Assembly (NCBI GenBank): GCA_025531455.1
Contig: JAMYHL010000031.1
Coordinates: 1 to 64,000, forward strand
Reading direction: 5' to 3'
Length of the DNA stretch: 64,000 nt
Source of the DNA: Apiotrichum sp. Y4204
Taxonomy: Eukaryota > Basidiomycota > Tremellomycetes > Trichosporonales > Trichosporonaceae
Each line of letters opens with the position of its first letter. Within the stretch, counting starts at the first letter, position 1. The position numbers were made by a program, and so were the translations under genes. The notes under the pieces were generated by a model that saw nothing but the letters and a program-made list of their open reading frames with translations, was not told where the DNA came from and ran no database searches. Below, in pieces: positions 1 to 64,000 of this stretch.

Positions 1-440
1 GGACATTGGCCGGGGACACCTTTTCGCTCACTGCTCGACAACGAAGCGACCCCTGCCCTGGGGTTTCAGATATGTCGTAGGACTCCATAACCGCTATCCA
101 GGCATGCAGAGAAAACGTCTGAAAAGTCGTTCCTTCCCACCCCCCTTGGGCGGGAACACCTCTATAACCCCCTAACCCCCTAAGGGCTACAACTTTCGTC
201 CAGGCCCCTGCACATGTTAACCCATCCCCCCACTTAAGCATTATGTAAGACCACATGGATTCCACCCAGTCAGCCAGGGCAAAATTGGCCATAGCTCAGT
301 GACGAGACCACCTACCCTGCATCTGCCGCCTGCCCCATAAAGAGGTGGCTCAGGGCTATCTGGGACATGTTTCGGATTCTCGTTGCACACTCTAGTTGCG
401 AAAACCCCCAAATGGGGAACCCCTTGTAACCCCTAATGGT
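1..440. other. No gene seen
   Basis: Nothing with coding character is seen on either strand; the short open frames do not look like proteins. A C-rich patch lies near 138-180. The stretch leads into the 161-bp tandem repeat that begins at about 441. Confidence 0.5.
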
Positions 441-1053
441 GATGCGTGTTATGCCACGTCGTGCCAAGACATTTGATAACACAGATTTTGGCTCCTGTCT
501 GTTTGATCTTCCCCATACTGTTGCAGTGCATTGCAAACGCCGAACACAGTTCAGCTGCATGGCAGCCGAGCTTGGCAAAATTCACACAGCCACACACTGG
601 TGATGCGTGTTATGCCACGTCGTGCCAAGACATTTGATCACACAGATCTCAGCCCCTGTCTCATTGATCCAGCTGACACCTCTGCAGCACAAACTGCATG
701 GGGTACAATGCACAGCTGCATGGGAGCCGAGCCTGGCAAAACTCACAGAGCCACACAATGGTGATGTGCCTTATGCTGCGTCGTGCCAACACATTTGATC
801 ACACAGATCTTGGCTCCTGTCTGTTTGATCGTCCCCATATTTTCGCAGTGCATTCCAAATGCCAGACACAGCACAGCTGCATGGGAGCAGAGCTTGGCAA
901 AACTCTTGGAGCCACAAGATGGCAATGCAGTGTATGCCCCATAGTGCAAACACAATCCATGCAGTAAATCTCAGCCCCTGTCTGTTCGATTTTTCTGATA
1001 CTGTCACAGTGCATTCCAAATGCCAGACACAGTTCAGCTGCATGGGAGCCCAC
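441..1053. repeat. 161-bp tandem repeat, about four degenerate copies
   Basis: Units start at about 441, 602, 763 and 924, so the period is 161 bp each time. Shared landmarks are a GATGYGYSTTATGC-like start, GTGCCAA followed by ACA, CCCCTGTCTGTTTGAT-like text, a GCAGTGCATTCCAAA-like stretch and AGCTGCATGGGAGCC near the end of each unit. The copies differ at many sites, so the array is old. The fourth copy is the most diverged and is cut short near 1053. Several overlapping open frames of 60-90 codons on both strands repeat with the unit and are best read as by-products. Function is unknown. Confidence 0.85.
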
Positions 1054-1309
1054 CTTGTACGTGGAGGGTCTGGGAGGTCAGTTGGTGGGTGAACCCATGA
1101 ACAATCTCATATAACATGCATGCATGCATCTCGATTTCACTTTTGTACATATCACCTCAAAACCACAATCACAATCAGTTGTCTAGGAAGCACCAAGCTG
1201 CTGGACTGGTTGTGGGGCCGAGGAGGTTTTCATTATTCCTTCTTTCCTTCCATCTCTCGCTTTTTCCCATCTCTCGCTTTTTCCCATCTCTCGCCTTCTC
1301 CCACTTTCT

Positions 1310-1655
1310 CATCCATCCACTCACTACTCACTTCTCACTCGCCCGCGCCGTCCTCTTCGCTGTCGTTTTCGCGCTCGACTGGATCTCGCACGCACTCGCA
1401 CTCGCGCACGTTCGCGACTTGCAGTCGCTCTACCGCCGTACTCGAACGCTCCGTCGCGCTCGATCCCTAATATCCCTCTGCTTTTCATTCCACTCTCTCT
1501 CTCACCCTCGCATTTTTCATCCATCCACTGACTACTCACTTCTTACTTGCCGTCGCCGTCGTTTCCGCGCTCGACACAATGTCGCAGGCAGTCGCACTCG
1601 CACACGTACTCGCGCTACCGCCGTACTCGACCGCTTTGTCGCGCTTGATCCCTAG
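1310..1655. repeat. Diverged direct duplication in pyrimidine-rich DNA
   Basis: About 160 bp at 1310-1470 recur, diverged, at 1518-1655. Both copies run from ATCCATCCACT through a CTACTCACTTCT stretch and GCGCTCGA to TACCGCCGTACTCGA and TTGATCCCTA or TCGATCCCTA. Just upstream, near 1250-1290, a TCTCGCTTTTTCCCA unit is itself repeated. Long open frames cross the region but their products are biased Ser/Arg/Leu strings, as expected from C/T-rich DNA. Confidence 0.7.
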
Positions 1656-1744
1656 TTTTGTTCCCGATGCCCGCGGCAGAGTCCCTTGTTCGTCTCGAGT
1701 GCTCGCGGCAGCGTAGGTCGTCTGTCTCGAAGCCCGCGGCCTAC

Positions 1745-1890
1745 TGTGTCGTGCGCCCTCTAGTTCGCCGTCTAGTTCGCCGTCTAGTGCGCCGTCTAGT
1801 GCGCCGTTGGTTGCGCCGTCGAGTGCGCCATCTGGTTCGCCGTCGGTTGTGCCGTCGGTGGATGCGTCGGTGAAAGCGTCGGTGGTTGCG
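1745..1890. repeat. 12-bp tandem minisatellite
   Basis: About eleven copies of a 12-bp unit near GCCGTCTAGTTC follow each other and decay towards the 3' end into GCGTCGGTG-like units. Because 12 is divisible by three, every frame stays open: one reads LVRR repeats, another PSSA/PSSS-like repeats. No start codon, signal peptide or neighbouring conserved sequence supports a gene. Confidence 0.75.
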
Positions 1891-2758
1891 TCGAGAAAAG
1901 CGACGATGGATGATTGTACGGTGTTAAAACCGTCGCCACCGTACGTGTTGTCTTACAGCGTCACACGGTGGTTCCGTCACTGTCTTGTAACATCGCGGCA
2001 GTACAGTAGACGAGCTCAGTCATCGACCTTGTACTGCTACTGCAGGGGACCACATCTCGCACGCTTATCCTGATCTCGGACTGGCAATTATTTGCTGGGT
2101 GCCCCTCGGCAACTGACATCGGCGTTTACAGAGCCGTGAGGGTAGATTTTTGCCTTTTGAGCCATGCATATCTCGCTGTTCTCGTTCTCCATCAAAATGC
2201 CAAGCATCACAGCCGTGATAGTCTGCAAGCACATGATGCACTAGTTTTTGAGGGTCATAACAGGCGGATAACATGAGATCCATCGTCTCCTCTTGACCAG
2301 CAACAGACTTGAGTACCCGGCTCCGGGCCATGCTAGCGGCATTGTCAATCGACCTTCCCAAGCGACAGACCGTTGTTTGTAACCCACCTTCGCTACATCA
2401 ACACCCAACGAGACGATCACATAGACAAGGGACCCAGGCGGCACCCATGATTCTGACAGGTTGGATGCAGCTTGACCCTTGGGGCATCGGGCTGTCACGG
2501 ATTGGTGACGGGAGGCCCTTTTGGTTGGTTTCTATGTGCCTCGGAAGTCATGCGAATAGCAAACAGCAGCTTTATGTCAAGAGTGGCGCGGTTTGCGACG
2601 TTGTCTGTCTCAAAGCTGCGACTCCTGAACCACCCTTTTTCTCCAGACGGTGCTGCCTTGAGAATGCAGGCGTTAACCTCAAGACAGCGTAATGGACTGC
2701 ATTAACAGGGCACACATAGTATCGATGCCGTTCGCGGCCGGACAGGGAGGCTGAGGGC
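1891..2758. other. No gene seen
   Basis: Open frames of up to 127 codons exist on both strands, including two minus-strand frames of 85-98 codons at 2065-2498, but none has a recognisable domain or signal peptide. An unrecognised gene or gene remnant cannot be excluded here. Confidence 0.4.
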
Positions 2759-3181
2759 CTAATCCGCCGAGAGCCAACAAGGACCGCCGTTGAAGCTGGA
2801 CGCTACGGGCACGTGTTTCGTGATGGCCTCCTGGTCCTCATTATGGCCATCCTCACAAGGAGCCAGTTTGATCTGCTTTCGGCCGCGCTCGTTCGGCTCC
2901 CCAAACACGGTTATGCAGCGGTCGGGGTACTCTTGGCTGCGAATGCGATTGCCGACGCGATGGAAAATCTGGTTCTTACCCCCGTGACACTCCCACCTGC
3001 GGTCAGCGAAGGAGGGGATGAGACCTCACGTGTGCAGCCAATCGGGGTTGGGAGCATCAATGCACCAGTGGGTGCCGAAGACGATGCCGCCTGGGGAATC
3101 CAAGTCGATCGGAGCGGCAGGAGACGGAACACCTAGGACGCTGGTCAGCCCAGCACAGGTGACGAGAAGGGAAAAAAGCAT
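2759..3181 (-). CDS. Secreted ricin B-like lectin domain protein
   Basis: This predicted gene encodes a 129-residue secreted protein. Exon 1 is 3181-3030 and exon 2 is 2996-2759, separated by a 33-nt intron (GTGAGG donor, CTGAC branch site, CGCAG acceptor) that holds an in-frame stop. The start is the ATG of MLFSLLVTCAGLTSVLG, a typical signal peptide. After it come W39 and C40 and, across the splice junction, WECHGGKNQIFH, which resembles the Q-x-W repeat of ricin-type beta-trefoil domains, followed by YPDRCITVFG and IKLAPCEDG. Only one to two of the three trefoil repeats can be seen, so the protein is shorter than a full lectin domain. A TATA element lies about 65-72 nt upstream. It probably acts outside the cell by binding sugar; the ligand is unknown. 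Splicing is inferred by eye. Confidence 0.75.
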
Positions 3182-3245
3182 GTTGTGGATGTGCTGCAGC
3201 GATGTTTATGCGGGTTAAACCGCTCAGTCTCACCTGTGCCCTATC

Positions 3246-3253
3246 TATATATA
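3246..3253 (-). promoter_or_regulatory. TATA box of the lectin-like gene
   Basis: A palindromic TATATATA lies 65-72 nt upstream of the minus-strand ATG at 3181. Similar spacing is seen in front of several other small secreted-protein genes in this window. Confidence 0.55.
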
Positions 3254-4506
3254 CTACTGGGTTCCAACGATACACTCACAGAAGCCCTGTCCATTCAGGC
3301 CATTCAGCGATGGACTTGCCGCCGATCTGTAGACTACATGACCGTGTCTAGCCTGACGACGGATGCTCAGACTCTGCTCATGGTAACGCAGACGCGTTCC
3401 CGCTATGGGAGGTTCATCCATGTTCTCTTATTCTGCTTCAAATGTTCTAGATTGACCTCTTTGGTCAGGGCTCATAGCTCAATAGCCCGTTGACATGGCG
3501 ACAACACTATGACGGATGTGACGCAGTAGGCACCCGAGGACCCAGCGCGCCGACCCGCTGAAATCGGCCAACATTTCTCGAATCTCCGAGCCGTGTGATT
3601 GGATGACAGACCCGGCTGCTGGCAGATCACCTGCATGACGTTCAAAGACACTCTAAGCTTTTGCAGTTTTGGAAACCATAACACAGTGATGGGATTCCCG
3701 CAACGGTTTGGCTTGGCTCGGCTTTCAGAACCACCTGGGAGGGAAGTGCCTCGCCGTGATATTTAGCCCTTCTGCTCACCATTACGTCGATGTTTCAAGT
3801 TGTCTTCACTGCGTGCGCATCATCTGAGCAACCCCAGCAATAGACTCTAAAAAGAAAGTCTCTCACCGCTTGATGTCCGTCGAGTACCTTGGGGAAGCAA
3901 CGCGCCGCCTAGCCTCGCCACCCAACGAGGCACCTGCGACCGGCACGGTGGCGCCCCGATCGACTGGCAACACGCCGCGCAGGAGCACTTAAGAGACCAA
4001 GCGTCACCACGAGGCTATCGAGCGGCCCTCTCCGGATGATTGTCCAGGCATGAACGCTGCATTGGCCCAGATTAACCCCACTGCGACGCGGCCTTCTTCG
4101 ACGCTGTCGAGGCAGCGCTTTCTGAAAGGAGGTGTGACTTCTGTGCATGTGGAGCAATGACGTCACGCATCACTTTGCAGGCTTTGCGGAATTCGAATAT
4201 CCATCGTGATCCATCGGAAACTCTTGCGCATCGCATCCATCGATCCGCTCAACCTTCATCTCGACCATTTCATCAAGACATCCATCGGAAACGGCGGGAG
4301 ACAGCACTGCCAATTCTTTTAATAGCTGCCCTCGAGCATTCCGGCGGGCTCACAGACGCGCCTGAAACACTAAACGCACAGTTGCTGTTGACAAAGATAC
4401 ACGAAACAACACTTGTAACAGGTCGTGCACCATCCCATAGCGTCGAAACAGCAGTGGGTCCGCGACCTCTCCGCCGAACCGCTACTGTGGAGCTGCATTC
4501 ATCACC
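3254..4506. other. No gene seen
   Basis: Intergenic between the divergent lectin-like gene and the NlpC/P60 gene. Open frames are short and have no recognisable protein features. Confidence 0.5.
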
Positions 4507-4634
4507 CAACGGAAAACATCTCTGAGGATTGACGCTAGCTTGCTTGACATGCGACGCGGTAATGGTCAACCAACGGAAGACATTCCGGCGGATTGACGCG
4601 AGCTTGCTTGACATGAGACGCGGTCAACCATTGC
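4507..4634. repeat. 64-bp tandem duplication upstream of the NlpC/P60 gene
   Basis: Two adjacent copies, 4507-4570 and 4571-4634, share CAACGGAARACAT, GGATTGACGC, AGCTTGCTTGACATG and GACGCGGT. They end about 185 nt before the ATG at 4819, so they could duplicate a promoter element; this is inference. Confidence 0.75.
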
Positions 4635-4730
4635 CGCGTCGTTCTGAGCACTGCTGCTTAGCACGTCCTCTGTGTATCATTGATGGGTCCGAGGCTGCAT
4701 GTCACAGCAGCAACTGGGCCTTTGGAAAGG

Positions 4731-4737
4731 TATAAAA
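4731..4737 (+). promoter_or_regulatory. TATA box of the NlpC/P60 gene
   Basis: TATAAAA lies 82-88 nt before the ATG at 4819, in the context GGAAAGGTATAAAAGGCC. Confidence 0.6.
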
Positions 4738-4818
4738 GGCCGAGTTGCGGGGGTCAACTTGTCCTCATTCTCACCAAGACACCTTCGACAACACCACAAG
4801 CAACATAATCATAGCACC

Positions 4819-5568
4819 ATGAAGTTCGGCAGCCTCGCAGTCGCGGCCCTCACGCTTGTCTCGAGCGCCTCGGCGTACCTAGTAACGGGCGACAACCTCA
4901 ACTGTCGCTCTCTTCCCGGCACGAGCCACCCTGTCATGAAAGTGTACAAGAAGGGGCAAGATGTCAAGATCACATGCCAGACGAGGGGTCCCGTCATCGA
5001 CAACAACAACATCTGGGACAAGACCAGCGACGGCTGCTTTGTTACCGACCGCTACGTCAAAACCGGCAGCACCAACATGATTATGAAGGACTGCAACCCA
5101 CCTGCTCCTCCGCCCAAGGGCAAGTCTGCGTACCAGGGCCCGATCACGCGCCAGGAGATCCTCGATCGCGGCTACTTCTGGGTCAACAAGCACGTTCCGT
5201 ACTCCATGTCGCGGACCACGGGAGACCCCCAGGGAAGGCCCTACCGCACTGATTGCTCTGGCTTTGTCTCGATGGCGTTCCACTCTCAAGCGGAAGGCCG
5301 CAGCACCGTTACGCTTTCACAGATCGGTAAACGCATTCAGTGGAACGAGCTCAAACCCGGAGACATGGTCGGCACGATCGGTCCGGGCACTGGTGGCGCG
5401 GCGGGTCACGTCACACTCTTCCTCTCGTGGGCAGACAAGGCGCACACCAGGTACAACACGCTCGAGTGCCGCGGCGGTGCCGGCTGCGTCAAATATGCGC
5501 GCAACAAGGGATGGGGCGTCGGTGGATTCACTGCCCAGCCCTGGCGCTACACCAAGGTCGTCGACTAA
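4819..5568 (+). CDS. Secreted NlpC/P60-type cysteine hydrolase with SH3-like domain
   Basis: A 249-residue protein without introns. The start at 4819 gives a signal peptide (MKFGSLAVAALTLVSSASA); an in-frame ATG at 4699 is upstream of the TATA box and is rejected. Residues about 20-85 (YLVTGDNLNCRSLPG to DGCFVTDRYVKTG) look like a bacterial-type SH3 domain. A Pro/Lys linker (95-102) leads to an NlpC/P60-like catalytic domain with nucleophile C146 in TDCSGFVSMAF and H197 in GGAAGHVTLF. Known family members cut D-Glu/L-amino acid bonds in peptidoglycan. A fungus has no peptidoglycan, so the likely target is bacterial cell wall outside the cell; this is inferred. The family is mainly bacterial, so ancient transfer is possible. 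The next genes on both sides are secreted lectin-like proteins. Confidence 0.85.
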   Translation: MKFGSLAVAALTLVSSASAYLVTGDNLNCRSLPGTSHPVMKVYKKGQDVKITCQTRGPVIDNNNIWDKTSDGCFVTDRYVKTGSTNMIMKDCNPPAPPPKGKSAYQGPITRQEILDRGYFWVNKHVPYSMSRTTGDPQGRPYRTDCSGFVSMAFHSQAEGRSTVTLSQIGKRIQWNELKPGDMVGTIGPGTGGAAGHVTLFLSWADKAHTRYNTLECRGGAGCVKYARNKGWGVGGFTAQPWRYTKVVD

Positions 5569-8310
5569 GCGAGCGACAGCAGGGTTACTGGCTGAGCCAG
5601 TGCCAGATCGTGAACACTGCGTCGAGTGCTGTAGGATGAAGAGATGATGTTAGTTAAACCAATCAAACTAGTTTGTAACCGATGAATACATGAAGTTGCG
5701 CGAGCACCGAGGGAAGCGGGAAGACTGGCTCCGATGGTTTCGATGGGCTTGTATTTCGACCTGCCTACCCCATCGCGGATATTGACACAGTGTACTGTCA
5801 ACGCAATTCCAGCAGATATGGCAGATGAACCGTCGCCATGAAAGCGATAAAGTTGCGTGTGTACATATACAACACTGCACTGACAACAGACGGACGCACG
5901 CTATCCGCGTGCCTTGAACGCAATGGAAAGATGTGGCAACACCCTCCAGCGTGCTGTTCTGGGCGTGTGGCGCGTCGTCCAATTGATGAGGGCGCATGTC
6001 GACCACATCCTGCTTGTTCATGGGCGGATGTGGTGTACAGAACAGGACACCGAACTCGGGTCGCACATAAAACAGATCCCACAGTAGCGCCGGCTCCAGT
6101 GGGACCGCACATATGCACCGGACATGTCACTCGCCCCCCGTGTGAGCCGTATGGCCGCGTATGGACAATTCCGGGAGGATAGGCCGACAGTCGGGACAGG
6201 CCGGTCTTTCGCGACGCAATGGTGCTCTCATACAATCTGAATTCTGCCTCGCAAACACCCATCGCGGCCCGAGCATGTCCCTAATCAGAATCTCGAGCTG
6301 TGGTGCTGGGGCAAGGGCTAGCAAGCGCCATTAGGGTTGAGCGGCTCACTACGCCCTCCCTACGCGCCCTCCCTCTGCGCGGGCATAACTGCCGGTCATG
6401 GTCCGCAGAGCCTGTGCACTGAACACGACAGCTGTGCCCAAGTGGCGGGCGACGCCGGCGCTGAGGCTGCTGCCTGCACAACGAGCCGATCCTTCCGGCC
6501 TTGTTTAACCGATGCGTGGCCCGATCATCACACCGCTTGTTCAAGCGGCGGTCTGACTCACCCCCCCCCCCATGTTTCCGAGCCCATTGTCGAGCGAACG
6601 GAGTACCTTCGCCGGTACTCCGTAGGTACAAAGGAACCGCGGCGCTGAGCGGTGCCGAAAGCGTGCCACTTTTACGCACAGCCGTTCTATTTCAAGCCTC
6701 TGACGCGTTCGCGGAATGCGGCTGGTGCGGCTGACTCACATTCTGAGGTCTCATTAATGACATGACATGAGGTATGGGCCACCGAGCTACCGTTCGGTCA
6801 GCCTGCGGCCTGCGCAGATGTGTGCACATGTTTGTGAAATGCGACACGCGTACTGTAGATGAGACAAGCTTGCCATGGGGGAACTGGCGGTGAGAGCCAA
6901 AACTAGCCTCGTTTCACATGCTAGCGGCACACGTCTCCCTTTCGCCAGTACGCGACATTTACGCCCCACCACGCCCCCTATGTTGTGGGCTTACAGGTTG
7001 GAAGACCATGAAAGAAGACTCAGAGCAGGACTCGGCGCCGACGAATGACCTCGGCTCGTACAAGTCATGGGCTGTGAGTTTGCGGCTGATTCAGTCGGAG
7101 GCTGAGCAAGGACTTCCGAGTGCATCCAGTGGGCAGACACAATGATGGACTGAGTCGGCGATCAAGATCTTTGGCCGACCTACGGAGATCACTACAACAG
7201 TAGATACAACCTTAATTGCCCTCCGCGACACGACTCCCAGGTTGGCACAACACCAAGTCTTCCCCGTAGGCTGCGTAATCGCCAGGCTGGATGAATCTCG
7301 GACCGTTAGGAGATGCATCAGGAAGATCCCCAATCGTGCTCTCCACTCCAGCTGTCTTTCCCGGAATTTGCGTCTGTGGAATCACGCGTTATCAAAGCGA
7401 TGCTCAACTGGAATTGCGGAGCTCTGAGCGGAACACCGATTGCGGATCTGTGATCGGCGTGTGCCTCTCTCCGAGATCTCTACGGGCTCGGAGGTACTGC
7501 CGGGCCGGGTTTGCCGCTGTCATGTACTGGCTGATTGGGATTGCCTAATCGCTGTGACCTCTACATTGTTGACAGAGAAATCTGGGTTTGTGGCCGGTGT
7601 CAACACCCTTGTTGTCAGGCCCGGTACCGTCTTGCGACGCAACCATGTCGGACTCCGACGTATACGCAGTACGGCGGCTTGCATCGCATATCCTGGCCAG
7701 AGGCCAGAGGCACGGTCGCAAGGGCGGATCGAAAATTACAGCTCGTAAGAATGGTGACAGCCGCCACACAACCCGACGAGCGCGTCGCGATCCTTGTTGC
7801 TTGCATTGCTTGCACCCTCGGATATACCGGGGTCCATGAGCTCAGCTTCTTCTCTTCGCCATGCCGCGCCGCTCACCGGTCCGTCCATTGTTCGGATGAT
7901 TCCCACACGCCGCACAGCAGAGTGTGTATGTCTCCTTCGGCGAACTATCAAGACCTCGGCGATGACGAGGTCGGTCGGGAAACTTCTACATTCTCGCCCG
8001 GAACGCCCCGACCGCTTGGCGATACGCTTGGCGGTGACATGCGCGTTGACATCGCCACCTCGGACTTCAGCCACAGACTGCCGCAGTGGCCAGTACGTTG
8101 GTTCTTCGAACGAAGTCAATCATCATGCTCCTGCATGAATGTCCTGCGACAACTACAGCTACCACTGATGCTCAAAGTCGGCATCACTGCCTTCAGAAAG
8201 AGATAAAATGCGACCGTCTGCGCCCGAAAAACAGCTCCTCATCACATCCTCTATCGCTTCAACTCCCTATACTCAGTACTACACCAACCAGTCCCAATAA
8301 TCCAGCCAAC
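5569..8310. other. Long gene-poor stretch, no gene supported
   Basis: About 2.7 kb with many open frames on both strands, the largest 223 codons at 7535-8206, but none shows a domain, a signal peptide or a plausible start context. A run of ten cytosines lies at about 6561-6570 and a C-rich duplication of CTACGCCCTCC near 6351-6371. Noncoding RNAs cannot be excluded. Confidence 0.45.
8202..8208 (+). promoter_or_regulatory. Possible TATA-like element of the ricin B lectin gene
   Basis: GATAAAA lies about 103 nt before the ATG at 8311. It is the only A/T-rich core-promoter-like string in the near upstream region; support is weak. Confidence 0.3.
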
Positions 8311-8844
8311 ATGCTCGCCATCACTGCCCTCCTCGCTTCGCTCGCCGTCGTTACCGCCTCGCCTCTTGCGGCTCGCGACATTCAGAATGGGCGCATCCAC
8401 CCCTCTGTGAACCTCCACAAGTGCATCGACATTCCTGGTAACAACCAGTACGACGGTGCCACGATCCAGCTGTGAGTCGGTGTGGAGGCGAGGGTCCTTG
8501 CTCCCCGCTCCTCTTCCTCAGCCATGCTCTCAACGCTGACCTCTAGGTACGACTGCAACGGCACTCCGGCCCAGTCGTGGGACGTCTCTGCCAACCAGAT
8601 CAAGCTCACCAACACCAACTTCTGCCTCTCGGCCGGCGGTGGCCCCACCTCTGGCACGCGCCTCTTCATCTCGGCGTGCGGCGGCCCCGGTCAGAGCTGG
8701 GTGCAGAACGGCGACGGCTTCCAGCTCGAGGGAAGCGACCTCTGTGTGGACCTTAACAACGACAACACCGACAACGGCAACTTTATCCAGGCCTGGTCGT
8801 GCGGCGACCAGGAGGCCCAGAACTGGGTCGTCAGCGGCCAGTAA
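8311..8844 (+). CDS. Secreted ricin B-type beta-trefoil lectin
   Basis: Two exons, 8311-8471 and 8547-8844, give 152 residues; the 75-nt intron starts GTGAGT and ends CTGACCTCTAG. MLAITALLASLAVVTASP is a signal peptide. The rest is one ricin-type beta-trefoil with the three expected repeats, each with a Cys pair region and a Q-x-W motif: AQSWDV, GQSWVQ and AQNWVV, with CIDIPGNN, FCLSAGGG and LCVDLNND as the matching loop strands. The protein is probably secreted and binds galactose-type or other glycans; substrate is not predictable. It is the complete counterpart of the truncated lectin-like protein at 2759-3181. Confidence 0.9.
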
Positions 8845-9647
8845 GCTTGTAGTGAGAGTGAATGAATACGGCCGCCGGTCACTGTTCTCTCAATGTTCTC
8901 GAGTTTGCTGTTCTTTGCAGAGATGCGTCCGAGTGGAAATGGTAGAAAGATCGACCGGGGCGATCGTGATTGTACTCCCGTTCCCATTCCACTTCCCCTT
9001 GTGTATCCAGGGGGATCGGCGGTTCAAGGAGGCAAGCAGTCAGCAATCAGCGATCAGGGACCGCGCGGGAGGATCAGGGGAACAGGACGCACTGGGGCGC
9101 ACAGATCGAACACGTGACACCGCATTCCGCGATTGAACCCCTGAAACTTACTCCTGACGATCCTGACATTCCGCGATTCCATTCGAGGGTCCCTGACTCC
9201 GGGATGAAAAGCTGATCTTTTGCTCATCTGTTCGATCTGTTCACGTTGTGTTCACTACTTACTACTCCTACGATCCTACACACTGCATGTACATGTGTGT
9301 ACACGGTGCATGGACCAGCCTGCAATGATCACTGGGGCGTTTGTCAAGACTCTGACAACGGGGGGCTTGTTTCTTTCCTTCTTTTCGTCGACGTCGGCGA
9401 TGTCTGCTGTAATGATTGACTGACTATGTAAGCCACGCTACAACGACGGCGAGTTCAGTGACCGTCCGACACGCAGGTTCAGATGTTGGTAAGTGTCTGC
9501 CATTTTGAGTCGGGGATGCAAAGGGCAATGTTACTGTAAGGAAACGAGGCCCCAAGATGCTTGCATGACTGGCAACGCGCTTCGTGACTTCTACATCGTC
9601 AACGATATAAACATGCAAAATCCACCTCAATGTCAAATAACACGTTA
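8845..9647. other. No gene seen
   Basis: Intergenic 3' region of the lectin gene. Only short or biased open frames are present. Confidence 0.5.
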
Positions 9648-9800
9648 GGCACCTTCCAAGTGCCAGCGATGACCATTGTCTAATCATACGTCTGGGGGGG
9701 CTGCACGTCAGCGACGGAGAACAATATGGCAAGGGACCATTCAAGTGCCATGGAGATGACCGTTGCCTAATCCGACACCTCCTCGGGCTGCCCGTCAGAA
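9648..9800. repeat. Imperfect direct repeat, offset about 85 bp
   Basis: Two diverged copies share CAAGTGCCA, GATGACC, TTG.CTAATC and GGGCTGC.CGTCAG at a constant offset of about 85 bp. They lie just beyond the 3' end of the DUF4246 gene. Confidence 0.6.
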
Positions 9801-9851
9801 TTGTGGACTGATCCGTCATCCGCCGGGGCATCAGGTCAGGAACGAAAGACA

Positions 9852-12026
9852 TCATTGACAAGTGTTCCCATTTCTATCAGACGTGGGGAACAAAGTCGAC
9901 GCAGTACTCACAGTTGGCAGAACTTCGGTGGCAGCGCGACCACCTAACACTCGGTCCTTCTGAAGTTCCTCGCGGATCTTGTTGGCTCTAAGTCTGCTGT
10001 ACGGACACCCGAGGTAGTCGTATATCTCTTCGGCCACTTCCAGAGGCAGCTTCTGGGTAACATCATTGATGAGGCTTCCCTTTTCGGCCCAATGAACCTG
10101 CTGCGGGGGTACTCGGGATGTGCTCATGATCTTTAAGGCTGGGTCCACCAGAAAAATGGCGATCATCTTGCGATGGCCCTCACGAGTCTTATCCACAAGT
10201 TCAAATGGCTCGACCCGGTGTTCAAGTACGTTGGGAAAGATGACCATCCTTCCCGGCAGCGCGCGGATGGCACCAAGGTGGAATCGGTTCCCGTCATACG
10301 GAGGCCGAGGGCCGTAAATTCGTTTTCGAGCCTCGTCGCGGATGTCCAAGTCGGCCTGGGAAAGCACTGTATATGGGGACTCAGGCACACAAGTAGGTAT
10401 CCCGCAGGTGTCATCGTCTTGATTCCAGCGAGCTCCCGGTGTTTGGAGGGCAAGACGTGAGGTTGTGATATTGTCAATATCATAGTAGTAGATGGCACTG
10501 GCAATGATGCGCTCGTTGGCCAAGCCCTCCACATGCCAGGGGCCACCAGCGTAGCTCGGTCGATCGGGCGTGAGAATGTGGTTGTTGATTTGAACAATGA
10601 TCTGCAACTTGCCGTCACCGGAACCAAACCAGCACTTGTTCTCAGCCAGGAGTGGGAGCGGTGTCGGGCGGAGTTCGTTGAGTGGTTCTGGAAGGACAAA
10701 GGGGTGGTTCTTGCGAAACACGTCCTCTTTCCACTTCGGACCGTTGTCAGCCGCTCTGGCACTGAATCTTGAGATACTGGAGGTTGAACGACGGTCGTAG
10801 ATGTAGCACCCGTCCAAACAGGCATCGGGAGAGTGGCATTTGAAGAGGTTAAAGGGAGACACCCAAGGGATACGCCGAACCCTTTCCAGATTGTGATGGT
10901 TGTCGTATTCTTTGCGATTGAGTCGAGTAGCTTGCACGGCTTCGGAGGCTCGCACCATTGAGGGAAGAGCTGCGTCCAACAGCTGTTCAATTATGCCATA
11001 CACCGACTGATATTGAGGGTGTAGGTTGTTGACGTAGCTCATCAGCTTGCATTTGCCACTTGGATCGATCTCAACGTCTGTCGGAAGCCAACAGTGCTTG
11101 TCACTGAACGCCCAGCTGCAATGCTCGGGAGACAAAAATTCGCCGTGGTATGGGCGAGGTTCGATTGGTCGTCCTTCTTAAAGTAGCAAAAGTAAAGGGC
11201 ATCGAGAAAATAAGAAAAAAGAGAAGAGAAAAAAAAAAAAAAAAAAAAAGTCAGCATTGTGTGCATCCGGCTGAATTGTTGTTTGGGCACACTGACGATC
11301 AATGGTCTTCCCCTTGCCCATTGCGGACAGGCAATTGGCTCGTGTGATGGACGGACTGTCGAGAACGCGTGTTCGGCCGTACACGATTGGGTACATGGTT
11401 GAATGGACAAGTGGGAGAACAACATATCCTTGGTCCGCTCGGTAGTCACCAATCTCCTTGGCTTCCTGCTCCAAGGGGACAAGGGCCTCCTTAGCCTGGT
11501 TGTTGAACTCCGTGGGCATGGTGCGTTTGAAGACGGATACATCGGTATCCAAGACCTGCACTGTGTGGCTTTGCTCTACGGCGATGGATTTGGCGCGTAG
11601 TTCGGCAATGCAGTGGTCGAACATGTCCTCGGTAAAACCAGTCGTAGCAAGCTCGAGGGGTAAAGTTGGGAGAGGAGGGGCATTGCTAGGAGGTGTGCGT
11701 CGCTCGTCATGGTCTGGATCTTGGAGCTCGCCGATTGGCTTTGGGGTGACGGTGGTTTCCTGGGACGGAATCAGCCTGTCGAGGTGGGAGCGCCATTGTG
11801 CAACAACATCATCATTGTTGACATACAGTGACCACGCGGGGTCGTCTGTAATCTCATTCATCAGCCAGAGCATGGCGCGCTCACGGATGGAGATTGGGTA
11901 GTGCAGCCAGTCACCCAGAAGGGATAGTGGTGCGTAAGGCGCCTTGCGGAACTTGGGATTCAGAAGGTCGGTCATGCTGAGAACAGGCTCTGAGGCCGAG
12001 GGACGTGTCGTTGTGGATGTAGCCAT
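9852..12026 (-). CDS. DUF4246 family protein, oxygenase-like
   Basis: Two exons, 12026-11297 and 11176-9852, give about 684 residues. The 120-nt intron begins GTCAGT and contains a CTGAC branch site followed by 21 consecutive T; splicing joins the frame as TIDQGRPIEPRPYHGEF. The start at 12026 (MATSTTTRPSASEPVL) is the first ATG before conserved sequence. The protein matches the fungal DUF4246 family: GGPWHVEGLANERIIA near residue 455 and NVLEHRVEPFELVDKTREGH near 560 fit the double-stranded beta-helix fold of Fe(II)/2-oxoglutarate oxygenases, with H and E/H as candidate metal ligands. Substrate is unknown. A strong donor (GTGAGTACTG) near 9911 may splice the last 20 codons away, so the C terminus is uncertain. 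Confidence 0.85.
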
Positions 12027-12733
12027 TGGGTCTGGGTCGAACGTGATTTCAAGAGGGTGGCAAAAGGGGAACAGTGGGAAAGAGAGAAAAGAGTCGAGAG
12101 TGGAGTCAGCGGTTTGAGTACCTTTTGACTCGAGTCTGGTCCTCTGACCGCGGGGGGAGGGGGTCAGTGATGCTTGCTTGCGTGCATGATCTCTGGGGAT
12201 CACTACCGGGTGAATCTGCTGAGTGTAGACGGCATCAGTCAGGTGACGAGGAGAAACAAAACAAATCCCCCCGCCTCGACACAGATCCCAGATCCCAGAA
12301 AAGGCACGAATCTCTTTACGATCCCGCCCCGCCTGACACTGGCGAGCTTGCTTGGCTGGGCATCTCTTTGATTCATCCTGTCCTGTGGTGGAGATGGGAC
12401 TGTTGGCGGCTGCAGGATGGTGAGAGGCATGGGGATTGGATAGAGTCGGGTGGATGGAAGGTGTGGACAGTTGATGATGCGAGAAATGGGAACAAGGGAG
12501 GGGGATGGATCGATGGATGCCCACAAAGCAATGCATGTTGGACCCACACCGGAACACCGGCAGCCCCCCGCGGGTGCATTTTTGGGTGTTTCTAGCCACT
12601 CACAGCCAACGCGTCAACGGCCTCCACTTCGACCTAGTGAGAGAGGCATCCGTCGTCATCCACGCCCCACACATCCACTCTTTCTCCTCATCCACTTGCT
12701 CTATCCCTTTCATTCAACCTCTTCACAGTAACC
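12027..12733. other. Divergent promoter region of DUF4246 and EMC4 genes
   Basis: About 700 bp between two divergently transcribed genes. No coding region is supported. A purine-rich tract lies near 12070-12170 and includes a run of G. Confidence 0.5.
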
Positions 12734-13940
12734 ATGACCGCCCTCGTAGACTACACCGTCCCCGCACCGCCACGGTACGTTTTATATGAATTTGGGTCGC
12801 CATGGTCTCCATGCGGCGGGGTCCCATTTCAGCCCCAGTCACATCCGGAGGAGAGATCTGGCTCTGACCCCATTTGCAGAAACCTTCCCAATCCCCCGGG
12901 ATTCGCCGTGTCGAATAAGGACAAGGGCGTCAAGGTGCGTATCATGAGCTTGTGGGACGACGATGGCCAGGTTGTTTGCAAGTTGCAGTGATGGCAAGTT
13001 GGCCGCAGGAGACATTTGAGCCAAAAACGTTGTAGAAGGCTTCATCGAACTGCACTCACAGCCCAGTCGAGCACACCGATAAAGCGCCCGAATCCGACCG
13101 AGCTCAAGCTCAAGCGTGCATGGGAGGTAGCCTTTGCGTGAGTGTGGTAACTTGGTTGGGATCAAGTTTGAGTAGGGAGTGGGCCGGGCGCAGTCGCCCT
13201 AGCGCTGTGCAGGACACGCGGGGTGTCTAGCGACGTTCCAAGACGCTCTTTGCAATCCAGAGATACGCTGCCGCTATTAAGACTGTTCTCGGCGCTGTTA
13301 ACGAAATGTTCACCGGAGCGTCACCAATCCTTTTCATCGATAGCAAAGCGTGCACTCGTGCTCGTGATATACTTCTTGGGTGCGGCGTGGCATCTTAAGA
13401 GTGCCAACGCCATCGTCTTTCCTTTTCACTGCCAGGTCCTCTCACTGATTGTCACTAACTGCCAGACCCGCAAAAACCGTGCCGATGCAGGCAATCATGC
13501 TCTACTTCTCTGGCTCGGGTGTCCAGATCTTCTCACTGGGCATGATCTTCATGCTCCTCACTGGTCCCTTCACCGCCGTCTCAAGCATCCTCACCAGTGC
13601 GTCCCCAATGTCCCCAATAGCTTTCGTTCCTGGTCGCTCACTCTCTAGCATTCGAGCCGTTCCGTACACAGCGCCCCGACGGCGAGCTCACGTACGCCCT
13701 CCTTCTTCCCCCTATGTTTGTGTACATTCTCTGCCAGGCCGGAACGTGAGTACCAAGAGCGGAGCGTTGCTGCTGTCAGCTGGAAGTTGTTCTGCACTGA
13801 CAACCAGCCTTGCACTGGGCCTCTACAAGTGTTGGACGATGGGAATCCTGCCGACCGGGAACGCCGACTGGCTCCAGTTCGAGACGCGCCCCGACGCACC
13901 AGAGTGGAGTGCCGTGCGTGCCTTGATTCTCGGCAAGTGA
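12734..13940 (+). CDS. EMC4: ER membrane protein complex subunit 4
   Basis: Six exons (12734-12774, 12880-12934, 13067-13137, 13466-13596, 13649-13745, 13808-13940) join in frame to 175 residues, the usual length. EMC4 is a subunit of the ER membrane protein complex that inserts transmembrane segments into the ER membrane. The match rests on TELKLKRAWEVAFAPAKTV, then two hydrophobic segments (AIMLYFSGSGVQIFSLGMIF and YALLLPPMFVYILCQAG) and the conserved tail ALGLYKCWTMGILPTGNADW. The first exon ends in PAPP and exon 2 encodes NLPNPPGFAVSNKDKGVK. Exon 3 uses the second of two nearby acceptors, because the first gives a stop. Intron 3 (13138-13465) is about 330 nt, much longer than most in this window. 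Confidence 0.9.
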
Positions 13941-14086
13941 TTGTAGTCGGGTGGATGGGATTCATTAGCTTTGTTTGTGGAAGGAGACTGTCAGACGGTG
14001 GATGTTGCGAGCTAGTCAGCTTGTGCACCACTCTCTTGGAACAGTTTCACACTTTGAACACTCTATTGCATGTTGCTACATGAACA

Positions 14087-15947
14087 CTAGTCGGGACTGT
14101 CCAGACTGCGCTTGGGTCCGTTCGCGAGCGCCTGAAACGGGAGGACGGGGAGGCCGAGCGTGCTGAGGCTGGGAGGGGGATATGTTGGCGGGGCGGCTGG
14201 TGGCAACTCGCCATCAGACCCCGCCTCTGTGTCAAGCTTGTCATCCTCCACTTCGCCTGGATGCTGCTGCGGGGGGTCCTCAACCCGCTCCTGCTCGACT
14301 CTTGGCGGGAGATCAACGCGCTCGTAGAAAAGCATGAACACCTGTGCGCGCGCATCGACCAACTCTTCGGTGCCCACCTCCTCGACGTCGGCATCGCTGA
14401 TCCGCAGCCACCCACGCCCCGGTACGCCCAGCGGCGCGCAAGGTTTCCGTCGGAGCGCGACAAAGTGTCCGCTCGAATGCGTATACCCGTAGTGCAGGAT
14501 TGCGGATTGAAGGCGGTAGAGCGCGCGAGGCTGGGGACCCCCGGCAGACCCTCCGGGACCAGCGGCGCCGGACGCCAGCATGGCGGCGACCCCTCCCGCC
14601 TCGCGCGGCTCCCATACGCCCCGCGCCATGTGTGTGCCGAGATCGAACATCAACGGGAACGCGACGCGTGCCGTCTTCTTCAACAGCTGCCCGTACGGCG
14701 TGTACTCTGAGCGTACGAAGTGGAAGCGTAACGAGGCCGGCGCTCGTGCCACGGCCGTTTCGCGCACACAGTCCGTGCGTACAGTCTCCCACTTGATGTT
14801 CGGTGTGTCCAGCGCAGGAACGCCAGACTCGACCATCGTGCGCAGGCGGGATGCTGTGCGTGTAGCCTGTGCCTTCTTCTTCTTCGCCGACGGCGTCGGC
14901 TTGCCTTTTTCCGCAGCGAGCTCCTTCCCCGCCTCCTTGGCCGCGTACTTTGCCGCCGTCGCGCGCGCAGTACACATGTCGCAGGTCACCTCATCCAGCC
15001 GCTCTGTCGCGAGATACTCGGCAATACACGCGTCGAGTGTCACGTCGCCCTACCGTCAGGATTTAGAAACAGCAGCAACTCACGGATCGCGGGACGGGCA
15101 GTTCCATTCCCCCCAGAGTGTCCATCCGCACGACATCCGCATACCCGCATCGGCGGCACATGCGGCGGCGCGCAAGCAAGCCTTCCCACGGCGCACCCAA
15201 GCCGGCGGGACGCGGCGGCGGCGCGCGCACTGCTGGAGGTGGTATGGGAGCGGGAGACGAGCGTGCAGATGCAAGCGAGGGTGTGTGCCGAAGGAAGTCC
15301 TTGCCTGCCGACTGGACATCGTCGCTGTCATCCAGAGGCGTCACAGGTGTCGCCTGGAAATCGAGTGCCTGACCCAGTCCACCGCGAACGAGGGCAACCT
15401 CCTTTGCGACACGCTCTGCCTCATCGGAAATGGCCTCTGCAAGGACGACAAACAACTCGTGCGCATCCTGCTGCTCGCGGGTGGCGAGGAGCCTCCGGAT
15501 CTGGGGGAGTGGCGCGAGAGCAGTGAGGAGCGCAATCGGACGCAGCGCCGGAGGCGGGCGCGCAGAACCCGTGTTCAGCTCCGCGAGCGTGGAAGCCAGC
15601 GCGTCGGTCACAGGGGTAGGGACGTCGACATCTACTGCAAGGTCGATGATGCGATCTAGATGTGTTATGAGGGCTGGGAGGGAGGCAAACGCCTGCAGCA
15701 CCGAGTTCATGTAACACAGCGTGCCGGACAGGTTCACCATACCGGGGAAGCGGTCGCCGGGCGCATCGGGTGCGGGGGTGAGGCCTCGGCTCCGCCCACG
15801 CCGCACGCGCGGCTCAGCTTCAGCCGGCGCGGTGAGCGCTAGCGGGAGAGAAGTGAAGCCCAGCAGACCCATGAGGGCGTGCGCGGCGGCGGTTAGGGCG
15901 GTAAGCACAAAGGCGAGCAGCGAGCGGAGGTCATGCGGCGTGGCCAT
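14087..15947 (-). CDS. Membrane-anchored ubiquitin-specific protease, Ubp1/USP30 type
   Basis: Two exons, 15947-15084 and 15049-14087, with a 34-nt intron, give 608 residues. A hydrophobic segment at residues 9-39 (LLAFVLTALTAAAHALMGLL and on) is a membrane anchor, as in yeast Ubp1 and mitochondrial USP30. The peptidase C19 fold follows: Cys box GMVNLSGTLCYMNSVLQAF with C78, QQDAHELF helix, two CxxC pairs (CRRC in exon 1, CDMC near residue 311) of the zinc ribbon, then the His box SSGHFVALRR with H483 and WLRISDADV. The Cys box reads SGTLC where most relatives have GNTC; the catalytic Cys is kept. It should remove ubiquitin from proteins at the ER or mitochondrial surface. An acidic, proline-rich tail ends the protein. 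It shares a short promoter with the divergent MZT1 gene. Confidence 0.88.
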
Positions 15948-16127
15948 GAGTGCGCATGGCCAGGGGTGAAGGGAATGATGTAGGGTTGCAGAGCTGAGAG
16001 CAAAGGATAGAGTGGAAATGGATGTGATTGATGATGGTAAATGCGGTGGTGGATGAGATTGAGTGATGGTTGTGGACGGGAAAAAAGCCGACAGAGGGCT
16101 GCGGCGGGACTGGGCGTTTCGGGTGAC

Positions 16128-16166
16128 GCGATGACGCTTTCGACGCTTTCGACGCTTTCGACGCTG
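16128..16166. repeat. 9-bp tandem repeat between USP and MZT1 genes
   Basis: GACGCTTTC is repeated three to four times in a row. It lies in the roughly 315-bp region shared by the divergent USP (15947) and MZT1 (16262) starts and may be part of their promoters. Confidence 0.65.
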
Positions 16167-16261
16167 GCGAATACGGTGACAGCCACACATCAAGTACACA
16201 ACAAAAGTCCACAAACCATTGTACTTGTCACTAAACACATCATCTCTCCATCTATTCCAGC

Positions 16262-16586
16262 ATGCCCGACGACCGTCTCCAGAACGCGCGCGAGACGCTC
16301 GACAGTGGGTACTGTAAGCGCACGGGATGCTGACGACAGCCTTGCACGAGCTCGCCCAGCTCCTCCAGACAGGTGCGTCGCGTCGACGCGTCCGCCCTAG
16401 CAATCACCTGGCTGACCCTCAGGACTGGACAAGCAGACGCTCTCCATCTGCGTTGGAATGATCGAAGCTGGCGCCAACCCCGACACGCTTGCAGTAAGTG
16501 TCGGGTATTGCATCGCAGACCTCTGCTGCACAATCTCACTCCAGGCCGTCATTCGCGAGCTGCGCAAGGAGAACGACGCGAAATAA
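16262..16586 (+). CDS. MZT1: Mitotic-spindle organizing protein 1
   Basis: Four tiny exons (16262-16304, 16340-16372, 16423-16493, 16545-16586) join to 62 residues. MZT1/GIP1 is a small helical protein that binds the N terminus of gamma-tubulin complex proteins and recruits the complex to spindle poles. The conserved core is unmistakable: ARETLDTLHELAQLLQTGLD, QTLSICVGMIEAGANPDTL and AAVIRELRKEN. Exons follow consensus donors and CTGAC or CTCAC branch sites with CAG acceptors. Because of its short exons the gene would be missed by simple open-frame searches. It is convergent with the gene at 16701-17730. Confidence 0.93.
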
Positions 16587-16700
16587 ACGCAACACATCCA
16601 CACCTTGCATGTTGTACAACGCCTATAATTTGTGCCATGTATCACCAGTTAACAACATCGTCCTTGATATTTCCTCAGATCGCCCCATTATCGTATGTCA

Positions 16701-17730
16701 TTACGACTTGGCCGGCACCAGGTTGAGCGAGGACGGCAGGCTCTCAGCCCCAAGCGAGGAGAGGAAGACGATCGCCCCAGCGGCCGCGAAGACGAGGAGT
16801 AACGACGTGCCGGTGATGAGCATGAATGCTGAAGACCACTGCGCTGGTCTCTTCTTGTCGCTGGCATTTACAGCGCGAGGATAGTGCCGTCCGCTGGCAC
16901 CGGGCATCACAACGAGCACAACCGGGCCCTTACCGGGCTGGGTCATGCTCTCGATCCCTGCCTTGACTCCGCGGGCCGCTTGGTCCCACAGTGGCGACCC
17001 TTGCGCGACTGAGCTCAGTCGCAGCGCGACGGCGTCCCACTTCTCCGTTGCCGAGCTCCACAGGCTGTCGGCAAGCGCGATGAACACAGCCAGCTCTTGG
17101 GCCAGTGCCTTGCTCGCTCCTGTGCGTGAGCGGAGATTCATGGGCCATTCCCGAAACTCACCCTCAACAGCAAAGTCCAGCGTGTCCAGTAAATTCTTCA
17201 CAAGAGGAAGCTCCATCACCCTGTCCACGGCGTCTTGCGCCGCCCTGAGATAGGGGTCGAGCACGGAAGTGTCATCGGAGTCGAGGTAGAATGTGGGTTT
17301 GAGCGACGACGGGACAACGTCTGCGGTCAGTGAATGTCAAAAAGCTGCACGAGTATACAGCATTTGTCGCCCCCAATATACGACTGGGACGCGGGCTGCT
17401 AGCTGACTCACACTGGGCATCCACCCCGTCGACAATGATCACGCGCGGCCGCTTCTCGACCTGCCACCACCCCATGAAGTGGCCCCAGAGGCCGTGGTTT
17501 TCGGGGGTCTTCTTGTCGTCCAGCGCCTCGCCGAGGTGGTGCGATATCACTGCATTCGCCTGCGCGGCGTCCAGTGTCGGCGCGGCGCTCCCCGGGCGCT
17601 GTGGAAGTGGCGGGTAGAAGAAGACCTGCGCCGGTTGCGCAGACTGCGACAACGCCAGGGGGACGACGCAGAGCAGGCCGAAGAAGTAGACGACTGCCGT
17701 CAGTGGGCCAAGATATGAGGGGACATGCAT
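16701..17730 (-). CDS. Type I membrane protein, possibly Vps3844-like
   Basis: Two exons, 17730-17412 and 17320-16701, give 312 residues; the 91-nt intron starts GTGAGTC and ends CTGACCGCAG. Residues 8-30 form a signal peptide (LTAVVYFFGLLCVVPLALSQ). The lumenal part begins VFFYPPLPQRPGS and has LDAAQANAVISHHLGEAL, which resembles the N-terminal region of fungal Vps3844/DUF3844 proteins of the secretory pathway; this is a weak match from memory. Near the C terminus a single hydrophobic segment (AFMLITGTSLLLVFAAAGAI) is a membrane anchor with a short cytosolic tail. The cysteine-rich C-terminal motif typical of Vps3844 is not seen. Function is therefore uncertain. Confidence 0.7.
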
Positions 17731-18179
17731 GGGCTCCGCATGCTGACAGAGCAATAGTTGAAGATCGAAAATACGTGGCAAACGTGTCGTCGTTGCCGCT
17801 GTCGATGTCGTCGTCGTTGTCGTCAATGGTCGACGGAGTGTGTGTGGGTGGCGAGGGATCGATGGGATCCACGGAATCTGTGCAATGTTCTGTTCACACG
17901 CTTTTGGCTTCACGTTTTTGTAATAAAGGATAAGCGGACTCCTAATAGACCTATGTACGCCCTCCACTTTGCAATTAGAGATGACGTCAACCAACTGTTA
18001 AAGAAGCTGGGCAGTGTTTATGATGCCTCCACCGTCAACCACAGTCAACTGTGCCTCCAAAGCCCCCCTGGTGGCGTCCAAGTTGTTTAAATGTCTGTCT
18101 TCCCTCTCGATTGCTCGCTGTCGTTTGCTCTTTCCTCATCATCACAAGGCCCCTCCACGCTGTATCGTCGTGCCATGTC
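17731..18179. other. Divergent promoter region upstream of REV1
   Basis: About 450 bp between the minus-strand membrane protein gene and REV1. A GTCGTC-rich stretch lies at 17780-17830. No coding region is supported. Confidence 0.5.
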
Positions 18180-21100
18180 ATGACCCAACCCCCAGCGACG
18201 GACGCGTCTCAGCCCCACGCCCACTCTCACTCATCATCACAGAGCGACTTTTGGACGCACGCCCTGCAGGCCGCAGAGCAACTCGAGCATCCGCCACCGT
18301 TGTCTCCCGCACGCGTTCCGCAGGTTACGCACCACTCTCTCGTCTCCCCCGATACCAGTGACATTGAGCATGAAGATACCGATGCCAATACAGCCACAGG
18401 GGCAGCATCATGCCTTTTCAATGCCCCACTTACAGGGACCTCCGGATACAAGTCGCTTGTCTCCCCAAACACGAGCGATATCGACCACGACAGCGCGATG
18501 AGTGCCGACGAAGGGAACCACGACGACCGAGTCCCATCTGTGGTCCGTGGACGCGACGCAGATGGGCCAGACAGGGATGGACTTTCTTCTTCTACCCGTC
18601 GTCCGGCCGTCCACTTCCTCGAACCCAAGCCAGGTTCTTCAGACGACGCTATGTCTCTCCCGCCGTCGTCGCCACCCGCTCCTCCACCGATAGCAGCGGT
18701 GACAACAGAGCTTAGCTATCTTCCACAGCAATCAGATGCGAGCGGCGCGCACGCCTACCTCGCGCGGCCAGAGTACGCGGGTAACGCATTCGGCGACATT
18801 GCCACCTACATGCGCAACAAAGACGTCAAAGTACAGACGCAGAACGCCGAGATTGCCGCAGCGGCTGCCGCTCTCGGCCTCTCACCCATTTTTGCGGGTT
18901 TGACGTTCTACATCAACGGGAATACGAGTCCACCGATGGAGGTCCTCCGCCGCATGGTGCTTCAGCGGGGCGGCACTGTCGTCCCTTTCGTTCGACGGAA
19001 GACGGAGATCGACTACGTTATCGCGCCCGTCCTCACCATGGCGAAGTTTCGCGAGTGGCAGAATATGAGGATCGTCACCGAAGTGTTTGTGACAGCCTCC
19101 TGTGATGCGAACAAGTTGGTTGATTGGAGGAGGTACCGTCTGCGCCCTCCCGGTGAGGCGAAGACAGACCTATTCGCGCCAAAAACCAAGGACGACAGTG
19201 TCAGCCGCGTTGACCCCCTCAATCCCTTTCAAACCCCCGCGTCGCGGACGACAGCGAGCCAGGAGAAGTCAACTCCCGCACCAACAGTAAAGTCGATCGC
19301 TCGACCCCGCAGTCCGCCTGTCGCTGCGACACAGAGCCTTTTGAAATCACTCGGTGGACGTTCGACGCCTCGTCCACCAGAAGCGAAATCGGCCGTGATC
19401 TCACACACTAAGCCTGTGGCGGCGACACAGAGTCTTTTGCAACCGCTCGTCTCCGGCGCGACTCCTCGTCTAAGCCAGACGCGGCCTGGAGACCACCCGA
19501 CCGACGTCACTCCGACGCCATCGGTCCGCGAAGATGAGACTACACCTGTAGCTGCACCGCGGGCAAACGAAACGGTTGGCACACCAACGATCTCTCGCAA
19601 GCCGTCAACTACTACAAGGGCTACTCCGGCACACGGGCGCGGGGAAGGCGCATGGGACAACTACTTCATGTACGAATCCAACAAGGCCGCAGCCGAGCTG
19701 ATGAAGTCCGACGCTTTTCGAGCCCAACACACTGCAGAGCGAGGGAACGATGCGGGCTATATTGACCAGTACTACCAGAACAGCAGGTTACACCACCTGT
19801 CCACATGGAAGGCCGAACTTCGTGTACTTGTGGCCGAGGCACGCGCTGCGGCCATCACACATGTCCCGACTGTCCTCGCTCCGCCCGGCGAGGAGCGGGT
19901 TTACTTCCATGTCGACTTTGACGCGTTCTTTGTCTCCGCCGGCCTCGCTTCCCGCCCACACCTTCGCGGACGCCCCGTGGCTGTATGCCACTCCTCCCGC
20001 GGGGGTAAGACCAGTACATCGGAAGTTGCGTCTGCCTCGTACGAAGCACGCGCCAAGGGCGTAAAAAATGGCATGTCCCTCGGCCGCGCGCGCCAGCTCT
20101 GCCCGGAGATAGAAACAATCCCCTACGAGTTCGAGGTGTACAAGCGCCATTCGGCTCAATTCTACACTGTCCTTCTGGGATATGCCGACGAGCTCGAGGC
20201 CGTAAGCGTCGACGAGGCGTTGCTCGACGTCACAGGCGCGGTACGTGCACGCACACTTGCCCCTCCCGAAGCAGGCACCAGCAATGACGACCCGGCAGTC
20301 CAGCTTGCAGAAAAGATCCGCGACGACATACGTGCAGCTACAGGCTGTGAAGTGTCAATCGGTATCGCGCCCAACATTCTGCTAGCGCGTCTCGCGACTA
20401 AGAGGGCCAAACCCGCCGGTGTGTTCCATCTCACTGTCGACGCGGCGCCAGAGTACCTCGCCAAGTTGGACGTCGACCAGCTGCCATCCATCGGCTATTC
20501 GCTCCGCGCCAAGATAACTGACGCGTTTGGCTCGACATCGTGCGGCGACCTGATATCGCAGTCTAAATCTGCCCTTCAGCGCGTTCTGGGGCCTAAAATC
20601 GGGGAAACGGTATACGCATTCCTGCGCGGGCAGGACTCGCGCCGCCTGGAACCCGACAAGGAACGGCGCTCCGTGTCCGCCGAGATGAACTACGGTATCC
20701 GCTTCCGAAACAGCGACCAGGCGGAGAAGTACGTCCGCGATCTGGCCGCCGAGGTCGCAAAGCGGCTGAGATCTATTGGTGCCAAAGGCCGGCACATGAC
20801 GCTGAAGATCATGGTACGGCATCCAGACGCCCCGATCGAGCCGCCGAAGTTTCTAGGCCACGGGCGTTGCGAGACGATCAACAAAGGCGGGCCGCTCCGC
20901 GCTCTCACCGACCAGGACACGGTCATCGGCGACGAAGCCGTGCGTTTCTTGCAGAGCATGCGGCTGGATCCTACTGAGCTCCGCGGCGTTGGCATCATGA
21001 TCACCAAGCTAGTCATTGGGCCCGGCAAGGGCCAGAGCCGGCTCGATTTCGCCAGGCGAAAGCCCGAGAGTGAGAGCAGAAGTGATACCGAGGTTCCACC

Positions 21101-22235
21101 AGGTTTCGAGCCATCCCCAGACGATCTTGATGATGGGGCAGTCGCCTCTGAAGCAGAGGGCGTGGCAGACGCCGTCATAGATGAACAACCCTCGCGGGAA
21201 CTTGCATCCACGTCCCTGCTGAATACACGTCTGGTTCCCTCCAAAGCTGCTCCTCTGGGCCCCAGTGGCCCTGCCGAGGAACCCCTCCCACCGACCCAGA
21301 TCGACCCGGAATTCCTTGCTGCGTTGCCCCCAACGCTACGCCGCGAGGTGGAGGAGGACCATGCTGCTCGCAAGCGCAGGCGACCAACAGCCGAGGCACA
21401 GACCTGCCTGGAGGTGCAGCGAGATGCAAAACGACAGCAGCGCCACCCCGCCGCTCACATCACGCGCCAGTTGCGCCCCAAGTTGAAAACCCAAATGGGC
21501 GCAAAGGATATCGCTCAAGGCGCTTTGTATGGGGCGTGGTCGCGTGCAAATGGGAGTCCTCAACCTGGCCCGAGCCGCATGGTGGATACCGTCGGCGCTC
21601 ACGACCACGCGTCCTCGACCGTCGACTCTGACAGCGACATCGAGGTTCTCGGCGCGTCGCCGTCCAAGGTATGCGGCGTTCCGACCGCCGAGCTGCGTGC
21701 ACTCGGCGTGGACCCAGACGTCTTTGCGGCGCTTCCGCCCGACATGCAACGTGAAGTGCTGGATGGTGAACGAGATCGGTTACGAAGGCAGAAAGAGCGA
21801 AACCGTCGTGCGAACACGAATGGCAACGCCACGCGGAGTCGAAACGGTAGTCGACAGAACAGTCGCGCTCCTGAAGCGCCCGTCGTGCGCGTCTCCGTAC
21901 CCGTACGCCCTGCGCTGTTCGGCGCCCGCTCTACAGACGACGTGTGTTCCGTCCTTACGCGCTGGGTTTCCTCACGCCCCGTGCCCGCAGATCAGGATGC
22001 TCAGCGTGTCGCGAGCTACCTCGTGAAATGCATGCGAGGGATTGGCGGGATTGAGCACGTCAGCGCTCTGCTCCGCTGTGTCCGGGGTTTGCTACGGGAC
22101 GCCGAGATTCACAAGAACCGCGGAGAGGACGTCGAGCTTGATGTTCCTGCGTGGTGGGCCGCTTGGGAGGGCATGAAAGCCGTCGTGGACGCCGAGATGT
22201 CTCACCGCTTTGGAACAGGGTTGAGGCTTGACTAA
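18180..22235 (+). CDS. REV1: DNA repair protein REV1, Y-family polymerase
   Basis: One uninterrupted exon encodes 1351 residues; the ATG at 18180 (MTQPPATDASQ) is preferred over the in-frame one at 18051, which precedes unlikely sequence. REV1 is the deoxycytidyl transferase and scaffold of translesion synthesis. In order: a Ser/Pro-rich N terminus; a BRCT domain at about 236-318 (FAGLTFYINGNTSPPMEVLR to DYVIAPV); a Y-family catalytic core with HVDFDAFFVS (D579) and SVDEALLDV (D678, E679), then finger and little-finger regions up to about 950; two ubiquitin-binding motifs, IDPEFLAALPPTLRREV near 1041 and VDPDVFAALPPDMQREV near 1177; and a REV1 C-terminal domain at about 1255-1340 that in relatives binds Rev7 and other polymerases. 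It is the only large intronless multidomain gene in this block. Confidence 0.96.
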   Translation: MTQPPATDASQPHAHSHSSSQSDFWTHALQAAEQLEHPPPLSPARVPQVTHHSLVSPDTSDIEHEDTDANTATGAASCLFNAPLTGTSGYKSLVSPNTSDIDHDSAMSADEGNHDDRVPSVVRGRDADGPDRDGLSSSTRRPAVHFLEPKPGSSDDAMSLPPSSPPAPPPIAAVTTELSYLPQQSDASGAHAYLARPEYAGNAFGDIATYMRNKDVKVQTQNAEIAAAAAALGLSPIFAGLTFYINGNTSPPMEVLRRMVLQRGGTVVPFVRRKTEIDYVIAPVLTMAKFREWQNMRIVTEVFVTASCDANKLVDWRRYRLRPPGEAKTDLFAPKTKDDSVSRVDPLNPFQTPASRTTASQEKSTPAPTVKSIARPRSPPVAATQSLLKSLGGRSTPRPPEAKSAVISHTKPVAATQSLLQPLVSGATPRLSQTRPGDHPTDVTPTPSVREDETTPVAAPRANETVGTPTISRKPSTTTRATPAHGRGEGAWDNYFMYESNKAAAELMKSDAFRAQHTAERGNDAGYIDQYYQNSRLHHLSTWKAELRVLVAEARAAAITHVPTVLAPPGEERVYFHVDFDAFFVSAGLASRPHLRGRPVAVCHSSRGGKTSTSEVASASYEARAKGVKNGMSLGRARQLCPEIETIPYEFEVYKRHSAQFYTVLLGYADELEAVSVDEALLDVTGAVRARTLAPPEAGTSNDDPAVQLAEKIRDDIRAATGCEVSIGIAPNILLARLATKRAKPAGVFHLTVDAAPEYLAKLDVDQLPSIGYSLRAKITDAFGSTSCGDLISQSKSALQRVLGPKIGETVYAFLRGQDSRRLEPDKERRSVSAEMNYGIRFRNSDQAEKYVRDLAAEVAKRLRSIGAKGRHMTLKIMVRHPDAPIEPPKFLGHGRCETINKGGPLRALTDQDTVIGDEAVRFLQSMRLDPTELRGVGIMITKLVIGPGKGQSRLDFARRKPESESRSDTEVPPGFEPSPDDLDDGAVASEAEGVADAVIDEQPSRELASTSLLNTRLVPSKAAPLGPSGPAEEPLPPTQIDPEFLAALPPTLRREVEEDHAARKRRRPTAEAQTCLEVQRDAKRQQRHPAAHITRQLRPKLKTQMGAKDIAQGALYGAWSRANGSPQPGPSRMVDTVGAHDHASSTVDSDSDIEVLGASPSKVCGVPTAELRALGVDPDVFAALPPDMQREVLDGERDRLRRQKERNRRANTNGNATRSRNGSRQNSRAPEAPVVRVSVPVRPALFGARSTDDVCSVLTRWVSSRPVPADQDAQRVASYLVKCMRGIGGIEHVSALLRCVRGLLRDAEIHKNRGEDVELDVPAWWAAWEGMKAVVDAEMSHRFGTGLRLD

Positions 22236-22969
22236 TGATAACGACTGTAGCTATGACTGTACAGTACCATGTATAACTATCCTTACGGCGGTTCGGCCAA
22301 TAACGAGACCGTACTTACAAGCACTGCCTGACGAACGATGACGGGGCCTAACGCAACTACGCTGTACTGCACACTGGTCTTACGGCGGGTATCAATGACC
22401 AGGAGGCACTCGGATCCTGGACTGTCTCATTGCAGATGCTACCTGGGATAGAATACGAGATGCGCTGTACCTGGTGACAGGAATCACGGACTAAACCCAT
22501 TCAACACCACTTTGAAACCTAAAACCCACGCAGAACGACCGTCAAGGTTGGTGCCTCATCCCCCACGCGGCCCCACGCATCATCGGCCGTACATGTGACC
22601 CAGAGTGCCTACCTTGGCAGGTCCGCTCCATACCAGCCCTCACATCTCGGAGCCCCAATTGTTTAAATTGAGGAATCTTGGGAGGCCCCATATAGCGTTG
22701 TGCCGGCATGGAGGATCATCGTCGGTAGTGAAGCAGCTAAACTCATTCATTCCTTTACACCAGAATGTCACACTAAACCGAGGACCACTCTCTCCTTGAC
22801 GACCAAACAAAGCTGACCCAAACGGAGCTGATCTAAACAAGCTGACCGCGACAGTTTGCAGTCTCGCGCCGGAATGGAGAGGGCCTATATAAAAGTCCTC
22901 CAGCAAGCGGAGACTCACATTCCCCCTCATTCTCCTCCGCAACACCTTACCGCTAAAGCAGTCCTCACA
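22236..22969. other. Intergenic region upstream of the eight-cysteine array
   Basis: No gene is supported. A GTACATGTGAC..AGAGTGCCT string near 22590 recurs, diverged, near 23835, suggesting shared flanks. The TATATAAAAG at 22886-22895 serves the first array gene. Confidence 0.5.
22886..22895 (+). promoter_or_regulatory. TATA box of array copy A
   Basis: TATATAAAAG lies 75-84 nt before the ATG at 22970. It supports the chosen start, because no upstream coding exon fits between it and the ATG. Confidence 0.6.
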
Positions 22970-23413
22970 ATGTCCGACCTTAATCGCAGCGAAACGAACT
23001 TCACCATCGAGTGGAAAAAAATCTCAGCGGACTGTCCCAACCCAGAGCTTACTACTCTAGGTGCCGACGGCATCCCCAACTGGAACAGCAACTTCAGCGA
23101 CTCAAACACCTTTTGCACAATCACCAACGTGTCCTACGCTCTATCGTGCTGCATGGCGTTGGGAGAGATGGCTGCTACCAACTGCAATTGGGGCGTCTGT
23201 CTCCTATACAACCCACCAGAGGACAAGTGGGCGGAGTGCGCCGCAAGACTTGCGAGACAGCTGAACGACTCGACGACACCGTCGGCCAAATGCGTGGATG
23301 GGACAATCATGAGAATCCGCGTGAACAAGGCGAGAAACCACTCTACCCGGCGCGCCACCCTCGTCCCCATCGCCATCGTCGTTTTGCTTGCCGCTGCCGC
23401 AACGCTGGCTTAG
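22970..23413 (+). CDS. Array copy A, eight-cysteine protein with C-terminal membrane segment
   Basis: Intronless, 147 residues, the most diverged intact member. It begins MSDLNRSETNFTIEW, where the other copies have W.PTP the A copy has WKKIS. The cysteine pattern is kept, including TNVSYALSCCMALGEMA, where other copies read SYVYPCC. Sequons are NRS, NFT, NFS and NVS. The last 16 residues (PIAIVVLLAAAATLA) are hydrophobic and follow a basic stretch (RVNKARNHSTRR), fitting a C-terminal membrane anchor with a very short end. There is no N-terminal signal peptide. Function is unknown. Confidence 0.75.
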   Translation: MSDLNRSETNFTIEWKKISADCPNPELTTLGADGIPNWNSNFSDSNTFCTITNVSYALSCCMALGEMAATNCNWGVCLLYNPPEDKWAECAARLARQLNDSTTPSAKCVDGTIMRIRVNKARNHSTRRATLVPIAIVVLLAAAATLA

Positions 23414-24206
23414 GCTACGGCATGCAGTACATCTCGTCCCAATGGAACATACTGCCGCAGCCGATCGCCATGTTCGTCATACTCTACCGATGCATGTATT
23501 ACAAACTGTAGTGTCGACGTCAAGCTGAAGTCTGTCCCGGGCCACGTCACGGGTATGGAGACAACCCCCCGGAGGCGCAATGGTGCATCTCAGATTACAT
23601 CGTTCACAGTTATTGCCAAGGTTAATTCGAACAACGTGCTTGAGGGCGGGGGCAGCGCTCGCCGCTGGAGACTATGATAGGCAAACTCGTTGAGGAACTG
23701 TCCCATGTGCCGGAGGCACACAACTATCAGTACTGTCGGACTACCTTGGCGGTCGCGGCGAGACTACACGAGAGGTCGGCATCTCTCATAAGGTTTGTGC
23801 TAAAGCTGCCGCATCGCCACATGGCACTGCCTACTGTATGTACATGTGACTGGGAGTGCCTCCATTGATGGCAGTGAAAACAGTGCTCTGAGTACTGCTG
23901 CACGAAGTGTACTGCTGGCATCAAGAGTGAAAGTAGTGTGTTTTTCTGTTCATGTGTCCTTGGGATCTTGTGTGGTGATTAAGGACATGAAGCTTGATTG
24001 CTCCCATCGGCACACCCTGGGGCAGGACTGTCAGATGATGAATATGATCAGATGATATACACAAGCTTGTTCCTTCGACCCCACCACATGTTTCCGACGG
24101 CAGGGAGGATGAGATTATGCCCATACAGCACTATAGAAGACGCGCTGCCCCTAGTGGCGAATGGCGAAGAGATCTACCTCTTCACCATACTTCATCGTTA
24201 TCCGAC
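23414..24206. other. Spacer between array copies A and B
   Basis: No gene is supported. A degraded TATA-like CTATAGAAG at 24129-24137 precedes copy B. Confidence 0.5.
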
Positions 24207-24768
24207 ATGTCCGGCCTGAACAGAAGCCACACAAACTTGACTGTCGAGTGGCAGCCGACCCCGTCCGACCTACCGACAAGCTACAATGTCTCGCAGAAGT
24301 CCCAGTTGTGCAAGCCGGACCCAGACCACAACATCTCGAACATGACGAATTCGTTGATCATCGCCGATTGGGATGACCCGATCGCCGACACTGACAGCGT
24401 GTGCACGATTGCCAACACGTCGTACGTCTACCCGTGCTGCCAGGCAATCAAGGGCGATGCGCGTCTTACCTGCTACACCACTGCCTGCCGTCTCCCCACG
24501 TCAGTGAAAGACCAGTGGTCCGAGTGCGCTGTGAAGCTTGCTGACCAGGTTAACGATTCGATCCCGTTGACCAAACTGCCAGCCCGGGGAGCTAATCAAC
24601 GCCAACCGCGAGAGAAACCGCAACCGCACGACGGAGGACAGGAGCGAAAGTGCCCAGAACCGCGCCCCCAAGCGCAGGACAGCTTCTCCCGTTTCCTTTG
24701 TCATGCTGCTCCCCGCTGTAGCGGCGATGGCGTACGGCGACGCCGATATGTGGGCGCTTTACTCGTAG
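24207..24768 (+). pseudogene. Array copy B, frameshifted eight-cysteine protein
   Basis: The first 122 codons match the family: MSGLNRSHTNLTVEWQPTP, then SVCTIANTSYVYPCCQAI and TACRL with a normal WSECAVKLADQVND. After PLTK near 24573-24576 the frame shifts by one base. The original frame then runs as an Arg/Pro-rich tail to 24827, while the shifted frame continues the family pattern with CQPGELINANRE and a hydrophobic end (SPVSFVMLLPAVAAMA) to a stop at 24766-24768. So an extra base, real or a sequencing error in the window, breaks the gene. If real, the product lacks the eighth cysteine and the membrane segment. Confidence 0.7.
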
Positions 24769-25208
24769 CCGTTAAGCATGCACTTCATTTTGTTATGCTG
24801 CAGTTTGCCTGGCTGTACGATTCCTGATTTGCCCTCTCGACGGGGCAAATGCGGTCAGATGGCAAGCTTTGGATAAGATGTGTGCCTCACAACTAGTCAA
24901 GGCACTGAGGCACTAGTACTGCATGCAACCGACCGACCACTACAGACACATGACCACCGTGAATGTGACCAACCGCGCGCGTCATCAGTACACAGTGGCA
25001 CTCCAACAATTGTTGTATCTACTTGAACTTGACATGCTGAGAGTCTTGTGCTTGAAATGGCATCTCCCCTACACAGACAGCCTGACAACGGACAACCGAC
25101 GCGAGTGCGAGCAGCGTTGCAGTTTGGAAACTGAAAGGATTTAAACATGGTCCATCGAACGGCGAGCCAAACACTCGCGCACGCTTTCTACTCTCTACAA
25201 CATCCGCC
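24769..25208. other. Spacer between array copies B and C
   Basis: No gene is supported. No clear TATA box is seen before copy C; the nearest A/T-rich string is ATTTAAAC at 25139-25146. Confidence 0.5.
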
Positions 25209-25697
25209 ATGTCTAAGAATAGGAGTTACACAAACTTTACCGTCCAGTGGCAGGCGACGCCCAACCTCCCGCTGGCGTACAATGCGACGGGCAACGAACA
25301 CTGCAAGCACGGACTGCAGGACACCGATGTGGACGGAGTAATGCTTCCCAACGACTGGAACGAGGTCGTTGCCGACAGCGACATCATTTGCCAGATCGGC
25401 AACGTCTCGTATGTCTACCCCTGCTGCCAGGCGATTGGAATCGACGCACGCTTCACCTGCCATAGTATCGTATGTCGTGTCCTCGCGGCCCGCGAGGATC
25501 AGTGGGACGAGTGTGCCGTCAAGCTTGCGGCCCAGGTCGGCGATGAGCCACCGTTCACCCAGTGCCAGCCTGCGAGCGTTATGAACCACAACCGCGAGCT
25601 CAACGAGGCAGCTCCCCGAGTGCCTGGCGTCCCGGTCGCGACCATCATCCTCCTCGGGATTGTCGTGCTGCTCGCTGCTGTGACAGCTGTGCCGTAA
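25209..25697 (+). CDS. Array copy C, eight-cysteine protein with C-terminal membrane segment
   Basis: Intronless, 162 residues. It begins MSKNRSYTNFTVQWQATPNL; the core is IICQIGNVSYVYPCCQAIGI, DARFTCHSIVCRV and WDECAVKLAAQVGD, with CQPASVMN before the tail. Eight cysteines are present in the family spacing, and the sequons NRS, NFT, NAT and NVS. The C terminus (VPVATIILLGIVVLLAAVTAVP) is the longest hydrophobic segment of the family, about 20 residues, and long enough to span a membrane. No signal peptide is seen. Confidence 0.8.
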   Translation: MSKNRSYTNFTVQWQATPNLPLAYNATGNEHCKHGLQDTDVDGVMLPNDWNEVVADSDIICQIGNVSYVYPCCQAIGIDARFTCHSIVCRVLAAREDQWDECAVKLAAQVGDEPPFTQCQPASVMNHNRELNEAAPRVPGVPVATIILLGIVVLLAAVTAVP

Positions 25698-26196
25698 GCC
25701 GCAGGAGTTGTGGCGGCCCGCTTTTGGCCTCCACTACGTCCTTACGGTCCGCAAGTACAGGCGCGTAAGCGGTCTTGATACATCAAATCACCCGGTTCTT
25801 CTCTGTATCTCCAAACAATAAGCATGAGTGACCCTCTACTTGAAACAAGTCGGAGCTATCCGTACCAGTCCTGTTGCGCTCATGGGAACAAGCACCTCCG
25901 TGACGTCAGACGCATCAGCAAGTGTGGAGCGTTGCGAACAATCTCCTATCGAGGCACAATGAGGTCCTACTAGAAATCCGTCGGATCGATCCTCCGGATT
26001 CAACAGCACAGGAAATGATTCTAGGAGATGATAAGGTTATCCGAGATGCTTGACATTGGATGATGGCCACCCCGACACCAACCCTGACTGAGAACAGACA
26101 ACAGACGGCGGTGAGCAGCCTTCAGACAGGGCATATAAGACGATGCCATTGAGGGGTAGGACTTGCATGTACTCTTCCCCCGCAACAGTATCCACA
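25698..26196. other. Spacer between array copies C and D
   Basis: No gene is supported. CATATAAGA at 26132-26140 is the probable TATA box of copy D, about 57-65 nt before its ATG. Confidence 0.5.
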
Positions 26197-26676
26197 ATGT
26201 CCGTAAGCAACACCTCAAACTTCACGGTCAAATGGCAGCCAACGCCCGACCTCCCGATGATGGGCTCGGGCAGCGACTGTGATCATGGGCTGGCGACGGG
26301 TGGAGCATCCGCCGGCAATGACCCCCGGACGACTCCCCGGCCGGTTTGGAACGAGACCCTGGCTGATGGCAACTTGGTCTGCACGTTGAGCAACTCTTCG
26401 TACGTCTACCCTTGCTGCGAGGCGATGGGCATCGAAGCACGATTCTCCTGCAACTCGACCGTATGCCGCATCGACGCGGCCCGCGAGGGCGAGTGGTACC
26501 AATGTGCCGACAAGCTCGCGAATGAGATCAACGACCAGGCGCCGCTGAAACAGTGTGAGGTCGCGAAGTTCGTGGACCAAACACCGCCGAACAACCACGC
26601 AGCTAAGCAAGTGCCCGCCATCCCCCTCGCTATCGTAGTGTTCCTTGCAGCTGCGGCAGTCGTGCTTCAATCTTGA
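26197..26676 (+). CDS. Array copy D, eight-cysteine protein with C-terminal membrane segment
   Basis: Intronless, 159 residues. It begins MSVSNTSNFTVKWQPTPDLP and has the core LVCTLSNSSYVYPCCEAMGI, EARFSCNSTVCRIDAAREG and WYQCADKLANEIND. An insertion of Gly/Pro/Thr-rich sequence after CDHGLATGG makes its loop differ from the others. The tail is NNHAAKQVPAIP followed by LAIVVFLAAAAVVLQS. The NHAAKQVP stretch before the hydrophobic end is nearly identical in copies D, E and F, so these three are the youngest duplicates. Confidence 0.82.
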   Translation: MSVSNTSNFTVKWQPTPDLPMMGSGSDCDHGLATGGASAGNDPRTTPRPVWNETLADGNLVCTLSNSSYVYPCCEAMGIEARFSCNSTVCRIDAAREGEWYQCADKLANEINDQAPLKQCEVAKFVDQTPPNNHAAKQVPAIPLAIVVFLAAAAVVLQS

Positions 26677-26908
26677 GGGGATGCGATCTATCATCCACAC
26701 ATCCCTGGGCGATAAGGAGGCACGTACTTTCCTTTACTAGTTTCCGTGGATCTGTCTGATTCCCATCAGCGTAAGCGGCCTGTGACATGAGATGTACTGC
26801 ACATTGTCGGGACCGCAATGCTATGTAGTTATCCTTGCAGGAGTGATCGTCCTCGCCTCGTTCCCGGGTTCTCTCCATGCAAGTACCTAGTATGTCTAGC
26901 AAACTACA

Positions 26909-26992
26909 ATGTCAAACGTCCCTGTCGCGATCCTCCCCCCTCACCGTGGTCATACCCACATACGACTTGTCTCTGTGACAGCTGTGCCGTAA
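26909..26992 (+). pseudogene. C-terminal relic of an array gene
   Basis: A 27-residue open frame reads VPVAILPP near its start and ends VSVTAVP, matching both ends of copy C's hydrophobic tail (VPVATIILL ... AAVTAVP). The DNA at 26973-26998 is identical to 25678-25703, which spans the stop codon of copy C. Everything upstream of the tail is missing. It shows that a further copy once lay here or that the 3' end was duplicated alone. Confidence 0.7.
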
Positions 26993-27594
26993 GCCGCACG
27001 GGTTGCGATAGCCGGCGACCCCCGCGCCCACGCCTGGTTCCCGGAGCACCGGGGTGGTCCGCGATCTCCATACTTTACGTCAAACCGTTTCGTTTCTCTC
27101 ACCACATTCTCGTACTCGGTAGCAGGCACGAGTCCCCTTCCCTCGGTCGCATTCGAAACGAATGGTGCCTGCAGCTCTTCACATGGCTCCTGTTGTGCTC
27201 TTGAACGGGGACACCGCATTGAGCTGGAGGGGTGAGGGGCAGAGGAGCGGAAGTTGGGACCTGTGCTCTGCCCGCCATGCATTCTTAGGTGGCCAGAGCC
27301 AGGCACTTATGCACTGGACGCACTGCCCCATCTGGCGTGCGTTCAGACGCTTGCTGTCCCCATTGTCTACCGCGTGGGCAGTGTGGTTTGTGCGAAGGGA
27401 ATTAACTCTACATTGCAGTGTCGTCGGATCCTGACAAGCTCTCAGGTCTCTGGATTCTGAGACCTTGGATCTAGAGCTCGTTCGAGATGCTCGGCACACG
27501 CACTAGATACGACAAACCAGATCTTGGCTACCTGGCATTAACTCTACCTGACAACGGATCGCAGGCGGCCGGTGTGTAGCCCGCAGACCTATCG

Positions 27595-27610
27595 CATATA
27601 AACGGGCCCC
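27595..27610 (+). promoter_or_regulatory. Conserved TATA element of array copy E
   Basis: CATATAAACGGGCCCC lies 53-68 nt before the ATG at 27663. The same 16 bases occur before copy F at 28738-28753 at nearly the same distance. Confidence 0.65.
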
Positions 27611-27662
27611 AAGAGATCAGCCTTACACATCCTCTTCCTGCCCTTGCAACACATTATTCACG

Positions 27663-28142
27663 ATGTCCTTGAGCAACGCTACCGCAAACATCACGGTTAA
27701 ATGGCTACCAACGCCAGATCTCCCGCGGATGGGATCGAACACGGATAGGTGCAATGTATCCGAAGGCCACCTCAACGGGAATTTCTTCGGTACTTGGAAC
27801 GACCCATTGCCCGAGTCCGATATGGTCTGCAAGATAGGCAACGACTCGTACGTCTATCCCTGCTGCGAGGCGGTGGGCATCGAGGCCCGACAAGCATGCG
27901 GTTACACGGTGTGCCGCATCAGTGGCGCGAACGAGTACGGGTGGAACCTCTGTGCAGCAACGCTCGCCGCGCAACTCGGCGATACGAGGCCCGAATCGAG
28001 CTGTCAGCCCGCAAGCGTGATCAACAAAGAGCGTGAAGAGGTTGAGGGGAAGGAAGAGACGACGACGAACCATGCAGCCAAGCAAGTACCCGTCGTCTCC
28101 CTCGCTATCGTAGTGCTCCTTGCGGCCGCCGCCGTGGTCTAG
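27663..28142 (+). CDS. Array copy E, eight-cysteine protein with C-terminal membrane segment
   Basis: Intronless, 159 residues. It begins MSLSNATANITVKWLPTPDL and has DRCNVSEG, MVCKIGNDSYVYPCCEAVGI, ARQACGYTVCRISGANEYG and WNLCAATLAAQLGD. A charged stretch (KEREEVEGKEETTTNHAAKQ) precedes VPVVSLAIVVLLAAAAVV. Both invariant sequons are present (NIT, NDS). It shares promoter, start and tail with copy F and belongs to the D/E/F subgroup. No signal peptide. Confidence 0.85.
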   Translation: MSLSNATANITVKWLPTPDLPRMGSNTDRCNVSEGHLNGNFFGTWNDPLPESDMVCKIGNDSYVYPCCEAVGIEARQACGYTVCRISGANEYGWNLCAATLAAQLGDTRPESSCQPASVINKEREEVEGKEETTTNHAAKQVPVVSLAIVVLLAAAAVV

Positions 28143-28802
28143 ACATGCTGTCCTTTCGCAATCGGGCAATAACTACTGTTGTACGATGATCGCTCCGCCG
28201 TCGCTCATACCGTCGCACCCTGCGCCGTCGCGCCGCCCCTTGCGCCACATTCTCGTACGCAGGAGCACCCACAAGTGATCTCTTCACTCCATCGCATTCG
28301 AAACGAATGGTACCCGTATAGATGTAGCTCTTTGCATGGCTCCTGCTGTGGGGAGCACCGCCCAGTGTTTGAGGGATGAGCGGCAGAGGAGCGGGAGTCG
28401 GGACGTGTGTCCTGTGTTCGAGTGTTCCTGTGTACCATGCTGTCCTCAAGCGCTCAGGCACTGGCATGCACTGCACGCATTGTTCGCCCGGCGCGCGTTC
28501 CAGGCGCTTGCTGTCCTACCCGCGTCGGAAGTACACTCGGAGACATTTCTTCATCCGAGAGGGATCAACTCTACAGTGCGGTGTCCTCAGATAGCTCAGA
28601 TCTTAGGTTCTCCAGATCTTAGGATCCCGAATCTTGAATCTTGAGCTTGTCCGGGACGTGTGGTACTAGAGGGGACAGACCAGATCATGGTTGCTCGCAA
28701 CACTGACTCTATCCGACGACGGACTGCAGAAGTATCGCATATAAACGGGCCCCATCGAGAGATCAGCCCCACTCATCCTCTTCCCCTGCAACATTATCCA
28801 CG
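28143..28802. other. Spacer between array copies E and F
   Basis: No gene is supported. Most of it is the diverged partner of 27100-27440. CATATAAACGGGCCCC at 28738-28753 is the promoter element of copy F. Confidence 0.55.
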
Positions 28803-29285
28803 ATGTCCTTGACCAACGCCACCTCCAACTTCACGGTCAAATGGATGCCAACGCCCGATCTCCCGCGGATGGGAGCAGACACGGAGGACTGTACGAAACC
28901 CAGAGCCGACAACGTGAATTCGACTCGCTTGGGTACCTGGAACGAGACATTGCCCAAGGGCGACAGCGTCTGCACGTCAGGCAACAACACGTACGTTTAT
29001 CCCTGCTGCGAGGCAGTCGGCATCGAGGCGCGATTCGACTGCGGCTTCACGGCGTGTCACATCGGCCCTGAGAGAGAGAACCAGTGGTACGAGTGTGTCC
29101 ACAGGCTCTCGGAGCAACAGGGTGACGACTGGCCCATCGCGGACTGTCAGCCAGCAAAGCTGATCAACGAAAACCTTGAGCGGAAGAAAGCAGAAGAGGC
29201 GCCAAAGAATCACGCAGCCAGGCAAGTGCCCATCGTCTCTTTCGCTATCGTGGTGTTCCTTGCGGCCGCGGCGGTCATTGCGTAA
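28803..29285 (+). CDS. Array copy F, eight-cysteine protein with C-terminal membrane segment
   Basis: Intronless, 160 residues. It begins MSLTNATSNFTVKWMPTPDL and has EDCTKP, SVCTSGNNTYVYPCCEAVGI, ARFDCGFTACHIGPEREN and WYECVHRLSEQQGD. The tail has NHAARQVPIVSFAIVVFLAAAAVIA. Compared with copy E only the residues between conserved cysteines differ much, so the duplicates diverge mainly in loops. The CR after the sixth cysteine has become CH. Confidence 0.85.
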   Translation: MSLTNATSNFTVKWMPTPDLPRMGADTEDCTKPRADNVNSTRLGTWNETLPKGDSVCTSGNNTYVYPCCEAVGIEARFDCGFTACHIGPERENQWYECVHRLSEQQGDDWPIADCQPAKLINENLERKKAEEAPKNHAARQVPIVSFAIVVFLAAAAVIA

Positions 29286-29857
29286 GCTGGGGGACACGCG
29301 GTCCTCCCTTCATCGGGGGATTAGAAGGATTATTGTACTATTCCTTGTTATGTACTCTCGGAGCTGCAGTACAAATTCAGCTAGCATGCGAGGCCGATTG
29401 TCCCTGTCGCTCTCGTGAGGCGATAAGGCACTTGGTGGTGATTCATGACACACTGCCGCTGCTTCTGTTTGTTCCTCGAGACCTTTCGGTTCTTCTGTGA
29501 ATGGTCTCGGGATCTCGGGAAATACAATGTACAGGACTGTGTGGTACAGTTTAATGTCAAGCTTAATGTCGTCCAACAGTGTCTATGACATTTAGAGATG
29601 TTGCGACCATATTCGGTCAACGACAAGTCATCACAACAGGCATCTCCCTCACTCCCCGTCTCAAGGAAACCTCTCGCTGTCAGACGTTGCGTCATCCTGT
29701 CGATAACGAGATAGGTCTGGCGGTTCCGACAGATACTGCTGCTGGTGCAACTAATGTCGTGCTCGAAGCTGAAGCATATAACATGTTCCACAGAGGCGTG
29801 GGTGACAAACGTCACACCCCAACACCTTCTCCCCTCATCTCATAGCAACCATCTATC
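29286..29857. other. Spacer between array copy F and pseudogene G
   Basis: No gene is supported; a minus-strand open frame of 144 codons has no recognisable feature. No TATA box resembling those of copies E and F is seen before copy G. Confidence 0.5.
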
Positions 29858-30378
29858 ATGAGCAGCTTTGACAGAGGAAACAGAACGCTCCAGTGAATGG
29901 CCACCCCATCCTCACACTGCTGTACGACTCGTCCTCTTCCGAGAACGTTGACTGCACGCATCAGCAACACGAAATGGCAAGTTCAGGACACGCTCACGTC
30001 ACCCAAGCGGTCGTCCACCCGAAAAGGAACAAGAACGAGAGACTACCCGACTCAGTAGTGCTGCTGCAATGTCGCGAACGCATCTTACGTGTTTCCATGC
30101 TGCGTGTATGTCGGCAGCGACGCGCATTTCGAGTGTCGCGGGACACTCTGCCAGATCGATGCTTCCAGCGACTGGAGTCTGAACCGCCAGCTGACCTTTG
30201 ACGCCTGGAGCAATTGTGTCAGGACGCTCGCAGGCGAGATCAACGACACCAAACCGATGGACAGCTGCCTGACTGCACATGACGGTGAACTCCCTCGCTG
30301 GTGACAGCGCCTGGCCCACCGGGTGCCCAGCTTGAAGTCGCCCCCCTTGGTCTACTTGTGGCCGCGGCTGCCCACTGA
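29858..30378 (+). pseudogene. Array copy G, pseudogene of the eight-cysteine family
   Basis: The start MSSFDRGNRTLQ is followed by a TGA where every intact copy has the conserved Trp. After ATPSS the reading continues in the same frame to a TAG, and then resumes family sequence: CNVANASYVFPCCVYVGSDA, CRGTLCQIDAS, WSNCVRTLAGEIND and DSCL. After the stop at 30302-30304 a shifted frame gives LGLLVAAAAH, the remnant of the hydrophobic end, with a stop at 30376-30378. Two stops and one frameshift make it a clear pseudogene, still colinear with the family over its whole length. Confidence 0.85.
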
Positions 30379-31997
30379 GAGGAAGGCCCCACCATCCGTC
30401 GTATGAGTTCTTTGCTGCGACACCCAGATCGCGCCTCAGGTTCAGGAGGGAGGCATTATATTGCGAGTATACAGTACATACATACTGTGCATAGGGTCAT
30501 TTGTCTCAGGTACTCGCAGTCTCTCATATGTGTGTTGCTGCAAGTACAAGCTGAGAGGCTTGTCTGTGGTGGAATGTCCCCACTTGTGCAAGTTGCAGGT
30601 GAACGAAGCTCATGCGATCATGTGACACGTTGCTGCAGCCGTTGTACGTCAAAAGAGTAAGCTGTCAATGGTCAGTAATGGTTGGAAGGTGAACAATGAT
30701 CAGTGTCAAAAGTGGGTCCAAGCACAGAAGCAGCCTCCTTCTCACAATGTTGACGTGGCGTCGTGGGCCAACTGCGCAGAGCCCAGAGGCCTGGGGACGC
30801 CAAGCCGATACTATTAGAGACCATTCAACACAACCCACAGTCACTTTGTCGCCACCACAATCTCCCTTCAAACAACCTCTTGCGCATTGGTGGATTATCT
30901 CTGGGGTCCCCGGATATGCATGTGTTTTGGAAAGGCACAGATGGCGCCACTGCGCAACGGAGACGACCAGAACAGCTGTAGCGCTGTAGGAGGTTGTCAC
31001 TTTCGTCGTTATGCAAGTTGCATCTGGGATGAACATCTCCGGAACTCTCCTTTGTTTCTCTCATGGGGGGACGCAGTCTTTTGCAATCCTCACGCGTTTT
31101 GCCCCGACGCGTCCTTGGTTAGGCTACTTGGTTAGGCTATTCTGAGCTTCAAGCTATCATCAGCGGCGCATTCGCGTAGGTCGCCCCTCCAGAACGGCAT
31201 TCATCTCCGACAATCTGAGCATGCTGAGCAACTGTTAATCTTCTGATCTGCAGTGCCCGAGGCTCCGAGGCCCCCAAGGTCTGCGTTCCGATACCTTGTC
31301 ACCTATCCCCGAACCATCTTCGGGCCGTTCAACGACAGCGCGACATCACCGGATGCGCTCCGGTTTCGGAAGATGTATAAGCGCATGCCAGCGCCCCTTG
31401 CCTATGGATGACGCATTTGCAGCCGGTGCGGAATATCCACACATCTCCTGGGGGAAACGGCCATTTCCACAGCAATGCAGCTTACAGTATCTCGATATGA
31501 TCTCCATCCGATCATCCGATCCATCCTATTTGCCTATCTTGTCCCGGCTGTGAGCACACGGCGAGGGAGAATGAGCTCGGTGAGATGATCACTCACTGTA
31601 CCACTGTACAGTATGTCCCACCAGAATGTCACTTGTCCGGTTGTCTCCGGGTGACAATTGCTGTTGCGAGGCGCATTCCGCACCTCGCGCGTCTCCTGAT
31701 GTTCTAAAGATGGGGGCGATGGGGGATTGTGAGAACGTGAGATCGTGAGAAGGCAACAACTAACATGCGTATGTGGCGTCGGACGAATCAGGACTGCTGC
31801 GTATCACCTACATGAGCATTATGGACGCTGAAAGTCACAATGACCCGCACTGTTTATTGTTCCCACTCGCTCAACGTAAACGGGTACGACTACAAAAGCC
31901 AGCACAACAGGATCAAGTCCGACCTCCCAGCATCCTCAGTCTCCCCAAGCTTTCAAAGAGCAACCCCCCCTCTTCATTCCCGTTCAGAGCAGCAACC
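30379..31997. other. No gene seen
   Basis: About 1.6 kb between the array and the P450nor gene. Open frames up to 123 codons have no domain. A short TTGGTTAGGCTA repeat lies at 31116-31139. Confidence 0.45.
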
Positions 31998-33424
31998 ATG
32001 TCGTCCCGCGTAACCACTCTTCTCAAGGCGGCTCCCACCAGGCGCTTCCTCTCCACCACCGTGGTGAGGGCCAACGCCCCCACCTTCCCATTCAACCGCG
32101 CGTCGGGAATGGAACCCCCCGCCGAGTTTGCCAAGCTCCGTGCCACGGACCCCGTGTCCAAGATCAAGCTCTTTGACGGCTCGGAGGCCTGGCTCGTCAC
32201 CAAGTACAGGGACGTCTGCAAGGTCGCTACGGATGATCGTCTCTCAAAGGTCCGCACTCGCCCTGGTTTCCCCGAGCTCAACGCTGGTGGAAAGGAGGCA
32301 GCCAAGGCGAAGCCTACCTTTGTCGACATGGACAAGCCTGACCACATGAAGCAGAGGTGAGGAACACTGTGAGATATCTTTAGCTAATCAGCCAGGGGTA
32401 TGGTTGAGGGCTTCTTCACCCGCGAGCACGTCAAGTCTCTCAGGCCGTACATTCAGAAGACGGTTGATAGCAACCTCGACAAGATGATCAAGACCTATGG
32501 ACCTCACGGTCCCGCTGACCTGGTGCAGGAGTTTGCACTTCCAGTGCCCTCTCACGTGAGTCCGCCTTCTGAGGAGTCGTAGTAACCGAAGATCATCTAC
32601 ACCATCCTCGGCGTCCCCTTCAAGGATCTTGAGTTCCTGACCAACCAAAACGCCATTCGCACCAACGGCAGCTCTACTGCTCGTCAAGCCTCTGCTGCGA
32701 GCAAGGGCCTCCTCGACTACCTGGGTAACCTGGTCGAGGAACGCACCAAGGAGCCCAAGGATGACCTCGTCAGCAACCTGGTTGTGAACCAAGTCATCCC
32801 CGGTCACCTTGACAAGGCCGACGCTGTCCAGGTTGCTTTCCTGCTTCTTGTCGCCGGCAACGCGACGATGGTCAACATGATTACCCTGGTGAGTTCATTG
32901 GCGAGTTATCACATCTGACCCCAGGGTGTCGCCACACTTGCCCAACACCCTGAGCAGCTGGAAGCCCTCAAGAAGAACCCTGCGCTCGCCGCCAACTTTG
33001 TCGAGGAGCTCTGCCGCTACCACACCGCCTCGGCCATGGCCATCAAGCGCACGGCCCTCACCGACATTGAGCTCGGCGGCAAGACTATCAAGGCCGGCGA
33101 GGGAATTATTGCCTCCAACTACTCTGCCAACCGTGACGAGGACATCTTCCCCAACGCCGACACGTTCAACATCAACCGCAAGTGGGGCGTGGATGACCCT
33201 CTTGGCTATGGCTTCGGGCCTCACCGTTGCATCGCTGAGCACCTCGCCAAGACCGAGCTGGAGATTGTGTTCTGTGAGCGGTGGAATATCAGTATTGCAG
33301 CTAACATCCAGCGACGCTTTATGAGCGCCTTCCTGAGCTCAAGCCGGCTGTTGCCATTGACAAGATCAACTACTCGCCCCTTAGTGGCGATGTCGGCATC
33401 GTCGATCTCCCCGTCACCTGGTAG
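31998..33424 (+). CDS. Cytochrome P450 nitric oxide reductase (P450nor, CYP55)
   Basis: Five exons (31998-32356, 32396-32555, 32592-32888, 32925-33273, 33312-33424) with introns of 36-39 nt give 425 residues. P450nor reduces NO to N2O directly with NADH or NADPH in fungal denitrification. The I-helix [20 protein letters not shown] is diagnostic for CYP55, and the heme loop [16 protein letters not shown] holds the ligand Cys near residue 374. The first about 37 residues ([20 protein letters not shown]) are rich in Arg/Ser/Thr and look like a mitochondrial presequence. A second in-frame ATG at 32109 starts [12 protein letters not shown], where shorter cytosolic CYP55 forms begin, so both compartments may be served from one gene. 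Confidence 0.93.
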
Positions 33425-33740
33425 AGCTGTAGCCCATGCAGCTCATGCAGCTCAAGGCTCGCCCAATTCATGATTCCGCTCAAATATGTGTAGCCCCTCC
33501 CCTCAATAAGATATATGCGTGATGCAAATACATGTTCATGTGACTGTAAAGGCATGAATGTGTTGCCAGAATGAGTAGGCGAGCGTCAGGTGATACGTCG
33601 GGGCGCGCGCCCGACAGTACTTAGAACGACGAGGACGGCGCACGGGCCGTCGACTGCGGTGAGACAGGGGGCGACGCATGGGCCGTCGCAACACTATGCG
33701 TGTTGTGTACAGTTCATACTGTACGTCTATACAGTAGACT
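33425..33740. other. No gene seen
   Basis: 3' flank of the P450nor gene. No coding region supported. GTCGTC/GACGGC-rich sequence near 33600-33690 includes CACGGGCCGTCGAC and CATGGGCCGTCGCA. Confidence 0.5.
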
Positions 33741-33815
33741 TGAACCATTTGAAACCATTGAAACCGGTGAGACCGTTGAGACCATTGAGACCATTGAGAT
33801 CATTGAGATCTTGAG
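33741..33815. repeat. 9-bp tandem minisatellite
   Basis: About eight to nine copies of TGAGACCAT or close variants follow one another. The unit keeps all frames open and creates Leu/Arg/Pro strings that should not be read as a protein. Confidence 0.8.
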
Positions 33816-33946
33816 ACCACCTCGATCGGATCCGAGATATCCAGACACCGGGGAAGGATCGAAATGACGTTGTCAAGTTGCCGACAAAGCGGAGCCCCAC
33901 AGATTTTGAACGGACTTTACGTAATTCTGTGATTCCCACACCAGGT

Positions 33947-33974
33947 ACGCGTCCTTAGGGAAGGCGAGACGCGT
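33947..33974 (+). promoter_or_regulatory. Pair of MCB (ACGCGT) sites upstream of FEN1
   Basis: ACGCGT occurs at 33947-33952 and 33969-33974, two helical turns apart, about 180-210 nt before the FEN1 ATG. In yeasts this is the binding site of the G1/S factor MBF, which controls replication genes including RAD27. Its use here is inferred. Confidence 0.6.
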
Positions 33975-34154
33975 CGCACCGAAATGAGAGATGGTGGTTG
34001 AGTCACCTCGGTCTCTGATCTCGTTCGTCATCCATCATCCTATTCTCTTTCTCACCATCATCGTTACGCTGCTCGCCATCGCCTCCCCCTTCCACACCAT
34101 CCCCGAGCCATAGACGCATAGCCTCCGCCCCCATCAACCTACGGTCTCGCTAGC

Positions 34155-35821
34155 ATGGGTATCAAGGGTACGCTTCTCAAACCTTCATCATCATCCCGCC
34201 TTCCTTTACTTCACCCTTCCATCTTCCGAGCTCTCCACTGACACTAGGCCTCACTGGGCTGCTCAACGAGCACGCTCCCCGCTCGATGAAGAATCATGAA
34301 ATGAAGACTGTAAGCTCTTAGTCTTTTGGGCATTGACATTAGCTCTTTGGCCGCAAGGTGGCCATCGACGCGTCGATGTGAGTCGCCGCTGAGCATTACT
34401 GCAGACGCAAAGTACAACTGCTCACCCCAGGTCGATCTACCAGTTCCTCATTGCCGTGCGCCAGCAGGACGGTCAGATGCTCATGAACGAGAGTGGCGAG
34501 GTAACAAGGTGGGTGCCGTGCAGTGATGTCGCTCACCATCAGCCACCTCATGGGATTCTTCTACCGTACGATCCGCATGGTCGACCATGGTATAAAACCG
34601 TGTTACGTGTTTGATGGAAAGCCGCCAGAGCTGAAGGCGGGAGTGGTGCGTAATCTGCTTATTACTTTGCTCACATTCAGCTCAAGCAGCGCTTCGGTCG
34701 GCGCGAGGAGGCAAAGGAGGCAGAAGAGGAGGCGCGCGAAACGGGCACTGCTGAGGACATCGATCGTATGTCGCGTCGGCAGGTGCGCGTCACCAAGGAG
34801 CATAACGACGAGTGCAAGCGTTTGCTCTCACTCATGGGCATTCCGGTCGTGACTGTAAGCTATATGTGCGGGAACAGGTCTGACAACAGGCGCCGGGTGA
34901 AGCCGAGGCGCAATGTGCCGAGCTCGCCCGCGCAGGGAAGGTAAGGTGCAGACTGCTTTACTCACTGACTCCAGGTGTATGCCGCAGGATCTGAGGACAT
35001 GGACACACTCACGTTCCATACACCCATCCTCCTCCGCCACCTGACGTTCAGTGAGGCGAAGAAGATGCCCATCTCGGAGATCAAGCTTGACGAGGTTCTC
35101 AAGGGCCTGGAGATGACAATGGACCAGGTGGGTGAAGGTACCTTTCATTCTAACCCTCAGTTTATCGAGTTGTGCATTCTGCTCGGGTGCGATTACCTTG
35201 AGCCAGTGCACGGCGTCGGGCCAAAGACAGCGCTCAAGCTCATGCGCGAGCACGGCAGCCTGGAGAAGGTCGTGACCTTTATCCAGGGCAAGATGGCGGA
35301 GAAGGCGGCGGAGCAGGCGGCGCTGGATGCCGAGGCGTCCGAGAGCGAGCCCGAGAGCGAGGAGGGCGGCGAAATGATCGTCAACTCGGATGGCGAGGAG
35401 ATGCCTGCACCGAAAACGGAAAAGCCGAAGAAGAAGCGCAAGCGTGTGGCCGCCGGCATGCGCATCCCGGAGCACTGGCCATGGGAAGAGGCCAAGAAGC
35501 TCTTCCTCAACCCGGACGTGGAGAAGGGGGAGGATCTCGAGGTGAGGACCCGCTGTGGACGCCTTCTGACACTAGATCGAGTGGAAACAGCCCGACGTTG
35601 AGGGTCTCGTCGAATTCCTCGTGCGCGAAAAGGGCTTCAAGGAGGACCGCGTGCGGGCGGGAGCGGCCAAACTCTCCAAGATGCTGGCCGCCAAGCAGCA
35701 GGGCCGCCTCGATGGCTTCTTCACGGTCAAGCCCAAGGCGGCTGACGACAAGAAGCCCGCCGCAGGAGGCAAGCGCAAAGCGGACGACAAGGGCAAGGCA
35801 GGGGCCAAGAAGCGCAAGTAA
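34155..35821 (+). CDS. FEN1: Flap endonuclease 1
   Basis: Ten exons (34155-34167, 34248-34309, 34343-34377, 34431-34508, 34543-34645, 34681-34854, 34890-34940, 34975-35127, 35161-35541, 35576-35821) give 431 residues, the usual size. FEN1/Rad27 removes 5' flaps in Okazaki fragment maturation and base excision repair. N domain: [28 protein letters not shown] and [12 protein letters not shown] domain: [29 protein letters not shown] and [19 protein letters not shown] with the metal-binding acids. The C terminus carries the PCNA-binding QGRLDGFF and Lys/Arg-rich nuclear signals. The intron at 35128-35160 is 33 nt long, keeps the frame and has no stop, so its retention would insert 11 residues; family alignment supports removal. 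Confidence 0.96.
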
Positions 35822-36189
35822 TGAGGATTTGGGTATTGGTCGGCAGTGTGCCATGTACAGTACGGGAGCAGCGTATGCAAGGGAATGTTTGGCTTCACAC
35901 TAACTGAACTGTTGACCGCAAGCTGACAATCGGAATGAACATAACCTCACGACTGATTCGCCAGTAGTTGTGCTCTTCGAGCAGTTTGGTTCTAGCTGGA
36001 GTCAGGACGCTTGCTTGTACGGATATGGCTCCGGACTAGCTTCTCCTGCGCGCTTAGCTGTCATTCTGTGGAACTCGGAGCCCGCCAACATGTCCCGTTA
36101 TTCTTGATTGTGCATGGCATTCATTTACAATGGTATGGGCAGGTGTGATCATGTCATAACACAACGGACTCGCGCCCTGTTTCTCGCTT
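35822..36189. other. No gene seen
   Basis: 3' region of FEN1, convergent with the minus-strand gene ending at 36409. Nothing coding is supported. Confidence 0.5.
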
Positions 36190-36258
36190 GTCATTACTGT
36201 TTGTCGTTACTGTTTGTCGTTACTGTTTGTCGTTATCGTCATTGTCGTTACTGTTGTC
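36190..36258. repeat. 13-bp tandem repeat
   Basis: GTTACTGTTTGTC and variants are repeated four to five times between the convergent FEN1 gene and the unknown gene at 36409-37707. Confidence 0.75.
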
Positions 36259-36408
36259 GCCCCTCGGAAAGTGTGTGCTGTCTTCGGAGACGTTGTCTGT
36301 CTTGTCTGACTCTTGGTATATCGTATCGCTGCCGTGCCCCTGCGCGGTCGTGCTATTCTTGCTGATGTTGACGATTCGTTTGTGGCCGCCCCAAGATATC
36401 GGCTGCGC

Positions 36409-37707
36409 TCACATGGCGGACCAGCGGCGGACCGTGTCCATGCCACGAAAAACGCGCTTCACATCGTCGTCGGCCAGCACGTGGTCGCGCAACGAAATGC
36501 CAAAGGGAGGAGGGCTGGGTTCCGTGGGCTCTTCGGCAATCTGCGCATAGTCGTCCCAGACGGCTTCAGGCTCGTCATTCGGGACTCCAGCTTCCTCGCC
36601 ATTTGACCCCTCCTCAGATTCGTCGTTGTTCGACCCGTCCCGGTTGTCAATGTCCTCACCGCGTTCCCTACCGCGCAGTTGATCGAGCACGCGGACGATG
36701 CGGCGGTAAATCGTGCGATACCCATTGCGGCTGTCGTTCAGTGCATCAACTGGGTTTTCGTGGGCCGGACCAGTGTGCTCTAGAACGAGCGGGGTAGAAG
36801 CAGCATAAGGCGGCAGGACGGCTTCGATCGCAGGAGCTGCGGGCCTGACAGACATCTTCTTCGCGATTTGTAAGCAAGGGGTAAGCCCCGGCTGACGCCA
36901 CCACTCTGGGCCGTCCACGGGGGTCGCAGGCTGTGGTCAGACAGGGAAAAACGGGTTGGGGAGGGTGCTGGTCACTCACTGGCGTGCGGTCCAACAGCAT
37001 GAACTCGTCGCCGGGCAGGTAACACGCGACTTCCGCCGGCATGAAGAAGTACACCGTACACATCTTGTCCGTGTCGCCGTCGCCGATAAACTTGCCATTC
37101 CGACAGGTCATTCCGTATTCGGCGGGCGGCGGGAAAGCACCTGTGTCTGGGCCAAAGTCGAGGGGCAGCCAGCCGGCAAAGCCGTCCTTCCTGATTACAG
37201 AGCGACGGACGGCGTGTGTGGCAACACAGATGAAGCGGAGAGGGTAGTTCGAGAGACGCGCCATGTGTGCAGCGGCCGAGAGAAAGTTTGCACCGTGCGA
37301 CCAGAGGAAAGCGGGCACCGTGGGGCTGGATGTCAGCACGTGTAATCACTTGTTGGGTAGGACCTGTCTGCTCACCATCTAGACATCCCAAGATGCATCA
37401 TACCACGCGGGGAAAACGCCCTACCAAAGACCCACAAGAGGGCCCACTCGTCGCCGTCGCCGACAGCGAGGAGAGTGACGAGGGCAATCATGGCCTTGTT
37501 GCCGAGAAAGTGGCGGAGGAAGCGGTCGTAGATGAACGGAGCGACTGTTGGGTGCTGGCGAAGCATCATGGTGGTCGGGGGAGACAAAGACTGGTTGTTG
37601 GAGGCGGCCGTCGGTTGGGGCTGGAGAGTGCTATTGATATATGTCCTGTGAATGCAACCAACACCTCAAAGGTGCTCCCATCCAGACCTGCGGCGTCCGG
37701 TAGCCAT
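36409..37707 (-). CDS. Unrecognised protein, possibly F-box-like
   Basis: A model of four exons (37707-37688, 37645-37376, 37325-36980, 36930-36409) gives 385 residues; the last two introns (50 and 49 nt) have good consensus and keep frame, the first is tentative and the start might be the ATG at 37569 instead. The N-terminal helix VAPFIYDRFLRHFLGNKAMI is reminiscent of degenerate F-box helices common in these yeasts, but no hallmark is decisive. The middle part has FAGWLPLDFGPDTGAF, TDKMCTVYFFMPAEVACYLP and FMLLDRTP; the end has an acidic low-complexity stretch (about residues 300-335) and FGISLRDHVLADDDVKRVF. No function can be assigned. Confidence 0.65.
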
Positions 37708-38356
37708 CGTGCTTGAACTCGGTGCGAGCCGCGCGTCCAATGTGTGTGTGTGTGTCGACCGTTGTCCTCGGACATGGTACAATTGGATGATGAATGATTG
37801 ATGATGGTAAATGGTAAAATGAGGGATGGCAGTGGTCAGTCGTTTGTTCAATGCTCTCTTCTGTGAAACAGCCATTCTCGTGTCGACAGAGAAGCTTGAA
37901 ATGAAACACTTTCTTACTGTACGTGATGTTTTACAAAGCTTCTGCCAAAGGGCGCGTCAAAGGTTGACGAACTGAAACACGCATCGGCTTCAGAGACATC
38001 CATCTTCATCGTCAGTACAACTCCGTTTTGTGTGTATATGGCGGACAGCACACTCGCACCCAAGTGCAAAAGGTTAGTCGCAAGGCCCTTCGCATCATGC
38101 ACAACTGTCAACATCTGAGTAACATCAGTATGTCAGCTCGTCAGTCATAGCCTTTGCCGTGTGGTCTTCGCGTGTCCCGCTACGTGATCCAGAGACGTGC
38201 CTGGTGCGTAATGGTTCGTCATTGGAATAGCGGCAACTATGACAACATGCGTGGGAACAGCCAACAACGGCTTCGGGGAACGACGAGCCACACAATATAC
38301 TCCACTGCTTTCATCTCCTACATACTTCAGAGACTGTTCTAACTGGGCACACCTGT
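37708..38356. other. No gene seen
   Basis: Region between the start of the unknown gene and the 3' end of SOD1. A TG-repeat (37742-37755) and GATTGATGATGGTAAATG, also found near 16029, are notable; no coding region is supported. Confidence 0.5.
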
Positions 38357-39446
38357 TTACTCGGTGAGGCCGACGACACCGCAGGCAGCGCGGCCACCGG
38401 CGTTGCCGGTCTTGAGCGAGTCAGGGTGGCCGCCCTTGCCGAGGTCGTCCTCGCCCTCGTGGACAACGACCGCGCGGCCGATGATCGAGTACGGGCCGAT
38501 GAGCGAGATCTGCGAGTCTGGGTGTCAGAGATGACGGGAAAAGGGCCAAAGGACACATAAATAAGTCGGCGAAACTCACCCTTGATGTTGACGTTGGCGG
38601 TACCGTTTCCGTCAGTCTCGACGTTTCCGAGGTCGCCGACGTGACGCTCCGACGCCGAGGGACCTCCGTGCTGCTTGTTCTGGGGGTTATAATGGGCGCC
38701 GGCAGACGTGCATCCGTTGCTGGTGTCTCCAAAAGCGTGGATGTGGAAGCCGCGCTTCGCGTTTGCGTCGAGGTTCTCAATCTGGGATGTCAGATGGTGA
38801 AGAGAGGTGTTTTGGTGACGACGAGAGGTGAAATGATGGCGAGGAGAGGTGAATTGGCAGCGAGGAAGGGCTAAACGACAGGGCATCTTGAAATATGTGT
38901 TCTCAGACCATGAGAATGAAGTGTGCACCCGCAGGCGTGCAACAGTTCGAAGTGTCTCCGCCGACGGGCGAAGTCATCCGTTGGAGGACACGACGAACAG
39001 CTAAACGATCGCTGTTCAGGCCTCGAGCACCACCGCGGGCTTGAGTCGTGCCGCCTGCGGCCCTGCCCTTGCTCGCCACGGTGGCTAAGGCAGACTGGCC
39101 GGACTAGCCGTCTCCTGATTTGCGGCTTCCCCCATCATCCTCGCATGGACCATGAACCGTCCGACAATTCACTCACCTTGCCCGAGACCGAGACGGGGCC
39201 GCCCTCCTGCTCCTGGGTGAAGGTGATGACACCGGAAACCTTCGAGTCGCCCTTGAGGACCGCGATAGCCTATGGAGATAAGATATGGTGGGCGGGGAGA
39301 AGGACAAAGAGGCATTATAGGTGGAATGAGGCATTAAGTCGGAGAGAGAAGCAAGCGTCAGTATGGGATAAAACCACAAGGATGAGGACCAGTGCGGTCT
39401 GTGTGGACAGTCGCATGATTAGCGATTAGATACGTACCTTGACCAT
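38357..39446 (-). CDS. SOD1: Cu/Zn superoxide dismutase
   Basis: Four exons (39446-39438, 39269-39177, 38781-38580, 38517-38357) give 154 residues, the standard size. The enzyme converts superoxide to oxygen and hydrogen peroxide in the cytosol. Copper and zinc ligands are in [33 protein letters not shown] and [10 protein letters not shown]; the [16 protein letters not shown] end carries the second disulfide Cys. The first exon codes only for MVK. Intron 2 (38782-39176) is 395 nt and intron 1 is 168 nt, long for this genome. Confidence 0.97.
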
Positions 39447-40150
39447 TGTGGATGTGTTGATAAGGATAAGAGATGGGGAGAAAGTGTTGATGGGTGGTGA
39501 AGAGAGAGACGATGATGATGAGGAAGAGAGAGAAGAGGAGAGGAGACAAGAGACACCGACTGAGGCATAAAAGGGCGCAACCACACTACCAGGTGGGGTG
39601 TAGTGGGAACTGGGCTGACTGGACTGTGACTGTGCTCCTGCTCTTCTGCCCAGTGTGGGGGGTTAACTGGAGGCTGAATAACCCGCCTTGGCCGTCCGCC
39701 TTTCCGGATACAGCTCCTGCTCATAGAAGGCGATGGATTCCCTTCCCCCCTGCGTAGCGACTGTCGACACTTGCTGTCTTCCCTCCCCTCCGTCTTCCCT
39801 CCCCACCCCTAGAGACGAGTTGACTTTGTCTTCCCTCTCTGCATACCCGGAGTCGCGGCATTTAATAGGCCGGGAGGCGGGGGGCCCAAAAGGACCGAGT
39901 CATAATGACGCCATTTTGCCAGCTGTATATAAATTCCCACAGGCATGGTTTAGCCGTTTACCTAATCACCACTTGGGTACTTTTCCACCTCGGGCACTCG
40001 GCCGAGCATTCCATAGAGACAATCACCGAGCATATGCGAGCCATTGCATAGTCGCTCCGTTCCATCCTTTCAGCCACAATCACAGCACCAGAGATTAACA
40101 GTTCACCCACCCTCCCATCCGTGGTCTCTATCTCCATGCATGCACTATCT
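39447..40150. other. Promoter region of SOD1 and 3' flank of HIS1
   Basis: About 700 bp without a supported gene. A purine-rich tract (39475-39560) forms the SOD1 5' leader region on the minus strand; CCTCCC-rich sequence follows to 39820. Confidence 0.5.
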
Positions 40151-41365
40151 CTAAACACCCACGCGGCAGTTATCCAGCGCCATGACGAGGATATCCTCTG
40201 CGCCAGTCCGCTCGAGCGCGTCCATGGTCCCCGCAAGCGCGTTGCGCTCGACCATGCTCGAGACGGCGACCCACCCGTCCTCGTCGAGCGGGGACACCGT
40301 CGGCGCGCGCCGTCCGGGCGTAATCTTGAGAGCGGCCTGGAGGTTGTCGCGCTGGATGTTGTACGACACGTAGACGTACTTTTTGGCCGCGAGCACACCA
40401 GCAATACGCGAGCGGAGGAGCGGGACAATCGGCGCAAGCGCAGGCGACAGCGACGCGTGCGGCGTCTTGGGCCCGATGAGCACCGCCTCCGAGGTCATGA
40501 GCGTGTGGATCGGGTGCAGGCCCGCCGCGCGCATCGTGTCACCGGATTCTGGAGTGAGAGGGGGCTTGGGAGACGGCTTGGGAGACGCGGGACTCACCGA
40601 CAAGGTCAACTAGAGACAGCAAGCGAGGAGAGAGCGTTAAAGATCACGCGATAGCACACGGCGTCAGCACCACTTCCTTTCCACCCTCCATACGCACCAA
40701 TACCATCCGCCATGCCGAGGGCACACGCCGCCTCGACGGAGCCGCCGACGTACTCGACCTTGGTCTTGCTCTTTCCAGTCTCCTTGTCAATCTTCGCAAA
40801 GAGCTCAGTCGTGAGTTCCGAAAACGACGTCGCGACACGCCCGCCCGAGAGCTGCTCGACGCTCTGCACCGGCCCAGTGACAGGCACCTGCACCTGCAGC
40901 TTGCACTTGCCGAAGCCAAGCGGGAGGAGCTCCTGGATGAGGTCGCCGTGCGTCGACTCGGCAATCACGTCCTGCCCCGTGATGCCTAGCGACACCGCGC
41001 CGAGAGCAACGAAGCGGGGAATGTCGGCCGCCGGGAGGAACACCCTGGGATGAGTTGCACCCCGCATCCGCAACTCACAATGCGATCGGGTGGTTCTGCA
41101 CGAGCGCAACATCCAGCCGGTGCGCGCGGTTGTACTTGATGTCCGCGCCGGAGAGGAGCTCAATCGCCTTTTCATACAGACGTCCCTTTTTCGGGACCGC
41201 AAAGAGCAGGCGGTCCTTGAGGCTGTCGACGAGCAGCGACATTGTCGACTCGTAGCCGAACGAGCTCTTGGAAGAGCGGTCGTTGCCGCCCGACGGCGGG
41301 GGCAGCGAGATGGTGGACGACATCTCCTGCGAGGGGGGGGCGACGGGAGTTTGCGCGCCGGACAT
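40151..41365 (-). CDS. HIS1: ATP phosphoribosyltransferase, histidine step 1
   Basis: Four exons (41365-41079, 41044-40698, 40609-40598, 40548-40151) give 347 residues. It joins ATP and phosphoribosyl pyrophosphate in the first step of histidine synthesis, feedback-inhibited by histidine. Conserved blocks are LKDRLLFAVPKKGRLYEKAI, VFLPAADIPRFVALGAVSLG, GGSVEAACALGMADGI and DLVESGDTMRAAGL; the ACT-like regulatory region follows (YVSYNIQRDNL to MALDNCRV). Exon 3 has only 12 nt and codes for most of VDLV; without it the frame breaks. The N terminus is about 45 residues longer than in yeast; ATGs at 41320 and 41242 are other possible starts. Confidence 0.94.
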
Positions 41366-41482
41366 TGTGGGTGCAGTTGTTGTTGCTGTTGTTGGGCGTT
41401 GAGCGTTGTTGGTGGATGTTGTTATCAACGAACGCCAGACCATCGAAATCGGACATGGTTTTTTTCAATGATCGACTCGGAG

Positions 41483-41494
41483 AGTCACGTGACT
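41483..41494. promoter_or_regulatory. Palindromic CACGTG (E-box) site upstream of HIS1
   Basis: AGTCACGTGACT is a perfect 12-bp palindrome about 118 nt before the HIS1 start. TCACGTGA is the binding site of Cbf1-type bHLH factors in yeasts. Use here is inferred from position only. Confidence 0.45.
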
Positions 41495-41595
41495 TGTAAA
41501 CGTGCATCCACGATCCAATGTCGTCACGTCGACAGCAACCATTATTGTACCATTTGTACACATCTATGCATGAAGCCCAGGTACTACACTACTGC

Positions 41596-42855
41596 TCAAT
41601 AGCCAGCGAGGTCGAGCGCAGAGATGTACTGCGACACCGCCTCGGGCTCCTCTTCTTCCTCCTCCTCATCCTCGTCATAGTCGTCGTCGAATTCTTCCTC
41701 TTCGTCGCTGCCACACGGCGCCTCTTCCTCGTCCTCGTCCATGTCATCATCTTCGTCGTCCAAAAGCCTTTCCTCAATCTCTGGGCTCTCGCCAATGCCC
41801 ATCTCCGCGGACCACGCTTGTGCTGCGGGAACAGGTATTGGAGAATTAAAGGACACCTGTGGCGTGCGCTGGGGCTGCGACTGCGAGTTTGACCGCGACT
41901 GGGATTGTGCTTGTGACTGTGGCTGTGACTGGGGCGGAGACGGGTCAAGCGCAGTGGCATATGTAAGGGGCGATGCCGTCAGATCGTCCTTCGGGCTCCC
42001 CGGTCGGCGGTCAATAGTCGCGATGCGAGACAGCGGTGCAGCAGACGGGGCACGTTTGGAGGCCGGTGATGGCACAGCGGGGAATGCGAGGCGCATGCTT
42101 GGGTGTCGCCGCGCGGTAAGCGGATTCGGGAACGGAAGGCTGGTGCTCCCCAACGCCGCCCGCTCGCGTTCGCGCTCACGCTCCCGTGATCGAGTCTCTG
42201 GCACCGACGGCCACAGCCACGCCGGGTACGGTGGTGATGGGAGCGCGAGCGCCTCGTCCTTTTGCATCGAGAGGTACGACGTGATAAACGGCACTAACGG
42301 GAAATCGTCGTGGTCCGGCTCAAACCTGGTGTCAGTGGGAATGGAACACAAAACCCACCTGTAGATCTCCTGCTCAATGCTGTCCGCTTCCCACCCCTGC
42401 AGCTTGCGCAAGCACGCGACGACGAGCGTTGTATGCGACTTGCCGTCCACGTCCGCAAGGTAGATCGGGTACGCAGAGGGGTTGAGAAGGATCTGGTGTG
42501 AACACTAGCCTGCGGCGCTACACACCTGGAGGGCCTGCCCGACCTCGGCGCGCTCCATCCCGAGGCTCTCCTCGCCCATCTTCTCGGCACGGACCCATAG
42601 CACCTCAATGCCACGCCGGCGCGCCCACACCGCGAGTGGCTCATCGTCCGCCAGGGGCTTCTTGCGCATCGCGACGAGGGTGCGGATCCCCAGACGGCGG
42701 AGGAACGGCGCATTCCGCGCAGCAGGCAGCGAGCCACGGTACAGGATCTGCGACGGCGCCGTCGTGTCGTCCCCGCTCCCGCCCGGTGTCCCGCCGAGGC
42801 CGGCGCCAGGGCCCGGCGCGGCGACGATCGCAAAGTCGTACGGCGGGGTGAGCAT
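41596..42855 (-). CDS. Oca/Siw14-family inactive tyrosine phosphatase-like protein
   Basis: Three exons (42855-42526, 42492-42359, 42325-41596) with two introns of exactly 33 nt give 397 residues. The N-terminal 160 residues match the Oca/Siw14 atypical phosphatase fold: LTPPYDFAIVAAPG, ILYRGSLPAARNAPFLRRLG and ILLNPSAYPIYLADVDGKSH, then VVACLRKLQGWEADSIEQEI. The signature loop HCxxGxxRTG of active relatives is replaced: the Cys position is Asp (D124) and the Arg position His (H130), so it cannot work by the usual Cys mechanism. Yeast Oca2/4/6 relatives act in a complex that affects inositol pyrophosphate signalling and caffeine response. The rest is disordered, with SQ/PQ repeats and a long acidic stretch before the end ISALDLAGY. 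Confidence 0.82.
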
Positions 42856-43275
42856 CGCCGCCGCGAGCCCGGGTTAAGAAGTGTATGGATGTGGAATACG
42901 GATTGTGGGAGAGGGAGATGAGATGACAACAAGGTTGAGGCGGGGGAGCACAGATTGCGGATTGCTGTTACGACGTCACAAAAGTCCAGACGAATCCAAG
43001 AGACGGGAGCACTAGCGGAATCAAATTTCGTATTACACTCTATTGTTGACATTTCATTACATCATCGTTACCATTGAAGATTTATTTACAGTTTGGCTTT
43101 TTCGCACTCGTCGCCACCACCATCGCCGTCGTCGTCGTCGTCGTCCAGTCCGTCGCCATCAACACCACTCTACTCACATCCCCACTCCTATCATCTCCCA
43201 CTCTCCCACTCACTCGTCGCATGTCCCCAGCACATCCCCACCGCGGCGGCACGCGAATCTAAGTGCCTTTCCGCC
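42856..43275. other. Divergent promoter region
   Basis: About 420 bp between the Oca-like gene and the MDR-domain gene. The plus-strand frame is open back to 43093 but reads as Ser/Pro/His strings in C-rich leader DNA, so the ATG at 43276 is preferred. Confidence 0.5.
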
Positions 43276-46200
43276 ATGCCTAGCGCGCTCATGAAAACCC
43301 TCTTGGGTCGCCCGTCGCGCAGCTACATCCCTGTCGAGGACGACCCGCGCACACGAGTCAACCCTTATGCGCCCGCCCCGATCCCCCCGCCGGCCGTCCG
43401 CCGTGGGTGGTCCCCCGAGCCTGAATACGAGTACAACTTCCAGCCAGGACCCAGCCGCCGCACATCGTACTCACACACATCGCCACCGCTCGAGACGGAC
43501 ACGAGCTCGGCACTAGGCTATGCACGCAGCGACCTCGGCCTCGGACTCCCGCCCGGCACCAGCGCGTTCGCACCGGGGAGGAGCGGGAAGAAGCAGTCGC
43601 CTGGCGGCCCGATACATGATCCGTTCGACGAGCAGCCACCGCCACTGCCAAGGCAGGTGTACATATCCCCTGCGCCGCGGCACCCATACGAGCAAGCGTA
43701 CCGCGACGATGGACATCGCGACAACCATGCTTCCCCATCGCCGCCGTCTAGTGTAAGACCGCCGCGACGGCCGCCACTGGCACCGCTGCAGCCTGCGCGG
43801 GACGCGTTCACCCCCCAGCCACTAACACCTGGGCCGACGCCGCCGACGTCGGTCCTGGGTGAAACGAAGAGGAGTGTTTATATCGGGAGGCAAGCGGGGC
43901 TCAATCCAGAGCCCGAGCCAGAACCGCACCTCGAGCTCGCCCAGTCACCTTGGGCCGCCGTCTCGGACGGTGACGACTCCGACTCTGACAATGACGCATT
44001 CTACACGCCGCGCACGTCGATGGTCGGACACGGAAGTGACAGCGACAGTGACGACTCGGTCCCCATTGCCATGCCTGTGCCGACACTCAAGCTGCAGCCC
44101 CCGACGCCACTGTACGACCGCACGTCTCCGCTTGACGCTCCTCTGGAGCCTACGAGTCCGTCACGCGTTAGACCCCCACCGCGACCCGCACGCCGAGCAT
44201 CGGCCAAGCCAGCCAAGCCTGACGCGTTGGCAGCGACGTCCGCCCGTCCCCTTGACGTCACGCCGCCGTCACCGTCGTCCGTATCGTCGCCCAGCAGCAT
44301 TCCGCCTCCTTTGCCACCAAAGTCGGTCGTCACACGCATGTCCTTCTCCCGCGCCGACGGCGTCCGTAACGCCCGCGTCTCAGTACTTAACTCTCCCGGC
44401 AGCTCGCGACCCGCGAGTCCCGCCCCTCCCCCTGCCTCGTCTTCCTACCTTCACCGCTCACAGTCTGCCTCTGCAAAGTCACAGCGGCGCAACAACGCCG
44501 ACAGGACTTTCCAACACCCCCCACTTCCCCGCTCGTCCTCTAGCGCAGGGTTCCGCAGCCAGTCCGAGGTCGGCACGCCCAGCACCCGCCATTCGATGCA
44601 CCTCCGCCCCGGCTCCGCACTCTCCGAGGTGCACCCGCAGCGCGACGGCGTGCGCACAGCAGGATACGGCAAGGGCGGCTGGGCGGCCGCGAGTGCCGCC
44701 CCAGTGGCAATGTACATGCCGTCGAGTGGGAATGACGGCTGGGCGGCATTCCAGCCGCGCCCCCCACGTTCGCGGTATACTGTGCTCCCCGGTGGGACAA
44801 AGGTGCTCATCGTAGACCCGGATTACGACCGCAAAGCGAGCCACGGCTCGGCGTCGACGGTCAGCAGCAGCCTCGCTCCGAGTGCATCTGCGAGTCAAAG
44901 CGGACGCTACCGCCACAGCATCAGTCCGAGCCGTAGCCCCCCGAGCCAGAGTCCAGTTCTCGGAGCTGCCGCCTTTCCGCGTCGGCACGAGTCGAGAGAA
45001 CCAAGTCTTTTCTCCCACAGCTCGGGCCGGTTTGCGTCCCCGGTGCCGCTCGTCCCCCCGGTCGCCCCCTTTGCCCTCAGCCCCGTACCCTCTTCTTCCA
45101 AGCCATCCACACCACTCACGCCCCGCTCCCTCACAGACAGCAGTGATGACGAGTGGGACGGCGAGGCGCCCAGCAGATCTTATATTAGTAGGGCCGTTCC
45201 GACACCTGTTCAGCAGCGGACGGAACCGCGCTACGACTATAGCTCGGAGCGGGATGCGCCACTGCCACCCACGACCTCGACCTCCCGGCGCTCGACGTAC
45301 TCTACGCCGCCAGAGACGCTGCGGCTACCCCATATCCCACATATCCCCCTCGACTTTTCGCTCGAACCGGCGCTTTCTGGCCTGCCCTCCGTGACACCCC
45401 CTCGCTCCCCCACGCCTTCCGCCTTGCCCTCCAACCTCGACGGGCCATCCACCATCAACCCCGATATCCTCACCTTCCTCCCCGAAATGTCCGCGGAAGA
45501 CTCAAACCGCTTGTACACCGAGGGCGAGGGGCATCGCCGCAGCCGGTCGGACACGGTGCGCCGGAGCAAGAGCCTGCGCGGGCTCACACGCGCGGCGATG
45601 AGCGAGGCTGGCGGAGGCGCCAAGCACCTCCCCACCCCGCCCGAGGACGACCGCCAGACGCTTGCGAGCGTGCGCACTGCAGCCACGCGCATCTCTCTCA
45701 ACGACCCCACGCGCATGGGCACCATAAGCCCCGGAGACATTGTCAGCGACAAGGACCGCGAGTTCCCCAAAGGCAACGGATACACGAGCCTTATCCTCCC
45801 CCACGCAGATACGTACGCCGTATCGCCCAAGCCACTGAAAGAGCGGTTTGACCCCCGCCTCGCGTCCCTCCCCCGCACGTCCATGGCGGCCATTGCCCTC
45901 ACCACTTCGCTCCTGGCATCCCGCGACCGTAACGAATCCCCGACTCCCGAACACCTGCAGACCGGCACCATGCCGCCAGTCGACTTTACATCCCACATGA
46001 CGCCGCCCTCCAAGGTCAGCGACTCGCAGATCATGGTACAGGTGTACGCTGTGGCCGTGGATGCATTCGACGTGCGCGCGCTCGACAGCAAGGGCTCCTC
46101 TGAGGTCGGCAAGTGGGTGCCCGGGCGAAGCTTTGTCGGCCGCTGCGTCATGGTCGGCAGCAGCGAAAAGGACATCCAGCGCGGCGAGATTGTCATGGGC

Positions 46201-46905
46201 CTGCTGGACATCAAGAAGTCTGGCGCGCTGTGCGAGTATCTTGTCGCTGACCGGCGGCGGGTGGCGCGCATTCCATCCACGGACTTGACTCTCGAGCAGC
46301 TCGCCTTGTTGCCCCTCCAGGGAATCACGACGGTGCGCGCACTGCGCGGCCTTCTCGTGGGTGGCGCGAGTGCGCTGGTCATGGACGCACACGACGGCAT
46401 CGCCGCCCTCATGTGTCAGGAGATGGCCCGGCATGGCATGCTCGTCACGGCCGTGATCGCCGGCGGCGACGACAGCCTCGCTCGTCAGCGCGCGTGTATG
46501 GCCAACGGCGCACGCGGCGTGCTTGTCGGCAGCCCGGCGGCGGTAATGCTCGCGCTCGACGAGGCGCTCTTCCACGTCATTGTCGACACGCGGGGCGGGA
46601 CAAAGGTGGCGGAAGCAGCGAAACGTGCGGTTATCGACGGCGGGCGGGTGCTGACCCTCGCACGGCCGGACGCGCCCCGCCGCGGCCTGAATCTCAGCCT
46701 GCGCCGCGCCCGCGGCGCCGGCACGGTCGCGATCGCGGGAACAGGCGAGGCAGAGGTGGACACGAGCGGGCTCGACCCGCGCGACGTGATGGAGGAACGT
46801 GACCTGTCGCGCCTGCGACCCGTCGTCTCCCGCGTGCTGCCGTTCGAGCGCGGTGCCGAGGCGTTCACTGGGCCCGCTGGCGCGGTCGTCCGCATCATTA
46901 ATTAG
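43276..46905 (+). CDS. Long disordered protein with C-terminal MDR (AST1-like) domain
   Basis: One exon encodes 1209 residues from MPSALMKTLLGRPSRSYIPV. The first about 890 residues are Pro/Ser/Arg-rich and apparently disordered, with PPxP stretches that could bind SH3 domains. The end (about 895-1209) is a medium-chain reductase fold: IMVQVYAVAVDAFDVRALD and VPGRSFVGRCVMVGS of the GroES-like part, EIVMGLLDIKKSGALCEYL, then a Rossmann part with ASALVMDAHDGIAALMCQEM in place of a glycine-rich loop and VIVDTRGG. Yeast Ast1, which helps target the plasma membrane ATPase Pma1, has this domain without catalytic zinc ligands; the same role here is inferred. The nucleotide-binding motif is degenerate, so catalysis is doubtful. 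Confidence 0.82.
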   Translation: MPSALMKTLLGRPSRSYIPVEDDPRTRVNPYAPAPIPPPAVRRGWSPEPEYEYNFQPGPSRRTSYSHTSPPLETDTSSALGYARSDLGLGLPPGTSAFAPGRSGKKQSPGGPIHDPFDEQPPPLPRQVYISPAPRHPYEQAYRDDGHRDNHASPSPPSSVRPPRRPPLAPLQPARDAFTPQPLTPGPTPPTSVLGETKRSVYIGRQAGLNPEPEPEPHLELAQSPWAAVSDGDDSDSDNDAFYTPRTSMVGHGSDSDSDDSVPIAMPVPTLKLQPPTPLYDRTSPLDAPLEPTSPSRVRPPPRPARRASAKPAKPDALAATSARPLDVTPPSPSSVSSPSSIPPPLPPKSVVTRMSFSRADGVRNARVSVLNSPGSSRPASPAPPPASSSYLHRSQSASAKSQRRNNADRTFQHPPLPRSSSSAGFRSQSEVGTPSTRHSMHLRPGSALSEVHPQRDGVRTAGYGKGGWAAASAAPVAMYMPSSGNDGWAAFQPRPPRSRYTVLPGGTKVLIVDPDYDRKASHGSASTVSSSLAPSASASQSGRYRHSISPSRSPPSQSPVLGAAAFPRRHESREPSLFSHSSGRFASPVPLVPPVAPFALSPVPSSSKPSTPLTPRSLTDSSDDEWDGEAPSRSYISRAVPTPVQQRTEPRYDYSSERDAPLPPTTSTSRRSTYSTPPETLRLPHIPHIPLDFSLEPALSGLPSVTPPRSPTPSALPSNLDGPSTINPDILTFLPEMSAEDSNRLYTEGEGHRRSRSDTVRRSKSLRGLTRAAMSEAGGGAKHLPTPPEDDRQTLASVRTAATRISLNDPTRMGTISPGDIVSDKDREFPKGNGYTSLILPHADTYAVSPKPLKERFDPRLASLPRTSMAAIALTTSLLASRDRNESPTPEHLQTGTMPPVDFTSHMTPPSKVSDSQIMVQVYAVAVDAFDVRALDSKGSSEVGKWVPGRSFVGRCVMVGSSEKDIQRGEIVMGLLDIKKSGALCEYLVADRRRVARIPSTDLTLEQLALLPLQGITTVRALRGLLVGGASALVMDAHDGIAALMCQEMARHGMLVTAVIAGGDDSLARQRACMANGARGVLVGSPAAVMLALDEALFHVIVDTRGGTKVAEAAKRAVIDGGRVLTLARPDAPRRGLNLSLRRARGAGTVAIAGTGEAEVDTSGLDPRDVMEERDLSRLRPVVSRVLPFERGAEAFTGPAGAVVRIIN

Positions 46906-47541
46906 ACGCTTAGACTGTAGCCTTGAGTGTACGATGCCATGCTATAATGATACATCCAACGCAGCGTTCTCCGGCGTACCGCTCAGTAGAGCACTGTGAA
47001 TTATTCGCACCACATCGGCTGGTGCCCCAGAGCTTGCATTCCTGAAAAGCGGCGGGCAAATGCGAAGTCAGAAATGACGCGTTGCGTGGGGGCCTGGCAC
47101 CGCAGTTCTGCGGTGCTGAATTGCTGCTTTTCATGCATGCTCTTGCATCTTCTTGCATAGCTTACATTGCATTGCTCACGCTCCCTTTTGGCGGCCCATT
47201 CGATTCCAAGTGGCGCTGTGAGCTGTGCGACATGGGCATCCTCAACGCGCCTTGTGCAGTGCACGGAGCGCCTCTGACGTTCTCATTCCATCAGAAGCTG
47301 TCGTTAAACCTGACGGCTCGACGGCCCAACGCGCCTGACGGTTTGCCGAGATGTTTTATCGGCCCGCACATGTCTTAATTTAACGGGGAAAGAACCACTT
47401 ACTGCACAGCCTGACACTGACTGACAACCTGAACGTATCCATGCGTGCGTACCTAAACCGTCGAAGGAATGAACCCATGCCTATAAGAACGAGAATCGCC
47501 TTCGAACCAACACTTCATCCACCTCTCAATTCGTTCCCACC
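46906..47541. other. No gene seen
   Basis: Between two plus-strand genes. CCTATAAGAACG near 47480 is a plausible TATA element for the F-box-like gene, about 60 nt upstream. Confidence 0.5.
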
Positions 47542-49329
47542 ATGTTCGGCCGCCTCCCTCCTGAGCTCATCACTGAGATCTGCACCACGCTCACCACGCA
47601 GGGGCAGAACCGCTCTCTCGCGAGCCTCGCGCAGACGTGCCAGGCCGCACACGCCGCGTGCATTCCGATCCTGTACCGGCGTCTGGTGCTGACGCGCGCC
47701 AACGCCGACGCGCTCTTTCGCGGCCTCCCGCGGACCGCGTATGCGTTCATTTGTCCGCCGTACGCCGAGTATGCTGACGAGCTCGAGGCGTTCCAGGCCG
47801 ACCTCGCTGGGCAGACGGCAGACGACTACGAGTTTGAAATGCACCCCGACTTTGAGTGGGACGAGCTGCCCCACCCTACCGACGGCGAGTACCTTGAGGA
47901 TCACGAGGTGGCCTTTTCGAATGCCGCGTCGTGGGCCCGCCGGCGCGAGCTCTTGAGCCTCTGCACCGAGCTGGTCATGGTTCAGTGGCCGCGCATCGGT
48001 GTCGTCTGCGACCTCATCAAGGCTACAGATCCGACATTCGAGTACCCCGATTCCAACGAAGACAATGAGAGCCAGGAGGAGGAGGAAGAGGAGGAGGGAG
48101 AGGAGGAGGGAGAGGAGGAGGGAGAGGATGACGAGGAAAATGGAGATGCCGACGATGCCGACAACAACCCAGCTAGCGACAAGGCTGCTGAGAACAAGAG
48201 CCCAACACGAGACGCCCACTGTCCGACTGGACACAACTTCCCCAATCTCGAGCGTCTGTGCCTTTCAAGCCAAGCGGTCCGCACGATGGCCGACTACGAA
48301 GAGTCGCATAACAATCTGCTCAACGGCGATGCCTACGACTATGGCGACCATATTGACAGGTACATTCCATATGGACGTCTTCTCTCCACTGCCCTCGGCC
48401 CTGCAAAACACATCTGCATGTCGCGGCCGCCCAGCCCCTACGACAACGACGACGACGAAGGCGAAAAGGCGAAATACATCTTTGATCTTTACCGCCGCAC
48501 CAAGGACAATATCTTTGATAATCATTTCGAGTACACCACGGGTGGACGTGAGACCCGCGTTGCAGACCTTTCGGCACGCCTTCCGTCCTCTGTTGACAGC
48601 TTGACCATCCATGGCCTCAGAGGACGAGACTCTATCGGAAGCTCTCAACAGCCCGCCACAAAATACCGGCTGTTCTACGACCCTGCGTGCACAGCCGACA
48701 CGATCGGCAGCCGGGCAAAGGCCCTTCTGGCGTCCGCCAAAAGCGTCCACAGCGTGGTTCAGGTCGGGCCGCTCGAGGTCATCGGTGTCGACTGTGGTAT
48801 CACCGGAGGTACCGTGAGTGCAGTTGAGGCCATCCGCACGTGTGTCGAAGTTTCCATTGCCGCCGATCCAACGCAGTACGGCGAGTGCATCCCGCCTCCG
48901 ACTTTTATCCCCACGCAGCACGCTCCGGAAGCTGCGGCCGCCCTCGCGGCACACGAAGCAGAGCTCGCGGCTCTTGGCCCCGACCTCCCGACAAAGGGCA
49001 CGTATCGCGCCCACGGAGCTCATGTCCGGGCGAAACGGCAGCTCGACGCGGATCGCGGCACCCCGCGCGAGGACGCCGCGCGCGCAGAGCTTGCTGCCGC
49101 CGAGGCCGACGTCGCGCAGGCTGCTAAAGCCAAGGAGGCCAAAGACGTCAAGGACGCCGTGAAGCGCAAAGTGGCATGCGCACAGCAGGAGCTGTGGCGC
49201 CTGCGGGAAGAATATGAGCAGTACACGTACAGACTGCACCTGCCCCGTATCGCGTGGAAGACAGAGGCGGAGGCGGAACCGTGTGTCGTCTGCGGCACCA
49301 AGGCGGGGCCGGTCGAGGCAGAGTGGTGA
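47542..49329 (+). CDS. F-box-like protein with acidic and coiled-coil regions
   Basis: One exon encodes 595 residues. The N terminus (FGRLPPELITEICTTLT to LAQTCQAAHAACIPILYRRL) has the form of an F-box, which recruits Skp1 and marks substrates for ubiquitination; such genes are multiplied in these yeasts. An acidic stretch of Glu/Asp lies at about 173-210. The middle part has SSVDSLTIHGLRG and no clear repeats. Near the C terminus an Ala/Glu/Lys-rich helix (AAEADVAQAAKAKEAKDVKD) suggests a coiled coil, followed by YRLHLPRIAWKTEAEAEPCV and one CVVCG pair. A decayed copy of its 3' end lies at 51585-51703. Confidence 0.78.
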   Translation: MFGRLPPELITEICTTLTTQGQNRSLASLAQTCQAAHAACIPILYRRLVLTRANADALFRGLPRTAYAFICPPYAEYADELEAFQADLAGQTADDYEFEMHPDFEWDELPHPTDGEYLEDHEVAFSNAASWARRRELLSLCTELVMVQWPRIGVVCDLIKATDPTFEYPDSNEDNESQEEEEEEEGEEEGEEEGEDDEENGDADDADNNPASDKAAENKSPTRDAHCPTGHNFPNLERLCLSSQAVRTMADYEESHNNLLNGDAYDYGDHIDRYIPYGRLLSTALGPAKHICMSRPPSPYDNDDDEGEKAKYIFDLYRRTKDNIFDNHFEYTTGGRETRVADLSARLPSSVDSLTIHGLRGRDSIGSSQQPATKYRLFYDPACTADTIGSRAKALLASAKSVHSVVQVGPLEVIGVDCGITGGTVSAVEAIRTCVEVSIAADPTQYGECIPPPTFIPTQHAPEAAAALAAHEAELAALGPDLPTKGTYRAHGAHVRAKRQLDADRGTPREDAARAELAAAEADVAQAAKAKEAKDVKDAVKRKVACAQQELWRLREEYEQYTYRLHLPRIAWKTEAEAEPCVVCGTKAGPVEAEW

Positions 49330-50650
49330 GGGGGATTGGCCCACTGTGCATTTAGGTGTTGGCCGTTGGGCCAAAGCCTGCGCAAACGCCTGCAAGCATT
49401 GGGTAACCGGTAAGTGACACTGTTCGCAACACAGGGCTAACTGCGAGGGAGCAGGTCACAGAGTGTGGAGTGTGCAAGTCATGGCGTTGTACAGAACTCA
49501 TTAACCCACGTCCCGTTCCAGTGATCCCCTTTGTTCTGATGTTACCGAAGCTAAGGGCAAGGCAAATATGGTTGCAATGCAGATCCAGATCCAAGTCCGC
49601 GACCAAGGAGGTGGTACTGTACCCGGACTTCTTAGCTTACAGACAGATCTGGTTAGTACAGCTCGCTGTATGGGTTGTTGACACCCCTCCCCTTCTGTCA
49701 GGATCTCAAAGGTGTTACGAGTTCCTTGCGGCCATCGGTGCCAGTATTGTGGAAGCTCCTGTTAGGTGTCACGAGATATCAACGGAACCCGATGGAGCTG
49801 AACATGTCCTTGCCGATCACGATCAAAAAAACTCGCCATGAATAGCCCAACTTTGCGTTGCTAAGGCCTCAATACTTATTTAAAGAGTTCGGGGTAAGGG
49901 CTCGACCCGCTCGACCCTCCAGGATTGACATGTGTTGCTTTAATAAATCTGTGGATGCCAGAATGAGCGTTCCAAGATCCACTAAACCTAATCGTGGAGT
50001 CGTCCATCGGTGCCGCCAATACCCGGAGTAATGGGTAGCAGGAACATTTCGCAGCATCTGGTATCTGTACCACGCACCTCTAGTTACCGATAGCGTCATG
50101 GGCATCAAGGCCAATAAACTATAATCGGCAGGAAGTGTCCGACGCTCCGAGGTCGTCATGACCGTGATGTGATCCCCAGATCGCACATGTTCCTTGGAAC
50201 TGTCTGCTGTCTGGAACCACAAGTCGTACTTCCCATATCATCATACTCGTTTAGTAGACATTGCTAACCCATTCTCCCCACCCCCTCTATGGGGTCGTGA
50301 AACACCGAGATCGCCAGAAAGGCCACCTCCTGACGAAGAGGCACTGCACTAACAAGCCAGCTGCTCCACTGACTATTGTTCTGATAGATCGGGGTCAACA
50401 AACGGTGACCCAGTGACCTCGGGTGTATCCAAGATGGTGGGACATGGGATCTTGGGGACCAGGTGTGCAGTACCACATGATTCCATGGGCTCTAGTTGAC
50501 TGTGCCCTCCCCCGCAGACAAGGCGACACGCCTCTGTGGTTACAGTGGTGTGGACAAAGCCGCCAAAAGCGTGCCTACACACTACCACAATGGTCTCAAG
50601 AGGAGTGAAGACCGGAACGCTATCGACAAGGAGAAACCAGCGGCAGAATG
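49330..50650. other. No gene seen
   Basis: About 1.3 kb without a supported gene. The long minus-strand frame at 50373-51260 is largely the shadow of the secreted-protein gene that follows. Confidence 0.5.
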
Positions 50651-50658
50651 GTATAAAA
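50651..50658 (+). promoter_or_regulatory. TATA box of secreted six-cysteine protein 1
   Basis: AGAATGGTATAAAA ends about 130 nt before the ATG at 50790. The same AGAATGGTATAAAA occurs on the minus strand before the inverted paralog (near 52777-52792), so the promoter was duplicated with the gene. Confidence 0.65.
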
Positions 50659-50789
50659 GAGCCCCAACATCGAGTGTGGAGAGCCCCATCAAGGATACTT
50701 ACTCCATCCCGATCCTTCCAGCAAACCGCCCCACCGCCGCAACACCTACCTCTTAGCCGCATAATTTCATCATCTCCAGCCCCATTACC

Positions 50790-51293
50790 ATGCTCTTCAC
50801 TACGACTGCCGTCCTCGCCGCCCTTATGGCTGCCACCCAAGTTCAGGCGGACTTCAACGTCGGAATCCGACACAGGACCCGCTGGGGCGACGTCAACACG
50901 TGGATCATTGCGTCCGGCGATACGAAATGCGAGGAAGTTGCCGACTGGTACGGCAAGGCCGCCGAGATTTCTGGGTGGACTACAGAGCGCAAGAACGGCG
51001 ACACCAGCCTCATCGCCTACTTTGAGAACGGAGGTCGCCCATGGACTACCAAAGACCTTCCTCTCGAGAACGTCTGTGGCTCCCGCGCCCTTTGGCTGCA
51101 CATCCCCGAGAAAGGCCCCATGTTCTGGGTGTTCGACAAAGAGGACACCAACGAGGAGGGCACAGGTGCTATCGGCAAGTGTACCCCGCTTAACAGGGAC
51201 GGCGGGCGCCCCAGCTGCCACACTGGCGACTGGTTCCACGGCCACGACTATCAAATCCACGTTCGCTGCGAGGTGGAGGGTATCGACTGTTAA
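50790..51293 (+). CDS. Small secreted six-cysteine protein 1
   Basis: Intronless, 167 residues with signal peptide MLFTTTAVLAALMAATQVQA. The mature protein begins DFNVGIRHRTRWGD and has six cysteines, enough for three disulfides: TKCEEVADWYG, ENVCGSRALWL, IGKCTPL, PSCHTGDWFHGHDYQ, VRCEV and the C-terminal IDC. It is rich in Trp. It has no recognised domain. The inverted paralog at 52175-52678 has the same length and the same cysteine positions, so fold and function are probably shared. Likely extracellular; an effector-like, defensive or structural role cannot be told apart. Confidence 0.8.
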   Translation: MLFTTTAVLAALMAATQVQADFNVGIRHRTRWGDVNTWIIASGDTKCEEVADWYGKAAEISGWTTERKNGDTSLIAYFENGGRPWTTKDLPLENVCGSRALWLHIPEKGPMFWVFDKEDTNEEGTGAIGKCTPLNRDGGRPSCHTGDWFHGHDYQIHVRCEVEGIDC

Positions 51294-51484
51294 GGATAAA
51301 CGCTGTTGTTGGGTTCAAGCTATGGACATCGCGTCCTCGTCGCCCGACCGTTCTGCCCTTCTTTTATAAATTTGAGAGCCAATTCTGTAGTCGTCGTTTA
51401 TGAAGTCAATTGAAGCCGATACTTTCACTGTATTAATCGATGTGTTTCAAAACAGTCAGTGTCAAGGATCCTATAGCCGCAGAG
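51294..51484. other. 3' flank, no gene
   Basis: Intergenic sequence after secreted protein 1; a short AT-rich stretch (TTTATAAATTT) is present. Confidence 0.4.
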
Positions 51485-51499
51485 CATTCCAACCTCTGC

Positions 51500-51703
51500 A
51501 TAGTATACATCATATGCTCTCTGCCTATTACATACACGACCAACCATGCCTTGCCTCCTTTGTGCTTTGGCTGCCCTTTCAATAAGAATATGAGCAGTGC
51601 ACGTACAGACTGCACTTGGCCCGTATCGTGTGGAAGACGAAGGCGGAGGCGGAACTTGCGTCGTCTGCGGCACCAAGGAAGGGCCGGTCGAGGCAGAGTG
51701 GTG
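51500..51703 (+). pseudogene. Composite of two gene fragments
   Basis: Two decayed pieces lie side by side. About 51505-51575 (ATACATCATATGCTCT to CCTTTGTGCTTTGG) matches 53583-53650, the 3' flank of the GPI-protein gene. Then 51585-51703 matches the last about 118 bases of the F-box-like gene (49211-49329): frame text EYEQCTYRLHLARIVWKTKA is kept, a one-base loss follows AEAE, and the final GPVEAEW and TGA are recognisable in the shifted frame. Neither piece has a start, so it is debris from local duplication. Confidence 0.8.
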
Positions 51704-52174
51704 AGCGCGAACGGGCATCGTGCAAGACACAGTACAAAGGGCACCAGCTGCGTCATATCTCCTTGAGTAGTTGTATATGAAGTATGGTGATCATCTCGTA
51801 ATCAAGTGATCTTGCATCAAGAATTATTTGGGCTCGTAACATGTGTGGCAGCTTGAGGCTCCCAGCGAGCTCCCAGTTTGTCAATGTTCTGTCACCGAGA
51901 GCAATTGCAAGGGAACTGAAGCTACTCCAAGCCCATGTCGGACTTGGGTAACTGTCCGGTTTGACTTGATATGCAGTCTTCATAAGGGGACGAGAGACCG
52001 GAATCAGAGACATTGTTAACATGTCATAAAAACAATCCAACTTCAACTTGATTCATAAACGACTTTGGACTACTTTGGACTTTTGTGAATTAACAACGAA
52101 GAGCAATGGGGGGAAGCTACTTGTGTATGTAAAACGGCCACAATGCCTAGGCCACTTTGTTGTATTTTATCCCC
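51704..52174. other. No gene seen
   Basis: Region between the gene fragments and the 3' end of secreted protein 2. Nothing coding supported. Confidence 0.45.
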
Positions 52175-52678
52175 TTAGCAGTCGACGCTTTCCACCTTGC
52201 AGTGCATATAAGTGGTGTAATCGTGGCCATGGAAAAAGCTGCCAGTCTTGCACGAGACGCGGTCGTCTTCGTTGAGCCTGTCACACTGACCGATGGCGCC
52301 ATTGCCGTCGCCGTCGGTGTCCGGGTTGTCATAAACCCAGAGCTTGTCATGGCCGGTGGTAGGGACACGAAGCCAGAGCTTGTGCGACCCGCAGACGTGC
52401 TCCATAGGGAGATCCTCGTCACTGATTGGACGGTGTTTGTTGACAATGTAAGGCTCGAACTCGGACCATCGGTTGATCTTGTCCGTGGTCCAGCCGGAGA
52501 GCTTTTCGCCCTCGCCGTACCAGTCGGCCACCTCCTCGCACTTTGTACCGCCCGACGTGATGATATATTGGTCCTGGTATCCCCAGCCGGTGCCATGCCG
52601 AACGCCGAGGCTGAAGTCTGCCTGAACGTTTGTGGCAGCCATGAGGCCGAGTACAGCGAGGGTAGTTGAGAAAAGCAT
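52175..52678 (-). CDS. Small secreted six-cysteine protein 2
   Basis: Intronless, 167 residues, inverted paralog of the gene at 50790. The ATG at 52678 gives signal peptide MLFSTTLAVLGLMAATNVQA and mature start DFSLGVRHGTGWGY. Cysteine blocks match one to one: TKCEEVADWYGE, EHVCGSHKLWL, IGQCDRL, VSCKTGSFFHGHDY, MHCKV and VDC. KLSGWTTDKINRWSEF corresponds to EISGWTTERKNGDTSL of the partner. Substitutions are many, so the pair is not recent. A minus-strand TATAAAA lies near 52779-52785, about 100 nt upstream, in the same AGAATGG context as in the partner. Confidence 0.8.
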   Translation of the reverse strand: MLFSTTLAVLGLMAATNVQADFSLGVRHGTGWGYQDQYIITSGGTKCEEVADWYGEGEKLSGWTTDKINRWSEFEPYIVNKHRPISDEDLPMEHVCGSHKLWLRVPTTGHDKLWVYDNPDTDGDGNGAIGQCDRLNEDDRVSCKTGSFFHGHDYTTYMHCKVESVDC

Positions 52679-53651
52679 GTTGATCGAGTTTACGGTCGAT
52701 TGGTGAATTCGTTGTCGAGTAGACTGGTAGTCAAGAGGGGAGCTGAGTTGTGGGGTTGTTCTCTTCACTTTGAGATCTTTTTATACCATTCTGACGTGCT
52801 CTTCTCACCGTTGAGAACATACTTATCACTGACGTCTTCACAGACTTTCCGCAACTCCTGTTTCCCAGCCCCAGATCTGATGAGAACATACGCACAACTG
52901 CCACCTTCATGCCACACTTCCTCCCCATTGATGGTCCTCGTCGAGCAGTCAGCCACCGGCTTACGGGCACCGGAGCTCTCACACCTCACAATGACGACAT
53001 ACGAGATTTGGGGGTTGATAAGTTTGGGGTTGATAAGGCGACCTCGCCCCCCCAAGATCTCGGCGAATCTGGAGCTTAATGCTGTATGGAAAGGATCTCG
53101 GATAGATATAGTCAAAAGTGTATCTGCTCGACCTTGATGACGGCCGACAATGCCACCAGACGATCATGCTTTGCGGAGGACAATAGCAGCTGTTCAAGAA
53201 TCACAAGTCCTCTCACCAGGCACTGCTTGAGGTAATCTGAGATGGAGCGACTAGATCGATCTGCATTGCCCGAGCACCACGAGCTAAACCCTAAATCTAG
53301 TTGAGCCGTCCGTATAGCCAGCCCGAGTTCGTGCGCAGTCATCGGATGTTTCGGAATGCTTGAACGATGTCGCTTCGGCATTCAAATCGGGTTACACCTG
53401 CCATGTCTCTTGGTGAGAGTCAAACGTCTGTGCTGAGATGTAAGTCATGGATAAATGCGAAGCGAGATGACGCGTCGCGAGGCGACGAGATCTTCATCGC
53501 CACAAACGGTGACCTAGTCTGGCTCGATGCGATCCACGAGGAACAAGTGACTTGGAGTTTGGAGCAACTCAATATCGGATACTATACATCATATGCTCTG
53601 CCTGTTACATACACGACCGACCATGCCTTGTTTCCTTTGTGTTTTGGGTGC
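52679..53651. other. No gene seen
   Basis: About 970 bp of promoter and 3' flanking sequence. A direct repeat GGGGTTGATAAG occurs twice near 53011-53036. Confidence 0.45.
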
Positions 53652-54305
53652 TCAGAACAGAAGTGCACCAGCAGCGGCGGCAGCGACAGCGCCAACAGCA
53701 ACTACGTTGGTGCGCGCGCCGCTGTCCTTGCCGTCCTTGCTGCTCTGCTTTGCCTTTTCGGCGGCGGCGGCGGTCGCCGAAGGAGAGATCTTGCTGAGCG
53801 CAACGAGCTGGTTGCACAGGCGGTCGAGCGAGCCGTTGTCGCCGCCGCCCAGGCCCGAGGTCGCCATGCACTGCGTGCAGTCCGTGTACTCCTTCCTCTT
53901 AGATCCCTGGGTGTCAGCGGTGCCTGCGAGGTCCGTGGGGCAGATGTTATGGCTTGAAGGAAGAGGAACCGTTACTCACGCTGGTGCAGTACTCGGTGCA
54001 TGCCGAGGGCCAACCCGAGCCGCTGGGCTCCTGGCCCGCACACGAGCTCATCCACGTGGTGTAGCCCTTGCACTTGTCCGTGCATCCGGTCGAGGCGGCG
54101 CTGGGCTGGGCGTTGGGTGCGGCCGAGACGGCGATGGCTGGAGTCAGCGGGGCTCGAGCGGGAGAGGGGGGACGGAATGGAGTGGAAGGGTAGATGAGGT
54201 GGTGGGTCCGTGTTGTGGCTGTTTGGGTGTTTGATGGCCCAATCACGGTGATGGCCGCAGGGGTGGTGACTTACCAGCGAGGGCGACGGCGAAGACAGCG
54301 CGCAT
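53652..54305 (-). CDS. Secreted cysteine-rich protein, probably GPI-anchored
   Basis: Three exons (54305-54275, 54137-53980, 53906-53652) give 147 residues; introns of 137 and 73 nt begin GTAAGT and GTGAGT and end CTCCAG and ACCCAG. Signal peptide MRAVFAVALAAIAVSAAP is split by intron 1. The mature protein has seven or more cysteines in CTDKCKGYTTWMSSCAG, ACTEYCTS, YTDCTQCMATSGLGGGD and RLCNQL. An Ala/Lys/Ser-rich linker leads to NVVAVGAVAAAAAGALLF at the very end, as in GPI attachment signals, with Ser/Gly/Asp residues before it as candidate anchor sites. A cell-wall or plasma-membrane surface location is inferred. The family is not recognised. Confidence 0.78.
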
Positions 54306-56551
54306 GGTGAACAAGGAACAGAGTTGTGTTGGGTTGATGCCAGGCGACTGGTAAGGTAAAGTATAGGAGGTGTGGGTGTGAGAGTCGTGAGGACGAAGAG
54401 AGTTGGGTGTGAAGAGGTATCCTTTGTTGTGGGCCCCGACTTTATACAAAGTGAGAACCAAAAGAAAAAAAAATCAGTCACGCCGAGGAACCAGACGAAC
54501 AGCCAGACAGAACCAATCTGCGCCAGCAATCTCCCCTCAGATGATCTCCCATTCTCTCTCACCCTTTGTGGCCCCGCCCCTAGTCTGTGCTTTGCTTGCT
54601 TCCCACCTCTCCCGCATGCAGCCTTCTGGGCTCTCGGCTCCCGGGCTTACTCGATGCATCCACCAGGCACAACCATTGGCGCATTGTGCATATGCGGGTT
54701 GTGGTGAAGGCGAGTCGACCAGCCATCTCGCCTCGCGCGTCCGGGGCCCTGCAAATAAAATAAAAATCAGGCGCCACATGACTGCTCTCCACCCAACCAC
54801 AGTTCATGGCGCTCCATGTCAGCCAGCCCCTCGCCGGCCGTTAACAACGTACTTTGTATGGCAACGCCCATCGTGCATCGAACCCGGAGTCGACAGCACC
54901 AATCGAATTGCGAGCCTGGTCACCGGGGGCGCGCACGCGGCGCGCTCTGGCGCTCTCGAGTCCTGTAATAGGAGAGCGTCTGCTCTCAATCAGCGACCAT
55001 GGATTGAGCATCGGGGCTATCCGAAAGGGTGAACTGTCCCGGACGACTGATCGACCAAGTCCATCGTCAATCCACCATCATCCTCAACCCCACCCTCGCC
55101 CTTTAATCTCCCGCGTCTTGGAACTTCCGTTATCGATTGAGGGGGGAACTGTCAGTTGAAGGAGTAATAGCGCGTTCACACCGGAAGATGCATTGGGAGC
55201 CTTCGGAGGGAGAGGAACGTGATGCGTGTGTGCCGATTCGATCAATTGGGCTGGCACGAATGTGACAAGAGTGCAAGACCCGGAGGACGAACGCATGACA
55301 CCGCGTTCCGGCTGGTTACACGCACTTTCGACGCGACACAGCCTGTTCCTGGAATGAACTTGTACATCACCTGCATGGCTGACAAAGTGACTTTGTGGGA
55401 CTGTGACTCCATTCACTTGCATGTAAAGCACAACACACTGCACACAGCATGTCTGGGCAAGGAACGAATCCCTGCACTCCGGGGGATCTTGCTTCCAGTG
55501 TGAGGTGGGAGGGCGAAACCGTTGGAGTTTGTGTCGCATCTCTACCCATCGGCCGCCTCCCCTATCGAGTGCAGAGGCGCGCCTTTGTGCCATTGCGCAC
55601 ACAGCACAGCAATCAACGAGATATCAAAACAAAGACATGCATATCGGCGGGTCTCTACTGTCTCGCTAGCATTGGGACAGACTCAGGGTATGAGAAATGT
55701 GCTGAGAAACGTGTTGCGAAATGCAATGAGCACAGGATGAAGCCAGAGGCCTGATGTGAATATCCCAATCCTATCGCTGTGTGTGCCAGAAAAGCTTCTT
55801 GGCTTTGCACTTGTTATCTTGATCCTAGCACATTCATTCACGTATCCCCCCTCTTGATCACACAACATCATCACGACCAATGAGCCTTGATGGATCGGAA
55901 CATGGAAGCAATCACTCGGATCACATTGGCCTTCCCGACGTCTCCAGAGGTGCTGTCGTCACTCACAACTCTCAGTGCATACTACCGCCAGATACGGCAA
56001 TGCTGCCTTCTTAAGACGCGTGCTTCAGACTTGCCCTGATGCTGAGCTCCTGGGCGGTGTCCGTGCTATGCCAGCCAGCGGTGCCGAGATCTGGCGGTGA
56101 ACGCGTCAGGTCTTACAACGATGCGATGTGAGCTTTACTCACAGCATTGGAATGCATGGCTGTGTCCTATCCCTGTTACGCGTCAGAGCCTGGGGATCTG
56201 CTGTGTATGTTTCCGCCTGTTCAACTGGGCGGAATCCATCTTCGATGCAGTCGTCGCTCTGTGGTCTGTACTGACGTGGCTCTGTGGGCACCCAGTGTGT
56301 TTCAGATTTTCCTGGAACATGGAACACGAAGGAACTGTGCTGTGTACACGCACCAGTGTGCGATACCAGTGCCAGGGGACTGGTCCTCCCAATGTGCGAC
56401 ATGCGATACATGTGCGCTGTCAAGCATCAATCGGCATATCGGCATCACATCCTCACAGTCACATCTACTAACAGATTCACTTGTTCTCACCTGTGCTTGC
56501 ACAACAGCGAGTCATGCTTGTTCACAGTGGTGACCATTCGGCCCGCAGACG
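54306..56551. other. Long gene-poor stretch, no gene supported
   Basis: About 2.2 kb. TATAAAG on the minus strand near 54443-54449 may serve the GPI-protein gene. A 172-codon minus-strand frame at 55084-55602 has no protein features. Nothing else is supported. Confidence 0.45.
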
Positions 56552-56557
56552 TATAAG
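56552..56557 (+). promoter_or_regulatory. TATA box of the acidic secreted protein gene
   Basis: TATAAG lies about 130 nt before the ATG at 56687 and about 100 nt before a C/T-rich leader. Confidence 0.5.
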
Positions 56558-56686
56558 TACCGCTTCGAGTCAGCTTTTATCTCACCATTCTCACAACAAT
56601 CTCCCCTTCCTCACAGTCTAGCCGGTCTAGCGCTCTTACAGCCCTCACATTCTCTAAACCACACCACTTTCCTTTCCAATCCCGCC

Positions 56687-57310
56687 ATGCGTGCCGACAC
56701 CGCCCTTGTGACCCTCGCGCTTCTCAGCGTTGCCGCCGCCGCGCCCCTCAGCAACGAGCCGCGCGGCACACACCTGCAGGCCCGCGCCGCCGAGCCTAAC
56801 TTCCTTGACAATCTGAAGCAGTGGGGCGAAAACACCAAGGCGAAGGTCGAGGGTATCAAGCACGATCCCGTTGCCGAAACGGTTAAGCCCATTGTCGAAG
56901 GCACAAAAGCAAAGTCTGAAGAGATCAAGGCGACATGGGAAACGGCCAAGGAAAAGCTTGAGAAGGAGGGCCTTGTAGGTTTCTTTAGGGCCCTTCTCTC
57001 GGGCTTGAAGACCAAAGTCGGACCCACTCCTACCGAGTCGACCCCCAATCCTCCGGCGGTGCGCCGTGACGAGGGGACCCAGGAGGACAACGACGACGAC
57101 CACGATGACGGCGACGACGAGGATGGCGATGGGAACGATGGCGGCGTCGAGGCCGAGGACAATGCCGATGAGGACGGCGACGCCGTTGACGACGACGTTG
57201 ACGACGACGGCGTCGAGGCTGAGGACAACGCTGACGAGGACGACGCGGATGACAACTACGACGATGAGGACAACGACAAAGACGAGTCTTCGCACGAGAA
57301 CCTTGACTAA
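56687..57310 (+). CDS. Secreted protein with acidic repeat tail
   Basis: Intronless, 207 residues. Signal peptide MRADTALVTLALLSVAAAAP. Residues about 35-110 are charged and helical (NFLDNLKQWGENTKAKVEGI, IKATWETAKEKLEKEGLVGF), resembling amphipathic or LEA-like helices. After VRRDE at about 126, a possible Kex2-type cleavage site, comes a tail of about 80 residues made almost only of Asp, Glu, Gly and Asn, with VEAEDNADED present twice. The protein has no cysteine. A metal-binding or cell-wall role for the acidic tail is only a guess. The first half shares alanine-rich helical character with the two small peptide precursors downstream. Confidence 0.75.
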   Translation: MRADTALVTLALLSVAAAAPLSNEPRGTHLQARAAEPNFLDNLKQWGENTKAKVEGIKHDPVAETVKPIVEGTKAKSEEIKATWETAKEKLEKEGLVGFFRALLSGLKTKVGPTPTESTPNPPAVRRDEGTQEDNDDDHDDGDDEDGDGNDGGVEAEDNADEDGDAVDDDVDDDGVEAEDNADEDDADDNYDDEDNDKDESSHENLD

Positions 57311-58252
57311 GTTGCAGGTCAACTAGAAACAGGTCGCTAGGCCAACACGTGTTGTACCACAGTATTGTTGATTGTTATGGACATGGTAAAGTGCAGACTG
57401 TGTAACAAGTTGCAATGCGGTGCAGAATTGGGGTGGGGGGAATGAACTGAAACCTCACCTGTGCACTCACAATTGCCCCATACTCCTTCATGTAAATGAC
57501 AGGGCAATGGGCAAAGACGGTCTACACTGTACACTAAAGCAGTCCTCTATTGCCAGGACCAGAGACAAAAGGAGATCAGTCGGGGGCTTCGGAATCATGC
57601 TGCGAGTACGACTTGGTTTCGGCAGTGTGGCCAGATTCAAGTGACGTCTGATCTTACTGAGTCAAGTCATCGCAACTGGAGATCTCGTGCCCCACGCATG
57701 AGCTTGATGCAATCTTGGAAGCCGATCTGGTGACATGATGATGGTCATACGCACTGCCTGTGCGGCGGTGCAAGCTTGAAGGCGGCTTGGAGTACCACTT
57801 TAGCTCTCGACGGTGTTTTGCTCGCCTCAGCCTGTTTCAGATACACCGATGGACAACAATAGGGACAAGCGCCTACGTGATGCGGTGGACTCCAAGGCCC
57901 GAGATTCCGATCCCAACCGTATCGTCGCTAGCGTTGCTCCAAAGATGCTCCAAAGATAAGCGCGTCCCGCAGATCGCGAACAGATACGTTTCGGCTCGCG
58001 ACGCGCAGGAAACGTCATTGAACTGTGGTGGGCGCGACCGCGTCGTCACTTCCTTCTCCAGCGGTCACGTCTTCCCTTCATGATGTTGAAGTCTTATCCA
58101 AAGGTGATGCTCGCCGAACTCTGCAAGAGTCTTCTTGGGGTGAGAGACAGTATCTTCATGTATCGTACAGCATGTTTGACTGGGGCAATGGGTGTCGCAA
58201 CGCACTAAGAGTCTTACAGCACCAGCTTTCTGACATGGACGAGCCAAAATGG
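57311..58252. other. No gene seen
   Basis: About 900 bp between secreted-protein genes. Open frames are short and unsupported. Confidence 0.45.
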
Positions 58253-58260
58253 CATAAATA
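58253..58260 (+). promoter_or_regulatory. TATA box of peptide precursor 1
   Basis: CATAAATA lies about 122 nt before the ATG at 58382. Confidence 0.45.
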
Positions 58261-58290
58261 GCGACCATTCGGACGGTCAGACACACCCCC

Positions 58291-58365
58291 ACCTGCAAAC
58301 AGCACTCCACATCCTCAACCTACAGCCAGTACTCCATATCCCCACCTACAAACAGTACTTCGTCT
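58291..58365. repeat. Triplicated 26-27-bp unit in a 5' leader
   Basis: Units start at 58291, 58318 and 58344 with ACCTRCARMCAGYACTCC-like text. They lie between the TATA box and the ATG of peptide precursor 1, so they are probably transcribed. Confidence 0.7.
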
Positions 58366-58381
58366 ACACTAGCTCTCCATC

Positions 58382-58645
58382 ATGCGCTTCTTCTCTACAG
58401 CTATCCTTTTCACGATCCTCGGTGTTGCCGCCGCTGCGCCCCTGGAGACAGCCGACCACGCCGCCCTCAACGCTCGGGACGCTGATGCGGTCCAAGCCCG
58501 CGCTCACACGGCCGCTCTCCTCGAGGACCTGGAGCGCCGCGGCGCTGGGTCCATCCTTGGCGAGGCCCTCGCCAAGGCTGTGGGTGACTATGCCAAGAAA
58601 GCGCTCGAGGACGCCATGGGCAAAGCCATCCACGGCGACAAGTAA
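58382..58645 (+). CDS. Small secreted peptide precursor 1
   Basis: The unspliced reading gives 87 residues: signal peptide MRFFSTAILFTILGVAAAAP, a propeptide with several single Arg, then LERR (R52, R53), a Kex2-like dibasic site. The 34 residues after it (GAGSILGEALAKAVGDY and on) are rich in Ala, Gly and Lys and would form an amphipathic helix. They align without gaps to the 34 residues after ERR in the gene at 59523-59825. An optional intron 58642-58697 (GTAAAT to TTCCAG) would remove the stop and extend the protein to 109 residues, ending at 58767. Function is unknown; a processed extracellular peptide is inferred. Confidence 0.72.
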   Translation: MRFFSTAILFTILGVAAAAPLETADHAALNARDADAVQARAHTAALLEDLERRGAGSILGEALAKAVGDYAKKALEDAMGKAIHGDK

Positions 58646-58767
58646 ATCTTCTGCTCTGAACGACGGTGCGCTACCCCGTGGGTCCTCGTCCTTCCAGGCT
58701 CCTGGCAACACCGACAACAACGAGGCCGACGACTGTGCCCGCCGCCCCTTCTGAGTTTGCGAAGTAA

Positions 58768-59522
58768 GAAGAGTCGAGAGATATAAATATTGTAGCACTT
58801 CCCGTACCCCCATGATGCCTTTGGTACATTGCCTTTTGTGTCACGTAGGGAAATGCAATTGTGAGAGAAACCTTCAACACTTGAAGTCTGTGGGACGCGC
58901 CGCGCTGAGTCATGTAATGGGTGAGGACGGCTGCCACAATGGTCGTGAGGCAACTCCGCAAAATCTCTGTAAAAACCTCCCTACCAGATCGTCGATCCAG
59001 CGACCTGTATAAACCGTTGGGTCCGTGACACTAGCTGCTGGATGTGCGTGAGAGGTGCGGGCTTGGAATGACGTGCAGGTCTTTGTGCGTCGACGCAATG
59101 ACGCGGGTCATGGTCGCGAGAAAGTCGATCGTGTCGCTTAGCTTATGTGTCTCCTTGGGCAACGGCTGTGAAATTAAGGAGGAGTTACAGTACTGTAGCA
59201 CTTTTGGAAGTGGCTGCAGTCCTGGGCCGATGCGTCTATTGTGACTACAGTAGTTTCTAACATCAAACCCATTTCTGTTCACGGTCTGCTTTCCGTTAAG
59301 AACAACGTCAAAATCAAATGGCATTTGAGGAAGTGCTACTCAATGGCTCTCGGTAGGAGAGTGCTATCTATGAACAAAAGTTTCTTAAAGTCGGTGCCTA
59401 AAGCTGAAAGTAATGTAATGGAGTTGTTGCCGCAATCTTCGCAGATGTTGTCATTGTTGAGGTGACCGTAGTTTACCGCTGGCCTCGAGGAGCTCGGGGC
59501 GCTATGCTTCTTGTTCAGAGAC
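58768..59522. other. No gene seen
   Basis: Region between the tail-to-tail peptide precursor genes. Nothing coding is supported. Confidence 0.5.
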
Positions 59523-59825
59523 TTAGTTGTCACCGTGAACGGAGGGGTTCCAGCTCTTGAAGTTCATGTCGTTGAGTTCGCCCCACGACGGGTCGGCTTC
59601 GAGCTCGGGGATCTCGCCCTGGTCATCTCCCTTGTCGGGGTACATGGCATCGCCCATCGCCTCTTCCAGTTTTCCTTTACCCCAGTCGAGACCGCCCTGA
59701 ATGATCGCACCTCCGATGGCCTTGCCGACTTGGCGGCGCTCCATGTTTGTGTCGCGGACCTCGATGGGAGCGGCGATAGTAACTCCCACAAAGGCGAGAG
59801 CAATGACGGCGGTGTTGAAGTACAT
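59523..59825 (-). CDS. Small secreted peptide precursor 2
   Basis: Intronless, 100 residues. Signal peptide MYFNTAVIALAFVGVTIAAP, a very short propeptide (IEVRDTNM) and ERR (R30, R31) as a dibasic site. The next 34 residues (QVGKAIGGAIIQGGLDWGKG to YPDK) align without gaps to precursor 1, with about 13 identities by eye, including LE.AMG.A and the final DK. A further acidic tail of 35 residues (GDDQGEIPELEADPSWGELN and on) follows; a tail also appears in precursor 1 if its optional intron is spliced. A minus-strand TATAAAT at 59911-59917 lies about 90 nt upstream. Confidence 0.75.
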   Translation of the reverse strand: MYFNTAVIALAFVGVTIAAPIEVRDTNMERRQVGKAIGGAIIQGGLDWGKGKLEEAMGDAMYPDKGDDQGEIPELEADPSWGELNDMNFKSWNPSVHGDN

Positions 59826-61194
59826 GTTGAGTCGTGAGGGGATTATGGTACTTGCAATTGGGTGCTCGGGAGGCGGCTGATGGGTTGTTCAAGACGGTAA
59901 GACTTTTGGTATTTATAGCATCTTCTGCTTCTCAAACTTCGGACTCTTCCAAGTTGCGATGCTGCCCTCGAGACTACCTGCTACTGTACCCCGTCCTTCT
60001 CCTATCCCCCAGCACACCACCAAAATAATGCGGTTTGACCTTCTTGTCTTAAACAGCAGAAGCTTATTGGATGAACTGAACATCCTTTACCGGACATCAG
60101 ATCTGAGGCCCCATATGTTGAGCAACATGTAATGGATATGACAACGTTTACTGAGAAGCGCTACTCTGCTGGAGAGGAGCTGACAATCCTGAGATCTCTG
60201 GATGCCAAGGGTTTCACGTGGCCGTAAGCACTTATCAGTCTCTTGGAAACCAACAGGACAAGGGTTCTTATCCATGTCTCCGAAGTGTGGATCCACAGAT
60301 CTCCAGAAACCATCATGACCTCATGCTCGGGTGAGCGCCAAGCCGCTAGCGTCGCAGTTTGCTCTGAAACGTAAGAAACAATGACACAGGATAGACTTCA
60401 ACAGGCCTCGGTAAGTTTATCCGACACGGCATCTCGGACTAGCTTGACGTCAACCCGCGGCACGTGTGACTCGATCGCGGCTGGGCATACGGTAGTACAG
60501 AAGATTGCGGTCTCAATTGTTCTTGGCTGCTGTCTGGTAAGGTTGACAGATCTCCGCGTCGCTAGGCGCCCAGACTTTTTATCGCCCAGCGGCTTGCTCT
60601 TGTGGTAGGCCAAAAGTGATCAACACCATCAATAACATTGAAAGAGATCATCAAGTTGTAAAGCGAGGTGGGGGTCGTCACTCACGGTTGTGAGAGCAAC
60701 CTTGGCAACGTGGGGCGCTCCAAAGAGATCTGGAGTACTGGAGTTAGGTCTTGGGAATGAAGCTGATTCCAGGAATGAAGCGTCCGAGATCTGGGGACTG
60801 GTGAAAGCCGTTCCTGATCTCCTATAAAAGTAAACGAGGGTGCCCGTGTCAAGGACGCTAGCAACGTCGAGGAAACCTCACAGGTGAAGAATACAAATAC
60901 TTGCTGTCGCTGCGACTACCGTGTTGGAGAGTGGCCGGAAACACTCCATCGCACGCAATCTTGGAGGGGGCGGGGGATATTGATCACCGGAAGTACGGAA
61001 GCTGCTATCTCGGCATGTTCGGCAACTAGATGGCCGGATTCCGGGCCGGAGTGGCCGAGTCGAAGCGGAGCGGGGTGTTGCTCAAGAAAACGAGGCGTCG
61101 AGTGGTGAATGGAGGCGTTTGGGGGATACCGAAACGTTCCTTTTTGTCCTTCGCTCTCCTTCTCATCATCTCTCTTCTCTACATACCCATCCCC
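59826..61194. other. No gene seen
   Basis: About 1.4 kb. TGACGTCA, a CRE-type palindrome, lies at 60445-60452 but is far from any gene start. Open frames are short. Confidence 0.45.
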
Positions 61195-62951
61195 ATGTCG
61201 TCCCCGCCCACGCTCTTTATCAACGCGCGCCTTGTCGGCAAGCCCGACGGATACCTCTGGTCCGTCGCCATCGCCGGCGGTGTGATCGTTGCGACGTCCC
61301 CCCACTCGGTCGTAGAGGTTGAGGAGGGGTACGAGGTCGTCGACCTCGAGGGGCAGTGGGTCAGCCCCGTGAGTCTTGGTGGATAGGGCAAAGCGCGGAG
61401 TTGTGCTTCGATCGTGTGTAATGGAGACTGTTGCTGACGCTGTCTCCTTAACTTCACTTGCTATGTTTCGTGTTTTTTTGGTTCCTTGCGCACTTCTTAC
61501 CCCCCGCGTCTCCTTACGCCTTTTCCATCGCTCTTCACTCCCTTACTCCACTATGGCTCCCGTACTCATTCTCCTCCGCGCTACTCTGCTTCGCTCCGCA
61601 GTCGCTCATCGACTGGCACACGCACTTCACGATGAACTCGCTCGCCGCACGCCGCCTGGACCTGTCGGGATGTACAAGCGCTGCGGCCGTGCTCGACGAG
61701 GTGCGCGCCGCCCTCGCATCGGGCAAGTACGACGAGGGCGGGCGCCTCGTGGCGATCAACGTGCGCAACGGCGAGTGGACCGACGGCCACCTCCTTACCC
61801 GTGCGGCGCTCGACGAGCTCTCCCCGCAGCCCCTCGTCCTCATCTTCAACGGGTATCACTCGGCAATGTGCAACTCGCCAGCCCTCGAGTTCCACGACAT
61901 CCACGATCCCAACCATTCGGGCATGCTCCTTGAGAAGCCGGCGTTTGACCTCCAGCAGCGCCTTCAAGCCGCCGCAGACCCGGGGATCCTCGACGACTGG
62001 GTCGCCGAGCAGGCTGCCCGCGCCGCGTCCATGGGCGTCACCGAGGTTGTCGACCTCGAGATGGCACACAACATTCCGGCGTGGAAGCGCCGCGCAGACA
62101 AGGGCTTTGACACGCTCCGCGTTCACATCGGCTTCTACCCCCCGCACCTAGGCGACGCGGAGGAGGCGGGTGTGCGCACCGGCTCCCCGATCGCCGCCGA
62201 CGGGCTCATCACAGCCGGCCCGGCCAAGATCATCTCCGACGGAAGTCTCGGCTCCCAGACCGCCTTCTGCTGCGACCCCTACCCTGGAACCGAGGACCGC
62301 GGCATTCTCGCGCACTCGAGCGAGGACGTTGAGCAGATTGCCATCCGCGCAACGGGCCTTGGCCTCCGTCTGGCCGTCCACGCGATCGGGGACGACGCCC
62401 TGCGCTCCGCCCTGTCGGCACTCGAGCGCGCCGCGCGCGCCGGCTCCGCCCCGCTTCCGGGCTCAACGATCGAGCACGCGCAGCTCGTCCACAAGGAGGA
62501 CCTGTCGCGCTTTGTCGCGCTCGGCCTGACCGCCTCCATCCAGCCGCGCCATCTCGTGGATGACCGCGAGCTGTGCGCGGCATTCTGGCCCGGCCGCGAG
62601 GATCGCGCGTACGCGTTCAAGTCGATCGTGGATGCCGGTATCCCGATCAAGCTTGGTTCCGACTGTCCCGTCGCGCAGCTGGATCCGTGGGACGCGCTCG
62701 CATGTGCGATCTCCCGTGCGGGACCGGGCGAGGGCGCGGACAAGGCTTTTGTCAAGGACGAGTGCATCCCCCTCGACGTCGCGTATGCCGCTAGCACGTG
62801 CAATGGCAAGCTCCACATTGTCGAGGGGCAGGCGGCGGATCTTGTTGTGCTCGAGAAGAACCCCCTGGAGTGCAGCCCCGACGAGCTTCGCAAGATGAAG
62901 GTTGTCGGGACTATGCTTGCCGGCCGCTGGACGTACCGCCGCCAGGAGTAG
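61195..62951 (+). CDS. Amidohydrolase family 3 (YtcJ-like) protein
   Basis: Two exons (61195-61368 and 61602-62951) give 507 residues; the 233-nt intron begins GTGAGT and ends CCGCAG. The product matches the YtcJ-type metal-dependent amidohydrolases, which cleave amide bonds in small molecules; the substrate is unknown. N-terminal strand region TLFINARLVGKPDGYLWSV leads to the metal motif SLIDWHTHF (H64, H66), directly after the splice junction. Further ligands are in AVHAIGDDAL (H318), TIEHAQLVHK (H350) and LGSDCPVAQLDP (D412). LEGQAADLVVLEKNPLE near the end is typical for the small beta domain of this family. Complete and in frame. Confidence 0.9.
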
Positions 62952-63630
62952 GATGTGTACGGAGGAATAAGAGAAATCGGGTCAGGATGTCCATGATGGG
63001 AATGAGACACTCATGCATGGGATGAGGGAGCGGGATCTCATCTCTACACGTAGGTACAGCTTTCGGTATGCATGTGGATGAATAGCAGTGGAAGGAAGAC
63101 TGTTTGCGAGCAGCCTGACCCTATGGCTATCAGAGCCCACAACACAGCACCGACAAGGTATCATCAGCGCTGCTGCAGAAACAAACGTAGTGTCGTCTGG
63201 GTCAAGCAGACCAGCGATAGCGCAGGCTTACAGGACGGGTGGCATCCATCGCCCCGTCGAGTACGCTGGGGAGAGGACAGGCGACATCCACCTCAACAGC
63301 ATGGCTGCGATACTAGTCCAACGTGTTTGTATTGCCCTTTGTACTCGACGTGGTTGTGAGCTAAGACACTAGAGGCATAAACTTGCTCCTTCCCGCCAGA
63401 GACTTGAATGCGAGGTACACTGTATCCCTGTCAATGTGGAGATCGTAAGAACAACAGTCAGTAGCACAGCACTTCGGGGCCGGAAAGGTTGATGCAAGAA
63501 GCGTCCCCACGTCCCCGCCTCTTACCCCAGCCCCATCCCACCCCTCTCCCCTTCCCGCGGCGCCTCGATGCCATTTCCCGCGCACGCATGTGCATCTGTC
63601 TATTTGTGTTTAATTTCGCTGCGGCAGCGC
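62952..63630. other. No gene seen
   Basis: Convergent region between the amidohydrolase and the minus-strand gene at the window end. Nothing coding is supported. Confidence 0.5.
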
Positions 63631-64000
63631 CTAGTCGTCCTGCTTGACCTTGAGGTCCGAAAGGTCGGCCTGCGAGCCGACGGCGACCGAGTGCGGGGAC
63701 GCCATCTCGAACGAGCTGGGTTGTAAGTGGGCGAATGGAGATGGGTAATGAGGTTGGGAGTACCGGTGGACGCGAGAGGACAGAAAACGACACGATGAGT
63801 CGAGGGATGACATCCCTAACCCTAGGCATCATCGCCATCTCTCTCCATCTCATCTGCCTCTTCCCACTCCCTTTCTCACTCACGAAGGGAACCGCATGCG
63901 GTGCATCTTGGGCATCTCCGCCTCTCCGATGAGGAGCTTGGAGTCGGCGACCTCGGACGCAAGCTCGAGGTGCTTGATGTTGCGCTCGGACCAGGTGTCC
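63631..64000 (-). CDS. 3' end of an unidentified gene, cut by the window
   Basis: Two exons are visible: one from beyond the window edge to 63884, and 63715-63631, joined over a 168-nt intron (GTGAGTG to ACCCAG). The visible C-terminal part reads DTWSERNIKHLELASEVADS, KLLIGEAEMPKMHRMRFPS, then SFEMASPHSVAVGSQADLSD and ends KVKQDD. The spliced frame is continuous and the composition is protein-like. I do not recognise the family, and the rest lies outside. Confidence 0.65.

Follow-up and report, generated by a model that had tools for sequence, protein, structure and literature searches.

Tandem eight-cysteine proteins with GPI-type tails and without N-terminal signal peptides in Apiotrichum sp. 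Y4204

Textbook GPI proteins need two signals. In the genome studied here, the GH72 and CFEM proteins are presumably GPI-anchored. According to PMC7125958, GPI proteins in general follow the dual-signal rule; small residues at the omega and omega+2 positions, a spacer and a hydrophobic run are features of the GPI signal. The same paper describes the ER entry of yeast GPI precursors as mainly post-translational and helped by the C-terminal signal, with GET assisting the strongly hydrophobic ones (PMC7125958).

The window, i.e. the whole 64,000-nt stretch of DNA that was analysed, contains an array of related short genes. The original prediction counted six coding copies and two remnants. The head-to-tail array and both remnants were confirmed, but only five copies are intact; copy 2 is frameshifted near its end. 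The members of the array are as follows.

22970..23413, plus strand: copy 1, intact, 147 aa, eight cysteines, six sequons; homeolog at L019 1871-2311
24207..24827, plus strand: copy 2, frameshift near 24.57 kb, family sequence up to ~24575
25209..25697, plus strand: copy 3, intact, 162 aa, eight cysteines
26197..26676, plus strand: copy 4, intact, 159 aa, eight cysteines; the protein behind the first structure model
26973..27016, plus strand: remnant of a copy-3-like C-terminal end, last codons and 3' flank; same text on C141
27663..28142, plus strand: copy 5, intact, 159 aa, eight cysteines
28803..29285, plus strand: copy 6, intact, 160 aa, eight cysteines
30059..30355, plus strand: remnant of one more copy, decayed, which retains the CC motif and the cysteines after it and has one internal stop; partly on C141

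In a search of its own genome, copy 4 matched the other window copies with E-values of 2.5e-43 to 4.6e-18. One homeologous array of five copies is located on C141 (window and C141 copies are called w and b, respectively), and six further related genes lie elsewhere in the genome as the unlinked pairs C150/C106, C173/C136 and C116/C117, which share the same architecture. The family therefore comprises 17 genes, 16 of which are intact, copy 2 being the frameshifted one. All 16 intact proteins have the eight cysteines, the hydrophobic C-terminus and an N-terminus without signal peptide, at identities down to 27%. A further candidate on C139 (E 0.0035) was rejected, its reading frame lacking the cysteine pattern, and no family ORF is present at the C117 stretch at 1,090,962 (E 0.094). 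Weak matches were also seen on C112 and C98 (E 0.38 and 0.39) and on C101 (E 0.18).

Among the five window copies having a C141 counterpart, four keep an intact frame on both sides. The frameshift of copy 2 puts its eighth cysteine and tail out of frame, whereas its C141 homeolog is intact. Copy 6 has no separate C141 counterpart, and C141 copy 5 joins copy-5-like 5' sequence to copy-6-like 3' sequence. The local birth and decay of copies that had been proposed is supported. The selection for diversity proposed with it is not supported gene-wide: pooled homeolog pN/pS is 0.43 and paralog dN/dS 0.36-0.57, with all 16 pairs at or below 1. With a pN/pS of 0.18, the tail is the lowest among three regions.

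That the family is an unrecognised one was borne out. No match above the curated cut-offs was found in Pfam (11 members scanned) or NCBIfam (five members), and no sequence match to the family in PDB; for the five intact window copies no Pfam family appeared up to E 10. The CFEM Pfam profile matched neither these five copies nor five further members. In a set of 5.8 billion proteins the single relative found was P0001, which differs from copy 5 by one residue; the Rev1 control retrieved Vanrija, Cutaneotrichosporon and Cryptococcus proteins from the same set, where short unannotated genes could be absent. No relatives were found in phages, or in viral contigs searched with one pattern; in prokaryote contigs, none of nine pattern matches was confirmed as a relative. 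As part of our best reading, we regard the family as lineage-restricted.

The cysteine domain had been described as having one eight-cysteine pattern, two invariant sequons and a W.PTP motif in all copies. The eight cysteines are indeed found in all 16 intact proteins genome-wide, with one extra in each of C116 and C117; the frame of copy 2 has lost the eighth. Seven of the eight occupy invariant alignment columns; the exception is the first cysteine, which is displaced in copy 1 and in the homeolog of that copy. Both sequons are present in 6/6 window copies, but among the intact proteins genome-wide the early N-[FLI]-T occurs in 12/16 and N-x-S/T-Y in 14/16; in C173/C136 the early sequon is replaced by one two residues later. 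W.PTP holds in four of the six window copies and is absent from the other two. Nine non-redundant members contain 51 N-x-S/T motifs, compared with 15.4 ± 3.5 in shuffles and with 18 of the reversed S/T-x-N, an approximately threefold enrichment whose significance the shuffling statistics overstate, since family members share descent. This enrichment makes it probable that the domain is exposed to the ER lumen or the cell exterior; together with the eight conserved cysteines, it supports the lumenal or extracellular-type domain of the original prediction.

The predicted fold is a beta-alpha-beta-beta-alpha-beta sandwich. Foldseek gave no match at E <= 0.001 in PDB or viral models. The best viral-model match was an uncharacterised iridovirus protein (98 residues, E 0.014, probability 1.00, TM 0.55 by target, 16% identity). 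A KP6-like killer-toxin fold was rejected as an identification, as KP6 stands level with many other proteins among the matches of the first model; with the second model, KP6 is absent among the best 50 matches listed. On these models, a relationship with KP6-fold proteins is no more than a lead.

At the C-terminus, the proposed hydrophobic segment was found in all 16 intact proteins, but its layout is of GPI type. In 16/16, an [NS]-x-[AS] site lies 24-31 residues before the C-terminus (3.0 ± 1.5 in shuffles, a comparison that again overstates significance for related proteins), followed by an uncharged hydrophobic run of 15-25 residues that reaches the C-terminus, with at most a few uncharged residues past it (16/16). 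The tails of the intact window copies are given below.

23336..23410, plus strand: GPI-type tail of copy 1, candidate omega site N-H-S
25602..25694, plus strand: GPI-type tail of copy 3, candidate omega site N-E-A
26593..26673, plus strand: GPI-type tail of copy 4, candidate omega site N-H-A
28068..28139, plus strand: GPI-type tail of copy 5, candidate omega site N-H-A
29208..29282, plus strand: GPI-type tail of copy 6, candidate omega site N-H-A

By rule, small omega and omega+2 residues, spacer and hydrophobic run to the end are all present in the 16 intact proteins, and the same layout ends one GH72 gene and CFEM genes of this genome. Basic residues stand before the hydrophobic run; the GH72 control gene also has one there. 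Because so few uncharged residues follow the run and [NS]-x-[AS] precedes it, the tail resembles a signal for GPI attachment more than an ordinary membrane anchor.

What is truly puzzling about the family is the lack of a signal peptide. In the first 45 residues of the 17 proteins there is no hydrophobic segment (top nine-residue Kyte-Doolittle mean 1.01), and none of the 16 upstream in-frame extensions long enough to score is hydrophobic; the ER signal peptide expected of GPI-anchored proteins is not seen at the N-terminus of any copy as read. The foremost alternative is that these are ordinary GPI-anchored proteins whose signal peptide sits on a missed upstream exon, as the general dual-signal rule would have it and as is seen in three CFEM genes of this genome. 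In those genes the signal peptide is on a separate exon, and reading the frame of the second exon upstream yields a falsely signal-less protein. It had been argued that TATA boxes 55-85 nt before the ATG leave little room for a missed exon. The boxes are enriched: TATA[AT]A at -140 to -45 occurs in 10/17 genes compared with 2.3% expected, and TATA[AT] 60-133 nt before the ATG in 13/17, that of b2 at -150 being left out of the count and w2, w3 and b3 having no exact match. Those upstream of the window copies are the following.

22886..22893, plus strand: TATA box of copy 1, 84 nt before the ATG
26134..26138, plus strand: TATA box of copy 4, 63 nt before the ATG
27597..27602, plus strand: TATA box of copy 5, 66 nt before the ATG
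28740..28745, plus strand: TATA box of copy 6, 63 nt before the ATG

Taken alone this argument is weak, because the CFEM genes do split off their signal-peptide exon. We also scanned for hidden exons directly, with introns to 400 nt, leaders to 900 nt and a single 5' exon. A first strict scan gave candidates in 0/17 genes, compared with 12% in shuffles. The canonical-splice scan recovered the signal-peptide exon in 3/3 CFEM control genes (two of them homeologs), yet it found nothing in 12/17 family genes; the other five (5/17 genes, compared with 15% in shuffles) gave 18 candidates in all. The sole b4 candidate and the best candidates of w3 and b3 fall within the tail of the copy before them. 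The second b3 candidate is not shared by w3, and the candidates of w5 and C106 are absent from their respective homeologs. Relaxing the scan gave candidates in 9/17 genes, which equals the shuffled rate of 51%. One that would favour a missed exon is at C116, where a frame upstream contains a long hydrophobic stretch; the homeolog C117 gives none. The relaxed homeolog comparison matched 75 pairs of candidates for w3 and b3, of which the two listed fall in the preceding copy's tail, and four pairs for C150 and C106; these two genes have in common the beginning of a frame upstream that is mildly hydrophobic. Frame-breaking indels occur within 60 nt upstream of the ATG in 4/8 homeolog pairs, and copies 2 and 3 are only ~380-480 nt apart in both arrays. 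In the range searched there is no credible conserved hidden signal-peptide exon, and we consider a missed exon unlikely; the earlier statement that no copy has a signal peptide survives this direct search too.

The remaining alternatives accept the signal-less N-terminus. Tail-anchored proteins, with the C-terminal segment in the membrane and the cysteine domain in the cytosol, would fit the single C-terminal hydrophobic segment and the basic residues ahead of it, but would leave the sequon excess and the eight conserved cysteines unexplained in the cytosol, as well as the conserved [NS]-x-[AS] site and the little or nothing that follows the run in 16/16; we judge this more doubtful still. Least probable is the original proposal of N-out single-pass proteins, whose C-terminal segment translocates the N-terminal domain and stays as anchor, or of unconventional export, which suits an extracellular-type domain without signal peptide but finds almost no residues past the run for a cytosolic end and meets a conserved GPI-type site.

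We favour, with confidence that is evenly balanced, a reading as glycoproteins that a GPI anchor attaches to the cell surface, probably the cell wall, and that have one small domain stabilised by disulfides but no N-terminal signal peptide; topology, glycosylation and GPI attachment we infer from sequence. The finished chain would come off the ribosome unfolded and with its cysteines reduced. Post-translational targeting factors that already serve GPI precursors (Sec62/63, GET, perhaps SND) would catch the hydrophobic GPI signal at its C-terminus, and the entire short chain would cross into the ER after translation, where disulfides may form, N-glycosylation may occur and GPI may be attached at [NS]-x-[AS]. 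From the variable loop and the turnover of copies we can only guess at a surface role, be it in recognition, adhesion or defence. Against GPI anchoring counts that proteins whose only signal is a hydrophobic segment at the C-terminus normally keep their N-terminus in the cytosol, which the basic residues ahead of the run would favour too. A passage of a 2021 review (PMC8745461) also counts against it, stating that GPI signals are inactive without an N-terminal signal peptide. Among the matches listed from open-licence literature on GPI and membrane proteins, no fungal GPI family is described as lacking a signal peptide.

On present evidence the family has only the C-terminal signal, kept across deep paralogs and homeologs, and it offers a direct test of GPI-signal-driven ER entry. 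If the GPI reading is true, a GPI tail alone may bring proteins into the secretory pathway, and secretome pipelines that demand a signal peptide would overlook surface proteins.

Compared with known systems, the family differs from KP6-fold killer-toxin-like secreted fungal proteins in being signal-less and GPI-tailed, the structural match being no better than that to many unrelated proteins. Like tail-anchored (type IV) membrane proteins, its members have no signal peptide and one C-terminal hydrophobic segment; different from them, they have a sequon-rich eight-cysteine domain and a GPI-type cleavage site. Different from the GH72 and CFEM proteins of the same genome, to neither of which the members scanned have a Pfam match, none of the 16 intact members was found to have an N-terminal signal peptide, and because of this we claim a variant rather than a standard member. 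Judged from its sequences, the family would nevertheless work like these fungal GPI-anchored proteins, with which it shares the omega-like site, the spacer, the terminal hydrophobic run and a cysteine-rich, sequon-bearing domain.

The array comprised six head-to-tail copies of the eight-cysteine family and remnants of further copies:

start 22970, + strand, copy 1
start 24207, + strand, copy 2
start 25209, + strand, copy 3
start 26197, + strand, copy 4
start 27663, + strand, copy 5
start 28803, + strand, copy 6
26973-27016, remnant
30059-30355, remnant

The array itself is as first described, but copy 2 cannot be counted among six coding copies, owing to a frameshift near the gene end. Directly upstream lies an uninterrupted 1351-codon Rev1-type DNA polymerase gene (window 18180-22235). 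At 49-52% identity, the named Rev1 sequences closest to it come from Vanrija and Cutaneotrichosporon, which fits Trichosporonales. The gene right of the array (window near 32000; from about 9222 in L019, a stretch of contig C141) resembles one for a P450 nitric oxide reductase with a leader sequence.

The genome is 48.9 Mb in size (182 contigs). Six-frame search of it gave 18 matches, seven on the window contig, five on C141 and one each on C150, C106, C173, C136, C116 and C117; searches with three divergent members as queries added no credible member among the matches inspected. The family totals 17 full-length loci, 16 with intact frame. It looks lineage-restricted by sequence search, because a single near-identical protein (P0001, copy-5-like) was found outside this genome in a set of 5.8 billion proteins, which may lack short unannotated genes.

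All 16 intact proteins contain eight cysteines in the same order, as proposed; seven of them form invariant alignment columns, whereas the position of the first differs in copy 1 and in the homeolog of that copy. C116 and C117, the proteins named after their contigs, each carry one additional cysteine at the extreme C-terminal end, and share just 27% identity with copy 4. The two sequons, described as invariant, are not so genome-wide: the early one is present in 12 of the 16 intact proteins and N-x-S/T-Y in 14. Sequons are abundant: the 16 proteins have 91, where composition-preserving shuffles yield 27.0 ± 4.7. In nine non-redundant proteins there are 51 against 15.4 ± 3.5, and 18 of the reversed motif S/T-x-N. 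Owing to kinship among the members, none of these counts is independent. The family remained unrecognised: no match passed a curated cut-off (11 members against Pfam, five against NCBIfam), the sub-threshold ones including VirB7 (E 0.02) and DUF6631 (E 0.03), and no PDB sequence matched up to E 10. For a structure model of copy 4 (m8575bbf7bd75), the best viral match (E 0.014, probability 1.00) was an iridovirus protein of 98 residues that is uncharacterised.

The arrays on C141 and in the window are collinear, the former containing copies 1-5. Identity is 89-92% in the three largest blocks, up to copy 5, and 72-75% right of it. The 5' flank and CDS of C141 copy 5 match window copy 5 and its 3' flank matches window copy 6, the switch falling at the CDS end; window copies 5 and 6 are 81% identical, compared to 92% for copy 5 and its homeolog. 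Most simply, copy 6 would have existed before the window and C141 arrays diverged, and unequal crossing-over would have removed it from C141 by fusion, which supports the predicted local birth and decay of copies. The homeologous pairs suggest that the genome may be a hybrid. One MITE-like element of 135-140 bp, whose inverted ends are imperfect, sits between C141 copies 4 and 5 (L019 6056-6216) and is absent from the window array; it has 14 genome matches, itself included (74-100% identity), one at window 33559-33694.

Selection for diversity found no gene-wide sign in its favor. Homeolog dN/dS ranges from 0.12 to 0.81 in eight pairs (C150/C106, 0.81; C116/C117, 0.67), with a pooled pN/pS of 0.43, and eight further paralog comparisons gave dN/dS of 0.36-0.57. 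These ratios indicate purifying selection, relaxed in some pairs.

No member has a hydrophobic N-terminus, and none of the 16 in-frame upstream extensions, all of sufficient length to score, is hydrophobic, in agreement with the predicted lack of a signal peptide. Three CFEM genes of the same genome (in stretches L060, L061 and L062) have a first exon of its own for the signal peptide, so that reading single exons can mislead in this genome; we therefore searched for hidden exons. CFEM domains also occur in two uninterrupted frames, one of 2264 codons (C10:99178-105564) and one of 2306 codons (C102:485285-491683), which lie partly in L052-L059, L063 and L064. Each has 21 matches, and that on C10 has a signal-peptide-like start; they probably encode a giant protein with many CFEM domains, present on both of these homeologous contigs.

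The canonical scan covered 900 nt upstream of each copy and sought an ATG exon with hydrophobic start and an in-frame canonical intron of 30-400 nt. It recovered the evident leader exon in 3/3 CFEM controls, two of which are homeologs and all chosen after their leaders had been seen. No candidate was found in 12 of the 17 family genes. The best candidates of copy 3 in the window and on C141, and the sole one of C141 copy 4, sit in the hydrophobic tail of the preceding copy; an additional candidate of C141 copy 3 is absent from window copy 3, and those of window copy 5 and C106 are absent from their homeologs. The candidate rate was 29%, versus 15% in shuffled upstream DNA, the excess being accounted for by preceding copies' tails. 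With a looser scan, 9/17 genes had candidates, versus 51% in shuffles. In that scan, a hydrophobic frame upstream of C116 is tempting but missing from C117; C150 and C106 have the beginning of an upstream frame in common, with different splice sites. If a leader is hidden anywhere, these are the likeliest sites for it. Four of the eight homeolog pairs have frame-breaking indels no more than 60 nt from the ATG, and 10/17 genes have TATA[AT]A between -140 and -45 (2.3% expected).

At the other end, an uncharged run of 15-25 residues reaches the C-terminus in all 16 intact proteins. In every one an [NS]-x-[AS] triplet stands before it, at a distance of 24-31 residues from the C-terminus, compared to 3.0 ± 1.5 of 16 expected when the rest of each protein is shuffled; some have a second candidate omega (GPI-attachment) site. 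The tails of a GH72 gene and the CFEM genes of this genome, families presumably GPI-anchored, resemble them. Homeolog-pair pN/pS is lowest in the tail (0.18, based on seven pairs with 28 differences, copy 2 excluded), compared to 0.55 in the first 45 codons and 0.42 in the middle. A GPI-attachment signal has small omega and omega+2 residues, then about 10 hydrophilic and about 20 hydrophobic residues (PMC7125958). Judged from sequence, the family tails have this layout.

Most likely, the family members would be surface glycoproteins with a GPI anchor, whose own C-terminal signal would bring them into the ER post-translationally; the eight-cysteine chain would stay unfolded in the reducing cytosol, and hence translocatable. 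In yeast, ER entry of GPI precursors is mainly post-translational, with a contribution of the C-terminal signal and help from GET for strongly hydrophobic precursors (PMC7125958). SND clients that are GPI-anchored or C-terminal are called harder to reconcile (PMC12572126), and the C-terminal GPI signal is described as inactive unless an N-terminal signal peptide is present (PMC8745461). If our reading is true, this family would be an exception to that rule.
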